A DNA stretch of 64,000 nt from Actinopolymorpha singaporensis (GTDB lineage Bacteria > Actinomycetota > Actinomycetes > Propionibacteriales > Actinopolymorphaceae), in the NCBI RefSeq assembly GCF_900104745.1, contig NZ_LT629732.1, forward strand, positions 1,612,001 to 1,676,000, read 5' to 3'. How positions within the stretch are numbered: the stretch's first letter is position 1; the number at the start of each line of letters is the position of its first letter. A program made the position numbers and the translations under genes. Positions 1 through 64,000 of the stretch are shown here, in pieces. The notes beneath the pieces are model-generated. The model was not told the origin of the DNA. It saw only the letters and a program-made list of their open reading frames with translations, and did not search any database.

Positions 1-378
1 CCACGGGCAGAGTCGAAGCCGCCTGTCGGTGGCCGGAGCCGGAGGGCGCTGTTGCAGGTTCTCGCCGAGCACTCACCCGCTCGCACCGGCGACCTCGCGG
101 CTCGCCAGCGGCTGGCGCCGAGCACCGTCAGCACGCTCGTCGGGCAACTGAGGGCGGCCGGGCTGATCACCCGGGAGGTCGACCCCAGGGATCGTCGCGC
201 CTCAGTAGTGACTCCCACTGATGCCGGCAGAGCCGAACTCGCCTCCTGGACCCAGGCGCACGAACGCCGGCTGGACGCAGCCCTGGGTGCGCTGTCGGAG
301 ACGGACCGTACGAAGGTACGCGCGGCGCTCCCGGTGTTGTTCCGGCTGGTGGAGCACCTCGGCGAGGCCGCCGAGTAG
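1..378 (+). CDS. MarR family transcriptional regulator, 5'-truncated by window edge
   Basis: The reading frame is open from base 1, so the true start is probably outside the window; a TTG at 52 is the first in-window start candidate but would omit the N-terminal dimerisation helix. What remains has the MarR winged helix-turn-helix: a recognition-helix segment (LAPSTVSTLVGQLRAAGLI) followed by the wing signature DPRDRRASVV and a C-terminal helix. MarR proteins are about 140-150 residues, so about 20-40 residues are missing. They are dimeric repressors that usually answer to small aromatic ligands. The epimerase-like gene 100 bases downstream on the same strand is a plausible target, but this is inference. 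Confidence 0.85.
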   Translation, partial: PRAESKPPVGGRSRRALLQVLAEHSPARTGDLAARQRLAPSTVSTLVGQLRAAGLITREVDPRDRRASVVTPTDAGRAELASWTQAHERRLDAALGALSETDRTKVRAALPVLFRLVEHLGEAAE

Positions 379-482
379 GCAGCCGTACGGACTCCCGGTC
401 GTTCTCGTTGCCGCCGCGACTCCACAGGGACAAGGATGCGTAGGCAACAAGGATGCAGGGTGAGCTCAAGGAGGAGACAACC

Positions 483-1280
483 GTGCCCCGACAGATCCTG
501 GTCACCGGTGGCACCGGCCTGCTGGGCCGGCAGGTGGTAGGGCGCCTGGTCGACGCGGGCGCGCAGGTGCGGGTGATGAGCCGCCGAGCTCGGCCGGCCG
601 GCGACAGCTCGCCGTACGCATGGGCGACCGCGGACCTGCGGTCAGGTGCGGGCGTGACGGAAGCCGTCGCCGGTGTGGACGCCGTCGTGCACTGTGCGAC
701 CGCGTTCGGCCGGCAGGCGGAGGTCCAGCTGGTACGCACGCTGGTCGACGCGGCCGGTCGTGGCGGATCACCGCACCTGCTGTACACCTCCATCGTCGGC
801 GTCGACCGTGTTCCGTTGCCTTACTACAAAGGGAAGTTCGCGGCCGAACAGGTCGTCCAGCAGTCCGGTCTGCCGCACACCGTCCTGCGTGCCACGCAGT
901 TCCACGACCTGTTGCGGGCAGTGTTCGCCGCGGCGGCGAGGGTGCCGGTGATGCCGGTTCCCGGCATTCGTTTCCAGCCCGTCGACGCCGGCGAGGTCGC
1001 CGACCGGCTCGCGTCGCTGGCGGTCGGCGAACCGGTTGGCCGTGCGCCCGACATCGGCGGACCGGAGGTACGGGACGCGCGTGAGCTCGCCGGTGCGTAC
1101 CTTCGGGCGAGCGGCCGTCGGCGGCGCATCCTTCCGATCCGGCTTCCGGGGAAGACGTTCCGTGCCTACCACGCCGGTGCTCATCTGGCCCCGGACCACG
1201 CGGCCGGGAAGGTCACGTTCGAGGACTACCTCGCCGGATACTCCGACCTCCGGGGCGGTTCCTACCGTGCGCCGAGGTGA
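483..1280 (+). CDS. NAD(P)-binding SDR / NmrA-like epimerase family protein
   Basis: A 265-residue Rossmann protein. The N-terminus carries the atypical-SDR nucleotide motif VTGGTGLLGRQV, then conserved VDAVVHCAT and a YYKGKFAAEQ segment in the place of the active-site Tyr/Lys region. The GTG at 483 is chosen over an upstream ATG at 453 because AGGAGG (469-474) sits 8 bases before it and the protein then begins directly with the first beta strand. Members of this family are NAD(P)H sensors or act on sugars, quinones and isoflavone-like compounds; the substrate cannot be read from the sequence. It follows a MarR gene and may be its target. Confidence 0.88.
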   Translation: MPRQILVTGGTGLLGRQVVGRLVDAGAQVRVMSRRARPAGDSSPYAWATADLRSGAGVTEAVAGVDAVVHCATAFGRQAEVQLVRTLVDAAGRGGSPHLLYTSIVGVDRVPLPYYKGKFAAEQVVQQSGLPHTVLRATQFHDLLRAVFAAAARVPVMPVPGIRFQPVDAGEVADRLASLAVGEPVGRAPDIGGPEVRDARELAGAYLRASGRRRRILPIRLPGKTFRAYHAGAHLAPDHAAGKVTFEDYLAGYSDLRGGSYRAPR

Positions 1281-1481
1281 CGGCGGCCCCGGTGGTCGGG
1301 CGGCGAGGAGCGTCTTTCCGGTCGCGTCGTGGCCATCGGAGCTCTCCTCGGGCTCGACGAAGTTCGAACTTGATCCGAAAATGGCCCCCGAACGAGTTCG
1401 CTGCGGCGGTCAGGTGCGACTCGCCGCCTCGCGGCCTGCACCGGTCTCGTGTGGACCGGCGACACATCAAGGAGTTCATGT

Positions 1482-2867
1482 ATGCGTGCGATCCCGGTCG
1501 TCGCTCTGTCCGCCGCCCTCTCCGTCGTCGTGGCCGCCGCACCGGCGCTCGCCGTTACGCCACCGCTGATCGCCGCGATCGGCATCCCTGGTGAGGATCT
1601 GGGCACGCAGCAGGATGCCGGCGCAGTCGAGGTGCGGTATGCGGACGGCCGCCACCAGATCCTCCATCCCTCCGGCTACCACGCCGGTGACCGTTTCGGT
1701 ACGGCCGTCGCCGTGCTCGACGTCGACGGGGATTCCGTCTCCGACGTCGTGGTGGGTGCACCGGGTCGCGACGTCGGTACCACCGCGGACGCCGGAGCCG
1801 TCTACCTCTACCGCGGTTCGTCGACCGGACTGCATCTGTGGAAGGTTCTGACCCAGGGCAGCGGCGGGGTGCCCGGCCCGGCCCAGGCGGGCGCGGCGTT
1901 CGGATCGGCACTGTCGTGGTCCGCCGGGTCGAGTTCGACTCCGCGCAGCCTGACCGTTGGTGCGCCCCGCTGGGACGCGGGCGGCGCCACCGACGCAGGG
2001 GCGGTCGCGATCCTCTCCCTCACTCGATCAGCCGACCCGGCCGTCACGGGCACACTGCTCACCGAGAACTCACCCCAGCTCGGCAGCTCCGCACAGCCGG
2101 GTGACCGGCTCGGCGCCGCGGTCCAGGGGCCCGGTGCGCTGGCCGCACCGGGCAGGACCGTCAACGGCGCGAAGGGTGCCGGAGCCGTCTACGTACGCGT
2201 CGATCCGCAGGTCGACGCGTACACCCGGATCAGCCAGGACACCCCGAACATGCCGGGTACGGCAGAGGCGGGCGACGGCTTCGGTAGCGCGCTCTCCTAC
2301 GGAGCGCCCAGTGGGCTGTGGATCGGCGTACCCGGCGAGGACGTCGGCAGTCTGACCGACGCCGGGATGGTCAACACGTTCGGAGACACCAACGAGGACG
2401 GCATTCCTGCGGAGCCGGGACCGGCGTACACGCAGAACACCTCCGGACCTGGTGGACCGATCGCGGGCTCGGCGGAGGCGGGGGACCGGTTCGGAGCGGC
2501 GCTCGCGTCCTACACGGGCGAGCAGTCCGACTCCGACGTCGTTCTCGTCGGGGTGCCGGGGGAGGACCTCGGCTCGGTCCGCGACGCCGGCATGGTGAAC
2601 GAGATCTGGGGTGGCGGCGCCTCCCTGACGCAGGCGAACACGGCCGGGATCGAGGAGGCCGGTGACCGGTTCGGTTCCAGCCTGGTCGCGGGCAACGGGT
2701 TCGGTGGGAACTGGAATCCGCGCATTCTGGTCGGGGCGCCGGGCGAGGACGCCGGTGCCGGAGCCGTCGTGGTCGTCAGCAACGGTGCCGCGATCTGGAA
2801 GCAGGTGACCGGTAGCCCCGAGGCCGGCGACGGGTACGGCAGTGCGGAGGCCTCTCGCCTCGGTTGA
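1482..2867 (+). CDS. Secreted FG-GAP/integrin-alpha-like repeat protein
   Basis: 461 residues. The ATG at 1482 has AAGGAG 7 bases upstream and opens a Sec signal peptide (MRAIPVVALSAALSVVVAA) ending near ALA. The mature part consists of repeats of the form GD(R/G)FG.AL...D..VGVPGED.G...DAG.V, about seven copies, the calcium-binding FG-GAP blades of a beta-propeller as in integrin alpha chains. It is therefore an exported propeller protein, probably for adhesion or ligand binding rather than catalysis; no catalytic residues are evident. It stands alone, with about 200 bases of noncoding DNA before it. Confidence 0.88.
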   Translation: MRAIPVVALSAALSVVVAAAPALAVTPPLIAAIGIPGEDLGTQQDAGAVEVRYADGRHQILHPSGYHAGDRFGTAVAVLDVDGDSVSDVVVGAPGRDVGTTADAGAVYLYRGSSTGLHLWKVLTQGSGGVPGPAQAGAAFGSALSWSAGSSSTPRSLTVGAPRWDAGGATDAGAVAILSLTRSADPAVTGTLLTENSPQLGSSAQPGDRLGAAVQGPGALAAPGRTVNGAKGAGAVYVRVDPQVDAYTRISQDTPNMPGTAEAGDGFGSALSYGAPSGLWIGVPGEDVGSLTDAGMVNTFGDTNEDGIPAEPGPAYTQNTSGPGGPIAGSAEAGDRFGAALASYTGEQSDSDVVLVGVPGEDLGSVRDAGMVNEIWGGGASLTQANTAGIEEAGDRFGSSLVAGNGFGGNWNPRILVGAPGEDAGAGAVVVVSNGAAIWKQVTGSPEAGDGYGSAEASRLG

Positions 2868-2976
2868 GCGGCCGCGGCACTCACGGGCGTGCCACACTGA
2901 TGTGCGGGCTCCCCTCCGGCAGGGACATCGGGTAAGAAGGGTGTCCCGCTTCTCCCGTCGGACAAGGAAAACTGAC

Positions 2977-3531
2977 ATGGCGAGACTGATCTACTCCGCG
3001 CTGGCGTCGCTGGACGGTTACGTCGAGGACGCCGACGGCGGCTTCGAGTGGGCGGCGCCGGACGAGCAGGTGCACGCGTTCGTCAACGAACTCGAACGCC
3101 CGATCGGCACCTACCTCTACGGGCGCCGGATGTACGAGACGATGGTGTACTGGGAGACCGTGGACGTCGGCCGTCAACCTGCGGTTGCGCAGGACTTCAC
3201 CAAGATCTGGCAGGCGGCCGACAAGATCGTCTACTCACGCACGCTGGAGTCCGTGTCGAGCGCCCGCACCCGGATCGAGCACGACTTCGACGTGTCGGCG
3301 ATCGAACGGCTCAAGGAGTCCGCGGCTCGGGACATCTCGATCGGTGGTGCCGATCTGGCACGCCAGGCGATCGCGGCGGGCCTGGTGGACGAATGCCATC
3401 TCTTCCTCAACCCGGTGATCGTCGGTGGTGGCAAGCCGGCGTTGCCCGGCGGAGTACGCGTCCCGCTCCGGCTTCTGGACGAGCATCGCTTCGGTAGTGG
3501 AGTCGTACACCTCCACTACGCACTCGGCTGA
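2977..3531 (+). CDS. Dihydrofolate reductase family protein (RibD C-terminal fold)
   Basis: 184 residues. It begins MARLIYSALASLDGYVED, the usual first strand of the RibD C-terminal/DHFR-like fold, and contains YLYGRRMYETM, SIGGADLARQAI and LFLNPVIVGGGKPAL, which are the family's nucleotide-binding and C-terminal signatures. The family is named by fold; most actinobacterial members have no known substrate and do not replace FolA. The ATG at 2977 is chosen because homology starts there; an upstream in-frame extension to 2842 would overlap the preceding gene. A second, less similar member lies at 18865-19512. Confidence 0.92.
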   Translation: MARLIYSALASLDGYVEDADGGFEWAAPDEQVHAFVNELERPIGTYLYGRRMYETMVYWETVDVGRQPAVAQDFTKIWQAADKIVYSRTLESVSSARTRIEHDFDVSAIERLKESAARDISIGGADLARQAIAAGLVDECHLFLNPVIVGGGKPALPGGVRVPLRLLDEHRFGSGVVHLHYALG

Positions 3532-3562
3532 TCGCCCTGCCGGCCCCGATCCGGCTGGCCGG

Positions 3563-4411
3563 CTATCGTCTCTCGCGCTGGGACGGGACCGGCACGCCGG
3601 CGAACTCCAGCAGGTCGGCGTTCAGTTGGTCCTTGTGCGTGGCCGTGAGTCCGTGCGGGGCACTCGGATAGACCTTGAGCGTGGCGTCCGCGAGGATCTC
3701 GGCCGAGTGGCGGCCGGACGCGTCGATCGGAACGATCTGGTCGTCGTCGCCGTGCACGATCAGCGTGGGCACGTCCATGCGGCGCAGGTCGTCGGTGAAG
3801 TCCGTTTCGGAGAACGCCTTCACGCAGTCGTAGGCCGCCTTGAGCCCGACGGTCATCCCCATCAGCCAGAACGCGTCCCGTACTCCCTGCGACACCGTGG
3901 ACCCGGGCCGGTTGGCGCCGTAGAAGGGCGCGCTGAGGTCCTTCCAGTACTGCGAACGGTTTGTGGCCACGCCGGCCCGGATCTCGTCGAACACCTCCAT
4001 CGGCAGGCCCTTCGGGTTGCCCGGCGTCCTGAGCATCAACGGCGGCACCGCACTGACGAGCACGGCCTTGGCCACTCGGCTCGAGCCGTGACGCCCGATG
4101 TAGCGGGCCACCTCGCCGCCGCCGGTCGAGTGGCCGACCAGGACCGCGTCGTTGAGGTCGAGAGCTTCCATGAGCAGGCCGAGGTCGTCGGCGTAGGTGT
4201 CCATGTCGTTGCCGTTCCACGGCTGGGACGAACGGCCGTGGCCGCGCCGGTCGTGGGCGATCGCGCGGTAGCCGTGCGAGGCCGTGAACATCAACTGGTC
4301 GTCCCACGCGTCGGCGGTCAGCGGCCAGCCGTGACTGAACACCATGGGCGGCCCGGATCCCCAGTCCTTGTAATGGATCCGCGTGCCGTCGGTGGTGGTG
4401 ATCGTGCCCAT
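3563..4411 (-). CDS. Alpha/beta hydrolase (non-haem chloroperoxidase/esterase type)
   Basis: 282 residues. The canonical hydrolase order is visible: oxyanion-loop FSHGWPL, strand-turn [10 protein letters not shown], nucleophile elbow GHSTGGG with Ser95, an acid within [11 protein letters not shown] and the catalytic His in SAPHGL. The GHSTGGGE elbow and the start [18 protein letters not shown] are typical of cofactor-free haloperoxidase-like esterases (perhydrolase family). The start at 4411 is preceded on its own strand by GGGAGG. It is divergent from the siderophore operon; the iron box at 4575 lies between them, about 165 bases upstream of this start, so iron control of this gene is possible but not shown. 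Confidence 0.93.
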
Positions 4412-4574
4412 GGTTCCTCCCGAGACTGTGGCCGCTTCTGCTGACCACGTTCGCATCCGACGGGCCCGCGGACCGGGGCCGTTCGGCCCGAAGGCGCCAA
4501 GGACACCTGCGCCCACCGTTGCGTGACGCTGTGGCGGCACCGACTGGCGCGGCGGGCGGGTGGCGTAGCGCAAG

Positions 4575-4593
4575 ATAGCTTAGGCTAACCTAA
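4575..4593 (+). promoter_or_regulatory. IdeR/DtxR-type iron box
   Basis: The 19 bases ATAGCTTAGGCTAACCTAA match the classical iron-box consensus TTAGGTTAGGCTAACCTAA at 17 of 19 positions; mismatches are at positions 1 and 5. It lies 34 bases before the start of the siderophore-binding lipoprotein. In actinobacteria an IdeR/DmdR dimer pair bound to Fe(II) represses such promoters, so the downstream uptake operon should be induced by iron starvation. Confidence 0.9.
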
Positions 4594-4627
4594 GTTGCCT
4601 TCATCTCACGCGGGACTGGATCACGAC

Positions 4628-5662
4628 ATGTCGAGACGTCGCCTCCTGGCCGGCATCGCCGCCGCGACCACACTGGCTCTGACCGGTTGTACGACCGGTT
4701 CCACGACGGACGGTGGGCAGACCCGCGCCGCGGACACTGCCAGCGGGGGCGGGAACACGGCGTTCCCGGTGACCATCAGGCACGCCTTCGGCGAGACCAC
4801 CATCGCGAAGGAGCCGAAGCGGGTCGCCACCCTGGGGTGGAGCGACCAGGACAACGCCCTCGCGCTCGGGGTCGATCCGGTCGGCGCCACGAAGCTGACC
4901 TGGGGAGGCAACAAGGCCGGTTCGTCGGACTGGTTCGACGCCGAGCTGAGGAGCACCGGCATGAAGGCTCCGGTGAGGTACGACGACTCCGACGGCCCGC
5001 CCGCCGAGGAGATCGCCAAGCTGCGCCCGGACGTCGTCCTGGCCACGAACTCCGGCCTGACGAGGGCGCAGTACGACAAGCTGAGCAGGATCGCCCCCGT
5101 GGTCGCCTATCCCGAGGCCGCCTGGGTCACGCCCTGGCGTACGTCGCTGAAGCTTGTCGGCAAGGCCCTCGGACGCAGTGAGGCCGCCGAGCAGGTGACC
5201 GCCAGTACCGAGCAGCGCATCAAGGACGCGCGCGCGAAGTACCCGCAGCTGCGGGGCAAGTCGCTGATCTTCGCCTACCTCGCCACCACCGACCTGTCCC
5301 AGGTCGGGATCTACGCCCCGCAGGACCCGCGGGTGTCGTTCATGCACGACCTCGGCCTGGTGGACGCGCCGTCGGTGGCCAGGGCGATCAAGCCGGGCCA
5401 GTTCTACGGAACGGTGTCGGCGGAGCGGGCACCGGAGCTCTGGTCCGACGTCCTGCTCACCTGGTCGGAGAACCCCGGTGACCTCGGGACCTTCACCGAA
5501 CACAAGCTGATCGGCAAGATCCCGGCGATCGCCGACGGGCGCGCCTACGCCGAACCCGACAAGCACGTCAGCCTGGCGGTGACCAACCCGACCCCGCTGT
5601 CGATCCCGTACGTCATCGAGCACTTCGTGCCGCACGTCGCGCACGCGGTCGATCGCTCGTGA
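4628..5662 (+). CDS. Iron-siderophore ABC transporter substrate-binding lipoprotein
   Basis: 344 residues. The N-terminus is a lipoprotein signal with twin arginines (SRRRLLAG) and a lipobox LTGC, acylated Cys21. It then carries the class III periplasmic-binding fold: KEPKRVATLGWSDQDNALALGV, a central helix, and a C-terminal lobe. It should capture ferric siderophore at the outer face of the membrane and deliver it to the two permeases that follow. ATG 4628 is chosen over a TTG at 4595 that would abut the iron box and add residues before the twin-Arg signal. It is the first gene of a five-gene operon whose members overlap by 1-4 bases. Confidence 0.94.
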   Translation: MSRRRLLAGIAAATTLALTGCTTGSTTDGGQTRAADTASGGGNTAFPVTIRHAFGETTIAKEPKRVATLGWSDQDNALALGVDPVGATKLTWGGNKAGSSDWFDAELRSTGMKAPVRYDDSDGPPAEEIAKLRPDVVLATNSGLTRAQYDKLSRIAPVVAYPEAAWVTPWRTSLKLVGKALGRSEAAEQVTASTEQRIKDARAKYPQLRGKSLIFAYLATTDLSQVGIYAPQDPRVSFMHDLGLVDAPSVARAIKPGQFYGTVSAERAPELWSDVLLTWSENPGDLGTFTEHKLIGKIPAIADGRAYAEPDKHVSLAVTNPTPLSIPYVIEHFVPHVAHAVDRS

Positions 5663-6678
5663 CCTTCGCACAGTCGACCGGCCGGGTCCGCCCGCGGGCG
5701 TCGCGCCGGCCCGCCGTGGTCACCGTGGTCGGGGTTCCGGTGGCGGGGGCCGCGGTGTTCGCCGCGTCCGTTCTGGTCGGGTCGAGCGGGCTCTCGTGGG
5801 CGGCACTGTTCGACTCCGCCAGTCCGCTGCACGCGGTCTACCAGGCGAGGCTGGAACGCACCCTGATGGCGTTCGCGGTGGGAGCCGCACTCGGGATGGC
5901 CGGGGCCTGCATGCAGGGGCTGACCCGCAACCCGCTGGCCGACCCGGGAATCCTCGGCGTCAACGCCGGGGCGAGCTTCGCCATGGTGCTCGCGATCTCC
6001 TACCTCGGGGTCTCGCAGGTGCACGAGTACCTCTGGTTCGCGTTCGGTGGTGCGGCAATCGCCGCCGTCGTGGTGCACGTGATCGCGTCCCTCGGCCGTG
6101 ACGGTGCCGGCCCGCTGAAGCTCGCCGTCGCGGGTGCCGCGGTGACCGCCGCGGTGGGCTGCTGGACGTCCGGCGTACTGCTCGTCGACCGGAGGACGAT
6201 GGAGTCCTTCCGGCTGTGGCAGGTGGGCACCGTGGGTGGGCGGGGGTTCGACGTCCTGGTCGCCGGTATGCCGTTCCTCGTGGCCGGCCTGGTGTTCGCG
6301 ATCGCCGGCATCAGGATGCTGGACACGCTGGTACTCGGCAGCGACCTGGCCCGGGGACTCGGCCGGCGTGTCCGGCTGGACAAAGTCGTTCTCGGGCTGG
6401 CCATCGCGTTGCTCGCCGGCACCGCCACCGCACTGGCCGGGCCGATCGCCTTCGTGGGCCTGATCGTGCCGCACGCGGTCCGCGCGGTGACCGGGCCCCG
6501 GCACGCCCTGGTGGTTCCGCTCAGCGCTGTCGGTGGCGCCCTCCTGGTCGGTCTCGCGGACACCGTGGGCCGGGTCGTACTCCCGCCGACCGAGGTGCAG
6601 GTCGGGATCATGACGGCCGTGGTCGGTGTGCCCGTCTTCCTGGTCCTGCTGCGCCGGGGACGGACGGGAGGGCTGTGA
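5659..6678 (+). CDS. FecCD-type iron-siderophore ABC transporter permease (first)
   Basis: 339 residues, strongly hydrophobic, with about nine to ten membrane segments. It contains the family signatures GACMQGLTRNPLADPGILGVNAGA and the cytoplasmic coupling region PIAFVGLIVPHAVRAVTGPRH. The GTG start overlaps the lipoprotein stop by four bases (GTGA), which implies coupled translation. It pairs with the next gene to form the transmembrane channel of the siderophore importer. Confidence 0.95.
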   Translation: MTFAQSTGRVRPRASRRPAVVTVVGVPVAGAAVFAASVLVGSSGLSWAALFDSASPLHAVYQARLERTLMAFAVGAALGMAGACMQGLTRNPLADPGILGVNAGASFAMVLAISYLGVSQVHEYLWFAFGGAAIAAVVVHVIASLGRDGAGPLKLAVAGAAVTAAVGCWTSGVLLVDRRTMESFRLWQVGTVGGRGFDVLVAGMPFLVAGLVFAIAGIRMLDTLVLGSDLARGLGRRVRLDKVVLGLAIALLAGTATALAGPIAFVGLIVPHAVRAVTGPRHALVVPLSAVGGALLVGLADTVGRVVLPPTEVQVGIMTAVVGVPVFLVLLRRGRTGGL

Positions 6679-7727
6679 TGACGCAGATCGACGCGGCTGC
6701 CGCGACGGCGACCACCGCCGAGACCGTACGCCGAGCGCGGCGGATCCCGCGGCGCCGGCACCGCATGGTCGTCGGCGGACTGGCCACGGTACTGCTGCTC
6801 GCGTTCGCGGCCCGGGTCCTGCTGGGCGACTTCACCATCACGGTCCCGGACTTCTTCCGCATCCTCACCGGCACGGACCTCCCCGGTGCGACGTACATCC
6901 TGCTGGAGAGCAAGCTGCCGCGGGCGGTGCTCGCGGTGCTGGTGGGTACGGCGTTCGGGACCGGTGGCGCCATCTTCCAGACCGTCCTGCGTAACCCGCT
7001 CGCCAGTCCGGATGTCATCGGTGTCAGTGTCGGAGCCAGCGCGGCCGCCGTGGTCGCGATCGTGATCCTCGGACTCGGCGGCCCTGCCGTCTCGCTGGCC
7101 GCGGTCGCCGGTGCCGTCGGCGTCTCGGTCCTCGTCCGGCTGGTGGCAGGAAACGGCGGCGGCTACCGGCTGGTGGTGGTCGGCGTGTGCGTGGCCGCCG
7201 CCCTGCAGTCGCTGATCCAGTACGTCTTCACACGTGCCGACGAGTACGACGCACAGGTGGTGCTGCGCTGGCTGACCGGCAGCGTCAGCAGCGCCGCCTG
7301 GCCCACCGTCGGCCTGCTGGCGGCGCTGCTCGTGGTGTTGCTGCCGACGCTCGCCTGGCTCGGACGAGGAATGCGGACCCTGGAACTCGGCGAGGACGCC
7401 GCCGCTGGACTCGGCGTCCCCGGCAGCCGGGCCGACGCGCTGCTTCTGCTCGCGGTGGTGCTGACCGCGTGCGGGGTGGCGGCGGCCGGGCCGGTGGCGT
7501 TCGTCGCGTTCCTCGCCGGCCCCGTCGCACGGGCGCTCGACGCCGGGCGTACGACATTGGTCGGGGCGGCCCTCACCGGCGCGACCATCGTCGTGGCCGC
7601 CGACTACGTGGCCGACTATCTCCTCGCCGACATCAACTTCCCGGTCGGCGTCGTCACCGGTGCCCTCGGCGCACCGTTCCTGCTCTGGCTGCTGGCCCGC
7701 GGCCGTACCGGAAGGAGAACGCGATGA
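6678..7727 (+). CDS. FecCD-type iron-siderophore ABC transporter permease (second)
   Basis: 349 residues. A basic cytoplasmic N-terminus (about residues 15-30) precedes the first membrane helix. Signatures are FQTVLRNPLASPDVIGVSVGAS and GPVAFVAFLAGPVARAL, so this is the second, non-identical half of the permease pair. The ATG overlaps the preceding stop by one base (TGATG). The open frame extends further upstream but that part lies inside the first permease and is antisense-like in composition, so it is excluded. Confidence 0.95.
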   Translation: MTQIDAAAATATTAETVRRARRIPRRRHRMVVGGLATVLLLAFAARVLLGDFTITVPDFFRILTGTDLPGATYILLESKLPRAVLAVLVGTAFGTGGAIFQTVLRNPLASPDVIGVSVGASAAAVVAIVILGLGGPAVSLAAVAGAVGVSVLVRLVAGNGGGYRLVVVGVCVAAALQSLIQYVFTRADEYDAQVVLRWLTGSVSSAAWPTVGLLAALLVVLLPTLAWLGRGMRTLELGEDAAAGLGVPGSRADALLLLAVVLTACGVAAAGPVAFVAFLAGPVARALDAGRTTLVGAALTGATIVVAADYVADYLLADINFPVGVVTGALGAPFLLWLLARGRTGRRTR

Positions 7728-8539
7728 GCACCGCGGGTTTGCCCGCACGCCTGCGCGCCGAGGACGTGACGCTCGGATACGGCGACCGCATGGTCGTGGA
7801 GCGGTTGTCCGTACGGATCCCGGACCACCAGGTCACCGCCGTCGTCGGCCCCAACGCCTGCGGCAAGTCGACGTTGCTGCGCGGCATGGCTCGGCTGCTC
7901 AGGCCGACCGAAGGATCGGTGCTCCTCGACGGTGCGGCCATCCACCGCCTGCCGACCAGGGCGGTGGCCCGGACTCTCGGGCTGCTTCCGCAGACGCCGG
8001 TGAGCCCGGAGGGCGTGACCGTCGTGGATCTCGTCTCCCGCGGGCGGCACCCCCATCGGGGCATCGTCGGCCGGTGGAGCGCAGCCGACGAGCGCGCGGT
8101 CGTGGAGGCGATGACCCTCACCGGCACCGTCGGCCTCGCCGAGCGGGTGGTCGACGAGCTGTCCGGGGGCCAGCGCCAGCGCGCCTGGATCGCGATGGCG
8201 CTCGCGCAGAAAACCGATCTGCTGCTGCTGGACGAACCCACGACCTATCTCGACGTCGCCCACCAGGTGGAGATGCTCGACCTGCTCGCCGACCTCAACC
8301 ACGGTCGGGGCACCACGATCGTGATGGTGCTGCACGACCTGAACCTCGCCTCGCGGTACGCCCACCACCTCGTCGCGCTCCGCGAGGGCCTGGTCGTCGC
8401 GGAGGGTGCGCCCGGCCAGGTGGTCACCGAGGACAACGTACGGAAGGTCTTCGGCCTGGACAGCCGGGTCGTCACCGACCCTGTCTCGCACACTCCGCTG
8501 GTCGTCCCGATCGGCCGCCACCATCAGGAGATGCGATGA
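7724..8539 (+). CDS. Iron-siderophore ABC transporter ATP-binding protein
   Basis: 271 residues with every ABC motif in order: Walker A GPNACGKST, Q-loop LLPQTP, signature LSGGQRQRAWIAMAL, Walker B LLLLDEPTTYLD and the H-loop VLHDLN. The FepC/FhuC-like 'DEPTTYLD' points to iron-chelate import. GAAGGAG lies just before the ATG, and the start overlaps the permease stop by four bases. It energises uptake by the two permeases upstream. Confidence 0.96.
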   Translation: MSTAGLPARLRAEDVTLGYGDRMVVERLSVRIPDHQVTAVVGPNACGKSTLLRGMARLLRPTEGSVLLDGAAIHRLPTRAVARTLGLLPQTPVSPEGVTVVDLVSRGRHPHRGIVGRWSAADERAVVEAMTLTGTVGLAERVVDELSGGQRQRAWIAMALAQKTDLLLLDEPTTYLDVAHQVEMLDLLADLNHGRGTTIVMVLHDLNLASRYAHHLVALREGLVVAEGAPGQVVTEDNVRKVFGLDSRVVTDPVSHTPLVVPIGRHHQEMR

Positions 8540-9504
8540 CGACAACCACCGGGCGCACCCTGCCGGTGATCCTCAGCGAAGTAGAGGCGGTCGGTGTCGA
8601 ACGCCTCTCGCCGAGCTTCGTGCGGGTGGAGCTGGCCGGCCCGGAGCTGGCCGACTTCGGGGTACAGGGTGAGCTGTACGACCAGCGCATCAAGCTGATC
8701 TTCCCCGGCCCGAGCGGTGTGTTGCCCAGCCTGGCCGGCGAGGAGTCCTGGTACTCCGCCTGGCTGAGCCTCCCGGACGCCGAGCGCGGGCACATGCGCA
8801 CCTACACCGTTCGGGACGTCCGTGGTGCCGGCCGCGACGCCCGGGTGGTGGTCGACTTCGTGTTGCACGGCGAGTCCGGACCGGGTTCGTGCTGGGCGGC
8901 GAAGGCGCGCGTGCATGACCGGTTGCTGTTGGTCGGGCCCAGGCGGGGGGTGCACTTCGGTGGCATCGAGTTCGACCCGTGCGGGTTGCGGGAGGTGCTG
9001 CTCGTGGCGGACGAGACCGCGGTGCCGGCGGCGTGCAGCATCCTGTCCGCGCTGGACGCACTGCACGCCGACGTCTGTGGTGCGGCCTTCCTCGAGGTCC
9101 CGGAGTCCGGCGACGTGCTGGACATCCCGGCGCCAGCCGGGATCGACGTGGTCTGGCTGCCCCGCGACGGCGCAGCGCACGGCCGGCGCCAGGTCGCCGC
9201 GGTACGCCGTCATCTCGGGCTTGCCCCGACACGCGAGCTGGTCGACGACCGTCAGGTGCTGCCCGACCTGTGGGAGACCCCGACGTACTCCTCCTCCGGC
9301 GAACCGATCGACGCGCCGACGGCCGACCGGACGGCCGACCCGACGACCGGCGCCGGCAAGTGGGGCGGGCTCTACGCGTGGATCGCAGGGGAGTCGAAGG
9401 TGGTCACCACGCTTCGGCGCTGCCTGGTCAAGGAGGCCGGACTCGACCGCCGGCAGGTGGCGTTCATGGGCTACTGGCGGCACGGCGTCGCGATGCGTGG
9501 GTGA
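8536..9504 (+). CDS. Siderophore-interacting protein (FAD-dependent ferric-siderophore reductase)
   Basis: 322 residues, typical SIP/ViuB family. The FAD-binding barrel includes the diagnostic MRTYTVRD stretch (RxYT), followed by a C-terminal NAD(P)H-binding region with LVADETAVPAACSIL and the ending GYWRHG. These cytoplasmic enzymes reduce ferric siderophore after import so that iron can be released. The gene is last in the operon, overlapping the ATPase stop by four bases with GGAG upstream. A poorly conserved acidic-Thr linker (about residues 260-275) separates the last two segments. Confidence 0.94.
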   Translation: MTTTTGRTLPVILSEVEAVGVERLSPSFVRVELAGPELADFGVQGELYDQRIKLIFPGPSGVLPSLAGEESWYSAWLSLPDAERGHMRTYTVRDVRGAGRDARVVVDFVLHGESGPGSCWAAKARVHDRLLLVGPRRGVHFGGIEFDPCGLREVLLVADETAVPAACSILSALDALHADVCGAAFLEVPESGDVLDIPAPAGIDVVWLPRDGAAHGRRQVAAVRRHLGLAPTRELVDDRQVLPDLWETPTYSSSGEPIDAPTADRTADPTTGAGKWGGLYAWIAGESKVVTTLRRCLVKEAGLDRRQVAFMGYWRHGVAMRG

Positions 9505-9506
9505 CC

Positions 9507-9541
9507 GCACATGGACCCGCTTTGGTCATGTGCCTTTTCCT
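9507..9541 (+). terminator. Intrinsic terminator of the siderophore operon
   Basis: Two bases after the stop of the reductase gene, GCACATGGACC (9507-9517) pairs with GGTCATGTGC (9524-9533) around a CGCTTT loop, 10 base pairs with one bulged G. CTTTTCCT follows. It lies between convergent genes and is one of the few classical stem-plus-T-run terminators in this window. Confidence 0.8.
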
Positions 9542-9605
9542 CTACAGGCGTTCGGCTACGCCCGGCTGCGCCCGGCCGGTCGTGGCGGCCCCGCCTCAGA
9601 TGCGC

Positions 9606-10292
9606 TCAGTCCTTCGGGCCGTAGAGCGCGGCGACCTCCTGGGAGCTGACCCACCGGCTGTAGGTGGGCGCCTGCGGCCAGCCGTCCGGGGAGTCCTGCC
9701 AGTCTTCCTGCCGGCCGTACGGCAGCAGGTCGATGAGCCCGAAGACGTGGCTGAGCTGCTCGGTGCCCCGGCCGTTGGTGTGCCAGGTGCGGTAGACCGT
9801 GTCTCCGTCGCGCAAGAACACGTTGACAGCGAACCCGCCGCCGGCCGGCGCGTCGACGTCCGCACCGAACGAGCTGTTCGCGGTGGAGTACCACGTCATC
9901 TGGTTGCCGACGCGTCGCTTGTAGGCGAGCGCCTCGTCGATCGGGCCCTGGGTGACGACGACGAACCGGGCGTCGTAGTGGTCCAGGAAGTCCAGCCGGG
10001 TGAACTGCGAGGTGAAGCCGGTGCAGCCGGGACACTGCCACTCCTCGCCCGGGAACCACATGTGGTTGTAGACGATCAGCTGCGACTTGCCGTCGAAGAC
10101 GTCGGCGAGCCTGACCGGCCCCTCCTCGCCCTCGAGGGTGTAGTCGGGCATCCGGACCGCCGGCATGTGGCGGCGCTGCGCGGCGATCGCGTCGAGCTCT
10201 CGGGTCGCTGCCTTCTCCCGGGCGCGCAGCTCGTCGAGGTGACGCTGCCAGGTCTCGGCGTCGACGATCTTCGGTAGTGCGGTCGCTGTCAT
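9606..10292 (-). CDS. DUF899 family thioredoxin-like protein
   Basis: 228 residues. The DUF899 signature is clear: an N-terminal helix with LDELRAREKAATRELD, the strand EGEEGPVRLADVFDGKSQL and the Cys motif PGEEWQCPGCTGF within a thioredoxin-like fold, followed by WYSTANSSFGAD. The family is often called dithiol-disulfide isomerase-like but its reaction is unproven. The start at 10292 has GGGGAG on its own strand just upstream; further 5' extensions lack it. It is convergent with the siderophore operon and divergent from the SWIM gene. Confidence 0.93.
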   Translation of the reverse strand: MTATALPKIVDAETWQRHLDELRAREKAATRELDAIAAQRRHMPAVRMPDYTLEGEEGPVRLADVFDGKSQLIVYNHMWFPGEEWQCPGCTGFTSQFTRLDFLDHYDARFVVVTQGPIDEALAYKRRVGNQMTWYSTANSSFGADVDAPAGGGFAVNVFLRDGDTVYRTWHTNGRGTEQLSHVFGLIDLLPYGRQEDWQDSPDGWPQAPTYSRWVSSQEVAALYGPKD

Positions 10293-10585
10293 GGGCTCCC
10301 CAACGATCTCGTTCGTGTCCACGTCCTGTGGCTCGGGGTGTAGACCTGGTCCGTTTCCCGAACTCATCGGCGCCCGCGGAAATCTCCCGAACCCGGCCGC
10401 CGCGGCGGTGATGATCGTGCGGATCTTCTCGCGCCAAGCTGCACGAAACGTACCCAGCAAGTAAGTTTCGTGGCCCTTGGCCGCGCGGGTCGAGAGTCCG
10501 CGTCGTCCCTGTGAGTATCTGATTCGCTACTTTTTGTGCCACCTGGTCGTCGGCGTCTGGCTACCGCGTGGCATGATCAGCCGGC

Positions 10586-12367
10586 ATGGTGGCGATCTCG
10601 GTGAGTGAACCGATGGTCAGCGCAGCGGCCGACCCCGGGTCGTTGCAGCGTGGCCGGGACTACTACCTGGCCGGCCGGGTTCGAGAGCTGAGGGTCGACG
10701 GGTCGGCCGTGTCCGCGATCGTCGACGGCGGGCGCGCCTACCGCGTACGGCTCGACCTGACGCCGCTCGGCCTGGAAGGCCGGTGCAACTGCCCGTACGG
10801 CGCCGAGGGCTTCTTCTGCAAACACTGCGTCGCGTCGGCGCTGGCCTGGCTGGACAGCGCAGACGCTCCACTCGAAGCCTCAACCGTGAGCAAGGGAAAG
10901 CGCGGTCGGAACAAGAGCGCCGGCAAGGCGGCCGGCAAGGGCGCGAGCGACGCGACGAGCAGGAGCGGACGCGACCGCCGGCTGCGAAACTTCCTGCTTC
11001 GCCAGGAGATCCCGTGGCTGGTCGCGGAGTTGCTGCGGGTCGCGGGCGACGACCCGTTGTTGCGTGCGCGGTTGGAGGTGGCCGCCGGCGTCGACGCAGG
11101 TGAGGCGTTCGACGACCGGCACCTTCGCAGCCGGCTGGAGCAGGCGTTCGACGTCGGCTACTTCGTCGACTACCGCGAGGCCGGGGCGTACTTCCGGGGC
11201 GTCGACGAGGCACTGACCGAGGTGGCCAAGCTGACCGGGGAGGGCTTCCCGGACGCCGCGAGGGAGCTGGCGGCGTACGCACTGGATCTTCTGGAGTCGG
11301 TCGCCGACCGGATCGACGACTCCGACGGCGGGCTACGGGGGGCCATCGAGCGGGCTGAGGAGATCCATCTCGACGCCTGCTCGGCGTCCGCGCCTGACCC
11401 GGTGCGACTCGCGGAGTTCCTCGCCGAACGCGCTCTTCGCAGCGAGTACGAAGTGTTCCTCACCGCCGTTCCCGACTACGTTTCGGTGCTCGGGCCCGCC
11501 GGGATGGCGCGATACCGCGAACTCGTCGAGCATGCGTGGAACGCCCTGCCGGCCAGGCGATCCGGCCACTACGACACCTGCAGATTCACCGCCACCTTTC
11601 TGATGGAACGCCTCGCCGAGTGCGAGGGCGGAACCGACGCGCTGGTGGAAGTGCTGTCACGGGACGTCGCCAGTGCGTACGACGTTCTCCGGATCGCCCA
11701 ACGGCTGCGCGACGACAGCCGGTACGCGGAGGCCCTGGAGTGGCTCGAGCGCGGCCTGTCGGACTTCCAGCCGGATCCCCGGCTGCGCACCCTGGCCGCC
11801 GAATGCCACGTACGCACAGGTGATCGGGGCAAGGCGCAGGAACTGCTGTGGGACAACTTCGCGGAGAGTCCCAGCCTGGAGGCGTACATCGCCCTGCGCA
11901 AGGTGGCCGGGAAGAAGGCGTTCGCCCGCTGGCGTGACCGTGCGCTGGGCGTACTGCGTGACCAGCCGGCTGCCGGGCAACGCACCGACCTCCCGCCGTT
12001 CTCCATCGGCTACGGGCATTCGACGCTCGTGGAAGTGCTGCTGTGGGAGCGCGACGTCGACGGTGCATGGGCCGCGGCGGCTGCCGGCGGTTGCCGGGTC
12101 GAACTCTGGCTCCAGCTTGCCCGGGCCCGCGCCGACGCCCATCCCGACGACGCGATCGTGGTCCTGCGGGCTGCCGCGGACCTCGAGATCGAGAAGAAGG
12201 ACCGGCGTTCGTACCACCAGGCGGCCGGTCTCCTGGCGGAGGCGCGAACTCTGGCGCAGCGCTGCGGTTGCCTGAAGGGGTTCGACGCCCACCTGCTCGA
12301 CCTGAGAACGACCCACAAGCCCAAGCGCGCGCTTCGCGAGGAACTCGACCGCGCCGGGTTGCCCTGA
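10586..12367 (+). CDS. SWIM zinc-finger protein
   Basis: 593 residues. Near residues 65-85 is CNCPYGAEGFFCKHCVA, the CxC...CxHC pattern of a SWIM zinc finger, preceded by the usual strand region (DYYLAGRVRELRVDG). A Lys/Gly/Ser-rich linker (about 100-130) leads to a long alpha-helical region with TPR-like helix pairs, for example SRYAEALEWLERGLSDFQPDPRLRTLAAECHVRTGD cut into two repeats. SWIM proteins bind DNA or partner proteins; the actinobacterial members with this layout have no assigned role. It stands alone, with 293 bases of divergent intergenic DNA before it and only 12 bases to the convergent regulator. Confidence 0.9.
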   Translation: MVAISVSEPMVSAAADPGSLQRGRDYYLAGRVRELRVDGSAVSAIVDGGRAYRVRLDLTPLGLEGRCNCPYGAEGFFCKHCVASALAWLDSADAPLEASTVSKGKRGRNKSAGKAAGKGASDATSRSGRDRRLRNFLLRQEIPWLVAELLRVAGDDPLLRARLEVAAGVDAGEAFDDRHLRSRLEQAFDVGYFVDYREAGAYFRGVDEALTEVAKLTGEGFPDAARELAAYALDLLESVADRIDDSDGGLRGAIERAEEIHLDACSASAPDPVRLAEFLAERALRSEYEVFLTAVPDYVSVLGPAGMARYRELVEHAWNALPARRSGHYDTCRFTATFLMERLAECEGGTDALVEVLSRDVASAYDVLRIAQRLRDDSRYAEALEWLERGLSDFQPDPRLRTLAAECHVRTGDRGKAQELLWDNFAESPSLEAYIALRKVAGKKAFARWRDRALGVLRDQPAAGQRTDLPPFSIGYGHSTLVEVLLWERDVDGAWAAAAAGGCRVELWLQLARARADAHPDDAIVVLRAAADLEIEKKDRRSYHQAAGLLAEARTLAQRCGCLKGFDAHLLDLRTTHKPKRALREELDRAGLP

Positions 12368-12379
12368 CTTACAAGCTAC

Positions 12380-13276
12380 CTACTTCACTTCCTCTACAGG
12401 GTTCTGAGTCGACGTGGGGTGGGTGGCCGCCCAGCTGGCGAGCAGCCTGAGCCGGTCATCGGAGGTGGATCCGGGCTCGGCGGTGTAGATCGTCATGTCG
12501 AGCACCTCGTTCTCCGATGCCGACACGGCCATGGAGTGGTAGGTGATCTCGACCAGGCCGACGTCGGAGTGGGCGAACTGCTTGACGCCGCTGTAGTGGA
12601 TGCGCACGTTGTGGGCCGCCCACCGGGCGCGGAACTCCGCACTGACGGTGGAGAATTCGCCGACGAGCCCGCGCAGTGCCTTGTCGTACGGATGACGGCC
12701 GGCTTCGGAGCGCAGCAGGGCGACGGTGATGTTGGCCGCGCGTTCCCAGTCCGGATAGAAGTCGTGGGCCCTCGGGTCCAGGAACTGGAACCGCGCGATG
12801 TTGACCTGGCCGCGCTCGTCGGTGGTGTCGCTGTCGAACATCGGTGCGTGCAGCGCCCGGCCGAGCGGGTTGATGGCGAGGATGGCCATCCGTCCGTTGC
12901 GGACGAATGCCGCCGAACCCGTCATCGAGTCGAGCATCCACTGGACCGCCGGGCGGACCCGGGCCCTGGTCCGTCGCGGTGGCGTACGGGAGGGCTTCGC
13001 GGCCCGGGCCAGGTCGAAGAGGTAGACGCGTTCGGCCTCGTCGAGTTGAAGCGCCCGGGCGACCGCGTCCAGGACGTCCTCGGAGACGCCGCTGATGTGG
13101 CCCTTCTCCAGCCGGGTGTACCACTCCGTACTCACTCCCGCGAGGACCGCGACCTCCTCGCGCCGCAGGCCGGGCACCCGGCGGCGTCCGGTTCCGGAGG
13201 GCAGCCCGACTCGCTCCGGGCTGAGCCGGGCACGCCGGGTGGCGAGGAAGTCACGGATGTCGGAGCGGTTGTCCAC
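12380..13276 (-). CDS. XRE-type helix-turn-helix regulator with MmyB-like ligand domain
   Basis: 298 residues. Residues 1-80 form an XRE HTH (VPGLRREEVAVLAGVSTEWYTRLEKG, quoted here as two adjoining pieces LRREEVAVLAGVS and TEWYTRLEKG), and the rest is the MmyB-like PAS-related ligand domain ending in LGLVEITYHSM-like strands. Such regulators usually sit divergent from an oxidoreductase gene, as here with the alcohol dehydrogenase at 13469, 192 bases away, and are taken to repress it. The start is GTG 13276, preceded by GGGGGC; a much longer frame upstream is antisense to the dehydrogenase. Confidence 0.92.
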   Translation of the reverse strand: MDNRSDIRDFLATRRARLSPERVGLPSGTGRRRVPGLRREEVAVLAGVSTEWYTRLEKGHISGVSEDVLDAVARALQLDEAERVYLFDLARAAKPSRTPPRRTRARVRPAVQWMLDSMTGSAAFVRNGRMAILAINPLGRALHAPMFDSDTTDERGQVNIARFQFLDPRAHDFYPDWERAANITVALLRSEAGRHPYDKALRGLVGEFSTVSAEFRARWAAHNVRIHYSGVKQFAHSDVGLVEITYHSMAVSASENEVLDMTIYTAEPGSTSDDRLRLLASWAATHPTSTQNPVEEVK

Positions 13277-13468
13277 GCCCCCACGGTACGACCGCCACCC
13301 TCGGGTTCGCTGTCGCCAAAGGGGTCGAGCTTCTACCCCCGCAAACGCGACCTCCCGCCCGCGCGCCTGCCGCGCTTTCATGGGAGACGGTCGGCCGGGT
13401 GAGGAGCCGGGCCGCCGACAGCACCGCATCACCGGTGCCATCGCCCCAACCCCGTGAGGAAGTCCGAT

Positions 13469-14491
13469 ATGCGAGGAGCAGTTCTGAACGCCCCTGGCGA
13501 CGTGAGCGTCGTGGACCGGGACCAGCCCACGATCGTCGAGCCCACCGACGCGATCATTCGGCTGTCCACCGCCTGTGTGTGCGGCTCGGACCTGTGGCCC
13601 TACCGCGGGATCGAGACCGTCGACGGCCCAGTCCCGATGGGACACGAGTACGTCGGCGTCGTGCAGGAGGTGGGTGAGCAGGTCACCACGGTCCGGCCGG
13701 GGCAGTTCGTCGTCGGCTCGTTCTTCGCCAGCGACAACACGTGCGAGAACTGCCGGGCCGGCTACCAGACCTCCTGCGTCAACCGGGTGCCGATGGGTGC
13801 GCTCGGTACGCAGGCGGAGTACCTCCGCGTCCCCCTCGCTGACGGCACCCTGGTCACGACCCCCGATCAGCCCGCCGCCGACCTGATTCCGAGCCTGCTG
13901 GCCGCCTCCGACGTGCTCGGCACCGGATGGTTCGGCGCAGTCGCCGCGCAGGCGGGCCCCGGCCGGACGGTCGCGGTCGTGGGTGACGGCGCGGTCGGCC
14001 TGCTCGGCGTACTCGCCGCCCGGCAGCTCGGCGCGGAACGGATCATCGCGATGAGCCGCCACAAGTCCCGCCAGAACCTCGCGCGTGAGTTCGGCGCCAC
14101 CGACATCGTGGCCGAGCGCGGTGACGAGGGTGTCGCCCGGATCAAGGAGTTGACCGGCGGTCTCGGCGCGCATTCGGTGATCGAGGCGGTCGGTACGCAG
14201 GAGTCGATGATGCAGGCGATCCGGGCCACCCGTCCGGGCGGGCACGTCGGTTACGTCGGCGTCTCCCACGACGTCGCGTTGCCGGGCGCGGAGCTGTTCT
14301 TCTCCCACGTGCACCTGCACGGCGGGCCGGCACCGGTTCGGCAGTACCTTCCCGAGCTGATCGACCTGATCTGGAAGCGGAAGCTCAACCCAGGCAGGGT
14401 TTTCGACCTGGAGCTGCCGCTGGAGAAGGCCGCCGAGGCGTATCAGGCGATGGACGAGCGGCGCGCGATCAAGGTGCTGCTCCGCCCATGA
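13469..14491 (+). CDS. Zinc-dependent medium-chain alcohol dehydrogenase
   Basis: 340 residues. It shows the catalytic zinc ligands in CVCGSD and MGHEYVG, the structural-zinc cysteines in TCENCRAGYQTSC, and the NAD(P) Rossmann stretch VAVVGDGAVGLLGVLAA. ATG 13469 is preferred to GTG 13454 because GAGGAAG lies 6 bases before it and MRGAVLNAPGDVSVV is the normal family start. Substrate is unknown; relatives include quinone- and formaldehyde-type dehydrogenases. It is probably cotranscribed with the overlapping MFS pseudogene and controlled by the divergent MmyB-like regulator. Confidence 0.94.
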   Translation: MRGAVLNAPGDVSVVDRDQPTIVEPTDAIIRLSTACVCGSDLWPYRGIETVDGPVPMGHEYVGVVQEVGEQVTTVRPGQFVVGSFFASDNTCENCRAGYQTSCVNRVPMGALGTQAEYLRVPLADGTLVTTPDQPAADLIPSLLAASDVLGTGWFGAVAAQAGPGRTVAVVGDGAVGLLGVLAARQLGAERIIAMSRHKSRQNLAREFGATDIVAERGDEGVARIKELTGGLGAHSVIEAVGTQESMMQAIRATRPGGHVGYVGVSHDVALPGAELFFSHVHLHGGPAPVRQYLPELIDLIWKRKLNPGRVFDLELPLEKAAEAYQAMDERRAIKVLLRP

Positions 14492-15691
14492 TGGTCGCCG
14501 TTCTGTGCCTGCTCACGGTCTTCGGGCCGATCTCGATGGACCTCTACCTGCCGGTGCTGCCCGCGCTCACCGACGATCTCGCAGCGAGTACGTCGGCCGC
14601 GCAGCTCACCGTCACGGCGTGCCTGCTCGGGCTCGCCGCCGGTCAGGTCGTCGCCGGTCCGCTCTCCGACCGGTTCGGGCGGCGACGGCCGCTGCTGGTG
14701 GGTCTGCTCGCGTACATCGTCGCCTCGGTCGGGTGCGCGGTGAGCCCGACCATCGAGGCGCTCGTGGCCGCGCGCCTGGTGCAGGGACTGGCCGGGGCGG
14801 TCGGCATCGTCATCGCCCAGGCGGCCGGCCGCGACCTGTACTCCGGCGCCCGGCTGCTCAGGTACTACAGCCGGCTCACGGTGCTCGCCGGACTGGCGGC
14901 CATCGTCGGTCCGGTCATCGGCGGGCAACTCGCCAAGCTGACCGACTGGCGCGGCGCCTTCGGGTTCCTCGCCGTGGTCGGTGGAGCCATCCTGGTCGCC
15001 AGCGCCGGCGTGGTGCGGGAGACGCTCCTGCCGGCCCGGCGACACTCGGGCGGCCTGGCCGAAAGCGGCCGGGTGTTCCGTCGGCTGCTGACGGACCGCG
15101 TCTTCCTGGGCGCCGTACTCCTCACCGGGTTCGTCAACGCCGCCCTCTTCGCCTACCTCAGCGGTGCGACGTTCGTGCTTCAGGGCATCTACGGGCTCTC
15201 ACCGCAGGCTCGCGTTCGGCCTCAATTCGCTGGGGTTCGTCACCTTCGGCTTCCTCGCCGGACGGATCTCGGCGCGATGGTCGGTTCGCGGCACCCTCGT
15301 CGTCGGCCAGGGGATGGTCGTGGCCGGGGCGAGCGGCGTGCTGGTCACGGCGGTCGCTCACCTGCCGCTGGCGGCGATCGTCCTCTCTCTGCTCACCATG
15401 GTCAGCGGGGTGGCCGTCACGACGCCGCCCGCCACGTCGCTGGCGCTGGAGAACTATCCCGACGTCGCCGGTTCGGCCTCCTCGCTGCTGGGCCTGGCAC
15501 GGTTCGCCCTGGGTGGCCTCACCGCACCACTCGTCGGCCTCGCCGGCGCCGGAACCGCCGTGCCGCTCGGGATCGTCGCGGTGGCCGCGGCCCTGCTGAG
15601 CTTCGTCGGCTACGCCCTGCTACACCGATCGGTCCCTGCGGCCAGGCAGCAGGAGCCGGAACGTCGGTCGGCGTGCCCGGTCTCCGCATGA
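14488..15691 (+). pseudogene. MFS drug transporter (Bcr/CflA type), frameshifted
   Basis: The start ATG overlaps the dehydrogenase stop by four bases. Frame 1 encodes helices 1 to about 7 of a Bcr/CflA-type exporter, with PISMDLYLPVLPAL and GPLSDRFGRRRPLLVG, up to GIYGLSPQ at about 15207. From there the family sequence continues in frame 2 (LAFGLNSLGFVTFGFLAG and four to five more helices) to a stop at 15691. The join leaves the loop about three residues short compared with homologues, so a deletion of about eight bases fits better than a single-base error. As written the protein is broken; a sequencing error cannot be excluded from one read of the sequence. Confidence 0.82.
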
Positions 15692-15773
15692 TCCGGCGAC
15701 GACGACGCACCGACCCTCGGCGTACGGGCGTGTCGTTGGGCTGCGGCGGATGGCAGACCATCGGCTGCGGGCA

Positions 15774-16380
15774 ATGACCGTGGAACCTCCGGTGGCGGTT
15801 CGGAGCTCGATGGCGTGACCGGCAGCCCGGGATTCTCACCACCATCGAGCGCTTCACGCCCGACGTCGTGGCTGTGCAGGAGGTGTGGAGCGCCGACGGT
15901 ACGACCCAGGCGCACGAACTCGCCGAGCAGCTCGGCCTCCACGCGACCTTCGCCGCGCCCTCGTATCCAGCGGCGCCCGACCCGCCGACCCGGCCCGACC
16001 ATGCCGGGGTGGAGCTGGGAGTCGCGCTGCTCAGCCGTTGGCCCATCGTGCAGCAGGAGGTGATCGCGATGCCCGCACGGCACCGTGCGTGGGATCCGGT
16101 CGTCCTCAGGGCCACGGTCGCGCATCCGGCGGGTCCGTTGCCGGTGCTGGTGGCCTGCGCCGCCGATGCCGTCACGTTGCCCTCGACGCACCCGTCGGCG
16201 CCGCTGGGGGCCGGGCCGGAGCTGGTCGACCAGCGAATCGACCACATCTTCTTCCGTCCCGGCCACGAGGACCAGCTCGTCGACGTCGAGTCCGCGGTCA
16301 TCGCGGGCGACGCTGTCGACGGGGTGTTCCCTTCCGACCACAAAGCGGTGGGCTGCGACTTCCGCTGGCGCGACCGCTGA
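15774..16380 (+). pseudogene. Endonuclease/exonuclease/phosphatase (EEP) family remnant
   Basis: Frame 1 from 15781 reads WNLRWRFGARWRDRQPG then VVAVQEVW, the start of an EEP domain, but its in-frame ATG is missing: the nearest ATG (15774) is one frame off, and a TGA precedes the Trp codon. The C-terminal part RIDHIFFRPG and FPSDHKAVG is also present. Between them, where homologues carry the catalytic GDFN and the second His/Asn region, only about 25 residues remain. Length from Trp to stop is 200 residues against about 260 in the family. It is most likely inactive. Confidence 0.75.
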
Positions 16381-16528
16381 GTGGAAGCAAGGACGCCACC
16401 CACGGGAGCGATGGCCGCCGGCCCGCTCGTAGCCACATATGGTCGTGATCGCGTTCCACCGCAGCGTTCGCCGCAGTGACTGTGGGACGCTGAGGGTTGT
16501 TGGTGACCGAACAACTGGAGGGGTCGTC

Positions 16529-17344
16529 ATGACCGCGACCGTCGGGCAGGGCCAGGTGCTCACAGACGCCGATGCGGAGTTCTTCTGGGAGCGGGGTTAC
16601 CTGCGGGTCCCTCAGGTGTTCAGCCCTGAGGAGACCGCCGAGCTGAAGCGGGAGCTGGACCGGCTGATCGTCGAGTGGGCCAACCGCGACTCGGAGTGGA
16701 CCGGGCCGTGGCGGCAGGCGTACATGGACGAGGAGACCGAACGGGCGGGCAAGTTCGCCGGCATGCACGATCTGCAGTACTACTCGGCCCCCTGGCTGCG
16801 GGCGATCTCCAACCCGAGGCTGGTGGCGGTACTGTCGAAGCTGCTGGGGCCCGACGTGGAGTTCCACCACACGACGATGCACGTGAAGGTGCCCGAGACG
16901 GGGATGCCGTTCCCGATGCACCAGGACCACCCGTTCTACAAGCACGACGACGGCAGGTTCATCGACGTACTTCTGCACCTGGACGACACCAACAGCGAGA
17001 ACGGCGAGATCCGTTTCCTGGAGGGCTCGCATCAGGGCGGGGCGCTGGAGCACATCACCGAGACCGAGGAAGGTCCGTGCTCGCCGCACCTGCCGATGGA
17101 CAAGTACCGCCTGGCCGACACGGTGCCGGTGCCGGCGAACGCCGGTGACGTCGTACTCATGACGATCAACACCGTGCACGGGTCCGACATCAACCGCTCG
17201 TCGAAGCCTCGACGCCTGGTGCGCATGGGCTACCGCCACCCGCACAACCGCCAGACCGCGGGGCAGTCCCTCGGACGCCCGGGTCTCATGGTCGCGGGGA
17301 ACAGGGAGCGGCGCGAGGGGGACCAGGCGTTCCCGACCGAGTGA
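16529..17344 (+). CDS. Phytanoyl-CoA dioxygenase (PhyH) family protein
   Basis: 271 residues. It has the Fe(II)/2-oxoglutarate double-stranded beta-helix: the metal pair HQD in FPMHQDHPFY, a distal His in NTVHGSDINRSS and the 2-oxoglutarate-binding Arg in RRLVRMGYR. Members hydroxylate phytanoyl-CoA, small metabolites or antibiotic precursors; the substrate here is not evident. ATG 16529 is chosen because TGGAGGGG lies 6 bases before it and the upstream extension has no similarity to the fold. It stands alone with no partner that names a pathway. Confidence 0.93.
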   Translation: MTATVGQGQVLTDADAEFFWERGYLRVPQVFSPEETAELKRELDRLIVEWANRDSEWTGPWRQAYMDEETERAGKFAGMHDLQYYSAPWLRAISNPRLVAVLSKLLGPDVEFHHTTMHVKVPETGMPFPMHQDHPFYKHDDGRFIDVLLHLDDTNSENGEIRFLEGSHQGGALEHITETEEGPCSPHLPMDKYRLADTVPVPANAGDVVLMTINTVHGSDINRSSKPRRLVRMGYRHPHNRQTAGQSLGRPGLMVAGNRERREGDQAFPTE

Positions 17345-17455
17345 GCCGGGCGCCTCGGGCCTGCGGGGCGTGCGTCACATCGGCGAATCCCTCACCCGGC
17401 GACGTGAGCCGGTGTGCTGGACAGATCTCGGCGATCGGTGGTAGCTGAAGTACGC

Positions 17456-17752
17456 ATGAGCTACTTCCTCTACAGGTTCGTGCCCCGGCCGGACTTCCCT
17501 TCCACCATGACCGAGGCCGAGGTGGCGGTCATGCGCGAACACGTCGCCTACTGGCAGGCCCTCGCGGACAAGGGCACCGCGGTGGCGTTCGGACCGGTCG
17601 CGGACCCGGCCGGCTTCTGGGGGGTCGCCGTCGTCGAGGCGGAGACCCCCGAACAGGTACAGGCCATCCGTTCGGCCGACCCGGCCGTCGTGGCCGGCCT
17701 GGGCCCGGTCGACGTCTACCCGATGCCGGACGCGATCACGCGTCGCTCGTGA
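17456..17752 (+). CDS. YciI family protein
   Basis: 98 residues. It begins MSYFLYRFVPRPDF and contains MREHVAYWQALADKG and FGPVADPAGFWGVAVVE, the ferredoxin-like fold of YciI/YCII. Small YciI domains are of uncertain function, with an Asp/His pair proposed as active site. The ORF is followed 41 bases later by an ECF sigma factor, a partnership seen in several actinobacterial ECF groups. Only a weak GAAG precedes the start. Confidence 0.85.
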   Translation: MSYFLYRFVPRPDFPSTMTEAEVAVMREHVAYWQALADKGTAVAFGPVADPAGFWGVAVVEAETPEQVQAIRSADPAVVAGLGPVDVYPMPDAITRRS

Positions 17753-17793
17753 CCCCTCGTGCGATCACCCCCAGCGGAGACGTGGCCTGACCG

Positions 17794-18807
17794 ATGAGCT
17801 CAGCCGAGCCGCTGGACCTTCACGACGAGTCCGCGTTCGCCGCGCTCTTCGAACGCCATCGCGGTGAGCTGCAGGTGCACTGCTACCGCATGCTCGGCTC
17901 GCTCGAGGACGCCGAGGACCTGGTACAGGAGACCTTCCTGCGCGCCTGGCGAAGCCGGGAGACCTTCGGTGCCGACGGGCGCTTCTCGTTTCGGGCGTGG
18001 CTCTACCGGATCGCGACGAACGCGTGTCTGGACGAGCTCCGCTCTCGTTCCCGGCGGGTGCTGCCACCTGACGTCGCGCCTGCCGCGGATCCGACGGTCC
18101 CGCTGTCCCCACCGGCGGACCTGCCGTGGATCCAGCCGTACCCCGACCGGCTGCTCGACCAGGTGACGGCGCCTGAGGAGGAACCGGGCGCGGTCGTGGT
18201 CGCCCGGGAGACCATCGAGCTCGCCTTCATCACCGCGATCCAGCACCTGCCGCCCCGCCAACGGGCAGCGCTCATCCTCCGCGACGTCCTCGGCTGGTCC
18301 GCCAAGGAGACCGCGTCGCTCCTCGAGACCACCGTCGCGTCGGCGAACAGCGCCGTGCAGCGTGCTCGGGGCACAGTTCGGCAGCACCTCGGAGAGCGGA
18401 CGACCTGGCGTAGGAGGTCGGAGCCGACGCCTGAGGAGCGTGAGCTGCTACGCCGCTACGTCGAGGCGCACGAGAGCGCGGACGCCGACGCACTCGCGGC
18501 GCTGCTGCGCGAGGACGCACGTCTGACGATGCCGCCGCATCCGACGTGGTACGAGGGGCGCGCCGCGATCATGGTCGCGGCTGCTCCGGCGTTCGACCCG
18601 GCGTTCGGCACCCTGCGGAGTGTGCCCGTCCGGGCGAACCGCCAGCCGGGCGCCGCCCACTACCTACGGGCATCGGGGGAGACGGAGTTCAGGCCGCTGG
18701 CGATCGACGTGCTGCGGGTGGAGGACGGACGGGTTGCCGAGATCACTTCCTTCGACGGTTCGGCGTACTTCGTGATGTTCGGGCTCCCGCTGACACTGGA
18801 CCGATGA
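17794..18807 (+). CDS. ECF RNA polymerase sigma factor, SigG/SigX5-like, with SnoaL-like C-terminal domain
   Basis: 337 residues. Region 2 (residues about 12-80) has FERHRGELQVHCYRMLGS and EDAEDLVQETFLRAWRS; region 4 (about 140-195) has LPPRQRAALILRDVLGWS and the recognition helix. From about 215 on, RYVEAHESADADALAALL starts a SnoaL/NTF2-like domain typical of the SigX5/SigG group, where this domain replaces a separate anti-sigma factor as regulator. No anti-sigma gene is adjacent. It lies between the YciI gene (41 bases before) and a DHFR-fold gene (57 bases after), likely one unit. Confidence 0.95.
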   Translation: MSSAEPLDLHDESAFAALFERHRGELQVHCYRMLGSLEDAEDLVQETFLRAWRSRETFGADGRFSFRAWLYRIATNACLDELRSRSRRVLPPDVAPAADPTVPLSPPADLPWIQPYPDRLLDQVTAPEEEPGAVVVARETIELAFITAIQHLPPRQRAALILRDVLGWSAKETASLLETTVASANSAVQRARGTVRQHLGERTTWRRRSEPTPEERELLRRYVEAHESADADALAALLREDARLTMPPHPTWYEGRAAIMVAAAPAFDPAFGTLRSVPVRANRQPGAAHYLRASGETEFRPLAIDVLRVEDGRVAEITSFDGSAYFVMFGLPLTLDR

Positions 18808-18864
18808 GTTTCTCGCGGGCGCTCGTTGTAGAGGGAGAAGACCCCCTACGCGAAGGAGCAACCG

Positions 18865-19512
18865 ATGAGAACTCTCGCCGTCCCGTCGTTCGTCTCACTG
18901 GACGGAGTCGTGCAGGCAGCCGGCGGACCGCACGAGGACCCGACCGGCGGCTTCACCATGGGCGGCTGGGCCGTGACCTACTTCGACGAGGAGATGCTGA
19001 ACCGGCCCTCGGAGACTTCTTACGAGCTGCTGCTGGGCCGCGGCACGTACGAGATCTTCGCCGCGCACTGGCCCTACGACGAGGGGCCCGTCGCCGACCA
19101 TCTCAACAGCACCCGCAAGTACGTTGCCTCCACGACGCTTGATCGGGTCGAGTGGAACAACTCGACGCTGATCCCCGGGGATGTCGCGGAGTACGTCAGG
19201 AAGCTGAAGTGCGAGGACGGGCCCGAGCTCCAGGTGCACGGCAGCCCCGGGCTGGTCCAGACGCTGCTGCGGCACGACCTGATCGACGAGTTCCGAACGT
19301 GGATCTTTCCCGTCGTACTCGGCTCCGGCAAGCGGCTCTTCGACGGCGGCACGCTCCCGCGGGCGCTGAAGCTGGTCGACAGCTGGGTCTCGAAGACCGG
19401 GGTGATGCTGAACACCTACGTCCGCGACGGTGAGATCCCGATCGGGGAGATGGACTTCGAGGTGCCGACGGAGGCCGAACTCGCACGGCGCGAACGCCTC
19501 GCGGCGGGCTAG
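18865..19512 (+). CDS. Dihydrofolate reductase family protein (RibD C-terminal fold)
   Basis: 215 residues. The start MRTLAVPSFVSLDGVVQAAGG and the motifs ELLLGRGTYEIF, QVHGSPGLVQTLL and IFPVVLGSGKRLF place it in the RibD-C/DHFR-like family. AAGGAG lies 7 bases before the ATG. It follows the ECF sigma gene by 57 bases and may belong to the same transcript. Its biochemical role is unknown; the C-terminal tail (about residues 190-215) is charged and extends beyond the fold. Confidence 0.92.
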   Translation: MRTLAVPSFVSLDGVVQAAGGPHEDPTGGFTMGGWAVTYFDEEMLNRPSETSYELLLGRGTYEIFAAHWPYDEGPVADHLNSTRKYVASTTLDRVEWNNSTLIPGDVAEYVRKLKCEDGPELQVHGSPGLVQTLLRHDLIDEFRTWIFPVVLGSGKRLFDGGTLPRALKLVDSWVSKTGVMLNTYVRDGEIPIGEMDFEVPTEAELARRERLAAG

Positions 19513-19576
19513 CCACTTCGACCTCAAAGGTCGGCGCAGGTTGGTCCGGGTGTTGAGGGCTGTTGGTCGTAACGAA

Positions 19577-19612
19577 GGCCTCGACCCCTTCGCCCTGGAA
19601 GGGATCGAGGCC
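19577..19612. terminator. Hairpin between convergent genes, probable bidirectional terminator
   Basis: GGCCTCGACCCCTTC (19577-19591) pairs with GAAGGGATCGAGGCC (19598-19612), 14 of 15 base pairs, around a 6-base loop. No T-run follows, as is common in high-GC genomes. It sits in the 182-base gap between the DHFR-fold gene and the tap-like hydrolase, which point toward each other. Nothing else is recognised in that gap. Confidence 0.6.
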
Positions 19613-19694
19613 ATCGTGCTTCGTGCGCTAGGCGGTGAGAGCCGTTCCTCGTGCAGGCCTCGAGAAGGCCGACATCACCACCGCAGCGACGTGT

Positions 19695-21404
19695 CTAGCG
19701 GCCCGCCGACATCGCCCCAAACTGCGGTTGACTGCCCGCGAGCTGGGCTCCGGCCTTCGGTAGCTCGTCCGGTCCGGTCGGCACCGGTACGCCCTGACAT
19801 CCGGTTGCGCCGGGGTCGCCGGTGTCGAGGTAAGCGACGACGTGGGTGGCGCAGCCGGGTTCCATCAACGCTGAGCCGTGCATGTCGTCCTCGACGGTGA
19901 AGACCTCCCCGCCGACCGCATCCTGCATGTCACCGGTCCATTCGTACGCCGAAACGGACTCGTAGCGGTGCCCCGACAGCTGCAACGAGCCTCCGGTGTG
20001 CAGGAGCCGGATGTGTTCGACGGGCAGTGGCCAGCCGGCGCACGACGGAACGGGGAAACTCAACACGCCCGTGACGGGGTAACGCGTCAGGCCGTCCTGG
20101 TAGGCCGCCCACGCAGAGTCGAAGTCGCGTGCACCGCCGTCTCCGTTGCAGAAGATCGCCTGGTTCGCCGTGCTGTTGTCCATCTCGGGCACTCCGGCCG
20201 GCGGTGGGGTGCGCTCGCCGCCACCGAGCACCTCCTTGACTGTGGGCGGGGCGGTCGGACCGGTCGCATCTCGCAACTCCGCGAGAACCTTGGCTGCGAG
20301 CGGCCAGGCCACGGACGGCTGGGCGGCCGAGATCGCGATCACGAACCCGTCGACAGGCCTCTCGAGGTCGGTGAACGTCCTGGGATGGGCGTCGAAGTCC
20401 CGCCGAAGTTCAGCCAAGGCGGCCTCGACCTGCTCAGGTGTCGTGCCGAAGCCGTACGTGTCGTCGAACCTCGCCATCCACGCCGCCATCCGGGAGAAGT
20501 CCATCGCGGTGGCCTTCGCCCGTCCGGCTTCGAACGCGTCCATCCGCGGGTCCGGCGGCGCGACGCTGTCGACCCACATCCGGGCGACCTTGCCCGGGAA
20601 CAGGCTGCGGTACACCGGGCCCAGCCAGCTTCCCCAGGACACCCCGAGGTAGCTCAGCTTTTTCTCGCCCAGCCCGATCCGGATCCGGTCCAGGTCGCGA
20701 GCCACGTTGCCGGTGGTCAGTTGTCCGATGAACGCCGGATCAGCCTGGGCGCAGTCCTTGTTCGCCTGCACCTGCTTGTCGTACATCTGCCTGGCGTCGT
20801 CCTCGGTGATCTGGCTGGGCGACACACCCTGCGCCTGAACACCCTGCGCCTGCAAGCCCTGCAGACCCGCCCAGCCTTGCAGGCCGGCCAAGCCCTGTGC
20901 CTGTACGCCCGCAGGGCCGCCGGCCTCGCAGTCGACCTTCGTGCTGTAGCCGACACCGCGCGGATCGAAGCCGATCAGGTCGTACCGTTCGTTCAGCTTC
21001 GCGGTCGGCGCCCCTGGCTGGCTCAGCTCGATCGGCATCAGGTAACCGCTGCCGCCCGGACCGCCCGGGTTGACGGCGAGACTGCCTAACCGGTGCGCGT
21101 GGTCGGTTGCCGGAAGTCTGGTCACCGCAACGCTGATCGACCGGCCGGAGGGATCGGCGTAGTTCAGCGGAACCTCGACAGTTCCGCAGTCCATCCGGGC
21201 CATCGTCGCCCGGAACCACGCCTTGTCGCGGACCCCCATCCAGTCCAGAACCTGGTCGGAGTACTCGGGACAGGCTTTCCACTTCACGGTCGACAGCGGG
21301 CCTGGCTGCGCGCTGGCCTGCGCCGGCAGGCTTCCTGCCACGGTGGTCGTGCCGAGAACGGCCAACGGGGCCGTCACAGCGGCGAGAAATCTTCGTAGAT
21401 TCAT
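19695..21404 (-). CDS. Secreted alpha/beta hydrolase, tripeptidyl aminopeptidase (Tap)-like
   Basis: 569 residues. A Sec signal peptide (MNLRRFLAAVTAPLAVLGTT, cleaved near AQA) is followed by the Tap/SlpD fold: oxyanion region NPGGPGGSGY, FDPRGVGYS, nucleophile elbow GVSWG with Ser256, and a C-terminal TAP-like domain with EDDMHGSALMEPGCATHVV carrying the catalytic His. It should release short peptides from N-termini outside the cell. Residues about 165-193 hold an unusual Gln/Gly repeat (GVQAQG, LAGLQG, WAGLQG, LQAQG, VQAQG) inserted after STKVDCE. ATG 21404 is used; a GTG two codons upstream is equally possible. Confidence 0.9.
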   Translation of the reverse strand: MNLRRFLAAVTAPLAVLGTTTVAGSLPAQASAQPGPLSTVKWKACPEYSDQVLDWMGVRDKAWFRATMARMDCGTVEVPLNYADPSGRSISVAVTRLPATDHAHRLGSLAVNPGGPGGSGYLMPIELSQPGAPTAKLNERYDLIGFDPRGVGYSTKVDCEAGGPAGVQAQGLAGLQGWAGLQGLQAQGVQAQGVSPSQITEDDARQMYDKQVQANKDCAQADPAFIGQLTTGNVARDLDRIRIGLGEKKLSYLGVSWGSWLGPVYRSLFPGKVARMWVDSVAPPDPRMDAFEAGRAKATAMDFSRMAAWMARFDDTYGFGTTPEQVEAALAELRRDFDAHPRTFTDLERPVDGFVIAISAAQPSVAWPLAAKVLAELRDATGPTAPPTVKEVLGGGERTPPPAGVPEMDNSTANQAIFCNGDGGARDFDSAWAAYQDGLTRYPVTGVLSFPVPSCAGWPLPVEHIRLLHTGGSLQLSGHRYESVSAYEWTGDMQDAVGGEVFTVEDDMHGSALMEPGCATHVVAYLDTGDPGATGCQGVPVPTGPDELPKAGAQLAGSQPQFGAMSAGR

Positions 21405-21618
21405 GCGCACAAGCCTGCGAACCCACCGGCCCGCCGTGCATCTGTCGCCAGACATGAGGCGTCGCCTGTCTTCCGACACGCTGGGGCCTGGGTGCCATCC
21501 GGATCCGCAACGGTCACCTGCCAGGTGCAGCTGAGGCGGCACCTGTCTGCGGTCATGGTCCAGACGCTGTCCTCAGGCAGAGTTCCCCCTCGCCGATAGC
21601 ACGTAGGCTCGCGCTGGC

Positions 21619-23007
21619 ATGTACGAGCGCGCAGCGGCCCTCTGGGCCTGGTTACGCAGGCCGGCGGTCCAGGACGCCGGCGTGGCTGTCGTGCTCTTCG
21701 TCAGTTCGGTCGCGATGAAGGATGCCCGCCTGGGAATCGTCAAGATCTACGGGGCGATTGACGAACCTCGGCCGATCCAGCTCTGGATCTGGTGGGTGGC
21801 GACCGGGAGCTGCGTGGTGGCCGTAGCGGTTCGCCGCCGGTGGCCGGTTCCAGCGCTGGCCGCCGCCACGGTCGCCGCGATAACCCACATGGCCCTGATC
21901 GCCGGACCGGTACCCGCCGACCTGGCCGCTCCGCTCATCGTCTACACCATTGCCACCCGATGCCGTCGCAGGACGTCACTCGCTCTCCTGGGCCTCACGC
22001 TGCTCGCGGCGGTGGGCTGGTCCGTCCACGTCGGACTCGACGAGCGAAGCGATGGCTGGACCTACCAGAATCCCATCGAGGACGACAGGCCGCTGCAGCC
22101 CGTCGAGCTGGCCAAACCGAGCATGCCTGGAGACGTTCCCCTGGGTGACGAACCTCCGCCGAGTCCCCTCTTTCGCCCACCCGTCCCGGGGAAAGTGACG
22201 GATGGGAAGGTGATGGAAGCGTCGTTGGGACCCACCGGCTGGGGAGGCATCCCCATCCTCGGCCCGATTCTCGTGGCCGGCTGGGCAATCGGGTCAAGCG
22301 TCCAGAGCCGCCGGGCGTACCTCGACGAGCTCACCGCGAGGGCGCGTGACCTCGAACGCGAACGGGACCAACAGGCCGCCCTCGCCGCGGCCGCCGAGCG
22401 CAGCCGGATCACCCGCGAGCTCCACGACGTGGTGGCACACGGCCTCTCCGTGATCGTCATGCAGGCACAGGGCGGTGCAGCGGTATTCGAGAAGCGGCCC
22501 GCGGACACCCTCGCCGCACTTGCCACCATCGTCGAGACCGGGCGGGCCTCGCTTGCGGACATGCGCCAGGTGCTCGCCGCCGTCGGGCCGGTGAACGGCT
22601 CTCCCCATCCCGTACCAGGGCTCGACCGGCTGCCCCACCTCATCGACCAGGTACGCCAGGCCGGCACCCATGTGCAGCTGCACATCGACGGAGCACCAGG
22701 AGTTCTCCCCACGACCGTCGACCTGTCGGCGTACCGGATCACCCAGGAGGCACTGACCAATACCATGAAGCATGCCGGTCCGGGCGCCTGTGCCCAGGTG
22801 AGTCTCACGTATGGAAAGTACGAACTCCGAGTGGAGATCAGCGACAACGGTGCCGCGGTGCCTGCCCCCGATGGCGTCGGCAACGGGCTTCGCGGCATGC
22901 GCGAGCGGGCGGAACTGCTGGGTGGAGAGCTGTTCGCCGGTCCAGGGCTGCACGGTGGTTTCGTCGTACGAGCCCGACTCCCCTTCGCAGAAACGTCGAT
23001 CGCATGA
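21619..23007 (+). CDS. Sensor histidine kinase (HisKA_3 type)
   Basis: 462 residues. Four membrane segments lie between residues 20 and 140 (for example LWIWWVATGSCVVAVAV), then a long Pro-rich extracytoplasmic-looking loop (145-205) and a fifth helix near 210-228. A short coiled coil leads to the H-box ITRELHDVVAHGLSVIV, phospho-acceptor His269. The HATPase region has the N-box ITQEALTNTMKHA and G-box GNGLRGMRERAELLGG. It overlaps the response regulator by four bases, so the two are translationally coupled. The signal is unknown. Confidence 0.95.
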   Translation: MYERAAALWAWLRRPAVQDAGVAVVLFVSSVAMKDARLGIVKIYGAIDEPRPIQLWIWWVATGSCVVAVAVRRRWPVPALAAATVAAITHMALIAGPVPADLAAPLIVYTIATRCRRRTSLALLGLTLLAAVGWSVHVGLDERSDGWTYQNPIEDDRPLQPVELAKPSMPGDVPLGDEPPPSPLFRPPVPGKVTDGKVMEASLGPTGWGGIPILGPILVAGWAIGSSVQSRRAYLDELTARARDLERERDQQAALAAAAERSRITRELHDVVAHGLSVIVMQAQGGAAVFEKRPADTLAALATIVETGRASLADMRQVLAAVGPVNGSPHPVPGLDRLPHLIDQVRQAGTHVQLHIDGAPGVLPTTVDLSAYRITQEALTNTMKHAGPGACAQVSLTYGKYELRVEISDNGAAVPAPDGVGNGLRGMRERAELLGGELFAGPGLHGGFVVRARLPFAETSIA

Positions 23008-23669
23008 TCCGCGTACTCCTGGTCGACGATCAGGCGCTGCTCCGTGCCGGTGTCCGAATGATCCTCGAGAACGCCGACGACATCGACGTCGTTGGCGAGG
23101 CCGAGGACGGTGCTCGGGCCGCGGCGATGGCGGCCGAGACCGCGCCCGACGTCGTGTTGATGGACATCCGGATGCCCGACGTCGATGGCGTCGAGGCCAC
23201 CCGCCGCATCCGCGCCGAGATCCCCGACGGGCCCAGGATACTGATCCTCACCACGTTCGACCTCGACGAATACGTCTACACGGCCCTGCGCGCCGGCGCC
23301 AGCGGATTCATCCTCAAAGACACCCTCGCCCCTGACCTGCTGTCCGCGATCCGCGCCGTCGCCCGCGGCGACGCCATCGTCGCCCCGACCGTGACCAGAC
23401 GGTTGATCGAACGCCACATCGGGACCAACACCGATCCACTGCCCCTTTCCGAGGTCGAGCTTCGCGCCCTCACCGAACGAGAGCGCGAAGTACTCGAGCT
23501 CATCGCCCGCGGACTGTCCAACGCCGAGATCGCTGCCCGCCTCTGCCTCACCGGGGGGACCGTGAAGGGCCATGTCAGCCGGATCCTGAGCAAACTCGGC
23601 CTGCGCGACCGCGTCCAAGCCGTCGTTCTCGCCTACGAATGCGGCCTGGTCCGCGCCGGCAGCAACTAG
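23004..23669 (+). CDS. Response regulator, NarL/FixJ (LuxR-type) family
   Basis: 221 residues. The receiver domain has the acidic pocket VDD (8-9), phospho-acceptor Asp54 in VVLMDIRMPD and the conserved Lys in FILKD. The output domain is a LuxR HTH, LTEREREVLELIARGLSNAEIA with VKGHVSRILSKLGLRDR. It is the partner of the kinase just upstream (ATGA overlap). No nearby gene is an obvious target; the downstream disulfide genes face the other way, 12 bases away. Confidence 0.96.
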   Translation: MIRVLLVDDQALLRAGVRMILENADDIDVVGEAEDGARAAAMAAETAPDVVLMDIRMPDVDGVEATRRIRAEIPDGPRILILTTFDLDEYVYTALRAGASGFILKDTLAPDLLSAIRAVARGDAIVAPTVTRRLIERHIGTNTDPLPLSEVELRALTEREREVLELIARGLSNAEIAARLCLTGGTVKGHVSRILSKLGLRDRVQAVVLAYECGLVRAGSN

Positions 23670-23681
23670 TGGCGGGGGACA

Positions 23682-24257
23682 TCAGGGTAGGTCGTGGCTG
23701 TCCCCGGGCCCGGTGGCCAGGACGTCGGCGGTGAGGATCGCGACGAACAGCAAGAACGTCACGACGTGGACGGCGGTGCAGTACAGGCAGACCGCGCCGA
23801 CGACGAGGAGTTCGACGTAGATCAGGTAGCAGACCATCGCGACACCTGCGACCCCGCCGGCGAGGCGCGTCCACCGCACCAGCGCCGATCCTGACCGCCA
23901 GGCAGCCGGCAGGCAGAGGACCGTCATGCCGACGAAGTACGCCAGGCCGGCGACGGCGACCGGGACGACACCGAACAGCATCGACTGCGGGCTGGTGGTG
24001 ACCCTGATGCAGTTGATCGTTCCGCTGTCGGGGCAGGCCAGTGCACTCGCGCTGGTGAAGTGGGCGTACGTCAGATAGGCGGACAGGCCGAGCCCCACCA
24101 GGCAGAACACCAGCGACGCCGGGGCGGCCCAGGCAGGCGCGATCCGCGATGCCTGGGGCGTGCCGGGCGCACCAGGCTTACCAGGCATGCCGGCTTCCTC
24201 GCGTGCGGCGCTGGTCGTCGGACTGGTGCCGGGGCGAGGCCGTCTAGCTTGAGGCAT
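23682..24257 (-). CDS. Vitamin K epoxide reductase (VKOR) family membrane protein
   Basis: 191 residues with four or five membrane helices. The shuttle cysteines are in [10 protein letters not shown] and the active-site pair is CLYC near residue 160, with the Ser between helices in [10 protein letters not shown]. Bacterial VKOR takes electrons from a DsbA-like partner and passes them to quinone. That partner is encoded immediately upstream and overlaps this start by 14 bases. A Pro/Gly-rich cytoplasmic N-terminus of about 40 residues precedes the first helix; ATG at residue 24 is an alternative start. Confidence 0.94.
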
Positions 24258-25173
24258 CGAGGTGCCTCTGCAGCTGCTTGACGGTGCTCGTCCCGCATAC
24301 GTTGTCGGGCTGGTTGCCGGTGAGCTTGCACAGTGTCGCGATGATCGTGTTGGCCGAACCGACGACGGCCTTGGCGACCGGATCGTTCGGGTCCTTCAGC
24401 GCGGACGCGATCTGCTCCATCGTCTTGCCCTGCAGGACCGAGGGGTCGTACTGCGAGCCCGACACCAGATAGCGCCCGCCGAAGTCCACGGTGGGGAACG
24501 ACAGCTGGCCACCACCTGTGACCTGTTTGATCTGTGCCTCCTCGGCCGCCGTCAGCTTGTCCAGCGGCGTGTAGGCGTTCCCGCTGCGCTTGTTGGTGGT
24601 CAGCTCCTTGCCGACGAAGCTGAGGTAACGGCTGGAGTAGCTGGCGCCGTGGAAGCTGAACGTCGCGGTGTTGGGGTAGACGTCCTCCGAGGCGGAGTGT
24701 GTCGTACCGAGGTTCTTGAAGGTGCCGAACCTGCTCAACGCCACCACCATCGACCACCGCTCGGCCGCGCAGTAGGGGCAGTACTCCGCCCCGACGTAGA
24801 GCACCTTCGGCTTGCCGCCCGCCGTGATCGGCTTCGCCTTCACCGCCTGGGGCCACTGCTGGACGCTGCCCTTGCCGACCGAGGCCAGGGTTTGGGCCGG
24901 AACGGTCGTCACCGCCTTCTCCACCGACGGCTGGACTCCGCTCCCGCCGGCCTGCTGGGTGCTGTTGCCGCCTCTGGTCAGGTAGATCCCGACGATCGCG
25001 GCGATCACCACCAGCACCACCGCCACCGCAGCTGCCACGACGGCCAGCCGGCGGCGCTGCGCCTGACGTGCCTGTTCGGCCCGGAGCTCCGCCACCTTCG
25101 TGCGGGTCGATCGTGGTCCGTCCCCGTGCTGCTGCCCCTTCGGCCTCGCCATTGCACGCTCACTTCCGGTCAT
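24244..25173 (-). CDS. DUF929 family membrane-anchored thioredoxin-like protein (DsbA-like)
   Basis: 309 residues. A basic N-terminus and a single helix (about residues 50-70, [20 protein letters not shown]) anchor it, leaving a thioredoxin-like domain outside with the redox motif [14 protein letters not shown]. This is the DUF929 architecture. The pairing with VKOR, by 14-base overlap and same strand, argues that it is the oxidant of extracytoplasmic thiols and that VKOR re-oxidises it. ATG 25173 has AGGA close upstream; ATG 25152 is the alternative. Confidence 0.92.
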
Positions 25174-25392
25174 GGCGTCCTGCGTACCCGATGCGTCTTC
25201 CGCGTCTTCAGTGTCCGGCACCGGGCGACTGGGGTGCCACCGAGCACTATCCCACTCCGACCCGGAGCGGAACGCGTCCCGCCTGCCGGCGCCGGTTGCC
25301 GAGTCGTTCGGTGCGTACTTCATGCATGGCTACGTCCGCCTTGCGTCTGACGGGAAATAGCCTGGAATGTAATGCAGAAGCCCACTACGTGG

Positions 25393-25608
25393 ATGACGTC
25401 TACGTATCCCATCGCTGAGGCCCGCGGTCGGATCGGCGAGCTTGCCCGACGCGCTGCCCAGCACGAGCACATCACGCTCACCGACCGGGGCGTACCGACC
25501 GCTGTCCTCATCTCGGCCGCCGAACTCGAAGAGCGCCTTGGACAAGTCTTTGCACTCCACGCCTGTAGTCGTCAACGAGGCGTGAGTGAGGGTCGGATGT
25601 CTGGGTAG
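25393..25608 (+). CDS. Phd/YefM family antitoxin, apparently orphan
   Basis: 71 residues. The N-terminal part (MTSTYPIAEARGRIGELARR, then HITLTDRGVPTAVLISAAELEERL) is a standard Phd/YefM antitoxin DNA-binding and dimerisation fold. The last 20 residues (QVFALHACSRQRGVSEGRMSG region) do not look like the toxin-binding helix of this family, and no RelE/Doc-type toxin follows; the next gene is a dehydrogenase. It may be an orphan regulator or the remnant of a toxin-antitoxin pair. ATG 25372 would add seven residues. Confidence 0.75.
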   Translation: MTSTYPIAEARGRIGELARRAAQHEHITLTDRGVPTAVLISAAELEERLGQVFALHACSRQRGVSEGRMSG

Positions 25609-25674
25609 GACATCGATCTTGTCCGCCCACGAGCGATCCGACCCGAAACACGAGTCAGATTCGGAGCCAGCCAG

Positions 25675-26736
25675 ATGCGCGCACTGACCGTCCAGCCGGG
25701 CACTGCCTGCAACGGCACCTCGATCCCGGTGTCGGTGGAGGAGCTTCCCGATCCCTCACCCGAGGACGGCGAGTTGCTCGTACGCGGTCTGGCGATAGGG
25801 ATCTGCGGAACGGACCGGGAGATCATCGGTGGCCACTACGGCTGGGCTCCTCCCGGTGCGTCCCGGCTGGTGCTGGGACACGAGTCGCTGGGCCGGGTCG
25901 TCAGTGCGCCCGGCGGCAGCGGGTTCGTCGGCGGCGACCTGGTGGTGGGGGTGGTCCGCCGGCCGGATCCGGTGCCGTGCGGGGCCTGCGCCAGGGGCGA
26001 GTTCGACATGTGCCGCAACGGCCGCTACACCGAGCGCGGGATCAAGGAGCTCGACGGGTACGCCAGCGAGCTGTGGACGGTGAAGAAGGACTACGCGATC
26101 CGGGTGGACCCGCGGCTGGAGTCGGTCGGAAACCTGGTGGAGCCGACCAGCGTGGTCGCCAAGGCGTGGGAACAGGTCGACCGGGTAGGCGCGCGGTCGT
26201 GGTTCGAGCCGCAGCGAGTCCTGGTCACCGGGGCAGGCCCCATCGGACTGCTCGCGGCGCTCATCGGCCGACAGCGCGGCCTCGACGTACACGTCGTCGA
26301 TCTGGTGAAGGATGGCCAGAAACCCAACGCGGTAAGGGATCTGGGGGCGGAGTACCACTCCGATCCGGTCAGGGACGTGGTGGCCAGGCTGGAGCCGGAC
26401 GTCGTGATCGAGGCGACCGGGGTGGGCGAGGTGGTCTTCGACGCCATCGCCGCCACCGCGCCGTACGGCATCGTCTGCCTCACGGGGGTGTCGGCCGGTG
26501 GGCACCGGCTGAATATCGACGCCGGCGCCACGAACCGGAGCATCGTGCTGGAGAACGACGTGGTGATCGGTTCGGTGAACGCGAACCAGCGCCACTATGC
26601 CGCCGCCGCGACAGCGCTGGCCGACGCGGACCTAGACTGGTTGAACCGCCTGATCAGCCGGCGAGTCCCGCTCGAGCGGTTCAGCGAGGCGGTCACCGCC
26701 GAGCCCGACGACATCAAGGTCGTTCTCACACTCTGA
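25675..26736 (+). CDS. Glucose 1-dehydrogenase-like medium-chain dehydrogenase
   Basis: 353 residues. It begins MRALTVQPGTACNGTSIPVS and has the zinc site ICGTDREI ... LGHESLGRV, the pair CGACARGEFDMC and the cofactor strand VLVTGAGPIGLLAALIGRQRG (two adjoining pieces). The overall order, with GRYTERGIKELDGYASE, matches archaeal/actinobacterial glucose dehydrogenases of the MDR superfamily. GGAG lies upstream of the ATG. It is followed 48 bases later by a GH15 enzyme that could supply glucose from trehalose, so the pair may act in sequence (inference). Confidence 0.92.
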   Translation: MRALTVQPGTACNGTSIPVSVEELPDPSPEDGELLVRGLAIGICGTDREIIGGHYGWAPPGASRLVLGHESLGRVVSAPGGSGFVGGDLVVGVVRRPDPVPCGACARGEFDMCRNGRYTERGIKELDGYASELWTVKKDYAIRVDPRLESVGNLVEPTSVVAKAWEQVDRVGARSWFEPQRVLVTGAGPIGLLAALIGRQRGLDVHVVDLVKDGQKPNAVRDLGAEYHSDPVRDVVARLEPDVVIEATGVGEVVFDAIAATAPYGIVCLTGVSAGGHRLNIDAGATNRSIVLENDVVIGSVNANQRHYAAAATALADADLDWLNRLISRRVPLERFSEAVTAEPDDIKVVLTL

Positions 26737-26784
26737 CGTCCTAAGCTCGGCGCTCCGTTGTCACCCCGTCGAAAGGATCGGCTC

Positions 26785-28614
26785 GTGCCCGCCTCGATCG
26801 AGAGCTACGCCATGATCGGCGACCTGCAGACGGCTGCCCTGGTCGGTCTCGACGGCTCCATCGACTGGGCATGTATGCCGCGGTTCGACTCGTCCGCCTG
26901 TTTCGCGGCGCTCCTCCACGACGAGCAGGCGGGTCACTGGCGGATCGCGCCGGCCGGGCGTGACGGCAGCGATCCGGGGCAGGCCACCTCGCGGCGCTAC
27001 CGTGACGACACGCTGGTCCTGGAGACGCGGTGGGACACCCCGACCGGTTCGGTCCGCGTCATCGACTTCATGCCGCCCCGAGGCCGCGCGGCCGACATCG
27101 TCCGGATCGTCGAGGGCGTGTCCGGGTCGGTGCCGATGGCCATGCAGCTGCGGATCCGCTTCGACTACGGGCACATCGTCCCCTGGGTGCGGCGGGACTC
27201 GACGGATCTGTGCGCCGTCGCCGGGCCGGACTCGCTCTGGCTGCGTACGGACGCTCCGTTGCACGGACGTGATCTGACCACCCACAGCGAGTTCACCGTC
27301 AGGGCCGGGCAGCGGGTTCCGTTCGTACTGACGTACCAGCCATCCCACCACTCGCCGCCGAGTCCGGTCGATCCCGACCGGGCGCTGGGGGAGACCGAGG
27401 CGTTCTGGACCGGCTGGATCGAGCAGTGCCGTTACACCGGGGCCTGGTCGAACGAGGTCCGCCGGGCGCTGATCGTCCTGAAGGCTCTGACGTACGCACC
27501 GACTGGGGGCATCCTCGCCGCGGCCACGACCTCGCTGCCGGAGCAACTCGGCGGAGAGCGCAATTGGGACTACAGGTACTGCTGGCTCCGGGACGCCACC
27601 TTCACCCTGCAGGCCCTGCTCGGCGCCGGGTTCGTGAACGAGGCCAAGGCCTGGCGTGACTGGCTGCTTCGTGCGGCGGCCGGCGATCCGGCAGACCTCC
27701 GGATCATGTACGGACTGGATGGCACCCGCCGCCTGCCCGAGTACACCCTGGACTGGCTGAAGGGGTTCGGCGGCTCGTCGCCCGTCAGGGTCGGAAACGC
27801 CGCCGCCGACCAGTTCCAGCTGGACGTGTGGGGCGAGGTCCTCGACGGCCTGCACCTGACTCGGGAGACTCGCATCGGCGCCACCGACCAGGCGTGGGAT
27901 CTCCAGCGCGCACTGCTCGACTTCCTCGAAGGCAACTGGCGCGAGCCGGACAACAGCCTGTGGGAGGTGCGGGGGCCGCGCCAGCATTTCGTCCACTCCA
28001 AGGTGATGGCGTGGACAGGGTTCGACCGGGCGATCAAGGCGGTCGAACGCCACCATCTGGACGGGCCGGTCGACAAGTGGCGCGCGCTCAGGGACGAAGT
28101 GCGCGCCGAGGTGTGCCGGCACGGTTTCGACGCCGAACGAAACACCTTCACGCAGTACTACGGCTCCAGCGGGCTCGACGCGGCCCTGCTCCTCATCCCT
28201 CGTACCGGCTTCCTGCCCTGGACCGACCCGCGGGTCGCCGGCACGGTCGACGCCATCGTGCGTGAGCTCAGCGTCGACGGTTTCGTATTGCGCTACGACC
28301 CGGGCCACGAGAACGTCGACGGGCTTGCGGGGAGCGAGGGAGTGTTCCTCGCGTGCAGCTTCTGGCTCGTCGACGCCCTGCACGCTCTGGGGCGCCAGGA
28401 CCAGGCACGGCAGCTTTTCGAACGCCTTCTTTCGCTGCGAAACGACGTCGGACTGCTCAGCGAGGAGTACGACCCCCGCACGGGCCGGCAGCTCGGCAAC
28501 ACGCCTCAGGCGTTCAGCATGGTCGGCCTGGTCAACAGCGCCAGGCATCTCGGTGACTCGACCGGCGCCCTCGCGGCGGCCACCGAGCCGCACCACACCC
28601 TGAATCTCGGCTGA
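26785..28614 (+). CDS. Glycoside hydrolase family 15 protein (trehalase/glucoamylase-like)
   Basis: 609 residues. The N-terminal super-beta-sandwich (IESYAMIGDLQTAALVGLDGSIDW) leads to an (alpha/alpha)6 barrel with NWDYRYCWLRDATF, the probable acid in DNSLWEVRG and the probable base in LLSEEYDPRTG. This is the arrangement of the mycobacterial GH15 trehalases. GTG 26785 is used: AAAGGA lies 7 bases upstream and the conserved sequence begins at once; a TTG at 26758 gives a nine-residue extension. No signal peptide, so it acts in the cytoplasm. It may hydrolyse trehalose for the neighbouring dehydrogenase. Confidence 0.92.
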   Translation: MPASIESYAMIGDLQTAALVGLDGSIDWACMPRFDSSACFAALLHDEQAGHWRIAPAGRDGSDPGQATSRRYRDDTLVLETRWDTPTGSVRVIDFMPPRGRAADIVRIVEGVSGSVPMAMQLRIRFDYGHIVPWVRRDSTDLCAVAGPDSLWLRTDAPLHGRDLTTHSEFTVRAGQRVPFVLTYQPSHHSPPSPVDPDRALGETEAFWTGWIEQCRYTGAWSNEVRRALIVLKALTYAPTGGILAAATTSLPEQLGGERNWDYRYCWLRDATFTLQALLGAGFVNEAKAWRDWLLRAAAGDPADLRIMYGLDGTRRLPEYTLDWLKGFGGSSPVRVGNAAADQFQLDVWGEVLDGLHLTRETRIGATDQAWDLQRALLDFLEGNWREPDNSLWEVRGPRQHFVHSKVMAWTGFDRAIKAVERHHLDGPVDKWRALRDEVRAEVCRHGFDAERNTFTQYYGSSGLDAALLLIPRTGFLPWTDPRVAGTVDAIVRELSVDGFVLRYDPGHENVDGLAGSEGVFLACSFWLVDALHALGRQDQARQLFERLLSLRNDVGLLSEEYDPRTGRQLGNTPQAFSMVGLVNSARHLGDSTGALAAATEPHHTLNLG

Positions 28615-28731
28615 CGGAATCGCTCAGGGAGCCTGGGGTGCTCCTGCGGTCAGCCCGGCACCAGCATGAACGCCGGGGTATGACGCGAGCCTGCTCCCTT
28701 ACCTACCCAGCGCGTGCCGGATACTGGCGCG

Positions 28732-29688
28732 ATGGGCGTGGACGAGCTGAAGCAGGACGAGGTAGAGGCATTCCTGGCCGGACGGCCTGGTGGCGTGCAG
28801 GATCTCGAGCCGCTGTCGGGCGGAGCTTGGTCGTCGGCGTGGGCCTACCGCGCGGGCGGCGAGGAGCTCGTGGTCCGCTTCGGTCCGGACGCGAACTGGT
28901 ACGAAGCCGACCGGATGGCGATGGCGTTCGCCGGTCCGGACCTGCCCGTGCCGGAGGTCAGGGAGGTGGGCACCACCGCGTCCGGACGGGCGTACGCCAT
29001 CTCGGTACGTCACCACGGGCGGTTCCTGGAGGACACCCCGGTCGAGCAGGCCGACGCGATCGGCCCGACCCTCACCCGCCTGCTCGCCGCGCTCTACCGA
29101 GCGCCGGCGGCTCCGGACTCCCCGGTGGTCTGGCACCAGCCGCCGTCAACGCTCAGTTGGCGGGAGTTCCTCCTTTCCGGCTTGGCCGACGACCCGGACA
29201 AGGTGGTGCACGGATGGGCCGAGGCGCTTGCCGAGGATCGAGAGCTGGCCGCGCTGTCCGCGGAGGTGACCAAACAGGTTCGGTCCCTGGTGGACGCCTG
29301 CCCGGAGCGTCGCGACCTCGTACACGGTGACCTGCTGCACGGCAACGTACTGGTGAGCCCGGACGCTCGGCGGATCGAGGCGGTGCTGTCGTGGAAGTGT
29401 TCGGTGCGCGGAGACTTCCTCTTCGATGCCGCCTGGTGCACCTTCTGGGCGCCGTGGCATCCGGGGATCGCCGCTGCCGACCCGCTGACCGGCCTGCTGC
29501 GGGACCCCAGTGTGCGGGCCGAGCCCGGTGCGCTCGTCGATGCCGCCACCCGTCACCACTGCTACGAGCTGCACATCGGTTTCACCCACCTGGGCTGGAA
29601 CGTGTGGACGAAGAACCAGGAGGCGCTCACCGCCACTGCCCGTCGGCTCGCCGAGGTCCTCGAACGCGGTCCCCTGCCCCTGTCCTAG
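28732..29688 (+). CDS. Aminoglycoside phosphotransferase-like kinase with altered metal-binding site
   Basis: 318 residues of the APH/choline-kinase fold. The N-lobe has LSGGAWSSAWAYRAGGEELVV and the catalytic loop is intact, VHGDLLHGNVL. The next strand normally reads IDW or LDW, its Asp holding Mg-ATP, but here it is VLSW, with Ser at residue 220, before the conserved RGDFLFDAAW. This could weaken or abolish kinase activity. The ATG at 28732 and a GTG at 28714 are both possible, neither with a strong ribosome site. The gene ends by overlapping the tail of a truncated nucleotidyltransferase on the other strand. Confidence 0.88.
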   Translation: MGVDELKQDEVEAFLAGRPGGVQDLEPLSGGAWSSAWAYRAGGEELVVRFGPDANWYEADRMAMAFAGPDLPVPEVREVGTTASGRAYAISVRHHGRFLEDTPVEQADAIGPTLTRLLAALYRAPAAPDSPVVWHQPPSTLSWREFLLSGLADDPDKVVHGWAEALAEDRELAALSAEVTKQVRSLVDACPERRDLVHGDLLHGNVLVSPDARRIEAVLSWKCSVRGDFLFDAAWCTFWAPWHPGIAAADPLTGLLRDPSVRAEPGALVDAATRHHCYELHIGFTHLGWNVWTKNQEALTATARRLAEVLERGPLPLS

Positions 29689-29891
29689 CTCAGTCCAGAG
29701 CGGTGCTGATCGAGCAGGAAGAACCCGACGTCGACGTCCTCGTGTTCCCGAGCGCGGCCGGTGAACGCCTCGATCGACCAGCCACCGAAGATCCACCAGG
29801 GAACGGAGATGCCGTTCATCAGGGCGGCGACCTCGGGTGGGGTCAGGCTCACCCACGGGCCGTACCACCGGTAGAACTCGTCGTCGTCCAT
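29685..29891 (-). pseudogene. Nucleotidyltransferase (aminoglycoside adenylyltransferase-like) N-terminal fragment
   Basis: 68 codons. VPWWIFGGWSIEAFTGR and REHEDVDV match the nucleotide-binding GGW and the metal-binding D-x-D of ANT/LinB-like nucleotidyltransferases, which are normally 150-250 residues. The reading frame stops soon after, within four bases of the APH-like gene's end on the other strand. The gene keeps a good GAGGG ribosome site. It looks like the front of a gene cut off by a join with the APH-like locus. Confidence 0.7.
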
Positions 29892-29922
29892 CGTCCGCCC
29901 TCGTTGCCTGGTTGGGCCGCAG

Positions 29923-30813
29923 TCACCCAGGAGACCGGCCCGGCGCCTTCTTCGCGGTCTTCGACGCGACCTTCTTCGCGGCCGCCTTCTTGGCGACCTC
30001 CTTGGTGGCCTTCTTCGCGGCCGCCTTCTTGACGGTCTTCTTCGCCGCTTCGGTCACCGCCGGCTTCTCCTCGGCGGGCCGACGCCCCTTCAGCCGCAGC
30101 CACAGCCGGCCGCGACCGCCGGTTCCGACGACTGTCTTGGTCTCGAGGAACGGCTGCGCCTTGACCAGTTCGCTCAGCTTGCCGAACCCGTAGTTGCGTG
30201 CGTCGAACGCCGGGTCGGTGCGGTTCAGGTGGTTGCCGAGCGCGCTGAGCGAAGCCCAGTCGTCGTCATCGGTGTCGACCCTGTTCAGCGCCTTGGTCAG
30301 CACGCTCTGGATGGGACGCGGCTGTTCTGCCTTCGTCGGTTCGGTCGTGTCGGTCGTGTCAGTCGTGGTCTGGTCGCGGGCGAGGACTTCGAGGAACACG
30401 AACTTCTCGCACGCCTCCACGAACGCCTTCGGTGTCTTGCGTCCCCCGACGCCGATGACCCGCTTGCCCGACTCCCGTAGCCGGGTGGCCAGTGGGGTGA
30501 AGTCGCTGTCACTGGACACGATGGCGAAGCCCTCGACGTTGCCGGAGTACAGCAGGTCCATGGCGTCGATGATCAACGCCGAGTCGGTGGCGTTCTTGCC
30601 GTAGGTGTAGGCGAACTGCTGCTGCGGCGAGATGGCGTTGCCGAGGAGTACGTCCCGCCAGCCGGTCAGGTGCGGGTTGGTCCAGTCGCCGTAGGCCCGT
30701 TTGACGGTGATGGTTCCGTAGCCGGCGAGTTCCTCGAACATCTCCTTGATCAGCTTCGAGGAGGTGTTGTCGGCGTCGATCAGAACGGCGAGGCGGGTGC
30801 TGTCGTCAGTCAT
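29923..30813 (-). CDS. NYN domain ribonuclease-like protein with OST-HTH/LOTUS domain and Lys/Ala-rich tail
   Basis: 296 residues. Residues 1-150 are a NYN (PIN-like) domain with acidic metal-site positions in LIDADNTS, IDAMDLL and SSDSDFTPL. After a Thr/Glu-rich linker, residues about 170-235 form an OST-HTH/LOTUS domain (VLTKALNRVDTDDDDWASLS ... NYGFGKLSELVKAQ). The C-terminal 60 residues repeat AAKK/AKKA like histone H1-like tails, suiting nucleic-acid binding. NYN-LOTUS proteins are thought to cut structured or foreign RNA. The start 30813 is chosen because homology begins at MTDDSTRLAVLID. Confidence 0.9.
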   Translation of the reverse strand: MTDDSTRLAVLIDADNTSSKLIKEMFEELAGYGTITVKRAYGDWTNPHLTGWRDVLLGNAISPQQQFAYTYGKNATDSALIIDAMDLLYSGNVEGFAIVSSDSDFTPLATRLRESGKRVIGVGGRKTPKAFVEACEKFVFLEVLARDQTTTDTTDTTEPTKAEQPRPIQSVLTKALNRVDTDDDDWASLSALGNHLNRTDPAFDARNYGFGKLSELVKAQPFLETKTVVGTGGRGRLWLRLKGRRPAEEKPAVTEAAKKTVKKAAAKKATKEVAKKAAAKKVASKTAKKAPGRSPG

Positions 30814-30949
30814 GAGCGGTGGATCTCCTCGTCCGGGGCTGTCAGTCTCCCGCGCGGTGCTCGCGCGCCGCAGTTCGAACCACGGCTCGACGGTGACGTA
30901 ATGCGCCTTCGGTGAGATTTGGAAGGTTTGGTGGCTCCCGCGCGCTGAC

Positions 30950-31213
30950 TCAGCGGCGGCGTGTTCCTCCTGCGACCAGTGCCACCCCCACAGCAGCGAA
31001 TCCAATCTGGATCGCGAGCTGGATCCAGTTGATGCCAGGGGTGTGCGCGACGTTGAGAGCTCGGGCGACGGCGGTGCCGAGGAGTGCTGCGAGGATCCCG
31101 ATGCCGACGGTGAGCAGGCAGCCGATCTTCTGCTTCCCGGGAATCACGAGACGTCCCAGGGCGCCGAGGATGGCGCCGACGACAACAGCGGTGATGATTC
31201 CGTCGATGAGCAC
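30950..31213 (-). CDS. GlsB/YeaQ/YmgE family stress-associated membrane protein
   Basis: 87 residues, almost entirely three membrane helices. GAILGALGRLVIPGKQ is the family signature (transglycosylase-associated family), followed by IGILAALLGTAVA and a last helix near AIQIGFAAVGVALVAGG. The GTG start at 31213 has AGGAGG 5 bases upstream; longer frames upstream include a poorly hydrophobic segment that is unlikely to be translated. These small proteins are often induced by general or acid stress. It is separated from the NYN gene by 136 bases and transcribed in the same direction. Confidence 0.85.
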   Translation of the reverse strand: MLIDGIITAVVVGAILGALGRLVIPGKQKIGCLLTVGIGILAALLGTAVARALNVAHTPGINWIQLAIQIGFAAVGVALVAGGTRRR

Positions 31214-31357
31214 AACTGCCTCCTGCGTCGCCGCGCAGCCACCCGGTTCGGCCGCGGGGGAAGCGACGTTACCAGGGGAATGTAGGTCGAGGGCGTCCAC
31301 GGACAGGGAACCGATCTTGACGACGTTCACCGGCTACCGAGGCTCGTCGTACTTTCG

Positions 31358-31780
31358 CTACGGCAAGAACGCGGGCGCCTGGAACCGCCGGCCCTCGAGG
31401 AAGTCGACGTAGACGCACACGACCTCCCTGCCCGCGTCGGATGCCCAGGGCTGTGGGAGCTCGCTGAGCACATGCTCGACCTGGTACGGGTCGGTGATGT
31501 GGCCGGCCGGGCCGCTGGCCACGACGCTCCAACCGTGCCCGTTGATCGGGTCGATGTGGTCGATCTCCACGCTCACGTCCCGGTGTTGGGACCCGGCCTC
31601 CACCTTGGCCCCGTTCTCCGTCCGGAACAGGATCCGGGCGTCGTCCTCACAGATGTACCGCACCGGGTGGACGGCGAAATGAGTCCGGTCCCAGAACACG
31701 AACCGGCCGATCCTGGTCTCGCGAAGCAGGTGACGGCACTCCGCCTGGCTCAGGCTCTCAAGTGTGCCGGAGTCGTACAT
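31358..31780 (-). CDS. Pyridoxamine 5'-phosphate oxidase-like (flavin-binding) protein
   Basis: 140 residues. LSQAECRHLLRETRIGRFVFW is the usual opening of the actinobacterial PPOX-like split beta-barrel family, continuing with VHPVRYICEDDARILFRTENG and HGWSVVASGPA. Such proteins bind FMN, F420 or haem and catalyse reductions or act as redox sensors; the cofactor cannot be told here. It is divergent from the VOC gene with 142 bases of shared upstream DNA. Confidence 0.9.
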   Translation of the reverse strand: MYDSGTLESLSQAECRHLLRETRIGRFVFWDRTHFAVHPVRYICEDDARILFRTENGAKVEAGSQHRDVSVEIDHIDPINGHGWSVVASGPAGHITDPYQVEHVLSELPQPWASDAGREVVCVYVDFLEGRRFQAPAFLP

Positions 31781-31922
31781 CCCGGACCTTCTTTCGGTAC
31801 GACAGGAATGCCAACCACCCCATCTTCCACCTGGCTCCGGAGGACCTCAGCCACAGCGACGAGCCGGCCGCGCGCAGCTCGGGACGAACCGGGAGAAGGC
31901 AGTGCGTTGTTACAGTGCCGAC

Positions 31923-32303
31923 GTGCATCGCAGCCGCTTCTCCACACTCCTCATCGACGTACCCCGTGACGAGGTGCCTGCCGCGGCGGGCTTCTGGTCG
32001 GCGGCGCTGGGAGTTCCGGCACGGCCGGTCCCCGGGGAGGAGCAGTTCACCGGTCTGCCCGAGGCGTTCCCGGGATTGGTGATGGCGATCCAGGCGGTCG
32101 ACGACCAGGCTCGCTACCACCTGGACATCGAGACCGACGACGTGGACGCCGAGACCGCGCGGCTGGTCGGTCTCGGGGCTGTGGAGGTCAACCGGTGGCT
32201 CGACTGCCGGATTCTGCGTGCTCCCGGCGGTCACCTCCTGTGTGTGATCCCGTTGCACAGTGATCGGGAGATCTTCGAGAAGCACGCCCAGGTCTGGGAC
32301 TGA
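31923..32303 (+). CDS. VOC (glyoxalase/dioxygenase-fold) family protein
   Basis: 126 residues. It starts RSRFSTLLIDVP and shows the two beta-alpha-beta modules of the VOC fold, with AAGFWSAALGVP and RYHLDIETDDVDAETARLV and a C-terminal ILRAPGGHLLCVI. No complete His/Glu metal set is obvious. GTG 31923 has no Shine-Dalgarno site; TACAGT lies 7 bases upstream like a -10 box, suggesting leaderless transcription. A longer frame from 31764 would run through the promoter region and is rejected. Confidence 0.85.
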   Translation: MHRSRFSTLLIDVPRDEVPAAAGFWSAALGVPARPVPGEEQFTGLPEAFPGLVMAIQAVDDQARYHLDIETDDVDAETARLVGLGAVEVNRWLDCRILRAPGGHLLCVIPLHSDREIFEKHAQVWD

Positions 32304-32328
32304 CGGGCGGCGCGGACCGACGCGACCA

Positions 32329-33408
32329 TCACCTGGGAGCGAACACGACCCAGGTCTGTCCCGGCGCGAAGGTCATCGGACGGCCAGAACCTGTGGTGAA
32401 ACTCGTACCCGCGGCAGCACGCGGTCTGGACCAGCGGGCGTCGTACGCACGGCCGTTCCGTAGCACCAGCGCTCGGCCGGAGCCGACGCTTTCGGTGTAC
32501 GGCGAGAAGTTGCCCGCCGAGTCCTTCAGCGCCGTACGCCGGATGTCGGTGTACTGCACCACGACCGTCGCCGGACCAGGCGGCGCGCCGTCGGTGGCCC
32601 GCATCGGCGTGCCGTCCATGGCCACCCGCCAGCGGTGCTGCTTCGCCGCCCAGTGGAAGTCGGCACGGAACGACGGGTAGCTGACTCGGTGCGATGTCGC
32701 GGCCCGGCCGCCCGCCGGCTGGGTCCCGAACCGGAAGCCGATGTCGCGCGCGGCGCTCGCCTTCGGTGCCCGGGCCAGCAGTTGACCCGGCTTGGCGTAC
32801 AGGTTGTGCGGAATCGGTCGCGAACGGCCACGGAAGTACGCCGCACCGGCGTGCGCTGGTGAGACGTCGTACAGCGGGGCCTTGGCAAGCCGCGAGAACA
32901 CCGTGGAGTTCGCGCCGGAGTAGGCGAACGCCGGCTGCCCGAACTGGCGTAGCAACTCGATGTCCGACTCCCGCGCACTCCGAACGGGTCCGAGCGTGGC
33001 CGGCATCCGGGAGGAGAAGACGGCGAGGATCCGGGCCAGTCCTCCTTCGACCGGTTCGACGTAGACGATGTCCGCTCGGGACAGGCCCGTGGCAGGCCGG
33101 GCTGCCGGTACGTTGTCGATCTTCACCGCGAGGACGCGCTTCGGAGCCCTTCCGCCCATCGGCAGGCCCGTGAACGGCGACCGCGACCCTGCCCGAGCGC
33201 TCGACGGCTTCGGCGTGGCTGTCGGCGACCTTGCAGGCGACGTCGTGGGCTCGGGGGTGCGCGTCGCCGATCGCGACGGCGTGGCGGTCGGAGTGCGGTC
33301 CGCAGTCCAGAAGTGGCCACGATCTGCGCCCAGCGCCACCACGACGCCACCGGTCACGACGAGGATGCCGGTGGTGGCGGCGAGAACGATGCGGAGGGTC
33401 CGGTTCAT
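32329..33408 (-). CDS. DUF3048 domain-containing exported protein
   Basis: 359 residues. An N-terminal helix (RIVLAATTGILVVTGGVVVA) anchors or exports the protein, followed by a Thr/Pro/Ser-rich linker (about residues 35-75) and the DUF3048 (YerB-like) domain: FTGLPMGG, VLAVKIDNVPAARP, YVEPVEGGLARILAVF and a C-terminal part with TGSGRPMTFAPGQTWV. Function is unknown; in Gram-positive bacteria such proteins lie on the outer face of the membrane. It is convergent with the VOC gene at 26 bases. Confidence 0.93.
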   Translation of the reverse strand: MNRTLRIVLAATTGILVVTGGVVVALGADRGHFWTADRTPTATPSRSATRTPEPTTSPARSPTATPKPSSARAGSRSPFTGLPMGGRAPKRVLAVKIDNVPAARPATGLSRADIVYVEPVEGGLARILAVFSSRMPATLGPVRSARESDIELLRQFGQPAFAYSGANSTVFSRLAKAPLYDVSPAHAGAAYFRGRSRPIPHNLYAKPGQLLARAPKASAARDIGFRFGTQPAGGRAATSHRVSYPSFRADFHWAAKQHRWRVAMDGTPMRATDGAPPGPATVVVQYTDIRRTALKDSAGNFSPYTESVGSGRALVLRNGRAYDARWSRPRAAAGTSFTTGSGRPMTFAPGQTWVVFAPR

Positions 33409-33584
33409 CCAGCAATCCGAGGTGAGTGGACGGGCCCCCGGCCCGTCGCCCTGTCGTACAAGAAGGGATCCCCCGGAGTCCGCGGCCGACGTTGCCCGCT
33501 ACGGTCGCCTCGGTCAAGTCGGCAGTCGAGCGGTGCCAACGGGTTTCGTCATCGCGAACATGATCACCGAAGATGGGTGGGGTG

Positions 33585-34430
33585 ATGGCTGGGACGTTCG
33601 CAGACCTGGGTGCGCTGGTGACCGGACGGAAGGTGCTCGGCGTGTTCGCCCACCCCGACGACGAGACATTCTTCGGCGGTGCGACGTTCGCCGCGTGCGC
33701 CGCGGCCGGAGGTGACGTTCGGCTCGCGACCCTCACGGCCGGCGAGGCCGGTGCGATCGGGGCGGGACCGGCACGTGGCGCGCTGGACCGGTCCGATCAC
33801 GACGCCCTCGAGGCGGCGGCCGTCGCGGGACTCTCGCGGTACGCCTCCGCGTGCGGCGCGCTCGGCGTACGCCGGTTCGGTGTCGTCGTCCCTGGACGCT
33901 GGCGCGACGTCGGTGACGCGGGGCCGGGTTCGCTGGCCGCCGGGGACCTGGCCGAGATCGCGGACGCTGTCAGGCGCCTGGTGACGGACGACCGGCCGGA
34001 CGTCCTCGTCACGGTCGGCGTCGACGGGGTGACCGGTCACCCCGACCACGTGCGCGTACATGAAGCCGTCCAGCGGGCACTCGACCTCCTGGGACGCACC
34101 GACACCCCGGCCCTGACGCTGGGCGGCTGCGTCCGCTCCGACGACGTCGCCACCGCCCGCGAGCGCCTCGCCGGGCTCGTGCCGGGCGGTGAGCTTGGTA
34201 CCACCGGGATCGTCGGGACGTCGGCCGACGACGTCGTGGCGGCCGGATGGCCCCCAGAGGCAGGAGCCGCCAAACTGGCCGCGTTGGACGCCTACGCCCC
34301 CGGCCTTGGCACCGCGCCGCTCACCGACCTGGTGCCCGACCGGCCGCCGGTGGGTGACGGGATCCTGCTCCGGGCCATCGCCGAGGTGGCCGGGCCGCCG
34401 TGCGAGTACTTCCGTCCGCTCCGCCCCTGA
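33585..34430 (+). CDS. PIG-L family deacetylase (LmbE/MshB-like)
   Basis: 281 residues. The zinc/active-site signature AHPDDETFFGGA and the second His in GVTGHPDHVRVHE are intact, as in LmbE/PIG-L N-acetylglucosaminyl deacetylases such as the mycothiol enzymes MshB and Mca. The rest of the sequence does not decide which substrate is used. Start choice between ATG 33573 and 33585 is uncertain; the later one has GGTGGGG just upstream. It is divergent from the DUF3048 gene. Confidence 0.92.
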   Translation: MAGTFADLGALVTGRKVLGVFAHPDDETFFGGATFAACAAAGGDVRLATLTAGEAGAIGAGPARGALDRSDHDALEAAAVAGLSRYASACGALGVRRFGVVVPGRWRDVGDAGPGSLAAGDLAEIADAVRRLVTDDRPDVLVTVGVDGVTGHPDHVRVHEAVQRALDLLGRTDTPALTLGGCVRSDDVATARERLAGLVPGGELGTTGIVGTSADDVVAAGWPPEAGAAKLAALDAYAPGLGTAPLTDLVPDRPPVGDGILLRAIAEVAGPPCEYFRPLRP

Positions 34431-34501
34431 CGACCGCCCACGTTCGGGTGCACGATATGCGCACCACATGCGGCAACCACGCACCTGACAGAGGAGCCCG
34501 G

Positions 34502-35437
34502 ATGCGCACCAGAATCCTGCTCGTCGCCGTGGCGGCGGTCCTCGCCGTGATCGTGGGCACCGTACCGGCCCAGGCGATCACCCACGGTACGCCCGACGGC
34601 CAGCGGCACCCGTTCGTCGGGGAGTTGTTGTTCTACGTGCCCGACGAGGCCGACAGCCGCTTCGACGATCCGGGCTCGTGGTTCACCTGCTCGGGCACGC
34701 TGCTGAACGGCCACATCGCCCTGACCGCCGGCCACTGCACGTACGCCGTCGGGTTGAACGGCGCGTCCACCACCGCCAACGGCGGATCCGGGTCGGGCGG
34801 CGACGACGTGTGGATCAACTTCGACGAGAAGCCCAACTTCGACATCCTCAAGCCCAGCTCGTCGTACGGCCGGGACCAGAACGCCCAGCGTTACCGCGAC
34901 TGGTCCACCGCCCTGAACTCCTCGCCCAGCTGGCACCGCGCGACGTCCCACCCGCACCCGCAGTTCGACCCAGACGCGTTCTATCTCCACGACGCCGGGG
35001 TGCTCGACCTGCAGGACTCCGTGTCGATGCCGACGTACGGCAAACTGCCGACGCAGGGCTTCCTGGACCAGTTCCGGACCGGTCCGCGGCACGACGCCCT
35101 CTTCACCGTCGTCGGGTACGGCCTCAACAAGGTCCTGCCGGGCCGTGACGTCGGTGGCGACACCCGGGAGCAGGCGACCACCCAGCTCGTCACCCTGGAG
35201 GGCCTGATGGGTCTGCCGTACGGCACGGCCGCGCGGTTCAGCAACAACAACGGCAAGGTCCACCAGGGCGGCACCTGCTTCGGCGACTCCGGCGGCCCGA
35301 CGTTCCACGGCGCGAACACCGTCGTCGCGGTCACGTCGTTCGGTGTCAGCCCCAACTGCACCGGCACCGACGACGAGTACCGCATCGACCAGCCCGACGA
35401 CCTGGCGTTCCTCGCGGGCTTCGGCGTCACGCCCTGA
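34502..35437 (+). CDS. Secreted trypsin-like serine protease (S1 family)
   Basis: 311 residues. A Sec signal peptide (MRTRILLVAVAAVLAVIVGT, cleavage after AQA) precedes ITHGTPDGQRHPFVGEL, close to a mature N-terminus. The triad is readable: His78 in LTAGHC, Asp164 in DAGVLDL and Ser263 in GDSGGP. Cys pairs are present around the His and Ser loops. GAGGAG lies upstream of the ATG. The protein differs from digestive trypsins by a long insertion (about residues 80-160), and its targets outside the cell are unknown. Confidence 0.93.
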   Translation: MRTRILLVAVAAVLAVIVGTVPAQAITHGTPDGQRHPFVGELLFYVPDEADSRFDDPGSWFTCSGTLLNGHIALTAGHCTYAVGLNGASTTANGGSGSGGDDVWINFDEKPNFDILKPSSSYGRDQNAQRYRDWSTALNSSPSWHRATSHPHPQFDPDAFYLHDAGVLDLQDSVSMPTYGKLPTQGFLDQFRTGPRHDALFTVVGYGLNKVLPGRDVGGDTREQATTQLVTLEGLMGLPYGTAARFSNNNGKVHQGGTCFGDSGGPTFHGANTVVAVTSFGVSPNCTGTDDEYRIDQPDDLAFLAGFGVTP

Positions 35438-35454
35438 GCCGCGGCCGGGAAGCC

Positions 35455-35507
35455 GGTACCCGGCGCGGTCGGTCGCTCACCAGGGGCGACACATCGCGCC
35501 GGGTACC
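35455..35507. repeat. Perfect 13-bp inverted repeat with 27-base loop
   Basis: GGTACCCGGCGCG (35455-35467) and CGCGCCGGGTACC (35495-35507) are exact reverse complements. They start 17 bases after the protease stop. A terminator for that gene is the simplest reading, although the loop is long and there is no T-run. The rest of the 298-base gap up to the oxidoreductase shows nothing recognised. Confidence 0.55.
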
Positions 35508-35735
35508 TCTGCGTGACCTGAGGAACGCCCGGCGGCGGGTCGTCCAGGCTTCGGCGACCTCGTCGAGTCCGACTCCGGACTTCTGCTGCCATCTGTGCCC
35601 AGTGACCGAGAGGGTGGCGGGGCGGACCTGGGAACATTGACACGATTCGCAGCAGCGACGAAGCGCGCCGGTGTGGAGCCGGCAGGGCGGTCCTCGCCCC
35701 GAACATGATCAAGACCAGCAGCAAGGATGATCTAC

Positions 35736-36956
35736 ATGAAGATCGGCGTCATCGGTACGGGGCAGTTCGCCCGCAGTTTCATCTCGTTGTGGCAGAAGCA
35801 TCCCGACGTCGAGGCGGTGTACGCCTGCGACGTCGTTCCGGAGCGTGCAAAGGAGCACCAGGAGAAGTACGACCTGGCCGGCATCTTCAACGATGCCGAG
35901 GAGATGCTGGCATCCGACGAGGTGGACTCGGTCGCTGTCATGACGCAGCGCTGGACCCACGGCCCGTTGGTGCTGCAGGCGCTGGAGGCGGGCAAGAACG
36001 TCTACTCCGCGGTGCCGATGGCCATCTCGGTCGACGAGATCAAGGCGATCATCGACAAGGTCACCGAGACCGGCCTGATCTACATGATGGGCGAGACCAG
36101 CTACTACAACCCCGCCGTCGTCTGGGCCCGCGGCAAGGTCGCCGAAGGTGCGTTCGGGCGGGTGTTCTACTCCGAGGGCGACTACATCCACGACATGGAC
36201 AACGGCTTCTACGCCGCCTACCAGTACAGCGGCGGCGATGACTGGAAGAGGACCGCCAGCTACCCGCCCATGCTCTACCCGACGCACGCGATCGGCGGTG
36301 TCCTCGGCGCGCTGCCGACGTACGCCACCAGCGTCAGCTGCATCGGCATCAAGGACGACCGCGGGGATGGCGTCTTCGACAAGAACGTCTCGCTGTGGGG
36401 CAACGACTTCTCGAACATGAGCGCGTTGTTCCACCTCGCCGACGGCGGCGCGATGCGCACCAACGAGTTCCGCCGGGTCGGTTACTGGCAGGGACACGAG
36501 TCCCGGTTCCGCTTCTACGGCACCGAGTCGGTGATGGAGCAGACCGGTCACGGCGCCACCTGGAGCATCAAGACCGAGGGCGAGGACTACCGCAAGGGCG
36601 ACACCCTCGACATCAGTGACCTCTTCTACACCCGCGGCACCCAGGTGCCCGAGGGCTTCGGGGACGTCGACCCGGCGCTGATGCAGAGCTTCGCCTCCGG
36701 AAACGCCAAGGTGCAGGACCGCAGCCGGCTGCCCAAGGAGTTCGAGGGTGCGCACAACGGGCACGAGGGCTCGCACCACTTCCTGGCCGACGACTTCGTC
36801 CGGGCGGTGACGACCAAGACGCAGCCGCCGGTGAATGCCTGGAAGGCGGCCAGGTTCACGCTGCCGGGCGTGATCGCGCTCGAGTCGGCGCGCCAGGACG
36901 GCGCCCGGCTGCCGATTCCGGACTTCGGAGACGGCCCCGAGAACCCCGCCTGGTAA
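35736..36956 (+). CDS. Gfo/Idh/MocA family oxidoreductase
   Basis: 406 residues. The N-terminal Rossmann fold reads MKIGVIGTGQFARSFISLWQ, then SVAVMTQRWTHGPLVLQALE and GKNVYSAVPMAI, where EKP is usual in the family and is replaced here by SAVP. A C-terminal alpha/beta domain holds MGETSYYNPAVVWARGKVAEG. These enzymes oxidise or reduce sugars or sugar acids using NAD(P). CAAGGA is 8 bases before ATG 35736; an in-frame ATG at 35727 lies inside that site and is less likely. Confidence 0.9.
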   Translation: MKIGVIGTGQFARSFISLWQKHPDVEAVYACDVVPERAKEHQEKYDLAGIFNDAEEMLASDEVDSVAVMTQRWTHGPLVLQALEAGKNVYSAVPMAISVDEIKAIIDKVTETGLIYMMGETSYYNPAVVWARGKVAEGAFGRVFYSEGDYIHDMDNGFYAAYQYSGGDDWKRTASYPPMLYPTHAIGGVLGALPTYATSVSCIGIKDDRGDGVFDKNVSLWGNDFSNMSALFHLADGGAMRTNEFRRVGYWQGHESRFRFYGTESVMEQTGHGATWSIKTEGEDYRKGDTLDISDLFYTRGTQVPEGFGDVDPALMQSFASGNAKVQDRSRLPKEFEGAHNGHEGSHHFLADDFVRAVTTKTQPPVNAWKAARFTLPGVIALESARQDGARLPIPDFGDGPENPAW

Positions 36957-36979
36957 GTCCAGTAGTTCCTGTCGTACGG

Positions 36980-37026
36980 GAGCCGGGTCGGGTCGTCGCG
37001 AAGTGCGCGACGACCCGACCCGGCTC
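36980..37026. terminator. Strong 21-bp hairpin between convergent genes
   Basis: Positions 36980-37000 and 37006-37026 are perfect 21-base reverse complements around an AAGTG loop, and ACGGG/CCCGT can extend the stem beyond a two-base bulge. It lies 24 bases after the oxidoreductase stop and 72 bases from the end of the opposite YCII gene, so it can end transcripts from both sides. No T-run is present. Confidence 0.8.
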
Positions 37027-37097
37027 GCCCGTAATGACATCGGCGCAGTCGAGGAGGGCCCAGTGTGCCGCGCCGTCCGGTGGCCGTCACCGGGATC

Positions 37098-37805
37098 TCA
37101 TTCGATCACCGGGTCGTACATGAACATCCGAACATCCTGCGGGCAGCGGCGGGCGATCGCGATCTTCGCGGCCCACTCCAGCGCGGCTTCGTGGGTGGGT
37201 GCCTTGACCACGGTGAAGCCGCCGAGAGGCTTCCTGGTCTTCGGGCGCGGGCCGTCGGCGACCGTTCCGTCGCTGGTGACCGCGCCGACCCAGGCCGGCG
37301 TACTGTCGTCCGGCGGCTCGTAGTCCAGTCCTCCGGCGAAGACGTACACGCCGGCGTCCATGGCGTCCTGGACCGCCGCGTGGGAGGTCTCGCCTACCTC
37401 CACCCACTCCTCCCCGGTGGAGAAGTCCATGTCGCCGTTGTCGAACGAGATCAGGTACTGCTCCGGTTCGTCGCGGCCTCGCTTCAACGCACGGACCTTC
37501 TGCGGTGTGCGGCAGCCGGCCGCGATCCTCCCGCCCCACTCCACGCCCGCCTCCCGGCCTGGCACCTCGACGATGGTGACGCCGCCGAGGAGCTCCTTGC
37601 TCTCGGGGTACGGGCCGTCGGTGACCATCCCGTCGATCGCGACCACGACGGGCTTCACGTCGTGGTCCAGCTCGCCGGCGAAGACGAACACGCCCGCGTC
37701 CCGGGCCTCCTGGCGTACTGCCTCGGCGGCCTTGGCCACGTCGGGCAGGTCCTCCTCGGGGATGTCCGTCGCGCCGCTTTCGTACGAGATCAGGTACCGC
37801 GCCAT
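37098..37805 (-). CDS. Tandem YCII-domain (DGPF-type) protein
   Basis: 235 residues made of two homologous halves. Each begins with a strand such as ARYLISYESG or EQYLISFDNG and contains the DGP motif, VTDGPYPESKELLGG in the first and VADGPRPKTRKPLGG in the second. Each ends with a helix like REAGVEWGGRIAA or HEAALEWAAKIAI. Single-domain DGPF/YCII proteins are about 110-140 residues and often accompany ECF sigma factors; here two copies are fused and no sigma gene is adjacent. AAGGAG lies 7 bases before the ATG. Confidence 0.9.
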   Translation of the reverse strand: MARYLISYESGATDIPEEDLPDVAKAAEAVRQEARDAGVFVFAGELDHDVKPVVVAIDGMVTDGPYPESKELLGGVTIVEVPGREAGVEWGGRIAAGCRTPQKVRALKRGRDEPEQYLISFDNGDMDFSTGEEWVEVGETSHAAVQDAMDAGVYVFAGGLDYEPPDDSTPAWVGAVTSDGTVADGPRPKTRKPLGGFTVVKAPTHEAALEWAAKIAIARRCPQDVRMFMYDPVIE

Positions 37806-37923
37806 CACATGACTCCTTGTCCCGGCGACCTCCTCCGGCCGCGTCTCGTTCCTCCTACGAACGCGCCGCACCGGATCCGACAGATGCCCGGCAGAATCTC
37901 ATGGGACGCTCGTCCACCGCAGG

Positions 37924-38337
37924 TCAGGAGGCGAGCCGGCGCGCGATCGCGGGGACCACGATCGTCGCCGCGACCAGGTGGGTGAGCATCAACAGTGCCT
38001 TGGTGGCCGGGGCGGCGTCCGCGAGCGCGTCCGGGACGAGTGAGAGGGCGGTCAGCACCACGGTCGTACGGAGGAACGCACGCCGCGGGTGCCGGGCTCG
38101 GCGGGCCAGCGCCACGGCGATGACCAGGCCGAGCAACGAGAAGCCGGCCGTCAGAACGCCGAAGCCGGCGATCGGGATCGGGGCACCGCCCATGTCGAGG
38201 CTGATCCCCGCCGCGTTGCCGGTGGCGGCGACAGTCATCGTGGCGGCGCTCGCGACCGCTGCGGCGGCCACTCCGGTCAGGGTCAGAGTGGCGTAGCGCG
38301 AGCCGGCGACCTGGGTGGTGTCGAGGGTGGTGGTCAT
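37924..38337 (-). CDS. Small four-helix membrane protein (DUF6069-like)
   Basis: 137 residues with four hydrophobic segments (residues about 20-40, 50-75, 85-105 and 110-130), matching the layout of actinobacterial DUF6069 proteins, including PIAGFGVLTAGFSLLGLVIA. Function is unknown. GGAGG lies close before the ATG at 38337. It precedes the tandem YCII gene in the same direction, 118 bases away. Confidence 0.75.
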   Translation of the reverse strand: MTTTLDTTQVAGSRYATLTLTGVAAAAVASAATMTVAATGNAAGISLDMGGAPIPIAGFGVLTAGFSLLGLVIAVALARRARHPRRAFLRTTVVLTALSLVPDALADAAPATKALLMLTHLVAATIVVPAIARRLAS

Positions 38338-38545
38338 TTCTGCCTCCGGTGAGTTTGCCGGACGGGCAGGATGCCCGTCTCTCACTGTGACATCGAACGG
38401 GGCGGAAACTCATCGACAGTTCGCCCGCCCAGATTTCTGGGTTCTCTACCGCGCTTGGCCCACCGCCCGGCCTCGATGGCGAGTTTCCCGCCGACGGCTG
38501 TGGTGCCCGAACTCCTACCAGCCCTCGTTCTGCGGCCCTCGCGGC

Positions 38546-41500
38546 TCAGTGCCCTTCGTCGTCCCTGGGTGGGGCGTCGCCGTTGTGGGAGAAGCCGACG
38601 GCCCACAGCGACGGGGCGTTCGCACCGGCTCCAACGGTCAGCTGCACCCTGTACTGCAGGTACCGCGACGCGCCGCTGATCCGTCCGTTGGCCGGCACCT
38701 TGGTCCAGTCCGTCCACGTCGTGTCCGGTTTGGCGGTACTGCCGGTCCGCACCTGCAGCGACGCCGTGGCGCCCTTCGGGATGGTGCAGTCCCAGATCGC
38801 CCGATCCCAGACGACCATTGCCTGGGTGTCCAGCAAACCGGAGACGAAGGTGCCGGACCTCGCCGTGCGCGAGTCACCGGACAGAGTGACCCGGCCGAGC
38901 GGATCCTGGTCGTCGACGGACACGTCTCCGTTCAGCGAGCCCCGCCTGAACGTCGGCGTACTCTGCTCGCTGACGCCCCAGGCCGGTGTGACGAACTTCA
39001 GGGTGCCGGACTGGCCCGCGTTTCCTGCGGCGTCGGTCGACACGCCGTTGATCAGGTACGTCCTGCCCGGGTCCAGCCCGGTCAGCACCAGCGCGTGGTC
39101 GGTGGACAGCTCGTCTGCCCGGGCAACCGGTTCCAGGTCCGACTTGCCGGTGCCCGCCTGGACCACCGCGGTCGACGGTTCGTCGGTGGCCCATCGGACG
39201 GTCGCGGTCCCGCCGGGCAGGGCCGTCACTCGTGCGGCCGTGACCTTGGGAGCCCTGGTGTCCCTCGTCGGCGTGGTGAAGGTGGCCGGCGCCTTGTCCG
39301 CCGCCGGGTAGGTGCCCGACCGACCATTCAGGTCGGTCGAGGTGACCCGGTAGTAGTACTTGGTACCGGGCTTCAGCCGCCGGGCCTCGATCCGGTGATT
39401 CCGCGTGGCGTCACCGAGCTTGATCTTGGTTTTCAGCGAGGTCGGGGACGTGCCGATCGCGACCTCGCTGGTCGCCACCCGGGATGTCGTCCAGGTTGCC
39501 GTGGCGCTCGGCTCGGCGGTCGCCGCGCCGTTGTCGACCGTCAGGGCGGAGAACGTCATCGCGCCGGCGGGCGGCGCCGAGTAGGTGGCCGTGTAGGAGC
39601 CGTCGGTCGCGTGGAACGAGGCGTACTCCAGGCCCTTGACTGTGCTGGTGGTGTAGTCGACTCCGCTGCCGGCCATCGACAGCCCGCTCAGTACTGACCC
39701 TCCGGGGCCCGCGGTCGGCAGCATTCCGGTCAGCCCGTTAGAGCCGGTGCCGCCGGTGATGCTGAAGCTCAGCGTGTTGCCGTTCCAGACGACCTTCCCG
39801 AACGCGGAGGCGTTGCGTCCGTCCAGCCAGGTGAGGAGCTGCTTGCCGCTGATGATCGGCACCTCGTGGCTGCGCGCCGAGGAGATCAGCGCGTCGCTTT
39901 GCGGCTCGGTCGGAAGGTCGGTGTGCATGTTGGCGGTGAAGGCGCCGTAGTACCCCAGGGGACCTGTTGCGTTGGTCAGCAGCTGGTCGACCGTGAACGG
40001 ATAGGTCTGGTCCGACTCGTCGGTCATCTGGGTGACCGCCTGGTAGACGTCGATCGTGCTTCCGTCGGTGTCGGCGAACCGCATGGGCATGCCCGATCCC
40101 GACATGAAACCCGGCCGGTCCTGAACCCAGCTACCCGGGAAGTAGTAGTAGTTGGTGTCCAACCGCATGCCGTTGGCCAGCTCGGTCTTCGGTTGCGTCG
40201 CCCAGTCGCTCCACGGGATGCAGTGAGTTCGGTTGGTGACGGGTGACGGGACATCCGGATAGATGCTCCGCCAGACCGACAGGTCGTTGGCGTAGTTGCC
40301 CGCCAGCGACGTTGGCGTGAAGTCGCTGCAGTAGGTCGTCTCGTGAACGCCGACCTCGAAACCCTGGCTGGTGTACGACGCCGCGGCCGAGTTGGTCAGG
40401 CGCGGGGTGTTCGGATAGACGTACGAGCTGTACCGATAGCAGGTCCAGTCGGCCACGGAACAGTTCGCGGGACTGTTGGCGAGCAGTTGGTCGAAGCGGC
40501 CGGAGGTTCCGCCGTTGCCGTGGTCGTCACCGGTACCGACGATCACAGCATCGAGGCCGCGCGGGAAGTACCAGAACCGTGGCAACGGCATCCTGTCCCG
40601 GTTCATCACCTGGATCAGGTTGGCAAGCAGCCGCTGCTGTTCGTCCGCCTGGGGAATCGCCACCTTGTTCAGGTCGATCCAGTCCGGAGAGCTGCTGGTA
40701 CCGAAGAACATGTCGTCGGATCGTCGCGGCGACAGCTGGTCGCGCTCCTGCCCGGCCCAGGCCCGGTTGCCCTGGCGCATGGCCACGATCGACCGGGGCA
40801 GGTCGTAGGTGAACGCGGCGGCTTCTCCGCCGTTACTGCCGACGCTGTGCAGAGTGACCGCCGGGTTGGTCGTCGCCGTGGCCGCGTCGGTGTACAGCGT
40901 CGCGATCGACTGTGCGCCGGACAGGGCGTAACGGTCGGCCGAGCCATGGAACTGGATCGTGTCGGAAACGATGCCCGAGCCCGGTGCCGTCGCGGTGTCG
41001 ACCTTCAGGTATCCGTCGTCCACCGATCCGCCGGCGGCGGTGAGCCCGAGCAGAGCGGACAGCGTCCCGCTCGGCTTCATCGCGATCAGGTTGCCACCTC
41101 CGTCGACCCAGGCGGACAGGGTCGCTGCCTGGCCGGCGTCGACGGCCACCGCACCGAGCACCACCACGTCGTAGGGGGCCAGGGCCGAAGCCGACAGGGA
41201 CGACACGTCGATCATGCGGAACTCGTTGAGGCCCTCGGTGTGCAGGATCTCGGTGATGTACTTGGAGTACGGGTTCGCCGAGTTCGTGACCACCGCGATC
41301 GGCCCTCCCGGGCCCTGGGCGATGCCCGGCGGTGGAGGTGCACCGGTCGTGAATGACCAACTCGCCGGCGCCATCGTGTTGCCGGCGGCGTCCTTCGCCC
41401 CGCTGACCGAGACCGTGTAGCTCGTCGAGGCCGCCAGCAGGGCGTTCGGGGTCAGGGTCGCCGTCAGGCTCTGGGCGTCGTACCCGAAGGTGGCCGGCAC

Positions 41501-43066
41501 GACATCGCCGTTCGGTCCGGTCAGCGTCATGGTCGCGGCGCTCACGTTTTCCGAGAAGGTCGCCGTGACCGGCGTGGACACCGCGACTCCCGTCGATCCG
41601 CCGACGGGTGCCATGGACACCAACGAGGGGAGCGTCGTGTCGGTGGCGCTGGTGTCGAACACGACGTCGACCCAGTAGTTGGTCGCCTGGAAGCCGTTGG
41701 TCGGGAAGCCGCTGGCGCCGTACTTGTAGAGACCATTCAGTCCGTCGGTCCCGTTGCGAAGGGCGGTCAACGGGCCACGGGACGTCGCGGTGTTCGCGAA
41801 GTAGCTGCTGTTGTTGGCGTACCGGCCGACGGGTGCGTAGTAGGACGCGACGTAGGTCGTTCCGGCAGTCACCGGTACTGGTGAGGCGAAGGTCGCCTGC
41901 TGCCACCCGGTTGCAGTTTCGTCGGTGAAGGTGACCGAGGCGAGCTTCGTGCCGCTCTTGCTCCACAGGCTGCCCACGTGTGTCCCGGTGTTTCTGGAGC
42001 CCTTGTAGAAGCGGACTCCGGTGACGAAACCGTTCTGGCTGGTACGGAACTTCACACCGAGCTCGACCGCAGAGTCGTCCGCGGTTGCCTCGGTGGCCGG
42101 GGTGGTGGTGTTCGGCCACATGGTGCACGGGCAGGGGGACCCGGTCGCGCCGGTGGTGAACGTCCAGGTGATCGGGTCCATGACGTTCCCGGACGAGTCC
42201 TGGGCACCGCTGAGCCTGGCCGTGTACGTGGTCGAGGTGGCCAGTGGTGCGTTGGGCGTGAGGGTGGCCGTCCGCGTTGCCGAGTCGTAGTTCAGCGTTG
42301 CCGGTACGGCGCTCGCGCCGGTCAGAGTGAAGGTGATGCTCGACTGCTGGACGTCCTCACCGAAGGTCGCCGAAACCGGCGTACCGACCGGGACGCCGGT
42401 GGACCCGCCGCCGGGTGCGAAGCCGGTCACCGTCGGCTTGGTGGTGTCGGCCCCGCTGGGACTGAAGACGACGTCGACCCAGTAGTTCGTCGCCTGGTAG
42501 GTGCTGGTGGGAAAGCCGCCACCGGTGCCGTATCGATAGACACCGTTGCCGCCGTCACTGGCGTTCTGCAGGGCGGTCAGCGGGGAGTTCACCTTGCTCC
42601 CGGTGGCGAAGTAGCCGGTGTCGGCCGAATACCGCCCCACCGGTGCGTAGTAGGAAGCGACGTAGGTGGTGTCGGCGGTGACCGTCACCGGGGTGGCGAA
42701 GTTGGCCTGCTGCCAACCTGACGTTGACTCGTCGGTGAACGTCACCGTCGCGAGTCGGGTGCCCGCGGCGTTCCACAGTGAACCGGTGTGCGTGCCGGTG
42801 TTCCCTGTTCCCTTGTAGAACCGGATTCCGGTGACGAACCCGTCCTGGTCGGCGCGGAACTTCACGCCCAGCTCCACCGGGGCGGTGTCCGTGTCGGCGA
42901 GCGTTCCGGGCGTCTGTGTGCCGAAGATCGTGCACGGGCAGGCGGCCGCCCTGGCAGTCTGGGTGGACAGGCTGCCCAGAAGGCCGAGCAGCAAGGTGAT
43001 CGCGAGCACCAGCGCAACCCGGCGCCGCGAAGCACGGGCAGGGTTGCCCCAGGAGGTGACGGACAT
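38546..43066 (-). CDS. Giant secreted multidomain protein with DUF4082 modules and deacetylase-like core
   Basis: 1506 residues. A Sec signal (ALVLAITLLLGLLGSLS) is followed by a DUF4082-like module (about residues 43-190, starting CPCTIFG), a bacterial Ig domain, a second module (about 312-470, starting CPCTMWP) and a second Ig domain. The core (about 580-1100) begins with a ThuA/amidotransferase-like stretch (APYDVVVLGAVAVDAG). It then has IVGTGDDHGNGG and FEVGVHETTYC, which resemble the D-D-H metal site of polysaccharide deacetylases. Two fibronectin-III-like domains (about 1180-1340) and a C-terminal beta domain complete it. It is second in an operon, 19 bases after the DMF-like protein gene. 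Extracellular glycan modification is inferred, not proven. Confidence 0.85.
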   Translation of the reverse strand: MSVTSWGNPARASRRRVALVLAITLLLGLLGSLSTQTARAAACPCTIFGTQTPGTLADTDTAPVELGVKFRADQDGFVTGIRFYKGTGNTGTHTGSLWNAAGTRLATVTFTDESTSGWQQANFATPVTVTADTTYVASYYAPVGRYSADTGYFATGSKVNSPLTALQNASDGGNGVYRYGTGGGFPTSTYQATNYWVDVVFSPSGADTTKPTVTGFAPGGGSTGVPVGTPVSATFGEDVQQSSITFTLTGASAVPATLNYDSATRTATLTPNAPLATSTTYTARLSGAQDSSGNVMDPITWTFTTGATGSPCPCTMWPNTTTPATEATADDSAVELGVKFRTSQNGFVTGVRFYKGSRNTGTHVGSLWSKSGTKLASVTFTDETATGWQQATFASPVPVTAGTTYVASYYAPVGRYANNSSYFANTATSRGPLTALRNGTDGLNGLYKYGASGFPTNGFQATNYWVDVVFDTSATDTTLPSLVSMAPVGGSTGVAVSTPVTATFSENVSAATMTLTGPNGDVVPATFGYDAQSLTATLTPNALLAASTSYTVSVSGAKDAAGNTMAPASWSFTTGAPPPPGIAQGPGGPIAVVTNSANPYSKYITEILHTEGLNEFRMIDVSSLSASALAPYDVVVLGAVAVDAGQAATLSAWVDGGGNLIAMKPSGTLSALLGLTAAGGSVDDGYLKVDTATAPGSGIVSDTIQFHGSADRYALSGAQSIATLYTDAATATTNPAVTLHSVGSNGGEAAAFTYDLPRSIVAMRQGNRAWAGQERDQLSPRRSDDMFFGTSSSPDWIDLNKVAIPQADEQQRLLANLIQVMNRDRMPLPRFWYFPRGLDAVIVGTGDDHGNGGTSGRFDQLLANSPANCSVADWTCYRYSSYVYPNTPRLTNSAAASYTSQGFEVGVHETTYCSDFTPTSLAGNYANDLSVWRSIYPDVPSPVTNRTHCIPWSDWATQPKTELANGMRLDTNYYYFPGSWVQDRPGFMSGSGMPMRFADTDGSTIDVYQAVTQMTDESDQTYPFTVDQLLTNATGPLGYYGAFTANMHTDLPTEPQSDALISSARSHEVPIISGKQLLTWLDGRNASAFGKVVWNGNTLSFSITGGTGSNGLTGMLPTAGPGGSVLSGLSMAGSGVDYTTSTVKGLEYASFHATDGSYTATYSAPPAGAMTFSALTVDNGAATAEPSATATWTTSRVATSEVAIGTSPTSLKTKIKLGDATRNHRIEARRLKPGTKYYYRVTSTDLNGRSGTYPAADKAPATFTTPTRDTRAPKVTAARVTALPGGTATVRWATDEPSTAVVQAGTGKSDLEPVARADELSTDHALVLTGLDPGRTYLINGVSTDAAGNAGQSGTLKFVTPAWGVSEQSTPTFRRGSLNGDVSVDDQDPLGRVTLSGDSRTARSGTFVSGLLDTQAMVVWDRAIWDCTIPKGATASLQVRTGSTAKPDTTWTDWTKVPANGRISGASRYLQYRVQLTVGAGANAPSLWAVGFSHNGDAPPRDDEGH

Positions 43067-43085
43067 CGAGTTCCCCCGGCTCTTT

Positions 43086-46000
43086 TCAGTTTGTGGTGAA
43101 GACCACGTCGACCCAGTAGTTGCTGGACCGGTAGCTGTCATTCGGATATCCGCTGGCGCCGTAGCGATAGACACCGTTGGAGCCGTCGGTGCCGTTCTTC
43201 AGGGCCGTCAGCGGTCCTCGTGTCGTCGCGGATGCGAAGTAGTTCTCGTCGACGGAGTAGTGGCCCGCGGTCGTGAAGTACGACGCGACGTAGGTGGTGT
43301 TCGCCGAGACGGACACCGGGGTGGCGAAGTTGACCTGCTGCCATCCGCTACCGGACTCACCGGTGAAGGTGGCCGTCGCGAGCCTGGTGCCGGTCCGGCT
43401 CCAGAGAGTTCCGGTGTGGGTGCCGGTGTTCGTCGCCGACTTGTAGAACCGGATTGCGGAGATGAACCCTGCCTGGCTGGTGCGGAACTTCACGCCCAAC
43501 TCGATCGCCCCCGAGTCGGGGTCGGCCGGCGTCGCCGGAGTCGCGGTGCCGGCCCAGATCGAGCAGGGGCAACCACTGCTTGACGGCGCCGCCGTGGTGA
43601 AGGTCCAGCTGTCCTGGCTCATCGGGTTGCCCGCGGCGTCCTTGGCGCCGGACACCGTCACCGTGTAGGAGGTGCTGTTGGCCAGTGCGGTACTGGGCGT
43701 GAAGGTGACCGTCCCGGACGTGGCGTTGTACGACGTGGTCCCGGCCACAGCGGTCCCGTTCGCCGGGGCGACGCTGACCCGAGCGGTCGAGTCCTGGATC
43801 GGCTCGCTGAAGGTGGCCGTCACCGTGGTGCCGGTGGCGACGTTCGACGCGCCCGCCGCCGGGGTGCGCGCCGTGATCGCCGGCGGGGTGGTGTCCGAAG
43901 TGCCGCCGCTGCCTCCACCACCGTCGTCGAAGACCACGTCCACCCAGTAGTTGGTCGACCGGTATCCCTGGTTGGGGAAACTGCCGCCGCCGTAGCTGTA
44001 GGCCCCGTCAGGGCCGTCGGCGTTGTCCGCCAGCGCGGTCAGCGGCCCGCGGGCCACAGCCGTACCGAAGTAGTTCTCCGAGATCGCGTAGTGACCGTTC
44101 GGCGCGTAGTACGACGCTACGTAGGTGGTGTCGGCGGCGACGGTCACCGGGTTCTCGAAACTGGCTTCCTGCCAGCCCGAGGCGGACTCGCCGCTGAAGG
44201 TCACCGACGCCAGCTTGGCCCCGGCGGAGGTCCACAGTGATCCCACGTGGGTGCCGGTGTTCCCCGCGCCCTTGTAGAACCGGATGCCGGTGATGGACCC
44301 GGCCTTGACCGTACGGAACCTGACGCCGACCTCGACTGCGGCGGAGTCGGACTCTGCTGCCACGGCCGGCACCGCGGAACTCGGCCAGATGGTGCACGGG
44401 CAGGTCGCCGGAGGTGGAGACCCGTCGCCGATGGTCACCGTGCGCGCCGGAGCAGGCGTCTCCATCCGTGCACTGTCGTCGGTTGCCCTGGCCATCACCG
44501 CAAGGTCGGTGTTGACAGTCGGCGTGAACGTGTACGACCAGGACCCGCGGCCGGTAGCGGGGTGCCAGGACACGCCGCCGTCGACGGAGACCTCGACTCC
44601 CGCGACGACGCCGCCACCGGTATCGGTGGCGGTGCCGCTGATGGTGAGCGGCCGGCCGACCGGTTCGGTCGCACCGACAGCCGGTGAGGTGATGGTCGTA
44701 CGGGGTGGCGTGGTGTCGGCGGACTCGGTGGCCGCGACAAGCCCGGTCTGCAACGTCGCCGGTTGGGCGCTCATGTCGGCGAGGAGGTTGACGGTTGCCT
44801 GCCTGACCGCGGTGTCGGACGTGGCGCCCGAGACATCACTCCAGTGGGTGTCGTCCAGACCCCATGACCATTGGATAGTTCCGGCGCCGAACACCAGCGC
44901 GCCGCTGCGTGCGCGGTACAGCGAGAGGTGGTGGGTGGCGGTGCCCGACGCATACGTCGAGCCGTAGTCCTGCAGGTAGCTGGGGACGTTCTGGGTGTCG
45001 GTGGAGAGATGGATCAGACCGTCGGGCTGGGATCCGTTGTCCGGGCTCTCGTCCCACTCGTAGCCGAGAATCCCGTGCCCCAGCGTCGTGGTGGCGGTGG
45101 AGGCGAGGTTGGCCACCCTGGTGTTGCGCCAGAACCGCAACCTGGCGTCGGCGCCGCCGACGTGCATGTCGGTGGCGCAACAGTTGACCGTGAACATCGT
45201 GCCGCTGAGGCTGTTCTCCGGCCGGCCGCCGTCAGCGGGCGGGCTGAACCGCGGGTCGCGCCAGGTGCCGGTCCACACCGTGGGGTCGAGCGGGTCGATC
45301 GTCGCGTTGGCGTGGGTTTCCTTGTAGGTGACCAGCGTCCGGTGGTCGTTCTCGTACCGCGTCTTCCAGAAGATCTCGTTGCCGCTGAAGAACGCCAGGT
45401 TCACGCCGGCGTCGCGGGCCGCCTCGACGTTCGTGCGCTGCTGGCCCGACCAGTACTCGTCGTGGCCCACCGACATGAAGACCTTGTGCTGCTTGATCAG
45501 CGAGCCGTACCGGTCGGTGTCCACGCCGGACTCGTAGCTCACGTCGTACCCGTTGGCCTCGATGAAACGGACCATCGGGTACTCGGCGCTCCACACGAAG
45601 TCGTGGAAGGTGTCACCGCTGTTGGTGTTGAACGGGCGGTTGTAGCTGACCTTGTAGGCGCGGTTGGCGGGGCTGCCGACGTAGAGGCTGTTGCCGCCGT
45701 ACTTGTTGTACGCCTGCCAGGTGGTGTCGGAGGTCTGGAAGTACAGGTCGGAGTGGCTCGCGTCGTCGCGGACCACGAACACGATGTGGCCGCGGGTCGT
45801 GCCGGATTTCAGTTCGGCGAAGTAGATGCCGGACACCGCGGTCGTCGGTACGGCCCAGGTCGCACTGGTCGACCAGTTGCCGCAGTCGATCAGTCCGGTC
45901 GAGGTGTCCTTGTTGCAGTCGGGCTGGTCGGTCGGCGCGACGTTCGCGATGCTCGTGACCTTCCGGGCGCCCGCGCCGCCGTAGTAGCCCATCCGGTAGA

Positions 46001-46307
46001 TGTTGATCGTGTAGGTCAGTGCGGTGTCGACCTTGAACCCGATGGTCGAGCCGCGGTTCACGCTGATGTCGGTGGAGAAGCCCTGCAGCGCCGGGCTGTC
46101 GGGACTCGACACGTCCCAGTCGGTCGAGCCCGCCTGGGTGTTCTCGCAGGCGACGGGATTGAGCACCGGCGGGTCGCACGGTGCGGCGGCCGCTCGCGGC
46201 GTCGAGAGGAAGAGCAGCGATGCCACGCCGAGACACATCGCGAGTAGCAGGGACACCGCACGATGGCGTGGGCCACCGAGCGCAGGCGACAACGACCGGA
46301 CACGCAC
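43086..46307 (-). CDS. Large secreted N,N-dimethylformamidase-beta-like protein with Ig and DUF4082 modules
   Basis: 1073 residues. A signal peptide (LLLAMCLGVASLLFLSTPRA) leads to a core (about residues 40-520) matching the N,N-dimethylformamidase beta-subunit-like family: VSSPDSPALQGFSTDISVNRG, IYRMGYYGGAGARKV, VFMSVGHDEYWSG and NLAFFSGNEIFWKTRYE. A bacterial Ig domain follows (about 540-620), then two DUF4082-like modules (from CPCTIWP and CPCSIWA) separated by another Ig domain. Export makes true formamidase activity doubtful; many secreted relatives are unassigned. GTG 46307 has GGGAGA upstream. It is the first gene of the pair. Confidence 0.87.
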   Translation of the reverse strand: MRVRSLSPALGGPRHRAVSLLLAMCLGVASLLFLSTPRAAAAPCDPPVLNPVACENTQAGSTDWDVSSPDSPALQGFSTDISVNRGSTIGFKVDTALTYTINIYRMGYYGGAGARKVTSIANVAPTDQPDCNKDTSTGLIDCGNWSTSATWAVPTTAVSGIYFAELKSGTTRGHIVFVVRDDASHSDLYFQTSDTTWQAYNKYGGNSLYVGSPANRAYKVSYNRPFNTNSGDTFHDFVWSAEYPMVRFIEANGYDVSYESGVDTDRYGSLIKQHKVFMSVGHDEYWSGQQRTNVEAARDAGVNLAFFSGNEIFWKTRYENDHRTLVTYKETHANATIDPLDPTVWTGTWRDPRFSPPADGGRPENSLSGTMFTVNCCATDMHVGGADARLRFWRNTRVANLASTATTTLGHGILGYEWDESPDNGSQPDGLIHLSTDTQNVPSYLQDYGSTYASGTATHHLSLYRARSGALVFGAGTIQWSWGLDDTHWSDVSGATSDTAVRQATVNLLADMSAQPATLQTGLVAATESADTTPPRTTITSPAVGATEPVGRPLTISGTATDTGGGVVAGVEVSVDGGVSWHPATGRGSWSYTFTPTVNTDLAVMARATDDSARMETPAPARTVTIGDGSPPPATCPCTIWPSSAVPAVAAESDSAAVEVGVRFRTVKAGSITGIRFYKGAGNTGTHVGSLWTSAGAKLASVTFSGESASGWQEASFENPVTVAADTTYVASYYAPNGHYAISENYFGTAVARGPLTALADNADGPDGAYSYGGGSFPNQGYRSTNYWVDVVFDDGGGGSGGTSDTTPPAITARTPAAGASNVATGTTVTATFSEPIQDSTARVSVAPANGTAVAGTTSYNATSGTVTFTPSTALANSTSYTVTVSGAKDAAGNPMSQDSWTFTTAAPSSSGCPCSIWAGTATPATPADPDSGAIELGVKFRTSQAGFISAIRFYKSATNTGTHTGTLWSRTGTRLATATFTGESGSGWQQVNFATPVSVSANTTYVASYFTTAGHYSVDENYFASATTRGPLTALKNGTDGSNGVYRYGASGYPNDSYRSSNYWVDVVFTTN

Positions 46308-46507
46308 GACGTCTCCCCCCGAGATGCCGAGATGATCACCGAATCAAAGCACGGTGGGACAAAAGTCCGCTGGCAAAGCGGGAAAGAACCCTTGTCGTGG
46401 AAATTTTTGGAGATTTCCTCCGAATCCGGCCGGACTTTTCGAGCATCGACCGATGCCGGCAGTTGCCGGCAGTTGCCGACGGAACGTGTTACTTCAACTG
46501 CTGATTG

Positions 46508-46696
46508 TCAACCTCGACCCTTGACGTTCTTGTCGCCGCGGCCAGAAATCCGGTCGGTCACAGCCGACGCTGCCCTGGCGACCGGACCGGGGACGATGCT
46601 GCCGGCGATCTCCTTCGCCAGTCTGCCCCGGTTCAGGGTTCGCACCTTCCGGCCACCATGTGACGTACGCGGACATGGAATCACGTGAGAGGTCAT
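46508..46696 (-). CDS. Possible small basic protein, unrecognised
   Basis: 62 codons, of which the last 45 have G/C-rich third positions like real genes (VRTLNRGRLAKEIAGS and ARAASAVTDRISGRG). An internal GTG could start a 45-residue product. No domain is recognised and no strong ribosome site is seen. It shares its direction with the LapA-like gene, 38 bases downstream of that gene's end. Treat it as a candidate only. Confidence 0.35.
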   Translation of the reverse strand: MTSHVIPCPRTSHGGRKVRTLNRGRLAKEIAGSIVPGPVARAASAVTDRISGRGDKNVKGRG

Positions 46697-46734
46697 CGAC
46701 GAAACCTCGGTCGGTGCGGTAGCAGGTGTGCGCA

Positions 46735-47142
46735 CTATTTGTGCGTACGTCGGAGGCTCAGCCGCTCCCTGAGGCCGGTTGGGTGCTCGGCCTGTTCCCT
46801 TTGTTCCGGCACGTTGGAAGGCGCCGCAGACCCAGCGCCTTCGGCCTTGGCTCGTTGTGCCTCTCGTTCGCGCAGTTCCTGCGCCTCGCGTTGGGTGTGC
46901 CGGAACTCGCGTCGCCGGTGCCGTGCCCGTCGCGCGGCCCTGACCATCAGCGCGATCCCCAACATGCCTACCAGACCGGTGACGATGCCCCAAAAGAACA
47001 ACCAGCCTGCAGACATCGGCACCGGCCAGCCGAAGAGCGTGAAGTTGCTCGTCAGCATCGAACCGGCACTCTGGTTGGCCGTCACTCCGACGACTCCGAC
47101 CACGGCGGCCGCCACGAGCAGGATCAGCCCGAGAACGAACAT
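46735..47142 (-). CDS. Small two-helix membrane protein with charged coiled coil (LapA-like)
   Basis: 135 residues. Two hydrophobic segments (MFVLGLILLVAAAVVGVVG and MSAGWLFFWGIVTGLVGMLG) are followed by a highly charged helix rich in Arg/Glu (RHRRREFRHTQREAQELRE). This is the plan of LapA-domain membrane proteins, whose role in actinobacteria is unknown. GGAGG lies 8 bases before ATG 47142; the longer upstream frame is not hydrophobic and is omitted. Confidence 0.75.
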   Translation of the reverse strand: MFVLGLILLVAAAVVGVVGVTANQSAGSMLTSNFTLFGWPVPMSAGWLFFWGIVTGLVGMLGIALMVRAARRARHRRREFRHTQREAQELREREAQRAKAEGAGSAAPSNVPEQREQAEHPTGLRERLSLRRTHK

Positions 47143-47232
47143 GAAACTCGCCTCCGTAGCTTCGGAGGTCTCCACCCGCGGTCTGGGCACTGAGAAAGCG
47201 GACGCGTGGCCATCACGCCTGTCGCCGCAGGC

Positions 47233-47275
47233 CCGCGGCGTGCTTGCAGTTGACGCTGCAAGTGAAACGCCGCGG
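47233..47275. terminator. Compound hairpin downstream of the 47.4-49.5 kb secreted protein
   Basis: An outer stem CCGCGGCGT (47233-47241) with ACGCCGCGG (47267-47275) encloses an inner stem CTTGCAG (47243-47249) with CTGCAAG (47256-47262) and a TTGACG loop. It lies 144 bases past the stop of the minus-strand gene at 47419 and about 90 bases before the next gene's start, so it most likely ends that transcript. No T-run. Confidence 0.55.
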
Positions 47276-47418
47276 CGCGAGGGCCGTCAAGGTACGACAG
47301 TCCTGACTGCCGTGAGCTGCCGACCGTGACGAGCGCCCTCGCCGGATATGCCGACATTGCGCTTGCCGTGGCCGGTGCCGCAGCGCTCAGAGCGCACGGC
47401 GCCCGGGCGGGCGCCCGG

Positions 47419-49545
47419 CTATCCCACCGTCACGGTGAGGCTTGGTGAGACGTTGGCAAGGTGGTCGGTGTCGGCAGAGCGGTACACCCGGAAGGGCTTC
47501 GACCCCTTCGAAGACGGTTTGTAGCTCACGCTGTAGGTGCTGGAGGAGGAGAGGGTCGCCGACTTCACGGTGTGCCAGGCCCCGGAGTAGTACGCCTGCA
47601 GGAGGACCGTCCCCCCCGCGTGGCTTGGGGCGACCGAGCCCGTGATCGTCAGAGTCTGTCCCAGCAGAATGGAACTCTTGTCCGACGCGGCGGTGACCTT
47701 CTGTGCCACGTTCACTCGTACGACCGGGCTCGTGGCACTCGCATACTGCTCGGACGCGTCCGACAGGAGCCGGAAGTCGCGGGTGGCGCTCGGCTTGATC
47801 GACGCGGTGATCTGGCCGGTCGACGAGGTGGTACCACTCACCAGGGTCTTCCAGGCCGACGAGCCGAGCGAGCGGTACTGCACGTGCACCGGAATCGACG
47901 GCAGCGCGCCGCCCTGGGGGTCGGTCAACCGGCCGCTCATGGTCACGGCGCCGCCGTACGTCAGGCTGGTCGCCGAGGTGGTGAACGACAAGGTGGGGGC
48001 GTAGCTCCCGGGGATCGTCACCACCCGGGCGGAGCTGACGTTGCCGGTCGAGTCGTAGGTGAAAATGCCGACGCTGTACGTACGTCCGGACGCAAGGCCG
48101 GACAGGTCGACGCTGGTGCCGTTACCGGTGTAGGCGAGGTGTCCGGCCGTGGGATCGGTGGGCGGGGCGGAGGTGTCCGGCAGGTATCGCACGACCGTTC
48201 CGGCCCGGTCGGCGTCGGCCGGGTTGGACCAGGTGAGATGCGCGGTGGTGCCACTGGTTCGGGTGGCGGTCGCGTTCGTCACCCGGGCGGGTGCGGTGTA
48301 GTCCGCCCTGGCGCGGTAGCGGAGCCGGCCGTGCAGCGCCGGGGTTCCTTCCTCACAGTGTTGCTCGAACGTGAGATCAAGGCGGTCGAGGGTTCCCGTG
48401 CTCGTGAATCCGACCTGGTCGGCCGTGAAGTCGCCGACGAGCTTGTTGCAGCCACGCCCTTCACCGCTGACGTTCATGCCGGCTCCTGTGCCGTTGAACG
48501 GATAGCGGTGAGCGTCGGGGTAGGTGTTGCCCTGGACGAGAATGTCGCCCTGGGCCGGCACGAAGGTGGCGCCCCACGAGTCGCCGTTGGCCGCGTCGAC
48601 ACCACCACTGACGAGCGTTCTCGAACCCGAGAAGGCCACGATGTCGGTGTCCGTGGTGTAGTGGTAGGTCTTGCCGCCGCCGATGTAGTCGCCACTGTCG
48701 CTCTGCATGGACCAGTCGGTCGTTCCGGCAACTCCCAGTCCGTCGAGCGGCACGCGGATCGTCCTGGCATTGGTCGTGATCCGGAGGACGGCCGTGCGGG
48801 GGCCCGGAGCCTGTGGCGCAAACCGGACGTTGACGAGACAGGACTGGCCTTCGTCGAGGGTCTGACCCGTGCACTCGTCGGTGCGAATCGCGAAGTCCTG
48901 CGGGTTCGCCCCCTCGAGCGCGACGGCGGAGACGGAGCCGGCGGAGGTGCCCCGTTGCCGTACGAGCACGGGAACGACCTTGCTCTGCCCACCCGGATAG
49001 GTGTCCGGCCAGTGCAGCGCGTGCGGCTCGACATCGGTGGAGGCGGTCGGCATGCCGAACCTGATCTCACCGAAGTCGGCCTTCTCGCCACCCTCGCAGT
49101 GATGCTCGTACAGCAGCCACAGCTTGGTGAGTGTGCCTGAGGACCAGGCGATGTCGCGTACCTCGAAGCTGCCGGTCACCTCGTTGCAGCCGCCCGCGAC
49201 CGACATTCCTGGACGACCCGCCTCCTGGAACGGATAGCGCTGCGCGTCGGGATACCAACCCGCGGCCATGGCCGCCTTGTCGGGAGCCTGGAACTCGAAG
49301 TCGTACGACGAACCGCCTCCGCTCACGTCGAGGTTGACCAGGTTGCTGGTGCTCGAGTTGGTCAGCACCGCGTTCGTCTCGTCGAACACGAGGTTCGCGC
49401 CGCTGCCTTCACGGGACAGGGTCACCGACCACGGACCGCTGTAGGCGGCGGCACTGGCACCGCCCTCGAAGACGGCGAGACCGCCGGCAACGACAAGCAA
49501 TCCGATCAGAGACGCAAAGGTTCGGCGACCGCGTCGTACGCGCAT
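47419..49545 (-). CDS. Secreted multidomain protein with duplicated domain, HYDIN-like and Ig domains
   Basis: 708 residues with a signal peptide (TFASLIGLLVVAGGLAVFEG). Residues about 35-170 and 270-410 are repeats of one beta domain, each with YPDA(Q/H)RYPF, a GCN/K motif and a closing EHHCEGG or EQHCEEG strand. Between them lies an ASH/HYDIN-type domain (CTGQTLDEGQSCLVNVRFAPQ). A fibronectin-III-like domain (about 415-510) and two bacterial Ig domains (SLTYGGAVTMSGRLTDPQGG and SILLGQTLTITGSVAPSHAG) follow. No catalytic residues are seen; binding or structural role outside the cell is likely. GGGAGGGGAG precedes ATG 49545. Confidence 0.82.
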   Translation of the reverse strand: MRVRRGRRTFASLIGLLVVAGGLAVFEGGASAAAYSGPWSVTLSREGSGANLVFDETNAVLTNSSTSNLVNLDVSGGGSSYDFEFQAPDKAAMAAGWYPDAQRYPFQEAGRPGMSVAGGCNEVTGSFEVRDIAWSSGTLTKLWLLYEHHCEGGEKADFGEIRFGMPTASTDVEPHALHWPDTYPGGQSKVVPVLVRQRGTSAGSVSAVALEGANPQDFAIRTDECTGQTLDEGQSCLVNVRFAPQAPGPRTAVLRITTNARTIRVPLDGLGVAGTTDWSMQSDSGDYIGGGKTYHYTTDTDIVAFSGSRTLVSGGVDAANGDSWGATFVPAQGDILVQGNTYPDAHRYPFNGTGAGMNVSGEGRGCNKLVGDFTADQVGFTSTGTLDRLDLTFEQHCEEGTPALHGRLRYRARADYTAPARVTNATATRTSGTTAHLTWSNPADADRAGTVVRYLPDTSAPPTDPTAGHLAYTGNGTSVDLSGLASGRTYSVGIFTYDSTGNVSSARVVTIPGSYAPTLSFTTSATSLTYGGAVTMSGRLTDPQGGALPSIPVHVQYRSLGSSAWKTLVSGTTSSTGQITASIKPSATRDFRLLSDASEQYASATSPVVRVNVAQKVTAASDKSSILLGQTLTITGSVAPSHAGGTVLLQAYYSGAWHTVKSATLSSSSTYSVSYKPSSKGSKPFRVYRSADTDHLANVSPSLTVTVG

Positions 49546-49720
49546 CCGTGGGGCTCCCCTCCCATGTGGCGGAGAGAGTGTGGCACAGATGATCTCTGAT
49601 CCGCGAGGGCCCCGACGTCCGGAGTGTGTTTCGACATTTCTCACCTGTTGGCTACCCAGACAGCCGGGTGGCGATCTAGGTTCTGAGGACTCGAGAAGAC
49701 CTGATGATTGCGAGGTGCTC

Positions 49721-50788
49721 ATGTCGCTACGTCATGTGCTGGCAGCATTGGCCGTGCTGCCGGTTGTCGCCGTACCGGTGACCGCGCAGGCCGCCTCCGC
49801 GACGGGACCGGAGGTGTTGCCGCAGAAGACCCACTTCGACCTGCAGGCGCACCGGGGCGGTATCGGGATGACCACCGAGGAGTCGCTGCAGGGGTTCGCC
49901 AAGGCGCTGCGTCTGGGTGTCAGCACCTTGGAGCTGGACACGCACGTCACCAAGGACGAGAAGGTCGTCGTCAACCACGACCGGCAGATCAGTGCCCAGA
50001 AGTGCCGCGACACCGAGCCTGTCACGCCGGGCGATCCGATGTATCCGTACGTCGGCAAGTACATCAAGGACCTGACGCTCGCTCAGATCAAGACCATGGA
50101 CTGCGGATACCAGCAGCTGCCCGGGTTCCCTGAGCAGGAGGTGATCCACGGCTTCCGGATGGTCGAGCTCAAGGACGTGCTGAACCTCGTCAGGAGCTAC
50201 CACGCCGACCAGGTGAAGCTGAACATCGAGACCAAGGTGGAGGCGGGCGCGCCGGAGCAGACCGCGCCACGCGAGTTGTTCGTTCGCCGGGTGTACGAGG
50301 AGATCCACGCCTCCGGAATCGAGGACCAGGTGACCATCCAGTCGTTCGACTGGGGCGCACTGATGGAGATGCACCGGCTCGCGCCGACGTATCCTCTGGT
50401 GGCGTTGACGAACTACGACTTCCTCCAGGTGGGCCAGCCCGGCGCCTCGCCGTGGCTCGGAGGGATCGACGTCGACGACTACGACGGAGACTTCGTGAAG
50501 GCCGCCGACGCTGTCCCTGGCGTCACGGCGCTCTCTCCGGTGTACGGGTTCCCCCAGAACGGAACGATCAGCGACCCCGCGTTCCGCTTCTACGTCAGTG
50601 ACGACATGGTGTCCGAGGCACACGCGCGTGGCCTGAAGGTCGTCCCGTGGACCTGCGACGACCCCGCCACTGTCGAGGCCCTCATGGACATGGGCATCGA
50701 CGGCATCATCACCAACTACCCGAACCACGTCCGACAGATCATGGCCGACCGCGGCATGCGGCTGCCCAAGGCCTACCAACCCCGCTGA
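49721..50788 (+). CDS. Secreted glycerophosphodiester phosphodiesterase
   Basis: 355 residues. A Sec signal peptide (MSLRHVLAALAVLPVVAVP, cleavage after AQA) is followed by the TIM-barrel GDPD signatures: DLQAHRGG, STLELDTHVTKDEKVVVNHDR (metal Glu/Asp and catalytic His) and the C-terminal LKVVPWTCDDPATVEALMDMGIDGIITNYP (two pieces). It should hydrolyse deacylated phospholipid headgroups or teichoic-acid-like phosphodiesters outside the membrane. GAGGTG is just upstream. It is divergent from the secreted multidomain gene, 175 bases away. Confidence 0.94.
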   Translation: MSLRHVLAALAVLPVVAVPVTAQAASATGPEVLPQKTHFDLQAHRGGIGMTTEESLQGFAKALRLGVSTLELDTHVTKDEKVVVNHDRQISAQKCRDTEPVTPGDPMYPYVGKYIKDLTLAQIKTMDCGYQQLPGFPEQEVIHGFRMVELKDVLNLVRSYHADQVKLNIETKVEAGAPEQTAPRELFVRRVYEEIHASGIEDQVTIQSFDWGALMEMHRLAPTYPLVALTNYDFLQVGQPGASPWLGGIDVDDYDGDFVKAADAVPGVTALSPVYGFPQNGTISDPAFRFYVSDDMVSEAHARGLKVVPWTCDDPATVEALMDMGIDGIITNYPNHVRQIMADRGMRLPKAYQPR

Positions 50789-50965
50789 GCCCTTCAACCG
50801 ATTCGGAGACCGCGTAACTGGCCGGCGAAACCGCCGGTCAGGTACGCGCCCGAGGTGTACGGAATCTCCGAACGCACCGACCTGCTTTCGTTCGCCGAAC
50901 CCGGCGCGTGCCGCCTGGAGCTGATGACCCGCAAGCCGGGAGTCGCTGCCGGCGACGACCACTGA
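50789..50965 (+). pseudogene. C-terminal coding remnant of an unidentified gene
   Basis: Directly after the phosphodiesterase stop, the same frame stays open for 58 codons to a TGA at 50963-50965. It encodes a plausible protein tail (VYGISERTDLLSFAEPGAC and RLELMTRKPG) with normal codon use but no start codon. It does not resemble the end of a GDPD. It looks like the 3' end of another gene left by a deletion; I do not recognise the parent. Its stop abuts the stop of the opposite membrane-protein gene. Confidence 0.45.
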
Positions 50966-51754
50966 TCACAGTGCAGGCGGGGGCTGGTCCTCTTGTGACG
51001 TGGGTTTCGTCTCGGTCGTGGGCCTCTCTCCCGTCGCGGTGGGCGTTGTGTCCTGGCCCGTCTCGCCGGGGCCTCTGGCGTACTCCCGACGCCTCTGCTC
51101 CCGCTGCTCCTGACTCCTGCGGTAGGCGTCTTCCAGCATTCGTTGTGCGATTGGCCGCCCGCCAAGACCGAAGGCCAGCGCGAGGCCGAGTGCGAGTGCT
51201 CCCATGGTCGCGGCGAACGCGATCTGCACGATCTGCTCGGCGATTCTTAGTTGTTGCAGGATCATGAAGCCCGCTATGACCATGATCAGGGCGGGAAGGA
51301 CGGTACCGGCGATCTTTCCGGTCGGGCTGTCTCCCATCGTCCGGTTGACGGCGGCAGCGACCAGGCCGGCGAGGATCGCCGCGATGACGAAGATGAGAAT
51401 CGCCGCGACGATGTTCGGCAGGTAAGCGATGATCTTGTACATGAACGTCGTGAGCGCCGCGATGTGCAGTACGCCGACCGCGACGAAGACGAAGATCAGG
51501 AATATCAACCAGAAGACCAACCTGGCGACCAGATGCGCCGGACTGTCGCCGGCCAGGACCGAGAGGTACCTGTGCGCGTGAGACTCGTGCAGACGTCGAT
51601 CGACACCTACCTTGTCGAGGATCTTGCGTACGGCGGCTGCAACCAGTTTGGCGACGATGTAGCCGATGACAAGAAGGACCAGGAACCCCACGAGGTTCGG
51701 GAGGAACCCGATCACCCGGTCCAAAACTGGCCGGAAATCTTCAGCCACGTTCAT
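50966..51754 (-). CDS. Conserved TM-helix (mechanosensitive-channel-like) membrane protein
   Basis: 262 residues. Five membrane helices are visible, including FLPNLVGFLVLLVIGYIVAKL, then a repeat of the same PNIVAAILIFVIAAILAG pattern and a terminal LGLALAFGLGGR. These are the TM-helix repeats of the CmpX/MscS-related family, without the MscS beta domain. The last 55 residues are hydrophilic. A good GGGGG ribosome site precedes the ATG. Such proteins are implicated in osmotic or envelope stress but not firmly characterised. Confidence 0.9.
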   Translation of the reverse strand: MNVAEDFRPVLDRVIGFLPNLVGFLVLLVIGYIVAKLVAAAVRKILDKVGVDRRLHESHAHRYLSVLAGDSPAHLVARLVFWLIFLIFVFVAVGVLHIAALTTFMYKIIAYLPNIVAAILIFVIAAILAGLVAAAVNRTMGDSPTGKIAGTVLPALIMVIAGFMILQQLRIAEQIVQIAFAATMGALALGLALAFGLGGRPIAQRMLEDAYRRSQEQREQRRREYARGPGETGQDTTPTATGERPTTETKPTSQEDQPPPAL

Positions 51755-52035
51755 GAGAACCCCCTCGGCTGGCGGAAGCCGGGCGGTATGTATGCTGAAT
51801 CAGGGTCTTTGGCAGGCACTACGACGACGCCGCAGTACGGTCCAGGATGACCGCTCGGCCTGATGCTCACGGGTAACATTTGCCCGACGAAATTGCCCAC
51901 GCAAGGGACAGACGTCCCGCTTGGGTCACGTCATGAGTCACCGCTCGAGGTTGGACCACTTCATACTTGCCGCGCCGGACATCATCCGCGCGGCTTGACA
52001 CGTAAGCGACGGTCGACGACCTAAGCTGCATCGAC

Positions 52036-52260
52036 ATGGCAGAGGTTGTCCTACGTGTCCGTTTCACCAGTGGCGACCACATCGACCTTGCCTACGACGA
52101 GCCCCACATCGTCGAGGTTGATCAGGTCCTCGAACACGTCATCACGCAACTGGCACAGGATTCGGGATCACTTCGCACAAGGCACGGAGACCGGCTCGTG
52201 GTCTTGTACGGCCGCGGCGTGGCCGCCCTCGAAGTGACTCCACGTGGCGCGGTGCTGTGA
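52036..52260 (+). CDS. Small hypothetical protein
   Basis: 74 residues, soluble, with a beta-strand pattern (VVLRVRFTSGDHIDLAYDE and RLVVLYGRGVAALEV) and normal actinobacterial codon use. No family is recognised. There is no Shine-Dalgarno site; TAAGCT lies 9 bases upstream, which suits a leaderless transcript. It stands alone between the channel-like gene and a stretch with no clear coding. Confidence 0.65.
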   Translation: MAEVVLRVRFTSGDHIDLAYDEPHIVEVDQVLEHVITQLAQDSGSLRTRHGDRLVVLYGRGVAALEVTPRGAVL

Positions 52261-52788
52261 ACGGCACGGCCGAGTCCTCTTCCACCGCGTCCAAAGCGTC
52301 GTCGACGACGGTCCTGGCGACAGGTCGGAGATCTCGCGGGAGCCGGTGCAGCGGGTGTTGGTGGACCAGCTCGGGCCACCAACTGCCACCGCACCAGCTG
52401 CGCGGCTCGGCATGCGGTCTGTCCACTGCCCGGGAGCGACCTCTGCGAACGCGGGCAGCGTGTTGCGGATCTGGCCGGCCGGTTTGTCCCACGCTCGCCG
52501 TTCCGCGTGGCCTGGGCGGGCTCGTGGCAAACCGCCGAGCCCACTTATGACTTCTTCTGCTCCTCCTGGGCCTGCCTGGCGGTCGGGATCTTCTGGTCAC
52601 AATTCGAGTGCCCTGAGGACTACTGGACGAGTATTGTGCCTGACCCGGAAAAGGTCATGAGTAATTCTCGGTTGTCTGGGACACGTGTGGGTTCCCGAGG
52701 AGACTCGACATACATTGTTTCGGCTCCGCGATCAGGTGATCGAAGTCGCGTGCCCGGAAGGTTCTTGAGGGTGCTCCGGAATACGAGG
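52261..52788. other. Stretch without a supportable gene
   Basis: Several frames are open on both strands but codon use is irregular and none shows a known motif or ribosome site. A minus-strand stretch reading AGQIRNTLPAFAEVAPGQW looks coding-like for a short distance and may be an old gene remnant. Nothing more can be said. Confidence 0.5.
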
Positions 52789-53607
52789 TCAGGACCTACA
52801 GATGATCTCGCCGTGCAGTACGGAGAACCATCCGTCATCGTCGTCGGCCCAGGTCCGCCAGACTTCTGCCAACTCCTGAAGTCCGGCCTGGTCGGTGAGG
52901 CCGTCGCGAACGAGTTGCCGAGCGAGGTCGGAGGTCAGAACCCGATCGGCCCACAGTCCACCCCACCATGCGCGATCGTCCGGGGTCGCAAAGCTCCAGG
53001 TGCTGGCGCCTGCAGTGACGTCGGTGAATCCGGCGGCATGGGCCCAGGCCATCAGGCGCCGGCCAGCGTCTGGCTCGCCGCCGTTGGCTCGGGCGGCAGC
53101 CCGGTACAGAGATAGCCACTCCTCCAGTCCGGGGAGGAGGGGAAACCAGGTGAACCCCGCATAGTCGCTGTCGCGCGCCGCGACAACGCCTCCGGGTACG
53201 CAGACTCGCCTCATTTCTCTCAGCGCCTGCACTGGATCTGCCACGTGCTGGAGGACCTGATGGGCGTGGACGACGTCGAACCGGTCAGCCGGCCAGTCGA
53301 GGTTGTGCACATCGCCCACCACGAAGTCGATGTTGGACACTCCCCGAGCGCGGGCTTCCGCTCGCGCCAGGGCCGAGACCTCTTCGGCCACCTCGAGCGC
53401 TGTGACGCGCCCGGGGAACACCTTCGTCGCAAGGTCGGCCGTTATCGTTCCCGGGCCGCAGCCGACGTCGAGCACCGACATCCCCGGTTCAAGCAGCGGC
53501 AACAGGTAGGCCGCGGAGTTTTCGGCTGTCCGCCACCGGTGAGAGCGCAGCACCGACTCGTGATGACCGTGCGTGTAGACGGCCCGCGTGTTCCTGCTGT
53601 CAGCCAT
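52789..53607 (-). CDS. Class I SAM-dependent methyltransferase
   Basis: 272 residues. The SAM motifs are clear: MSVLDVGCGPGTITADLA (motif I), VTALEVAEE, FVVGDVHNLDWPADRFDVV (motif II) and an RRVCVPGGVVAARD post-motif. The N-terminus (YTHGHHESVLRSHRWRTAENSA) is that of the UbiE/MenG-like actinobacterial group, substrate unknown. ATG 53607 is used; only a TAGGCT -10-like box precedes it, so the mRNA may be leaderless. Confidence 0.93.
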   Translation of the reverse strand: MADSRNTRAVYTHGHHESVLRSHRWRTAENSAAYLLPLLEPGMSVLDVGCGPGTITADLATKVFPGRVTALEVAEEVSALARAEARARGVSNIDFVVGDVHNLDWPADRFDVVHAHQVLQHVADPVQALREMRRVCVPGGVVAARDSDYAGFTWFPLLPGLEEWLSLYRAAARANGGEPDAGRRLMAWAHAAGFTDVTAGASTWSFATPDDRAWWGGLWADRVLTSDLARQLVRDGLTDQAGLQELAEVWRTWADDDDGWFSVLHGEIICRS

Positions 53608-53644
53608 GTCGGGCAGCCTAACCGCCGATAGCCACATAGCGAGA

Positions 53645-54126
53645 CTAGCGTCTCATGATATGACACGCCGAGTCCTGGCGTGGCCGGACCGAGCTCACGA
53701 GGTCTTCGGTGCGGAGTGCCCAGAGGCAAGGAGTGCCGGCGGCGGGTTGGTGGACCTCGTTGGCGTACCGCAGCAACCTCTGCCGTTCACGCACACTCCG
53801 CGCTGTCGGGCCCGCCGAGATGCGCTCGGCGAAGTGCTTCCCCACCGCGGCGACAGTCTGGCTCACCGTCTGGTTGTCGACGATCGTCGCCGCGTCCGGG
53901 GCAGCGTCGGGTTGCTCCGGATCCACTGCCAGCCCCACAGATACCCCGTGGTGTACCCCCTCCGGGTGGCGCTTCTGGAGCCTGGCTCGTTGTTCCTGTA
54001 CTGCCACGTGTGCGCGTCCACGCTGTACCAACGCAGGCCGTTACGCCTCGCCAGGAGGCGATTCACCGTCGTCTTGCCGGCAGCAGCCGGGCCACCGATC
54101 CAATGAGCATGCGTCGTATCTCCCAC
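53645..54126 (-). pseudogene. P-loop nucleotide-binding protein (kinase-like), disrupted
   Basis: The 5' part (from 54126) encodes HWIGGPAAAGKTTVNRLLARR, a Walker A of the small AAA/kinase type found in actinobacteria, then NGLRWYSVDAHTW. The frame ends at 53863. The family-like C-terminus (VRERQRLLRYANEVHQP) continues in another frame to 53645, and most of the middle expected in a 200-250-residue protein is missing. It is broken by frameshift and deletion. Confidence 0.6.
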
Positions 54127-54214
54127 CGGCCCTCCGTCGGATGCGTCACGACTGGATTTTCACCGGGCATGCGGCCAGCTTGCCCTCGTCGTACTCCAGG
54201 GAATGTCGAGAATC

Positions 54215-54240
54215 AACTTGCCAAGGAGTCTTGGCAAGTT
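54215..54240. promoter_or_regulatory. Perfect 11-4-11 palindrome, probable ArsR-type operator
   Basis: AACTTGCCAAG (54215-54225), GAGT, CTTGGCAAGTT (54230-54240). The arms are exact reverse complements. It ends 13 bases before the regulator start codon, where a bound ArsR/SmtB-type dimer would block transcription. The regulator and MFS gene follow, so auto-repression is likely. Confidence 0.7.
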
Positions 54241-54253
54241 CAGACTGGCAGGC

Positions 54254-54835
54254 ATGTCGAAGCCATCATCAGCGGCACAGTCGAGGGAGTTGGACCTCCG
54301 CAGCCTCCGGGCGCTGGCTCATCCGCTTCGGGTCGAGATATTGCAAACCCTGTCCACGGACGGACCGTCGACCTCGGCCCGGTTGGCGGCACGCATAGGT
54401 GTGCGGTCAGGATCGACGAGTTGGCACCTGGCCAAGCTCGCCGAGGCCGGACTGGTGGTGGAGGACCCGGAGCGCGGCACGCTGCGCGAGCGTTGGTGGC
54501 AGGCGGCCTCTCCGGGCTGGTGGATGGACGCGGCGACGTACCTGGGTGACGAGCAGACCAATGTCGAGGCGACGCTGGTCCTCGGTTCGGTCATTCGCCA
54601 GCATCTTCGGCGTGCCGAACAGTTTCTGGGGGAGGAGTGGCCGGAGGAGTGGCGTCGTGCCTGGATCCTGGAGACCTCACTTCCCTTGCGACTTACTCCG
54701 CGGGGCCTGACGGAGTTGGGGGAACGGCTCAGGGGAGTGCTCGGTGAGTTCACCGCGCGACCGGACGACGAGGGCGCGGAGACCGTGCTGGTGCAGATTC
54801 ATGGTTTCCCGGTTCATGGCGAGTCGGGGCGATGA
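54254..54835 (+). CDS. ArsR family winged-helix regulator
   Basis: 193 residues. The wHTH reads LRALAHPLRVEILQTLSTDG, then SARLAARIGVRSGSTSWHLAKLAEAGLV, and the wing EDPERGTLRERWW. No Cys metal site is present, so it probably senses an organic ligand through its long C-terminal part (about residues 100-193). ATG 54254 is chosen over ATG 54203, which would put the palindrome inside the coding region. It overlaps the MFS gene by four bases (ATGA), the standard regulator-plus-efflux pair. Confidence 0.9.
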   Translation: MSKPSSAAQSRELDLRSLRALAHPLRVEILQTLSTDGPSTSARLAARIGVRSGSTSWHLAKLAEAGLVVEDPERGTLRERWWQAASPGWWMDAATYLGDEQTNVEATLVLGSVIRQHLRRAEQFLGEEWPEEWRRAWILETSLPLRLTPRGLTELGERLRGVLGEFTARPDDEGAETVLVQIHGFPVHGESGR

Positions 54836-56106
54836 CGGACGTTGCCGATTGGCGATCTCCGGTAGAGGTCTCGCTGTGGCGCAACCGCGACTACATGTAC
54901 TGGTGGTCAGGCACGCTCGCTTCCACGTTGGGCTCGAGTGTGTCGGCGGTCGCGCTGCCACTGCTGATCATGTTCGACACCGGATCGGTCTTCGCGGCCG
55001 CCGTGGTGGGCACCGCTGAACGCCTTGGAGCGCTGCTGACCCAGCTGGCTGGCGGTGCGCTCGCCGACAGATGCTCGCGCAAGGCCATCCTCGTCGTTGG
55101 CGCGATTCTGCAGGCGGGACTGATGGCTGGAATCGTCTGGCTGATCACGAGGAGCTCGGTCAACGTGCCCGGCCTGGTCGCGCTGGCAGGCGCCTTGGGC
55201 ATGGTCGGTGGTGTGGTCACCGGCGCGGTGATGCCCGTACTGCGGCGGCTGGTGCCCAGGTCGCAGCTGGCCGCCCGTGCCGCACAAGAGCAGGGACTGA
55301 ACCAGGTCGCTCAACTGGCCGGCGGGCCCCTGGCCGGCATCCTGTTCGGCCTCGCCCGATGGCTGCCCTTCGTTGCCGACGTGGCGAGCTACCTCGTCGC
55401 GGCCATCGCCAACATGCTCATCCGTACGCCCCTCGGCCCTGACCGTTCCCACGTCACGGCCGAGAAGAAGCCCGGGATCGTGTCCGATATCCGTGAGGGT
55501 GCTCGAATCGTCGCCCGGCATCCATTCCTGCGCTACACCACCGGCTGGGTGGCCGTGACCAACCTTGTCGGTAACAGTGTCATGCTGCTTGCCATCGCTC
55601 TGCTCAAGGAGCAACACGCAGGGCCGCAAGTCATCGGCCTCACCAATGCCGCCATTCTCAGTGGTGGCGTGAGCGCTTCGTTGATCGCCAGTCAACTCAT
55701 TCGGGCATTGTCGGCTCGTCGCACCTTTCTGCTCGGCAACTGGACGTACGTCATGGCACTCGGATGCGTCGCCCTCACCGAGAAGCCGTGGCAACTCGCG
55801 ATCGCAGCCGGCCTCTTCGTCTTCGCGGCTGTTCCAACCGCTTCTGTCTGGGAGGCTTACACCGCGAGCCTCGTGCCCGACGCGCTGTTCGGCCGGGTCG
55901 GAGCAACCACCATGTTTGCCGCCCAGTCCCTCACCTGGGCCGGAACTCTACTCGCCGGCGCCCTTGCCGAGAGCCTCGGCGCATCCGTCGCCGTCGCCTG
56001 CTTCGCACTCTTCCTGCTGCCCTACACGCTCGCCAACCACGTCACGAACAACCTCGACGTGCTACGCACGCCCATCGACCAGGTGCCTGAGATCGTGCCT
56101 CAGTAG
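54832..56106 (+). CDS. MFS exporter
   Basis: 424 residues with about 12 membrane segments. The N-terminal DYMYWWSGTLASTLGSSVSA and the loop motif ADRCSRKAILVVGAILQAG identify an MFS_3-type drug or siderophore exporter, close to the EntS/tetracycline-efflux-like group. It is cotranscribed with the ArsR regulator upstream and should be induced when that repressor leaves the palindrome. Substrate unknown. Confidence 0.93.
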   Translation: MTDVADWRSPVEVSLWRNRDYMYWWSGTLASTLGSSVSAVALPLLIMFDTGSVFAAAVVGTAERLGALLTQLAGGALADRCSRKAILVVGAILQAGLMAGIVWLITRSSVNVPGLVALAGALGMVGGVVTGAVMPVLRRLVPRSQLAARAAQEQGLNQVAQLAGGPLAGILFGLARWLPFVADVASYLVAAIANMLIRTPLGPDRSHVTAEKKPGIVSDIREGARIVARHPFLRYTTGWVAVTNLVGNSVMLLAIALLKEQHAGPQVIGLTNAAILSGGVSASLIASQLIRALSARRTFLLGNWTYVMALGCVALTEKPWQLAIAAGLFVFAAVPTASVWEAYTASLVPDALFGRVGATTMFAAQSLTWAGTLLAGALAESLGASVAVACFALFLLPYTLANHVTNNLDVLRTPIDQVPEIVPQ

Positions 56107-56201
56107 GCAAGGCCATTCCGGCGGGAGCACTGTGACGTCGTTCCGTTGACGCTCACGTCGAACATGGTGCGAGCCGAGGTTGTCGGGTGAAGCGCCGAGG
56201 G

Positions 56202-56984
56202 TCAGCCCAGGCGACAGGTCCTGGCCTGCTGGAGGTCTCGGTCGGCCCGCCTGTAAACGCTGATGCGGAACGGCGCCTTCTCGTACGCCGACATCCATCG
56301 GTGCATGGCGACCCCGGGGTCGAGTCGGCCGGCCCGGCGGTCGGCCATGGCCTGCAGGTGGGCCTTCCACTCGGCGATGCTGGCGCGCGCGGCGCCGACT
56401 GCCTTGTCAGCTTCCTCGGTGTAGGTGCGGCAGACCTCGACGCTCGTCTTCTGTTGCGTGGGGAGGGCCGCAGTGTCGACGTTGGTGCACGCGTCGCGAA
56501 CTGGCCGGAACGCCTTGTCGGCCGCCTCGTAGGTCGAGACGTGACCTGGACCGGCCAAGCGGGTTCTGGTCCAGATCGCCTTGGTCTGCGCCTCGGTGTT
56601 CTTCCCGCTCTGCTCGTCTTTCATGGCCTGGATGTGGGCGGCCCAGTCGCCGACTGCCACTCGCGCACTGGTCGCCGCCGCGGTTCCCTTGTCGGCCGCC
56701 GCCCTGCACGCGCGCAGTTGCTCGGCCACTTGCCTGGGGAGTCGGGAGCCGGCGCCCTCGGGCTGGCCGGCCCTGGTGGATGCCTTCTCGCTCTTCTTCG
56801 TCGCGGTAGGCGTCGACGTGGGCTTCTTGTTCGCGGACCCCTGGATGGTGTGCTGGTTCGTGCCGCCTCGAGACGGGAGGACTGCCCACGCGATCCCTGC
56901 GACCGCCAGCGCTGCGACGACGACAGCGATCAGGATGGAGCGGGGCGACCGGGAACGGTGTGCTCTTCTGTGTCCACTTGCCAT
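56202..56984 (-). CDS. Membrane-anchored helical-repeat protein
   Basis: 260 residues. A basic N-terminus and one helix (ILIAVVVAALAVAGIAWAV) anchor it, followed by a Thr/Lys-rich linker. Outside are two homologous helical units, recognisable by VGDWAAHIQAMKDEQSG and IAEWKAHLQAMADRRAG, each with Cys residues (RACRAAAD and EVCRTYTEEAD). No enzyme is recognised. AAGGGA precedes ATG 56984. It faces the MFS gene, with a 95-base gap. Confidence 0.78.
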   Translation of the reverse strand: MASGHRRAHRSRSPRSILIAVVVAALAVAGIAWAVLPSRGGTNQHTIQGSANKKPTSTPTATKKSEKASTRAGQPEGAGSRLPRQVAEQLRACRAAADKGTAAATSARVAVGDWAAHIQAMKDEQSGKNTEAQTKAIWTRTRLAGPGHVSTYEAADKAFRPVRDACTNVDTAALPTQQKTSVEVCRTYTEEADKAVGAARASIAEWKAHLQAMADRRAGRLDPGVAMHRWMSAYEKAPFRISVYRRADRDLQQARTCRLG

Positions 56985-57076
56985 CGGGGTTCCCTTTGTC
57001 GGTGCCAGTCCTGTGCGCGCGAGGTTAGAGCCTGGACCAGCTTTAGGAAAGGTGGTTGACACTCCCGCTCACGCTG

Positions 57077-57185
57077 TGGGAGTTGAGCGTCACCGAGCAG
57101 AGATACCGCGCCGTCTGGAGGTCAGGGGACCCCGGTGACCGAGGTGGCCGACCGCTACGGAGTCAGCCGTCAGGGTGTTCATGGT
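57077..57185 (+). mobile_element. IS481-family transposase N-terminal remnant
   Basis: From 57080 one frame reads ELSVTEQRYRAV, the usual opening of IS481-type transposases. After a break the sequence continues in another frame from 57135 with VTEVADRYGVSRQGVH, their first HTH. Typical copies have both in one frame. The homology then stops; no DDE domain or terminal repeats are present. It is a short dead fragment between the helical-repeat gene and the acetyltransferase. The rest of this 371-base gap holds nothing recognised. Confidence 0.7.
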
Positions 57186-57355
57186 CCGGCTGCGAGCAGC
57201 TTCAGTACGTCTGCTGAACGCCGGTGGGTCAGCGGTGGCGTCAATTCGGCCTGCGCGTGGGAGCTGGGCGCCGTTTCGCGGTCTCCTCAAGCCAGAGCCT
57301 GGCAACGTGAGATACCGGACGCTGAACGTCCGCGATCCGGTGTACGTTCCCGGGC

Positions 57356-57943
57356 ATGTCCGACTTCACGATCAAGGCGCTCACGGCGGAGACGTTCGAC
57401 GACTTCGCCGCTCTCGTCGAGCGGAACAAGGGCATGTTCGCAGGCTGCTGGTGCACGAAGTTCCATCCCGACTGCGCGGAGAAGGGCCAGAGCGCCGAGG
57501 GGAACCGGGCGCTCAAGCAACGTCTGGTGGCCGAAGGGATCGCGCACGCCGCGCTGGTCTACGACGGCGACCGGGCCGTCGCCTGGGCGGAGTACGGATC
57601 ACCCGAGGAGCTGCCCAACATCCATCACCGCAAGGAGTACGTCGCCACTGCCGAGCGACTGCCCGACTACCGGGTCACCTGCATCCTGGTCGAGCGCGGC
57701 CTTCGCGGTCAGGGCCTGGCGGCGATCGCCCTGCGCGGCGCCGTCGAGCTGATCGCGCAGGCCGGCGGCGGCCTGGTCGAGGGCTACCCGCACGACACCG
57801 GCGGGGTCCGGAAGAAGAACTCGTCGTTCCTCTACAACGGCACCCGGACGATGTACGAGCGCGAGGGCTTCACCTACGACCGGCCCAAGGGCCAGGGCAA
57901 CTGCGTGATGGTGCGCGAGGTGGCCCCGAACATGCGCGACTGA
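57356..57943 (+). CDS. GNAT family N-acetyltransferase
   Basis: 195 residues. CWCTKFHPDC precedes the fold; the acetyl-CoA-binding motif A is ILVERGLRGQGLAAIALRGAV. The end FLYNGTRTMYEREGFTYDRPKGQGNCVM is the usual C-terminal strand-loop of this uncharacterised subgroup (two adjoining pieces). The ATG lacks a ribosome site and has a TACGTT -10-like box about 10 bases upstream, so the mRNA may be leaderless. The substrate is unknown. Confidence 0.92.
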   Translation: MSDFTIKALTAETFDDFAALVERNKGMFAGCWCTKFHPDCAEKGQSAEGNRALKQRLVAEGIAHAALVYDGDRAVAWAEYGSPEELPNIHHRKEYVATAERLPDYRVTCILVERGLRGQGLAAIALRGAVELIAQAGGGLVEGYPHDTGGVRKKNSSFLYNGTRTMYEREGFTYDRPKGQGNCVMVREVAPNMRD

Positions 57944-58183
57944 ACCCGTCCAGCGCTCCACACGGAGACGCCGACTGCCCGGCACGCCGCCGCCTCTGCG
58001 AGTGGCTCGGCTTCTCCACGATTTATGGCGGGCTCTCGCGACTGATCCGCAAGCCGTACGGCCTTCGGTCCGCTCGGCCCAGCGCGGACGGCAATCGGCC
58101 GAGGGACTGCAGATTGGCGTAGCCACAGCTGAGCGCTGAGATGGACTCTCCGACCGTCCGCTTCCGAATCCGCAGGTCAGTGG

Positions 58184-58229
58184 TGGTGGGCAGGGGCGGG
58201 GTCGAACCACCGACCCTCCGCTTTTCAGG
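58184..58229 (-). tRNA. 3'-half fragment of tRNA-Phe(GAA), copy 1
   Basis: Read on the minus strand it gives CTGAAAA (the anticodon loop of tRNA-Phe with GAA), GCGGA, a variable loop, the T arm GGTGG-TTCGACC-CCGCC and the acceptor strand CCTGCCC-ACCA. The 5' half (acceptor GGGCAGG and D arm) is missing; the adjoining DNA is unrelated. It cannot be a working tRNA. With copy 2 it forms a direct repeat. The rest of the 385-base gap 57944-58328 shows only a nearby weaker echo (58151-58170) of the anticodon-loop region. Confidence 0.75.
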
Positions 58230-58328
58230 CGCGCACATCGTCGCAGGTCAGGAGGGGTGCCGGGCACTTCGTGCGGTCTCCGTGCAACATCTGTCACCGC
58301 CTCTCCTCCATCTGTAGGGTGTCCGTCC

Positions 58329-58670
58329 ATGAGCATCGGTGATGTCAGCTTCGTTGTCGGACCACTGGGAGCCATGGTGGTCGCACCGCTGGCGATCATT
58401 GCCCTGGTTGTCCGGCAGCCGAGGCGGGCCGCATGGCTGGGCGCACCGCTCATGGCCGTCCTCGTCGTCTCGTGGGTGGGATTCTGGTACGTCTGGGGCA
58501 AGGCTTTCGACTACGCCGATGCGAACAAGCCGGTGCCAACTGCGGTCGACTCGACCTCGAACGCCTTCGCTGGGATCTGCGCGCTTGCCTGCGTCGCGCT
58601 CGTGGTTACCGCGTTGACCACGCTCCGGTCCGTGCGCCGCGTAGACGGTCTTCCGCGACTCAGTGCTTGA
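58329..58670 (+). CDS. Small three-helix membrane protein, hypothetical
   Basis: 113 residues. Hydrophobic segments lie near residues 6-26, 38-58 (LMAVLVVSWVGFWYVWG) and 80-100 (AGICALACVALVVTAL). No family is recognised. The ATG has no ribosome site; TAGGGT lies 9 bases upstream, as expected for leaderless transcripts. It sits inside the segment bounded by the two tRNA fragments. Confidence 0.65.
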   Translation: MSIGDVSFVVGPLGAMVVAPLAIIALVVRQPRRAAWLGAPLMAVLVVSWVGFWYVWGKAFDYADANKPVPTAVDSTSNAFAGICALACVALVVTALTTLRSVRRVDGLPRLSA

Positions 58671-58942
58671 CCAGGATCGACCGAGGCAGTTTCGCGGCGT
58701 TCCCGCTCGGGCCAGCTCGCTCAGCGCGCCGGATCCCGTCGATGAGGTGTCGCCCGTCGCGCGAAGGCCTCTCTTCATGTCGATCACGACACGCAACAAC
58801 CCCGCCAGCCAGCCGGACTCGACTTCGCAACACGCCCTAGAAGTATGCAGACGGCCTTACGAACCGCCAACGCACGGATCTGCGTATGAGAGGTTGTTCC
58901 TGCGGACGCCAGTCTGGGTCGCGTTGCGGCTCGCCCTGCTCG

Positions 58943-59527
58943 TCACCAGACGAAGGGGAGAAGACGGGCACGGTGCCTGGCGAAGTCGCGGTACCCGTCT
59001 CCCAACGCGTTGATCATGGTGCGCTCCTCGCGCAGGAGCCGGTAGATGAGCGCAGTCAAGATCAGAAGGTAGGAAACGCAAGTGCCCGCCCAGTTGCCCA
59101 TCATCAGACCGCAGCCGAGGAGCGCGGCGAGTAGGCCGGTGTAACTGGGGTGCCTCAGGAGTCGATACGGCCCGTCGCTGACGATGAGTTGGTCGGGTGA
59201 GGTCTTGACCACGACGGTGAAGTACTTGCCCAAGGTGGCAAACGACCACCAGCGCAGCAGAAGACCGAGCCATCCCACCAGGGCGCCCAGGCCGAACACC
59301 GCGCGGCCGTCCAGCACCGCGCCCGGTACCAGGGTCTGGGCCAGCGGAAGCATCAGGATGCCCGCGAAGAAGAACACCCGGAACACGACTTCGCTGCGCA
59401 GATCCGCCCCGGACGCGCCCCGGCGCCGTTTCACCGCCTGCGAGATCTCACCGATCGCGAACGCCGCGACGCTGATGCCGAACACCACCCGCGCCCAGGC
59501 GTCCTGCTGGATGTACGGCGTCGTCAC
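58943..59527 (-). CDS. Isoprenylcysteine carboxyl methyltransferase (ICMT)-like membrane protein
   Basis: 194 residues, about five membrane helices. The C-terminal cofactor region reads LGKYFTVVVKTSPDQLIVSDGPYRLLRHPSYTG, in two pieces with the diagnostic GPYRLLRHPSY, followed by EERTMINALGDGYRDF. Bacterial members methylate or modify small lipophilic acceptors, mostly unknown. GTG 59527 is used; TTG 59530 would add one residue. Confidence 0.9.
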   Translation of the reverse strand: MTTPYIQQDAWARVVFGISVAAFAIGEISQAVKRRRGASGADLRSEVVFRVFFFAGILMLPLAQTLVPGAVLDGRAVFGLGALVGWLGLLLRWWSFATLGKYFTVVVKTSPDQLIVSDGPYRLLRHPSYTGLLAALLGCGLMMGNWAGTCVSYLLILTALIYRLLREERTMINALGDGYRDFARHRARLLPFVW

Positions 59528-60038
59528 CAAAGCAGTGTCTCAGTCTCCATGGTGCCGTCGGCGCCGTCACCGGAAAGTGACAGCTCATGCCGCAACGAGG
59601 TCGTACTCCGCCTCACTCAGTTGGCATGTAGGCTTCGGTCGTCGCGTAGTGGATCACTGCCGCCGTCGCCTCGGTCGGCGTCGGGCTGCGACCGCCACGC
59701 CATCAACCGCCCCGGCCGCCCTGCGGGCGGCGCTGGGACGCCGTCCTCGGACTCAACCGGGCGCACAAGCGAAGGCCCTCCAGAGTCCATGGCTCGGCTC
59801 GCAAGTAACTTGACCCCGCTTTCCTCGCACGTCAGTCTCCGGCATCCACTCCACGCGTCAAGAGCGCCCTACCGGCGTCGCTCCGCGATCTTCGACCCTG
59901 GACCCGCTCCGCTCCGGCCTTCAATCTGGCTGGTTGCGAGGTCGACGGGGAACAGTGGTCCGCGACCATCTTCGACTCCAAGGCTGCGGCTCAGGACGGC
60001 CCCAGCGCCCTATATCGGTAGTCATAATTCGCGCATGT
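59528..60038. other. Stretch without a supportable gene
   Basis: No frame with family motifs or a ribosome site is found. A GC-rich hairpin, GCCGCCC (59715-59721) with GGGCGGC (59725-59731) and a TGC loop, could be a weak terminator or chance. Codon use is irregular throughout. Confidence 0.55.
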
Positions 60039-60434
60039 TCATCGGTCGCGGTCCGGGATCAGCTCAGCCAGCGCTGCTCGCGAGGCAGGCGCCGGGAAAG
60101 GGTCGGCAAAGTACTGGGTCTCGTGCGTGACAAGATCGCCGGTGAGTTCCATGACGCTGACCGAGTAGGTGGGTACGCCTTCATAGGTGATCACGCACTC
60201 GCTCACCCACAGGTCGCCGCCGCCGCGGATCCGCAGGACAGTGAAGTGTCGTTCAGCCGGGTGCCCGCCGCGCTGCGCCTGGATCTTTGCCCGTCCCCTG
60301 AAGCGCTCCCCGGACTGCGGGTAGTCCAGGATCGCATCTTCGGCGTAGATCACGTGTTCAGTATCGATGTCCCCGCGTTCAGAAGCTGTCCAGTGCTGCT
60401 CCAGCCGGGCCCGGGCCCTGGCGTCACGATCCAT
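60039..60434 (-). CDS. NTF2-like (SnoaL-type) family protein
   Basis: 131 residues. The start LEQHWTASERGDIDTEHVIYAEDAILDYPQSGERFRG shows the cone-fold opening in two pieces, and the last strands include VMELTGDLVTHETQYFADPFPAPA. This NTF2-like family binds small hydrophobic compounds and has no fixed reaction. ATG 60434 is used; a GTG four codons upstream is an alternative. It lies inside the tRNA-fragment-bounded segment. Confidence 0.85.
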   Translation of the reverse strand: MDRDARARARLEQHWTASERGDIDTEHVIYAEDAILDYPQSGERFRGRAKIQAQRGGHPAERHFTVLRIRGGGDLWVSECVITYEGVPTYSVSVMELTGDLVTHETQYFADPFPAPASRAALAELIPDRDR

Positions 60435-61027
60435 GGCGCTGTTCACCTACACCAGGCTGGTTCGCCAGCACGACTTCGTAATCTTGGGTCACTGGTCAAC
60501 ATGGCGTCGCCGACACCAACACCGCGCCAATCCAGCCAGTACCACCGACGAGAGGCAGCAGGGCCGTAGGGCCGCGAAGTCCACCTGCCAGATGAGCGGT
60601 AGCGAGCTCACTGTCGCCCCAATCATGAAGATCAAGCTTGCTCTGTCCCATTGCCCTTGCCTTCCTTACATGCCGCGCACAGCCTGTAACCAGCCCGGCC
60701 GAGGCCCGCTGCCCCGTCGTCGTTGATGGCAGCGAGCTCCTACGGTGTGGCCCCGGCACCCACTGTTTACTCCCCGTTCCCCACGGGCCGAACACTGACT
60801 GAGGGCTTGAGTGAGAGCCAGCCGGCAGGCCGCCGCCGGCGCGTTGTTCGACGTGGGCGAGCTCGGCCGACCCTGGCCTGGATAGGTGAGGCTACTGGCG
60901 AGGGAGGGTGGGCCAGGTACTGCTTCCCTCGGGTAAGTAGTCTCCCTTGCGGGTAACTGCATCCTCGCGGATAGCGTCTCCGCAACGGGCTGGCACGGTG
61001 CACGGTCCGTGGAGAGGAAAGCACCCG
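60435..61027. other. Long intergenic stretch before the quinone oxidoreductase
   Basis: No gene can be supported on either strand; short frames lack motifs. At 60930-60938 and 60950-60958 the direct repeat CGGGTAA(G/C)T occurs twice with 20-base spacing, 70-98 bases before the start of the oxidoreductase, a candidate regulator site. The remainder is featureless. Confidence 0.5.
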
Positions 61028-62053
61028 ATGGCCGATCAGCCGCAGACGATGCCCGCCGTCGTCAACCGCGCCGGAGGCCCCGTCGACAACCCCGACAGCC
61101 TGGTCGACGCACTCGTGCCCGCACCGGCTGCACCCACCGGGCATGACCTGCTCGTCGAGGTGCGCGCGGTGTCGGTGAACCCTGTGGATGTGAAGGTGCG
61201 CGCTTCCGGCAACCGGGCGCGGAAGGACCGCATTCTCGGGTGGGACGCCTCCGGCGTCGTTCTCGCCGCAGGCCCCGAGACGAACCTGTTCCGTGTCGGT
61301 GAGGAGGTCTACTACGCCGGAAGCCTCGACCGGCCCGGCTCCAACGCCTCCCGCCAGCTCGTGGACGAGCGCATCGTCGGCAGCAAACCGACCTCCCTCA
61401 GCCACGTGGAAGCGGCGGCGCTTCCGCTGACCGGGATCACCGCATGGGAGGCGCTGTTCGACAAGCTCCGCCTGACCACCGAGTCGACCGGCACCCTCCT
61501 GGTGCTGGGAGCAGCGGGCGGGGTCGGCTCCATCCTTATCCAGCTCACCAAGGTCCTCACCGGTGTGAAGGTCATCGCCGCCGCGTCCCGCCCAGAGTCC
61601 CGTGCCTGGGCTGAGCAGCTCGGCGCCGACGTTGTGGTCGACCACTCCGACCCCGACCTCGCCCGCCGCATCCTCGATGCCGCGCCCGGCGGCGTCGACT
61701 ATGTGTTCAGCGCGCATAGCAGGGGACGGATCCCGCTGTTCGCGGAGGTGTTGCGTCCCTTCGGACAGATCGTCGCGATCGACGACGAACGCGACCTGGA
61801 CTTCTACGCCCTGAAGGACAAGAGCATCTCCTGGCACTGGGAGTTCATGTTCACCCGCCCCCGCCACTCCTGGGACCTCACTGCCCAGCATGACCTGCTG
61901 GACCGCATCGCCGAACTGGTCGACGACGGCCGTATCCGCACGACTCTCACGCGGACCCTCGCGCCGCTCGACGCGACACGACTGCGCGAAGCCCACAGGA
62001 TTGTGGAGACCGGCCACACGATCGGGAAGGTCGTCGTTGCCGCCGAGGAATAG
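61028..62053 (+). CDS. Quinone oxidoreductase-like medium-chain reductase (zinc-ADH fold)
   Basis: 341 residues. It has VRAVSVNPVDVKVRASG, LGWDASGVVLAAGPET, the nucleotide strand LLVLGAAGGVGSILIQLTKV and ADVVVDHSDPDL, the layout of the zinc-free ZADH/quinone reductase group (TIGR02817-like). No structural or catalytic zinc cysteines are present, and the substrate is unknown. GAGAGGAAAG lies 7-16 bases upstream of ATG 61028. HxlR-family repressors often control such genes, but none is adjacent. Confidence 0.92.
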   Translation: MADQPQTMPAVVNRAGGPVDNPDSLVDALVPAPAAPTGHDLLVEVRAVSVNPVDVKVRASGNRARKDRILGWDASGVVLAAGPETNLFRVGEEVYYAGSLDRPGSNASRQLVDERIVGSKPTSLSHVEAAALPLTGITAWEALFDKLRLTTESTGTLLVLGAAGGVGSILIQLTKVLTGVKVIAAASRPESRAWAEQLGADVVVDHSDPDLARRILDAAPGGVDYVFSAHSRGRIPLFAEVLRPFGQIVAIDDERDLDFYALKDKSISWHWEFMFTRPRHSWDLTAQHDLLDRIAELVDDGRIRTTLTRTLAPLDATRLREAHRIVETGHTIGKVVVAAEE

Positions 62054-62608
62054 CAGTCTGGTGCGCGTAGATCACGACCTGCTCGATGTCTTGTGTGTCG
62101 ACCTGCTGAAGAACCGACAAGCTGTTGACCTGCGGAGATGTGGTGGGCAGGGGCGGGGTCGAACCGCCGACCTTCCGCTTTCAGGTCGAGGGAGATCGCG
62201 AACGGGGGTCTTCGCGCTCGTCATGATCTTGGTCGGGTGCGTCCTGACCGGCATCGAGCGGGTCTGTTGGCGTCACCGTTGGCGTCTGAGCCCGCGCCGA
62301 TCCGATCAGCCGAGCCGGCCCTCGGCGAGACGGCTCCTCGAGGACGGTGAAGTCGGCGGGTGCGGCAACCCCCGTATTTGCCCAGCAATACGGGGCATAG
62401 GTGTCGGCATGAATCGCGCCCCTGTTGTTCTGCACGTCTCCGCCGTGAGCTGCGCCCCCGACAGAGAAGACATCGCCTCCGGGCCGACGGAATACGCTCC
62501 GGTCCGCTTGTCCTTCCCGCGATCGCCCCGTCCGGTGAAGCGTACGGCTGACCCACAGCGGGGCGGGTCAGCCGGCCGTCTCGGGGGTGCGCAGATCGGT
62601 GGTGCTCG
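62054..62608. other. Intergenic stretch holding tRNA fragment 2 and a hairpin
   Basis: Besides the tRNA fragment, CCCCGTATT (62370-62378) and AATACGGGG (62387-62395) form a perfect 9-base inverted repeat with an 8-base loop, 214 bases before the ligase gene; it may be an operator or terminator. No other gene is supported. Confidence 0.5.
62141..62185 (-). tRNA. 3'-half fragment of tRNA-Phe, copy 2
   Basis: Same orientation and sequence as copy 1 (about 43 of 46 positions agree), including the T arm GGCGG-TTCGACC-CCGCC and CCTGCCC-ACCA. One A is missing from the anticodon-loop region (CTGAAAGCGGA in place of CTGAAAAGCGGA), so it could not decode even if the 5' half were present. The 5' half is absent. 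Frames translated through it (AGAGSNRRPSAF) are tRNA artefacts, not proteins. Confidence 0.75.
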
Positions 62609-64000
62609 GTGACGGCGGTCGACGCGAAGCCCTCGGGCGTTCGGCCGGTCCGCTGGCTTGGGCGATGGACGCCACGAGCGCTGTGGGCGCCGCGGGCGGG
62701 CCGGCTGCGGATTTTGCTCATGCTGGTGCTGCTGGCCGCCGCGATGCCGCTGCGGATCCCGCTCCCTTGGCCGGTCGTCGGATCGGTCATCGGCTCGGTG
62801 TCGATCCTCGATCTGCTGCTCCTCGTCGCTGCTGCCAGCCTCGTCCCGAACCTCCTGCGGCGGCGCCTCAACCTCGGCTACCGCACACTCGCGATGGCCC
62901 TCGCGATCCCGCCACTGGTCGCCGCGCTGTCGCTGCTGTGGAGCCAGGACCGGGCCGAGTCGCTGCGCACCACGCTCATCTCTGTCGAGGCGTTCATCGC
63001 GTACCTGTTCATCACCCGCGAGCTCGAAGGGCTGTCCGCCGAGCGGGTCGTGGCATACCTCGGGCGGTATGCCTGGCTGGTGCTCGTGCCGGCCGTGCTC
63101 CTGATGCTGCACGTACCGGGCTTCGGGCCGTACGGATCCGACTACCACACCGGGTACGCCGTCTCCTACTACGCCCGGCTCTCCCACCCGGTGCTGGGTG
63201 GGTCGAACAATCTCGCCACCGTGCTCGCGATCCTCGTTCCGCCGCTGCTGTACTGGGGCCACAGCCGCCGAGACTGGCGCGCCACCCTGGCCGGTCTGAT
63301 CGCGGCAATGGGCGTCGTCTGCACTCTCTCGCGTGGTGTGCTCGCTGCATCGGTGATCGCGGGCGTCGGATACCTGGCCCTGCTTCCGATCAGTCGCCGA
63401 CCCTGGGCTCGGCGACGCCCGGTGCCCGGCAAGGTGCTCGGCAAAGTGCTCATCGGGACCTTGAGCCTCTCCGCCGGGGCGGTCGCGCTCTACAGGTTCA
63501 ACCCGCCGACGCATGAGTACATCAGCGGCCGCCTGTCGCCGGACAGCATCCTGAAGCGCGTCGAGTTGTACTCGGAGGCTTCCGAGAAGATCGGCGCACG
63601 CCCCTTCCTCGGGTACGGTGCGGGCGTCATCCCCTACGGCGACCCGGTGAACCCCGTCGACGTACACAACACGTATGTGCAGCAGGCGCTGTCGTTCGGG
63701 CTGCCGCTGGGCGTGATCGTCGGCGTCGCGATCGCCGGCCTTCCGCTCTTCTTCCTCCTGCGCCGCCGGGTGCATCCGCTGGCCGGGCCGCTCGGGTACG
63801 CGGTTCTGGTCGAGGTGGTGACGTTCGCGTTCGAGTCCAGCTACGAGGGCACCGTCCTGCGAGTCCTCTTCTATCTCCTCCTGGCTATGCTCGCCGGCCT
63901 GTTGCGAGCCGCCACGATTGAGAGCACGGCCACAAGGTCCGGCCCCGATGGGCGTAGCCGCTCAGCCCGAACGACGGCCCGCTCCCGGTCGGTGTCGGTC
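62609..64000 (+). CDS. O-antigen ligase/polymerase-like membrane protein, cut by window end
   Basis: At least 464 codons, open at base 64000. After a basic N-terminus there are ten or more membrane helices, for example ILLMLVLLAAAMPLRIPLPW and LVLVPAVLLMLHVPGFG. A large loop contains YYARLSHPVLGGSNNLATVL, and GYGAGVIPYGDPVNPVDVHNTYVQQALSFG carries the conserved HNTYVQ of Wzy/WaaL-type enzymes (two adjoining pieces). It should join or polymerise polysaccharide at the membrane. GTG 62609 is the best start seen, with no strong ribosome site. Surface polysaccharide genes may follow beyond the window. Confidence 0.85.
   Translation, partial: MTAVDAKPSGVRPVRWLGRWTPRALWAPRAGRLRILLMLVLLAAAMPLRIPLPWPVVGSVIGSVSILDLLLLVAAASLVPNLLRRRLNLGYRTLAMALAIPPLVAALSLLWSQDRAESLRTTLISVEAFIAYLFITRELEGLSAERVVAYLGRYAWLVLVPAVLLMLHVPGFGPYGSDYHTGYAVSYYARLSHPVLGGSNNLATVLAILVPPLLYWGHSRRDWRATLAGLIAAMGVVCTLSRGVLAASVIAGVGYLALLPISRRPWARRRPVPGKVLGKVLIGTLSLSAGAVALYRFNPPTHEYISGRLSPDSILKRVELYSEASEKIGARPFLGYGAGVIPYGDPVNPVDVHNTYVQQALSFGLPLGVIVGVAIAGLPLFFLLRRRVHPLAGPLGYAVLVEVVTFAFESSYEGTVLRVLFYLLLAMLAGLLRAATIESTATRSGPDGRSRSARTTARSRSVSV

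Follow-up and report, generated by a model that had tools for sequence, protein, structure and literature searches.

A secreted-looking gene pair in Actinopolymorpha singaporensis with two unlike, amide hydrolase-like cores, predicted to de-N-acylate an extracellular polymer

We analysed a 64,000-nucleotide stretch of the Actinopolymorpha singaporensis genome (the window) and focused on two adjacent genes, ORF1 and ORF2. ORF1 is predicted to be a dimethylformamidase-type amide hydrolase with a mononuclear iron site (two tyrosines and one glutamate), and ORF2 is probably a de-N-acetylase that depends on a metal and resembles Agd3, PelA, and NDST1 in build. Our main reading, to which we give a probability of roughly 50%, is that this pair is secreted, is tethered by its accessory modules, and removes N-acyl groups from a single extracellular amino-sugar polymer. 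The basis for this reading is the co-occurrence and fusion of the two cores, their modelled folds, and the conserved ligand-like residues. More tentatively, the pair could be a two-headed polysaccharide de-N-acylation machine, guided by DUF4082, that combines an iron amide hydrolase with a new clade of deacetylases whose metal site was rebuilt without the HxxxH motif. Ten bacterial phyla or more contain the deacetylase half, and the link to its partner is seen in seven of these.

The two genes and their N termini are as follows (all positions are in the window).

43086..46307, minus strand: ORF1, 1073 amino acids, a secreted-looking DMFA2_C protein with Ig-like and DUF4082 modules
38546..43066, minus strand: ORF2, 1506 amino acids, a secreted-looking, deacetylase-like protein with DUF4082 and Ig-like modules
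46185..46307, minus strand: Sec signal-like N terminus of ORF1, residues 1-41 (read by eye)
42944..43066, minus strand: Sec signal-like N terminus of ORF2, residues 1-41 (read by eye)

Both frames are open. ORF1 starts with GTG, preceded by GGGGGGAG, and stops at 43086; a possible ATG for ORF2 lies at 43066, with GGGGGAA a little upstream, so the genes are 19 bases apart. (The listed frame for ORF2 has 1542 amino acids from an upstream GTG, but the likely protein has 1506.) The GC content at third codon positions is 0.90 for ORF1 and 0.88 for ORF2, and the GC content by codon position agrees with coding sequence. Judging by eye from the N termini, both proteins look likely to be exported via Sec. 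A reading of the sequence alone had described two same-strand genes with this spacing, with Sec signals, Ig domains, and DUF4082 in both proteins, and all of this was borne out, the signals by eye and the domains by Pfam. A promoter scan found no promoter-like site, and a terminator scan found 4 terminator-like sites versus 3.8 by shuffling. Rfam gave nothing at the gathering score in the whole window (near ORF1 there were only 3 weak matches below it), so we dropped the idea of an RNA switch upstream of ORF1. A phage origin was also set aside, as the ORF2 core matched nothing in 50,697 phage records.

We then examined the core of ORF1.

44841..46175, minus strand: DMFA2_C core of ORF1, residues 45-489 (Pfam and structure model)
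45681..45719, minus strand: WQAYNKYGGNSLY, residues 197-209, holding Y200 and Y209 (alignment)
45450..45473, minus strand: SVGHDEYW, residues 279-286, holding H282 and E284 (alignment)

ORF1 matches the Pfam family DMFA2_C (PF20254) with 345.5 bits, versus a cut-off of 27 bits. The structure model of this core is of middling confidence (pLDDT 76.7). Among the matches listed, 8i5a (Z 27.7, 397 residues aligned, 3.1 Å) and 6lve (Z 27.3, 396 aligned, 3.1 Å) are close to the model, and the best listed match outside the DMFA2_C-type family reaches only Z 8.7. In dimethylformamidase, Y399, Y440, and E521 are described as the three iron ligands (PMC7686228), and we also compared its His519 and Asn547. 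Y200 and Y209 of ORF1 align with Y399 and Y440, H282 and E284 align with H519 and E521, and N310 is the counterpart of N547. Among 42 DMFA2_C sequences, Y200, H282, E284, and N310 are invariant and Y209 is present in 41. (Locus L040 has a glutamate opposite Y209, within a gapped stretch. The alignment holds 42 of 46 hits; it excludes L011, which shares a genome with L039, as well as L014 and two pieces from L068.) These residues suggest that ORF1 binds a metal. We know of no iron amide hydrolase with two tyrosines and one glutamate that acts on carbohydrates.

The core of ORF2 has a different build.

39587..41329, minus strand: core of ORF2, residues 580-1160, with ThuA/GATase-like and deacetylase-like domains and a beta-rich end (model)
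40520..40528, minus strand: DDH motif of ORF2, D847, D848, and H849 (conserved in 77/77, 74/77, and 77/77 aligned sequences)

The model of this core is confident (pLDDT 94.3). Its top three Foldseek matches, for the whole core, are Agd3 (6nwz, E 2.0e-13), PelA (9cgy, 1.5e-8), and NDST1 (9f6z, 2.4e-8). The Foldseek alignment to 6nwz has an rmsd of 12.1 Å over 750 columns, with 11% identity. In VIA-align, Agd3 ranks 8th among the matches listed (Z 17.4, 455 aligned) with a poor overall rmsd of 9.7 Å: single domains match, but their relative placement differs. The leading VIA-align rows are glycosidases, which match mostly via the ThuA-like part (6tvk, Z 20.8).

Several other residues of the ORF2 core are conserved, including H908 (77/77) and H948 (75/77). 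R996 and H1048 are both present in 77/77 sequences and lie 52 residues apart; by sequence spacing only, this resembles R613 and H668 of Agd3 (the arginine of CE18 motif CM3 and the histidine of CM4), which are given as 55 apart (PMC7229062). (The 77-row alignment excludes L052, L083 (partial match), and the distant paralogue L010.) The DDH motif and the histidines are a plausible metal site. The position four after H908 is histidine in 0/77 sequences, so HxxxH, the metal motif CM2 of CE18, does not occur in this alignment. Pfam has no family above its cut-off for this core, and a profile search against PDB sequences, up to E of 1, did not list Agd3. A distant paralogue scores 18.5 against Polysacc_deac_1 (CE4), versus a cut-off of 23.1. 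Because HxxxH is missing and there is no Pfam match, we keep ORF2 out of three known families: CE18 (HxxxH in 0/77), CE21 (the second histidine of the four-apart pair is missing in 77/77), and CE4 (no Pfam match to Polysacc_deac_1 above the cut-off).

The absence of HxxxH, along with the large share of both proteins that consists of modules, raises the question of whether either core, or both, might lack enzymatic activity and act instead as a scaffold for polymer binding or adhesion. We think that this is quite unlikely, as residues of the active-site type are nearly invariant: D847, H849, H908, and H1048 in 77/77 sequences of the ORF2 core, and the two tyrosines, glutamate, histidine, and asparagine of ORF1 in 41 or 42 of 42. 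Another reading is cell-wall remodelling, with the ORF2 core deacetylating peptidoglycan and ORF1 cleaving another amide of the wall. The deacetylase-like domain of ORF2 does match a peptidoglycan deacetylase (3qbu; Z 17.0, 218 aligned, 3.1 Å in VIA-align). But the top matches for the whole core are enzymes of exopolysaccharides and heparan, and some core loci adjoin sugar-biosynthesis genes, so we give cell-wall remodelling little credence.

The two cores do not seem to be related to each other. A profile comparison gave a 0.6% probability of relatedness, and we dropped common ancestry. Since ORF1 fits dimethylformamidase and an acylase and ORF2 matches sugar N-deacetylases, the two look like amide hydrolases of unrelated folds. 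The sequence-only reading had proposed a formamidase-beta-like core in one gene, which we recover as DMFA2_C by Pfam and as a fold by modelling, and a deacetylase/ThuA-like core in the other, with which structure comparison agrees. It had called the catalytic-like cores different; we agree, but a better description of them is a pair of amide hydrolases that differ in fold. It had also taken unrelated folds with no metal geometry as evidence against itself. By profile comparison the folds are indeed unrelated, yet each core has a conserved set of residues like metal ligands.

Around the cores, Pfam finds Big_7, two DUF4082, and Big_5 in ORF1, besides DMFA2_C. In ORF2, it finds two DUF4082, two Big_5, and the N-terminal (Fn3-like) domain of purple acid phosphatase.

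44514..44705, minus strand: Big_7 Ig-like domain of ORF1
43932..44399, minus strand: first DUF4082 of ORF1
43593..43895, minus strand: Big_5 Ig-like domain of ORF1
43101..43568, minus strand: second DUF4082 of ORF1
42467..42937, minus strand: first DUF4082 of ORF2
41660..42130, minus strand: second DUF4082 of ORF2
41345..41641, minus strand: the better of the two Big_5 Ig-like domains of ORF2
39311..39514, minus strand: Fn3-like domain of ORF2 (purple acid phosphatase N-terminal model)

A genome-wide search found four copies of DUF4082, all within ORF1 and ORF2. DUF4082 is probably a glycan-binding module. Three other loci from the phylum that encode DUF4082 proteins (L093, L094, and L097) resemble sugar-biosynthesis clusters, with genes named by eye. 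Among the loci described next, DUF4082 is missing from 16/78 core ORFs.

To ask how often the two cores occur together, we used 78 loci from 10 phyla, each surrounding a relative of the ORF2 core and drawn from the top 80 among 113 confirmed relatives. The loci were chosen by similarity to the ORF2 core, and they include near-copies (such as three Nostocales loci) and pairs from the same genome (such as L045 with L052 and L079 with L091). A DMFA2_C core is in the same ORF as the ORF2 core at 25 loci (one by a fragment only) and is adjacent on the same strand at 17 (with gaps between separate genes read from stop-to-stop frames). These 42 linked loci cover 7 phyla. At the other 36 loci, no DMFA2_C core was seen near the ORF2 core, but "absent" often means "not seen", because some contigs end close to the core; 12 of the 36 have at least 5 kb on each side. 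(Two frames share the DMFA2_C domain of L068; we scored this locus as a fusion since the core's ORF holds the domain's last 52 residues.) Furthermore, 35 of the 36 unlinked loci come from 34 genomes, and 18 of these genomes carry a relative of the ORF1 core elsewhere (56-67% identity, E ≤ 1e-30). By comparison, a sample of 396 genomes from the phylum had DMFA2_C in 61. The sequence-only reading had named rare co-occurrence as evidence against it, and we find the opposite. It had proposed looking for the pair in other actinobacterial genomes. The pair does recur, but it is not mainly actinobacterial, as these account for just 13 of the 78 loci.

Fusion has occurred in both orders (DMFA2_C first at 16 loci, ORF2 core first at 9). 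In a quick tree of the core, in which only 26 of 74 inner branches are well supported, there are at least 6 changes between fused and separate and at least one change of order. This bears on whether ORF1 is a hydrolase of peptides or small amides with no link to sugars that is exported alongside ORF2 by chance. ORF1's solved relatives are named for dimethylformamide and N-acetyl-beta-phenylalanine, which fits that idea, but its sharing one ORF with the ORF2 core at about a third of the loci, and the repeated switches, make it very unlikely. Because both architectures recur together far above chance, there are good grounds to infer that the two proteins have an extracellular target in common, as had been suggested, and the further suggestion of a polymer is likely. 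Distances for the two cores are also correlated (Mantel r of 0.731, 0 of 999 permutations), but we left this out of the evidence because it is inflated by shared species history. The cores also occur apart. Genomes G085, G189, and G246 have DMFA2_C and DUF4082 without the ORF2 core, and G382 has the ORF2 core without any match to DMFA2_C. The ORF2 core is present in 29 plasmid records and DMFA2_C in 164, and the leading genera differ. In a limited literature search, we found no name for the pairing of these two types of core, and DUF4082 appeared as one table entry.

What might the polymer be? The producer's own exopolysaccharide seems probable. First, 15 of the 78 loci have at least three genes of sugar-biosynthesis type in the fetched flanks (a raw count), and 11 of these 15 are linked loci. 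None of the 13 actinobacterial loci is in this set. (For the seeds, names were assigned by eye in L012, L093, L094, L096, and L097 and checked with Pfam in L038, L065, and L091; matches were listed at E ≤ 1e-12, and the hits in L028 and L060 were checked with NCBIfam.) Recurrent neighbours include an acyltransferase, a Gfo/Idh dehydrogenase, and a DegT aminotransferase, and the sugar transferase in L028 is above the NCBIfam cut-off for exopolysaccharide PGT (302.9 vs. 295.6 bits). Second, the homologue on Sinorhizobium pSymB sits amid rml, Wzz, sugar-transferase, and CpsD genes, with the same gene set. Against our reading, no DMFA2_C or DUF4082 turned up within 14 kb of this homologue. (The idea that it might be part of an arabinose polysaccharide cluster gave nothing further.)

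Alternatively, the pair might act on a foreign polymer, such as chitin, glycans of a plant or host, or the matrix of another microbe, for scavenging or competition. The proteins are secreted-looking and rich in modules, and sugar-biosynthesis genes are lacking nearby both in this genome and at 56 of the 78 loci (no seeded sugar gene). In the window, a single Gfo/Idh gene (opposite strand, 1.6 kb past ORF2) is the only clear match to a seed; a fuller sugar-biosynthesis cluster is about 1 Mb from the pair. Also, a paralogue of the ORF2 core in the same genome (L013) has no signal sequence and lies in what appears by eye to be a sugar uptake and catabolism locus. On the other hand, no glycoside hydrolase was found among the 10 neighbouring genes that we scanned, and at the loci of relatives whose neighbours are informative, those neighbours appear biosynthetic. 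Overall, a foreign target seems unlikely.

In our main reading, the operon would yield two exported enzymes, an iron-type amide hydrolase (ORF1) and a metal-dependent de-N-acetylase (ORF2), that work together on one extracellular amino-sugar polymer, and both would be N-deacylases of sugars. The DUF4082 and Ig-like modules would keep both enzymes on the same polymer, and thus two kinds of N-acyl group, or groups at two positions, would be removed in one place. For galactosaminogalactan, Pel, and similar polymers of biofilms, de-N-acetylation is reported to set how they behave (PMC7229062, PMC12022489). If we are correct, then a second, chemically distinct de-N-acylase is tied to the first across many phyla, which would be a new way of tuning polymers. 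The functionless families DMFA2_C and DUF4082 would gain a testable role. On the more tentative reading of a two-headed machine, two new families of carbohydrate-active enzymes would be founded together. Relatives are present in tractable hosts such as Sinorhizobium and Methylobacter; in Methylobacter tundripaludum the two halves are fused.

Among known systems, the nearest solved fold to the ORF1 core, among the matches listed, is N-acetyl-(R)-beta-phenylalanine acylase (8huy, 8i5a; about 20% identity). Judging by its name, this enzyme takes off an N-acetyl group, but its substrate is an amino acid. The large subunit of dimethylformamidase (6lvb; PMC7686228) shares with ORF1 its fold and counterparts of all three reported iron ligands, His519, and Asn547; 400 of its 762 residues correspond, at 16% identity. 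Unlike that subunit, ORF1 looks exported and has Ig-like and DUF4082 modules.

For ORF2, PelA (CE21) and the heparan N-deacetylase NDST1 rank just behind Agd3. PelA is reported to use D528, D530, H600, and H604 (PMC12022489), and the ORF2 core lacks the second histidine of the H600/H604 pair. Bacterial homologues of Agd3 are described as lying in exopolysaccharide operons, near glycosyltransferases (PMC7229062, section 13), and as keeping the four catalytic motifs of CE18, the third in most of them. They have a common build with the ORF2 core, and that description does not mention a DMFA2_C partner. GH114 is described as a usual companion of theirs, with its gene often present (PMC7229062); in contrast, just 2 of the 16 genomes that we searched had GH114 (at an unmapped distance), so we dropped it as a regular companion of the ORF2 core. 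Agd3 itself, from Aspergillus, is the founding CE18 de-N-acetylase, and its GATase/ThuA-like domain is CBM87 (PMC7229062). As in the model of the ORF2 core, in which the domains are placed differently relative to each other, this domain is joined to a deacetylase barrel and a beta-rich end. Along the sequence, Asp-Asp, His, and the putative counterparts of Arg and His come in matching order. The Asp-Asp of motif CM1 of CE18 is thus present in the ORF2 core. Unlike Agd3, the ORF2 core lacks HxxxH and is joined to DUF4082 modules and an amide hydrolase partner.

The sequence-only reading had placed two genes 19 bases apart on the same strand, and both positions and spacing are correct:

46307-43086, minus strand: ORF1, with a DMFA2_C core
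43066-38546, minus strand: ORF2, with a deacetylase-like core
35727-36953, plus strand: a Gfo/Idh/MocA-family gene, 1.6 kb beyond ORF2

A purine-rich, ribosome-binding-like stretch precedes each of the two start codons. The features that these proteins were said to share are present: each has a Sec-like signal at the N terminus (judged by eye), along with Ig and DUF4082 modules (Pfam). ORF1 consists of DMFA2_C, Big_7, DUF4082, Big_5, and DUF4082, in that order. ORF2 has two DUF4082 and two Big_5 domains, about 580 residues without a Pfam assignment, and an Fn3-like domain. Together they hold all four DUF4082 domains found in the 6.4-Mb genome; these share 58-66% identity among themselves and 84-90% with the corresponding domains of Actinopolymorpha rutila. 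(At 47419-49722, minus strand, is a 767-amino-acid Fn3/Ig protein with an apparent internal repeat; as listed, the 5' end of its ORF overlaps that of a divergent glycerophosphodiesterase ORF at 49580, plus strand.)

The two cores belong together. A scan of one genome per species (84,980 species) yielded 113 confirmed relatives of the ORF2 core (residues 580-1160 of ORF2), and we counted linkage for the best 80, which lie in 78 distinct loci from ten phyla. That the two architectures recur together was a check named beforehand, and they do: both cores are in one ORF in 25 of the 78 loci, and DMFA2_C adjoins on the same strand in another 17. These 42 linked loci represent seven phyla. DMFA2_C comes first in 16 of the 25 fusions (in one of these, L068, the same-ORF evidence is a fragment only) and the ORF2 core comes first in 9. 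DUF4082 is within the ORF of the core itself in 62 of the 78 loci. Among 396 sampled genomes of Actinomycetota, just 3 contain the ORF2 core, 12 contain DUF4082 (9 above the cut-off), and 61 contain DMFA2_C (59 above the cut-off), so chance adjacency is hardly a credible explanation.

The pairing is not obligatory. No DMFA2_C was seen near the ORF2 core in 36 of the 78 loci, 12 of which have at least 5 kb of sequence on each side of the core. Of these 36 loci, 35 come from 34 genomes; 19 of the genomes have a DMFA2_C match with E of 1e-30 or better, and in 18 of the 19 it is at least 56% identical. One sampled Actinomycetota genome (G382) has the ORF2 core with no DMFA2_C match, and three others (G085, G189, and G246) lack the ORF2 core but have DMFA2_C joined to DUF4082. 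A quick tree of the ORF2 core, with good support at only 26 of 74 inner branches, has at least six changes between fused and separate and one change of order. Among plasmid records, 29 contain the ORF2 core (27 from Sinorhizobium) and 164 contain DMFA2_C (Rhizobium leading). Two loci have neighbouring genes that each contain an ORF2 core (L069, 7599-9554 and 9848-18364; L073, 8207-18724 and 18787-21720).

By its sequence, the ORF1 core is a member of PF20254 (345.5 bits, cut-off 27). A profile of 42 ORF1-core sequences matched N-acetyl-(R)-beta-phenylalanine acylase (E 3.6e-17) and the large subunit of dimethylformamidase (E 1.5e-8) in the PDB. The predicted structure (pLDDT 76.7) is most similar to the same acylase (Z 27.7, 397 residues, 3.1 A) and to dimethylformamidase (Z 27.3, 396 residues), with the next family far below (Z 8.7). 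In dimethylformamidase, Y399, Y440, and E521 are the iron ligands, and H519 and N547 are termed essential (PMC7686228). These align with Y200, Y209, E284, H282, and N310 of ORF1, which are conserved in 42/42 sequences except for Y209 (41/42). The residues of a predicted iron site are thus present. (The genome's second DMFA2_C protein, L014 8069-9631, minus strand, at about 0.19 Mb, retains the Tyr/Tyr and His-x-Glu motifs; it has 520 amino acids and is lipoprotein-like by eye. DMFA2_C ORFs of 490-620 amino acids are common across the sampled phylum.)

The ORF2 core has no Pfam family above the cut-off and no convincing match among PDB sequences. Its predicted structure is very confident (pLDDT 94.3), and the top three Foldseek hits are Agd3 (E 2.0e-13), PelA (1.5e-8), and NDST1 (2.4e-8). 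Beta-galactosidases, which have only part of the model in common, are close behind from rank 4 (2.6e-8). Whole-length rmsds are large (12.1 A for Agd3, 8.9 A for PelA, and 12.6 A for NDST1), which suggests that the domains match those of the three proteins and that their relative placing differs. In VIA-align, the top rows are glycosidases (6tvk, Z 20.8, 264 residues, 5.2 A) and Agd3 is at rank 8 (Z 17.4, 455 aligned, 9.7 A); the fit is better for single domains, namely ThuA-like 4jqs (Z 17.3, 197 residues, 3.1 A) and polysaccharide deacetylase 3rxz (Z 17.6, 222 residues, 3.2 A). In Agd3, a GATase/ThuA-like domain precedes the deacetylase (PMC7229062).

Across 77 aligned ORF2-core sequences, D847, H849, H908, C913, R946, C949, R996, H1048, and D1050 are invariant, and D848 is conserved in 74. 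The second His of HxxxH is missing from all 77. H948 (His in 75, Asp in 2) is a candidate substitute for it. (A distant paralogue in the same genome, L013 8687-10432, minus strand, at about 4.09 Mb, is 31% identical and 581 amino acids long and retains the Asp-Asp, His, Arg-x-His-Cys, and His residues. It has no signal sequence, and by eye it adjoins genes resembling Gfo/Idh, amidohydrolase, and sugar transport.)

What might the substrate be? The ten neighbouring genes scanned, which include the Gfo/Idh/MocA-family gene, contain no glycosyltransferase or glycosidase. Seeds for ten types of sugar genes matched that gene (E 2.6e-20) and, marginally, an epimerase at the far end of the window (E 4.5e-7). 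The nearest relative's locus, from A. rutila, likewise has one Gfo/Idh match. As raw counts, 22 of the 78 loci have at least one seed match (DegT 16, epimerase 14, Gfo/Idh 13, hexapeptide acyltransferase 10, sugar transferase 9) and 15 have three or more. Of these 15, 11 are linked; they represent seven phyla, with none from Actinomycetota. Acyltransferase, dehydrogenase, and aminotransferase recur jointly in Methylobacter, Burkholderiales, Rhizobacter, Bryobacterales, a Bacteroidetes genome, and Nostoc. In loci L028 and L060, these three genes score closest to the NCBIfam models for UDP-GlcNAc 3-dehydrogenase, sugar aminotransferases, and NeuD-type acetyltransferases, under the curated cut-offs; the sugar transferase in L028 is above its cut-off. 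Genes of these types make N-acetylated amino sugars, and N-acetyl is the kind of group that these cores would remove.

A homologue of the ORF2 core on Sinorhizobium meliloti pSymB (47% identity) is within an rml/Wzz/CpsD cluster that also carries this set of sugar genes, and has neither DMFA2_C nor DUF4082 inside 14 kb. (It is L099 13632-15755, annotated merely as an Ig-like domain protein.) Within Actinomycetota, the ORF2 core of G382 is inside such a cluster, three DUF4082 proteins are in similar-looking loci (L093, L094, and L097; by eye), and A. singaporensis itself has a cluster of this kind about 1 Mb from the operon. Elsewhere, L096 4300-7647 has DUF4082 fused to a GDSL acylhydrolase and Fn3, with glycosyltransferase-like genes alongside (by eye); this arrangement suggests that DUF4082 may serve as a module in acyl-removing surface enzymes generally. 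In L093 (6630-12884, minus strand), the PHR domain model scores above its cut-off on the DUF4082 stretch (39.2 vs. 23.6 bits), which gives a clue to how DUF4082 may fold.

Building on the sequences, co-occurrence, modelled folds, and residue conservation, we propose that the two proteins de-N-acylate one extracellular amino-sugar polymer. Both would be exported, and their DUF4082 and Ig modules would tether them to the polymer. The ORF2 core would remove N-acetyl groups via metal-bound water, as proposed for Agd3 (PMC7229062) and PelA (PMC12022489), and the ORF1 core would hydrolyse another amide at its putative iron site, in the fashion of dimethylformamidase.

We did not find the combination of these cores in the literature searched. 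The order of residues in the ORF2 core is similar to that in CE18 (Agd3; PMC7229062), but HxxxH lacks its second His, so we do not assign the core to CE18, CE21 (PelA), or CE4. The mode of action of each core looks like that of a known enzyme. Polysaccharide de-N-acylation is a known activity; the second enzyme beside it is the unexpected part.
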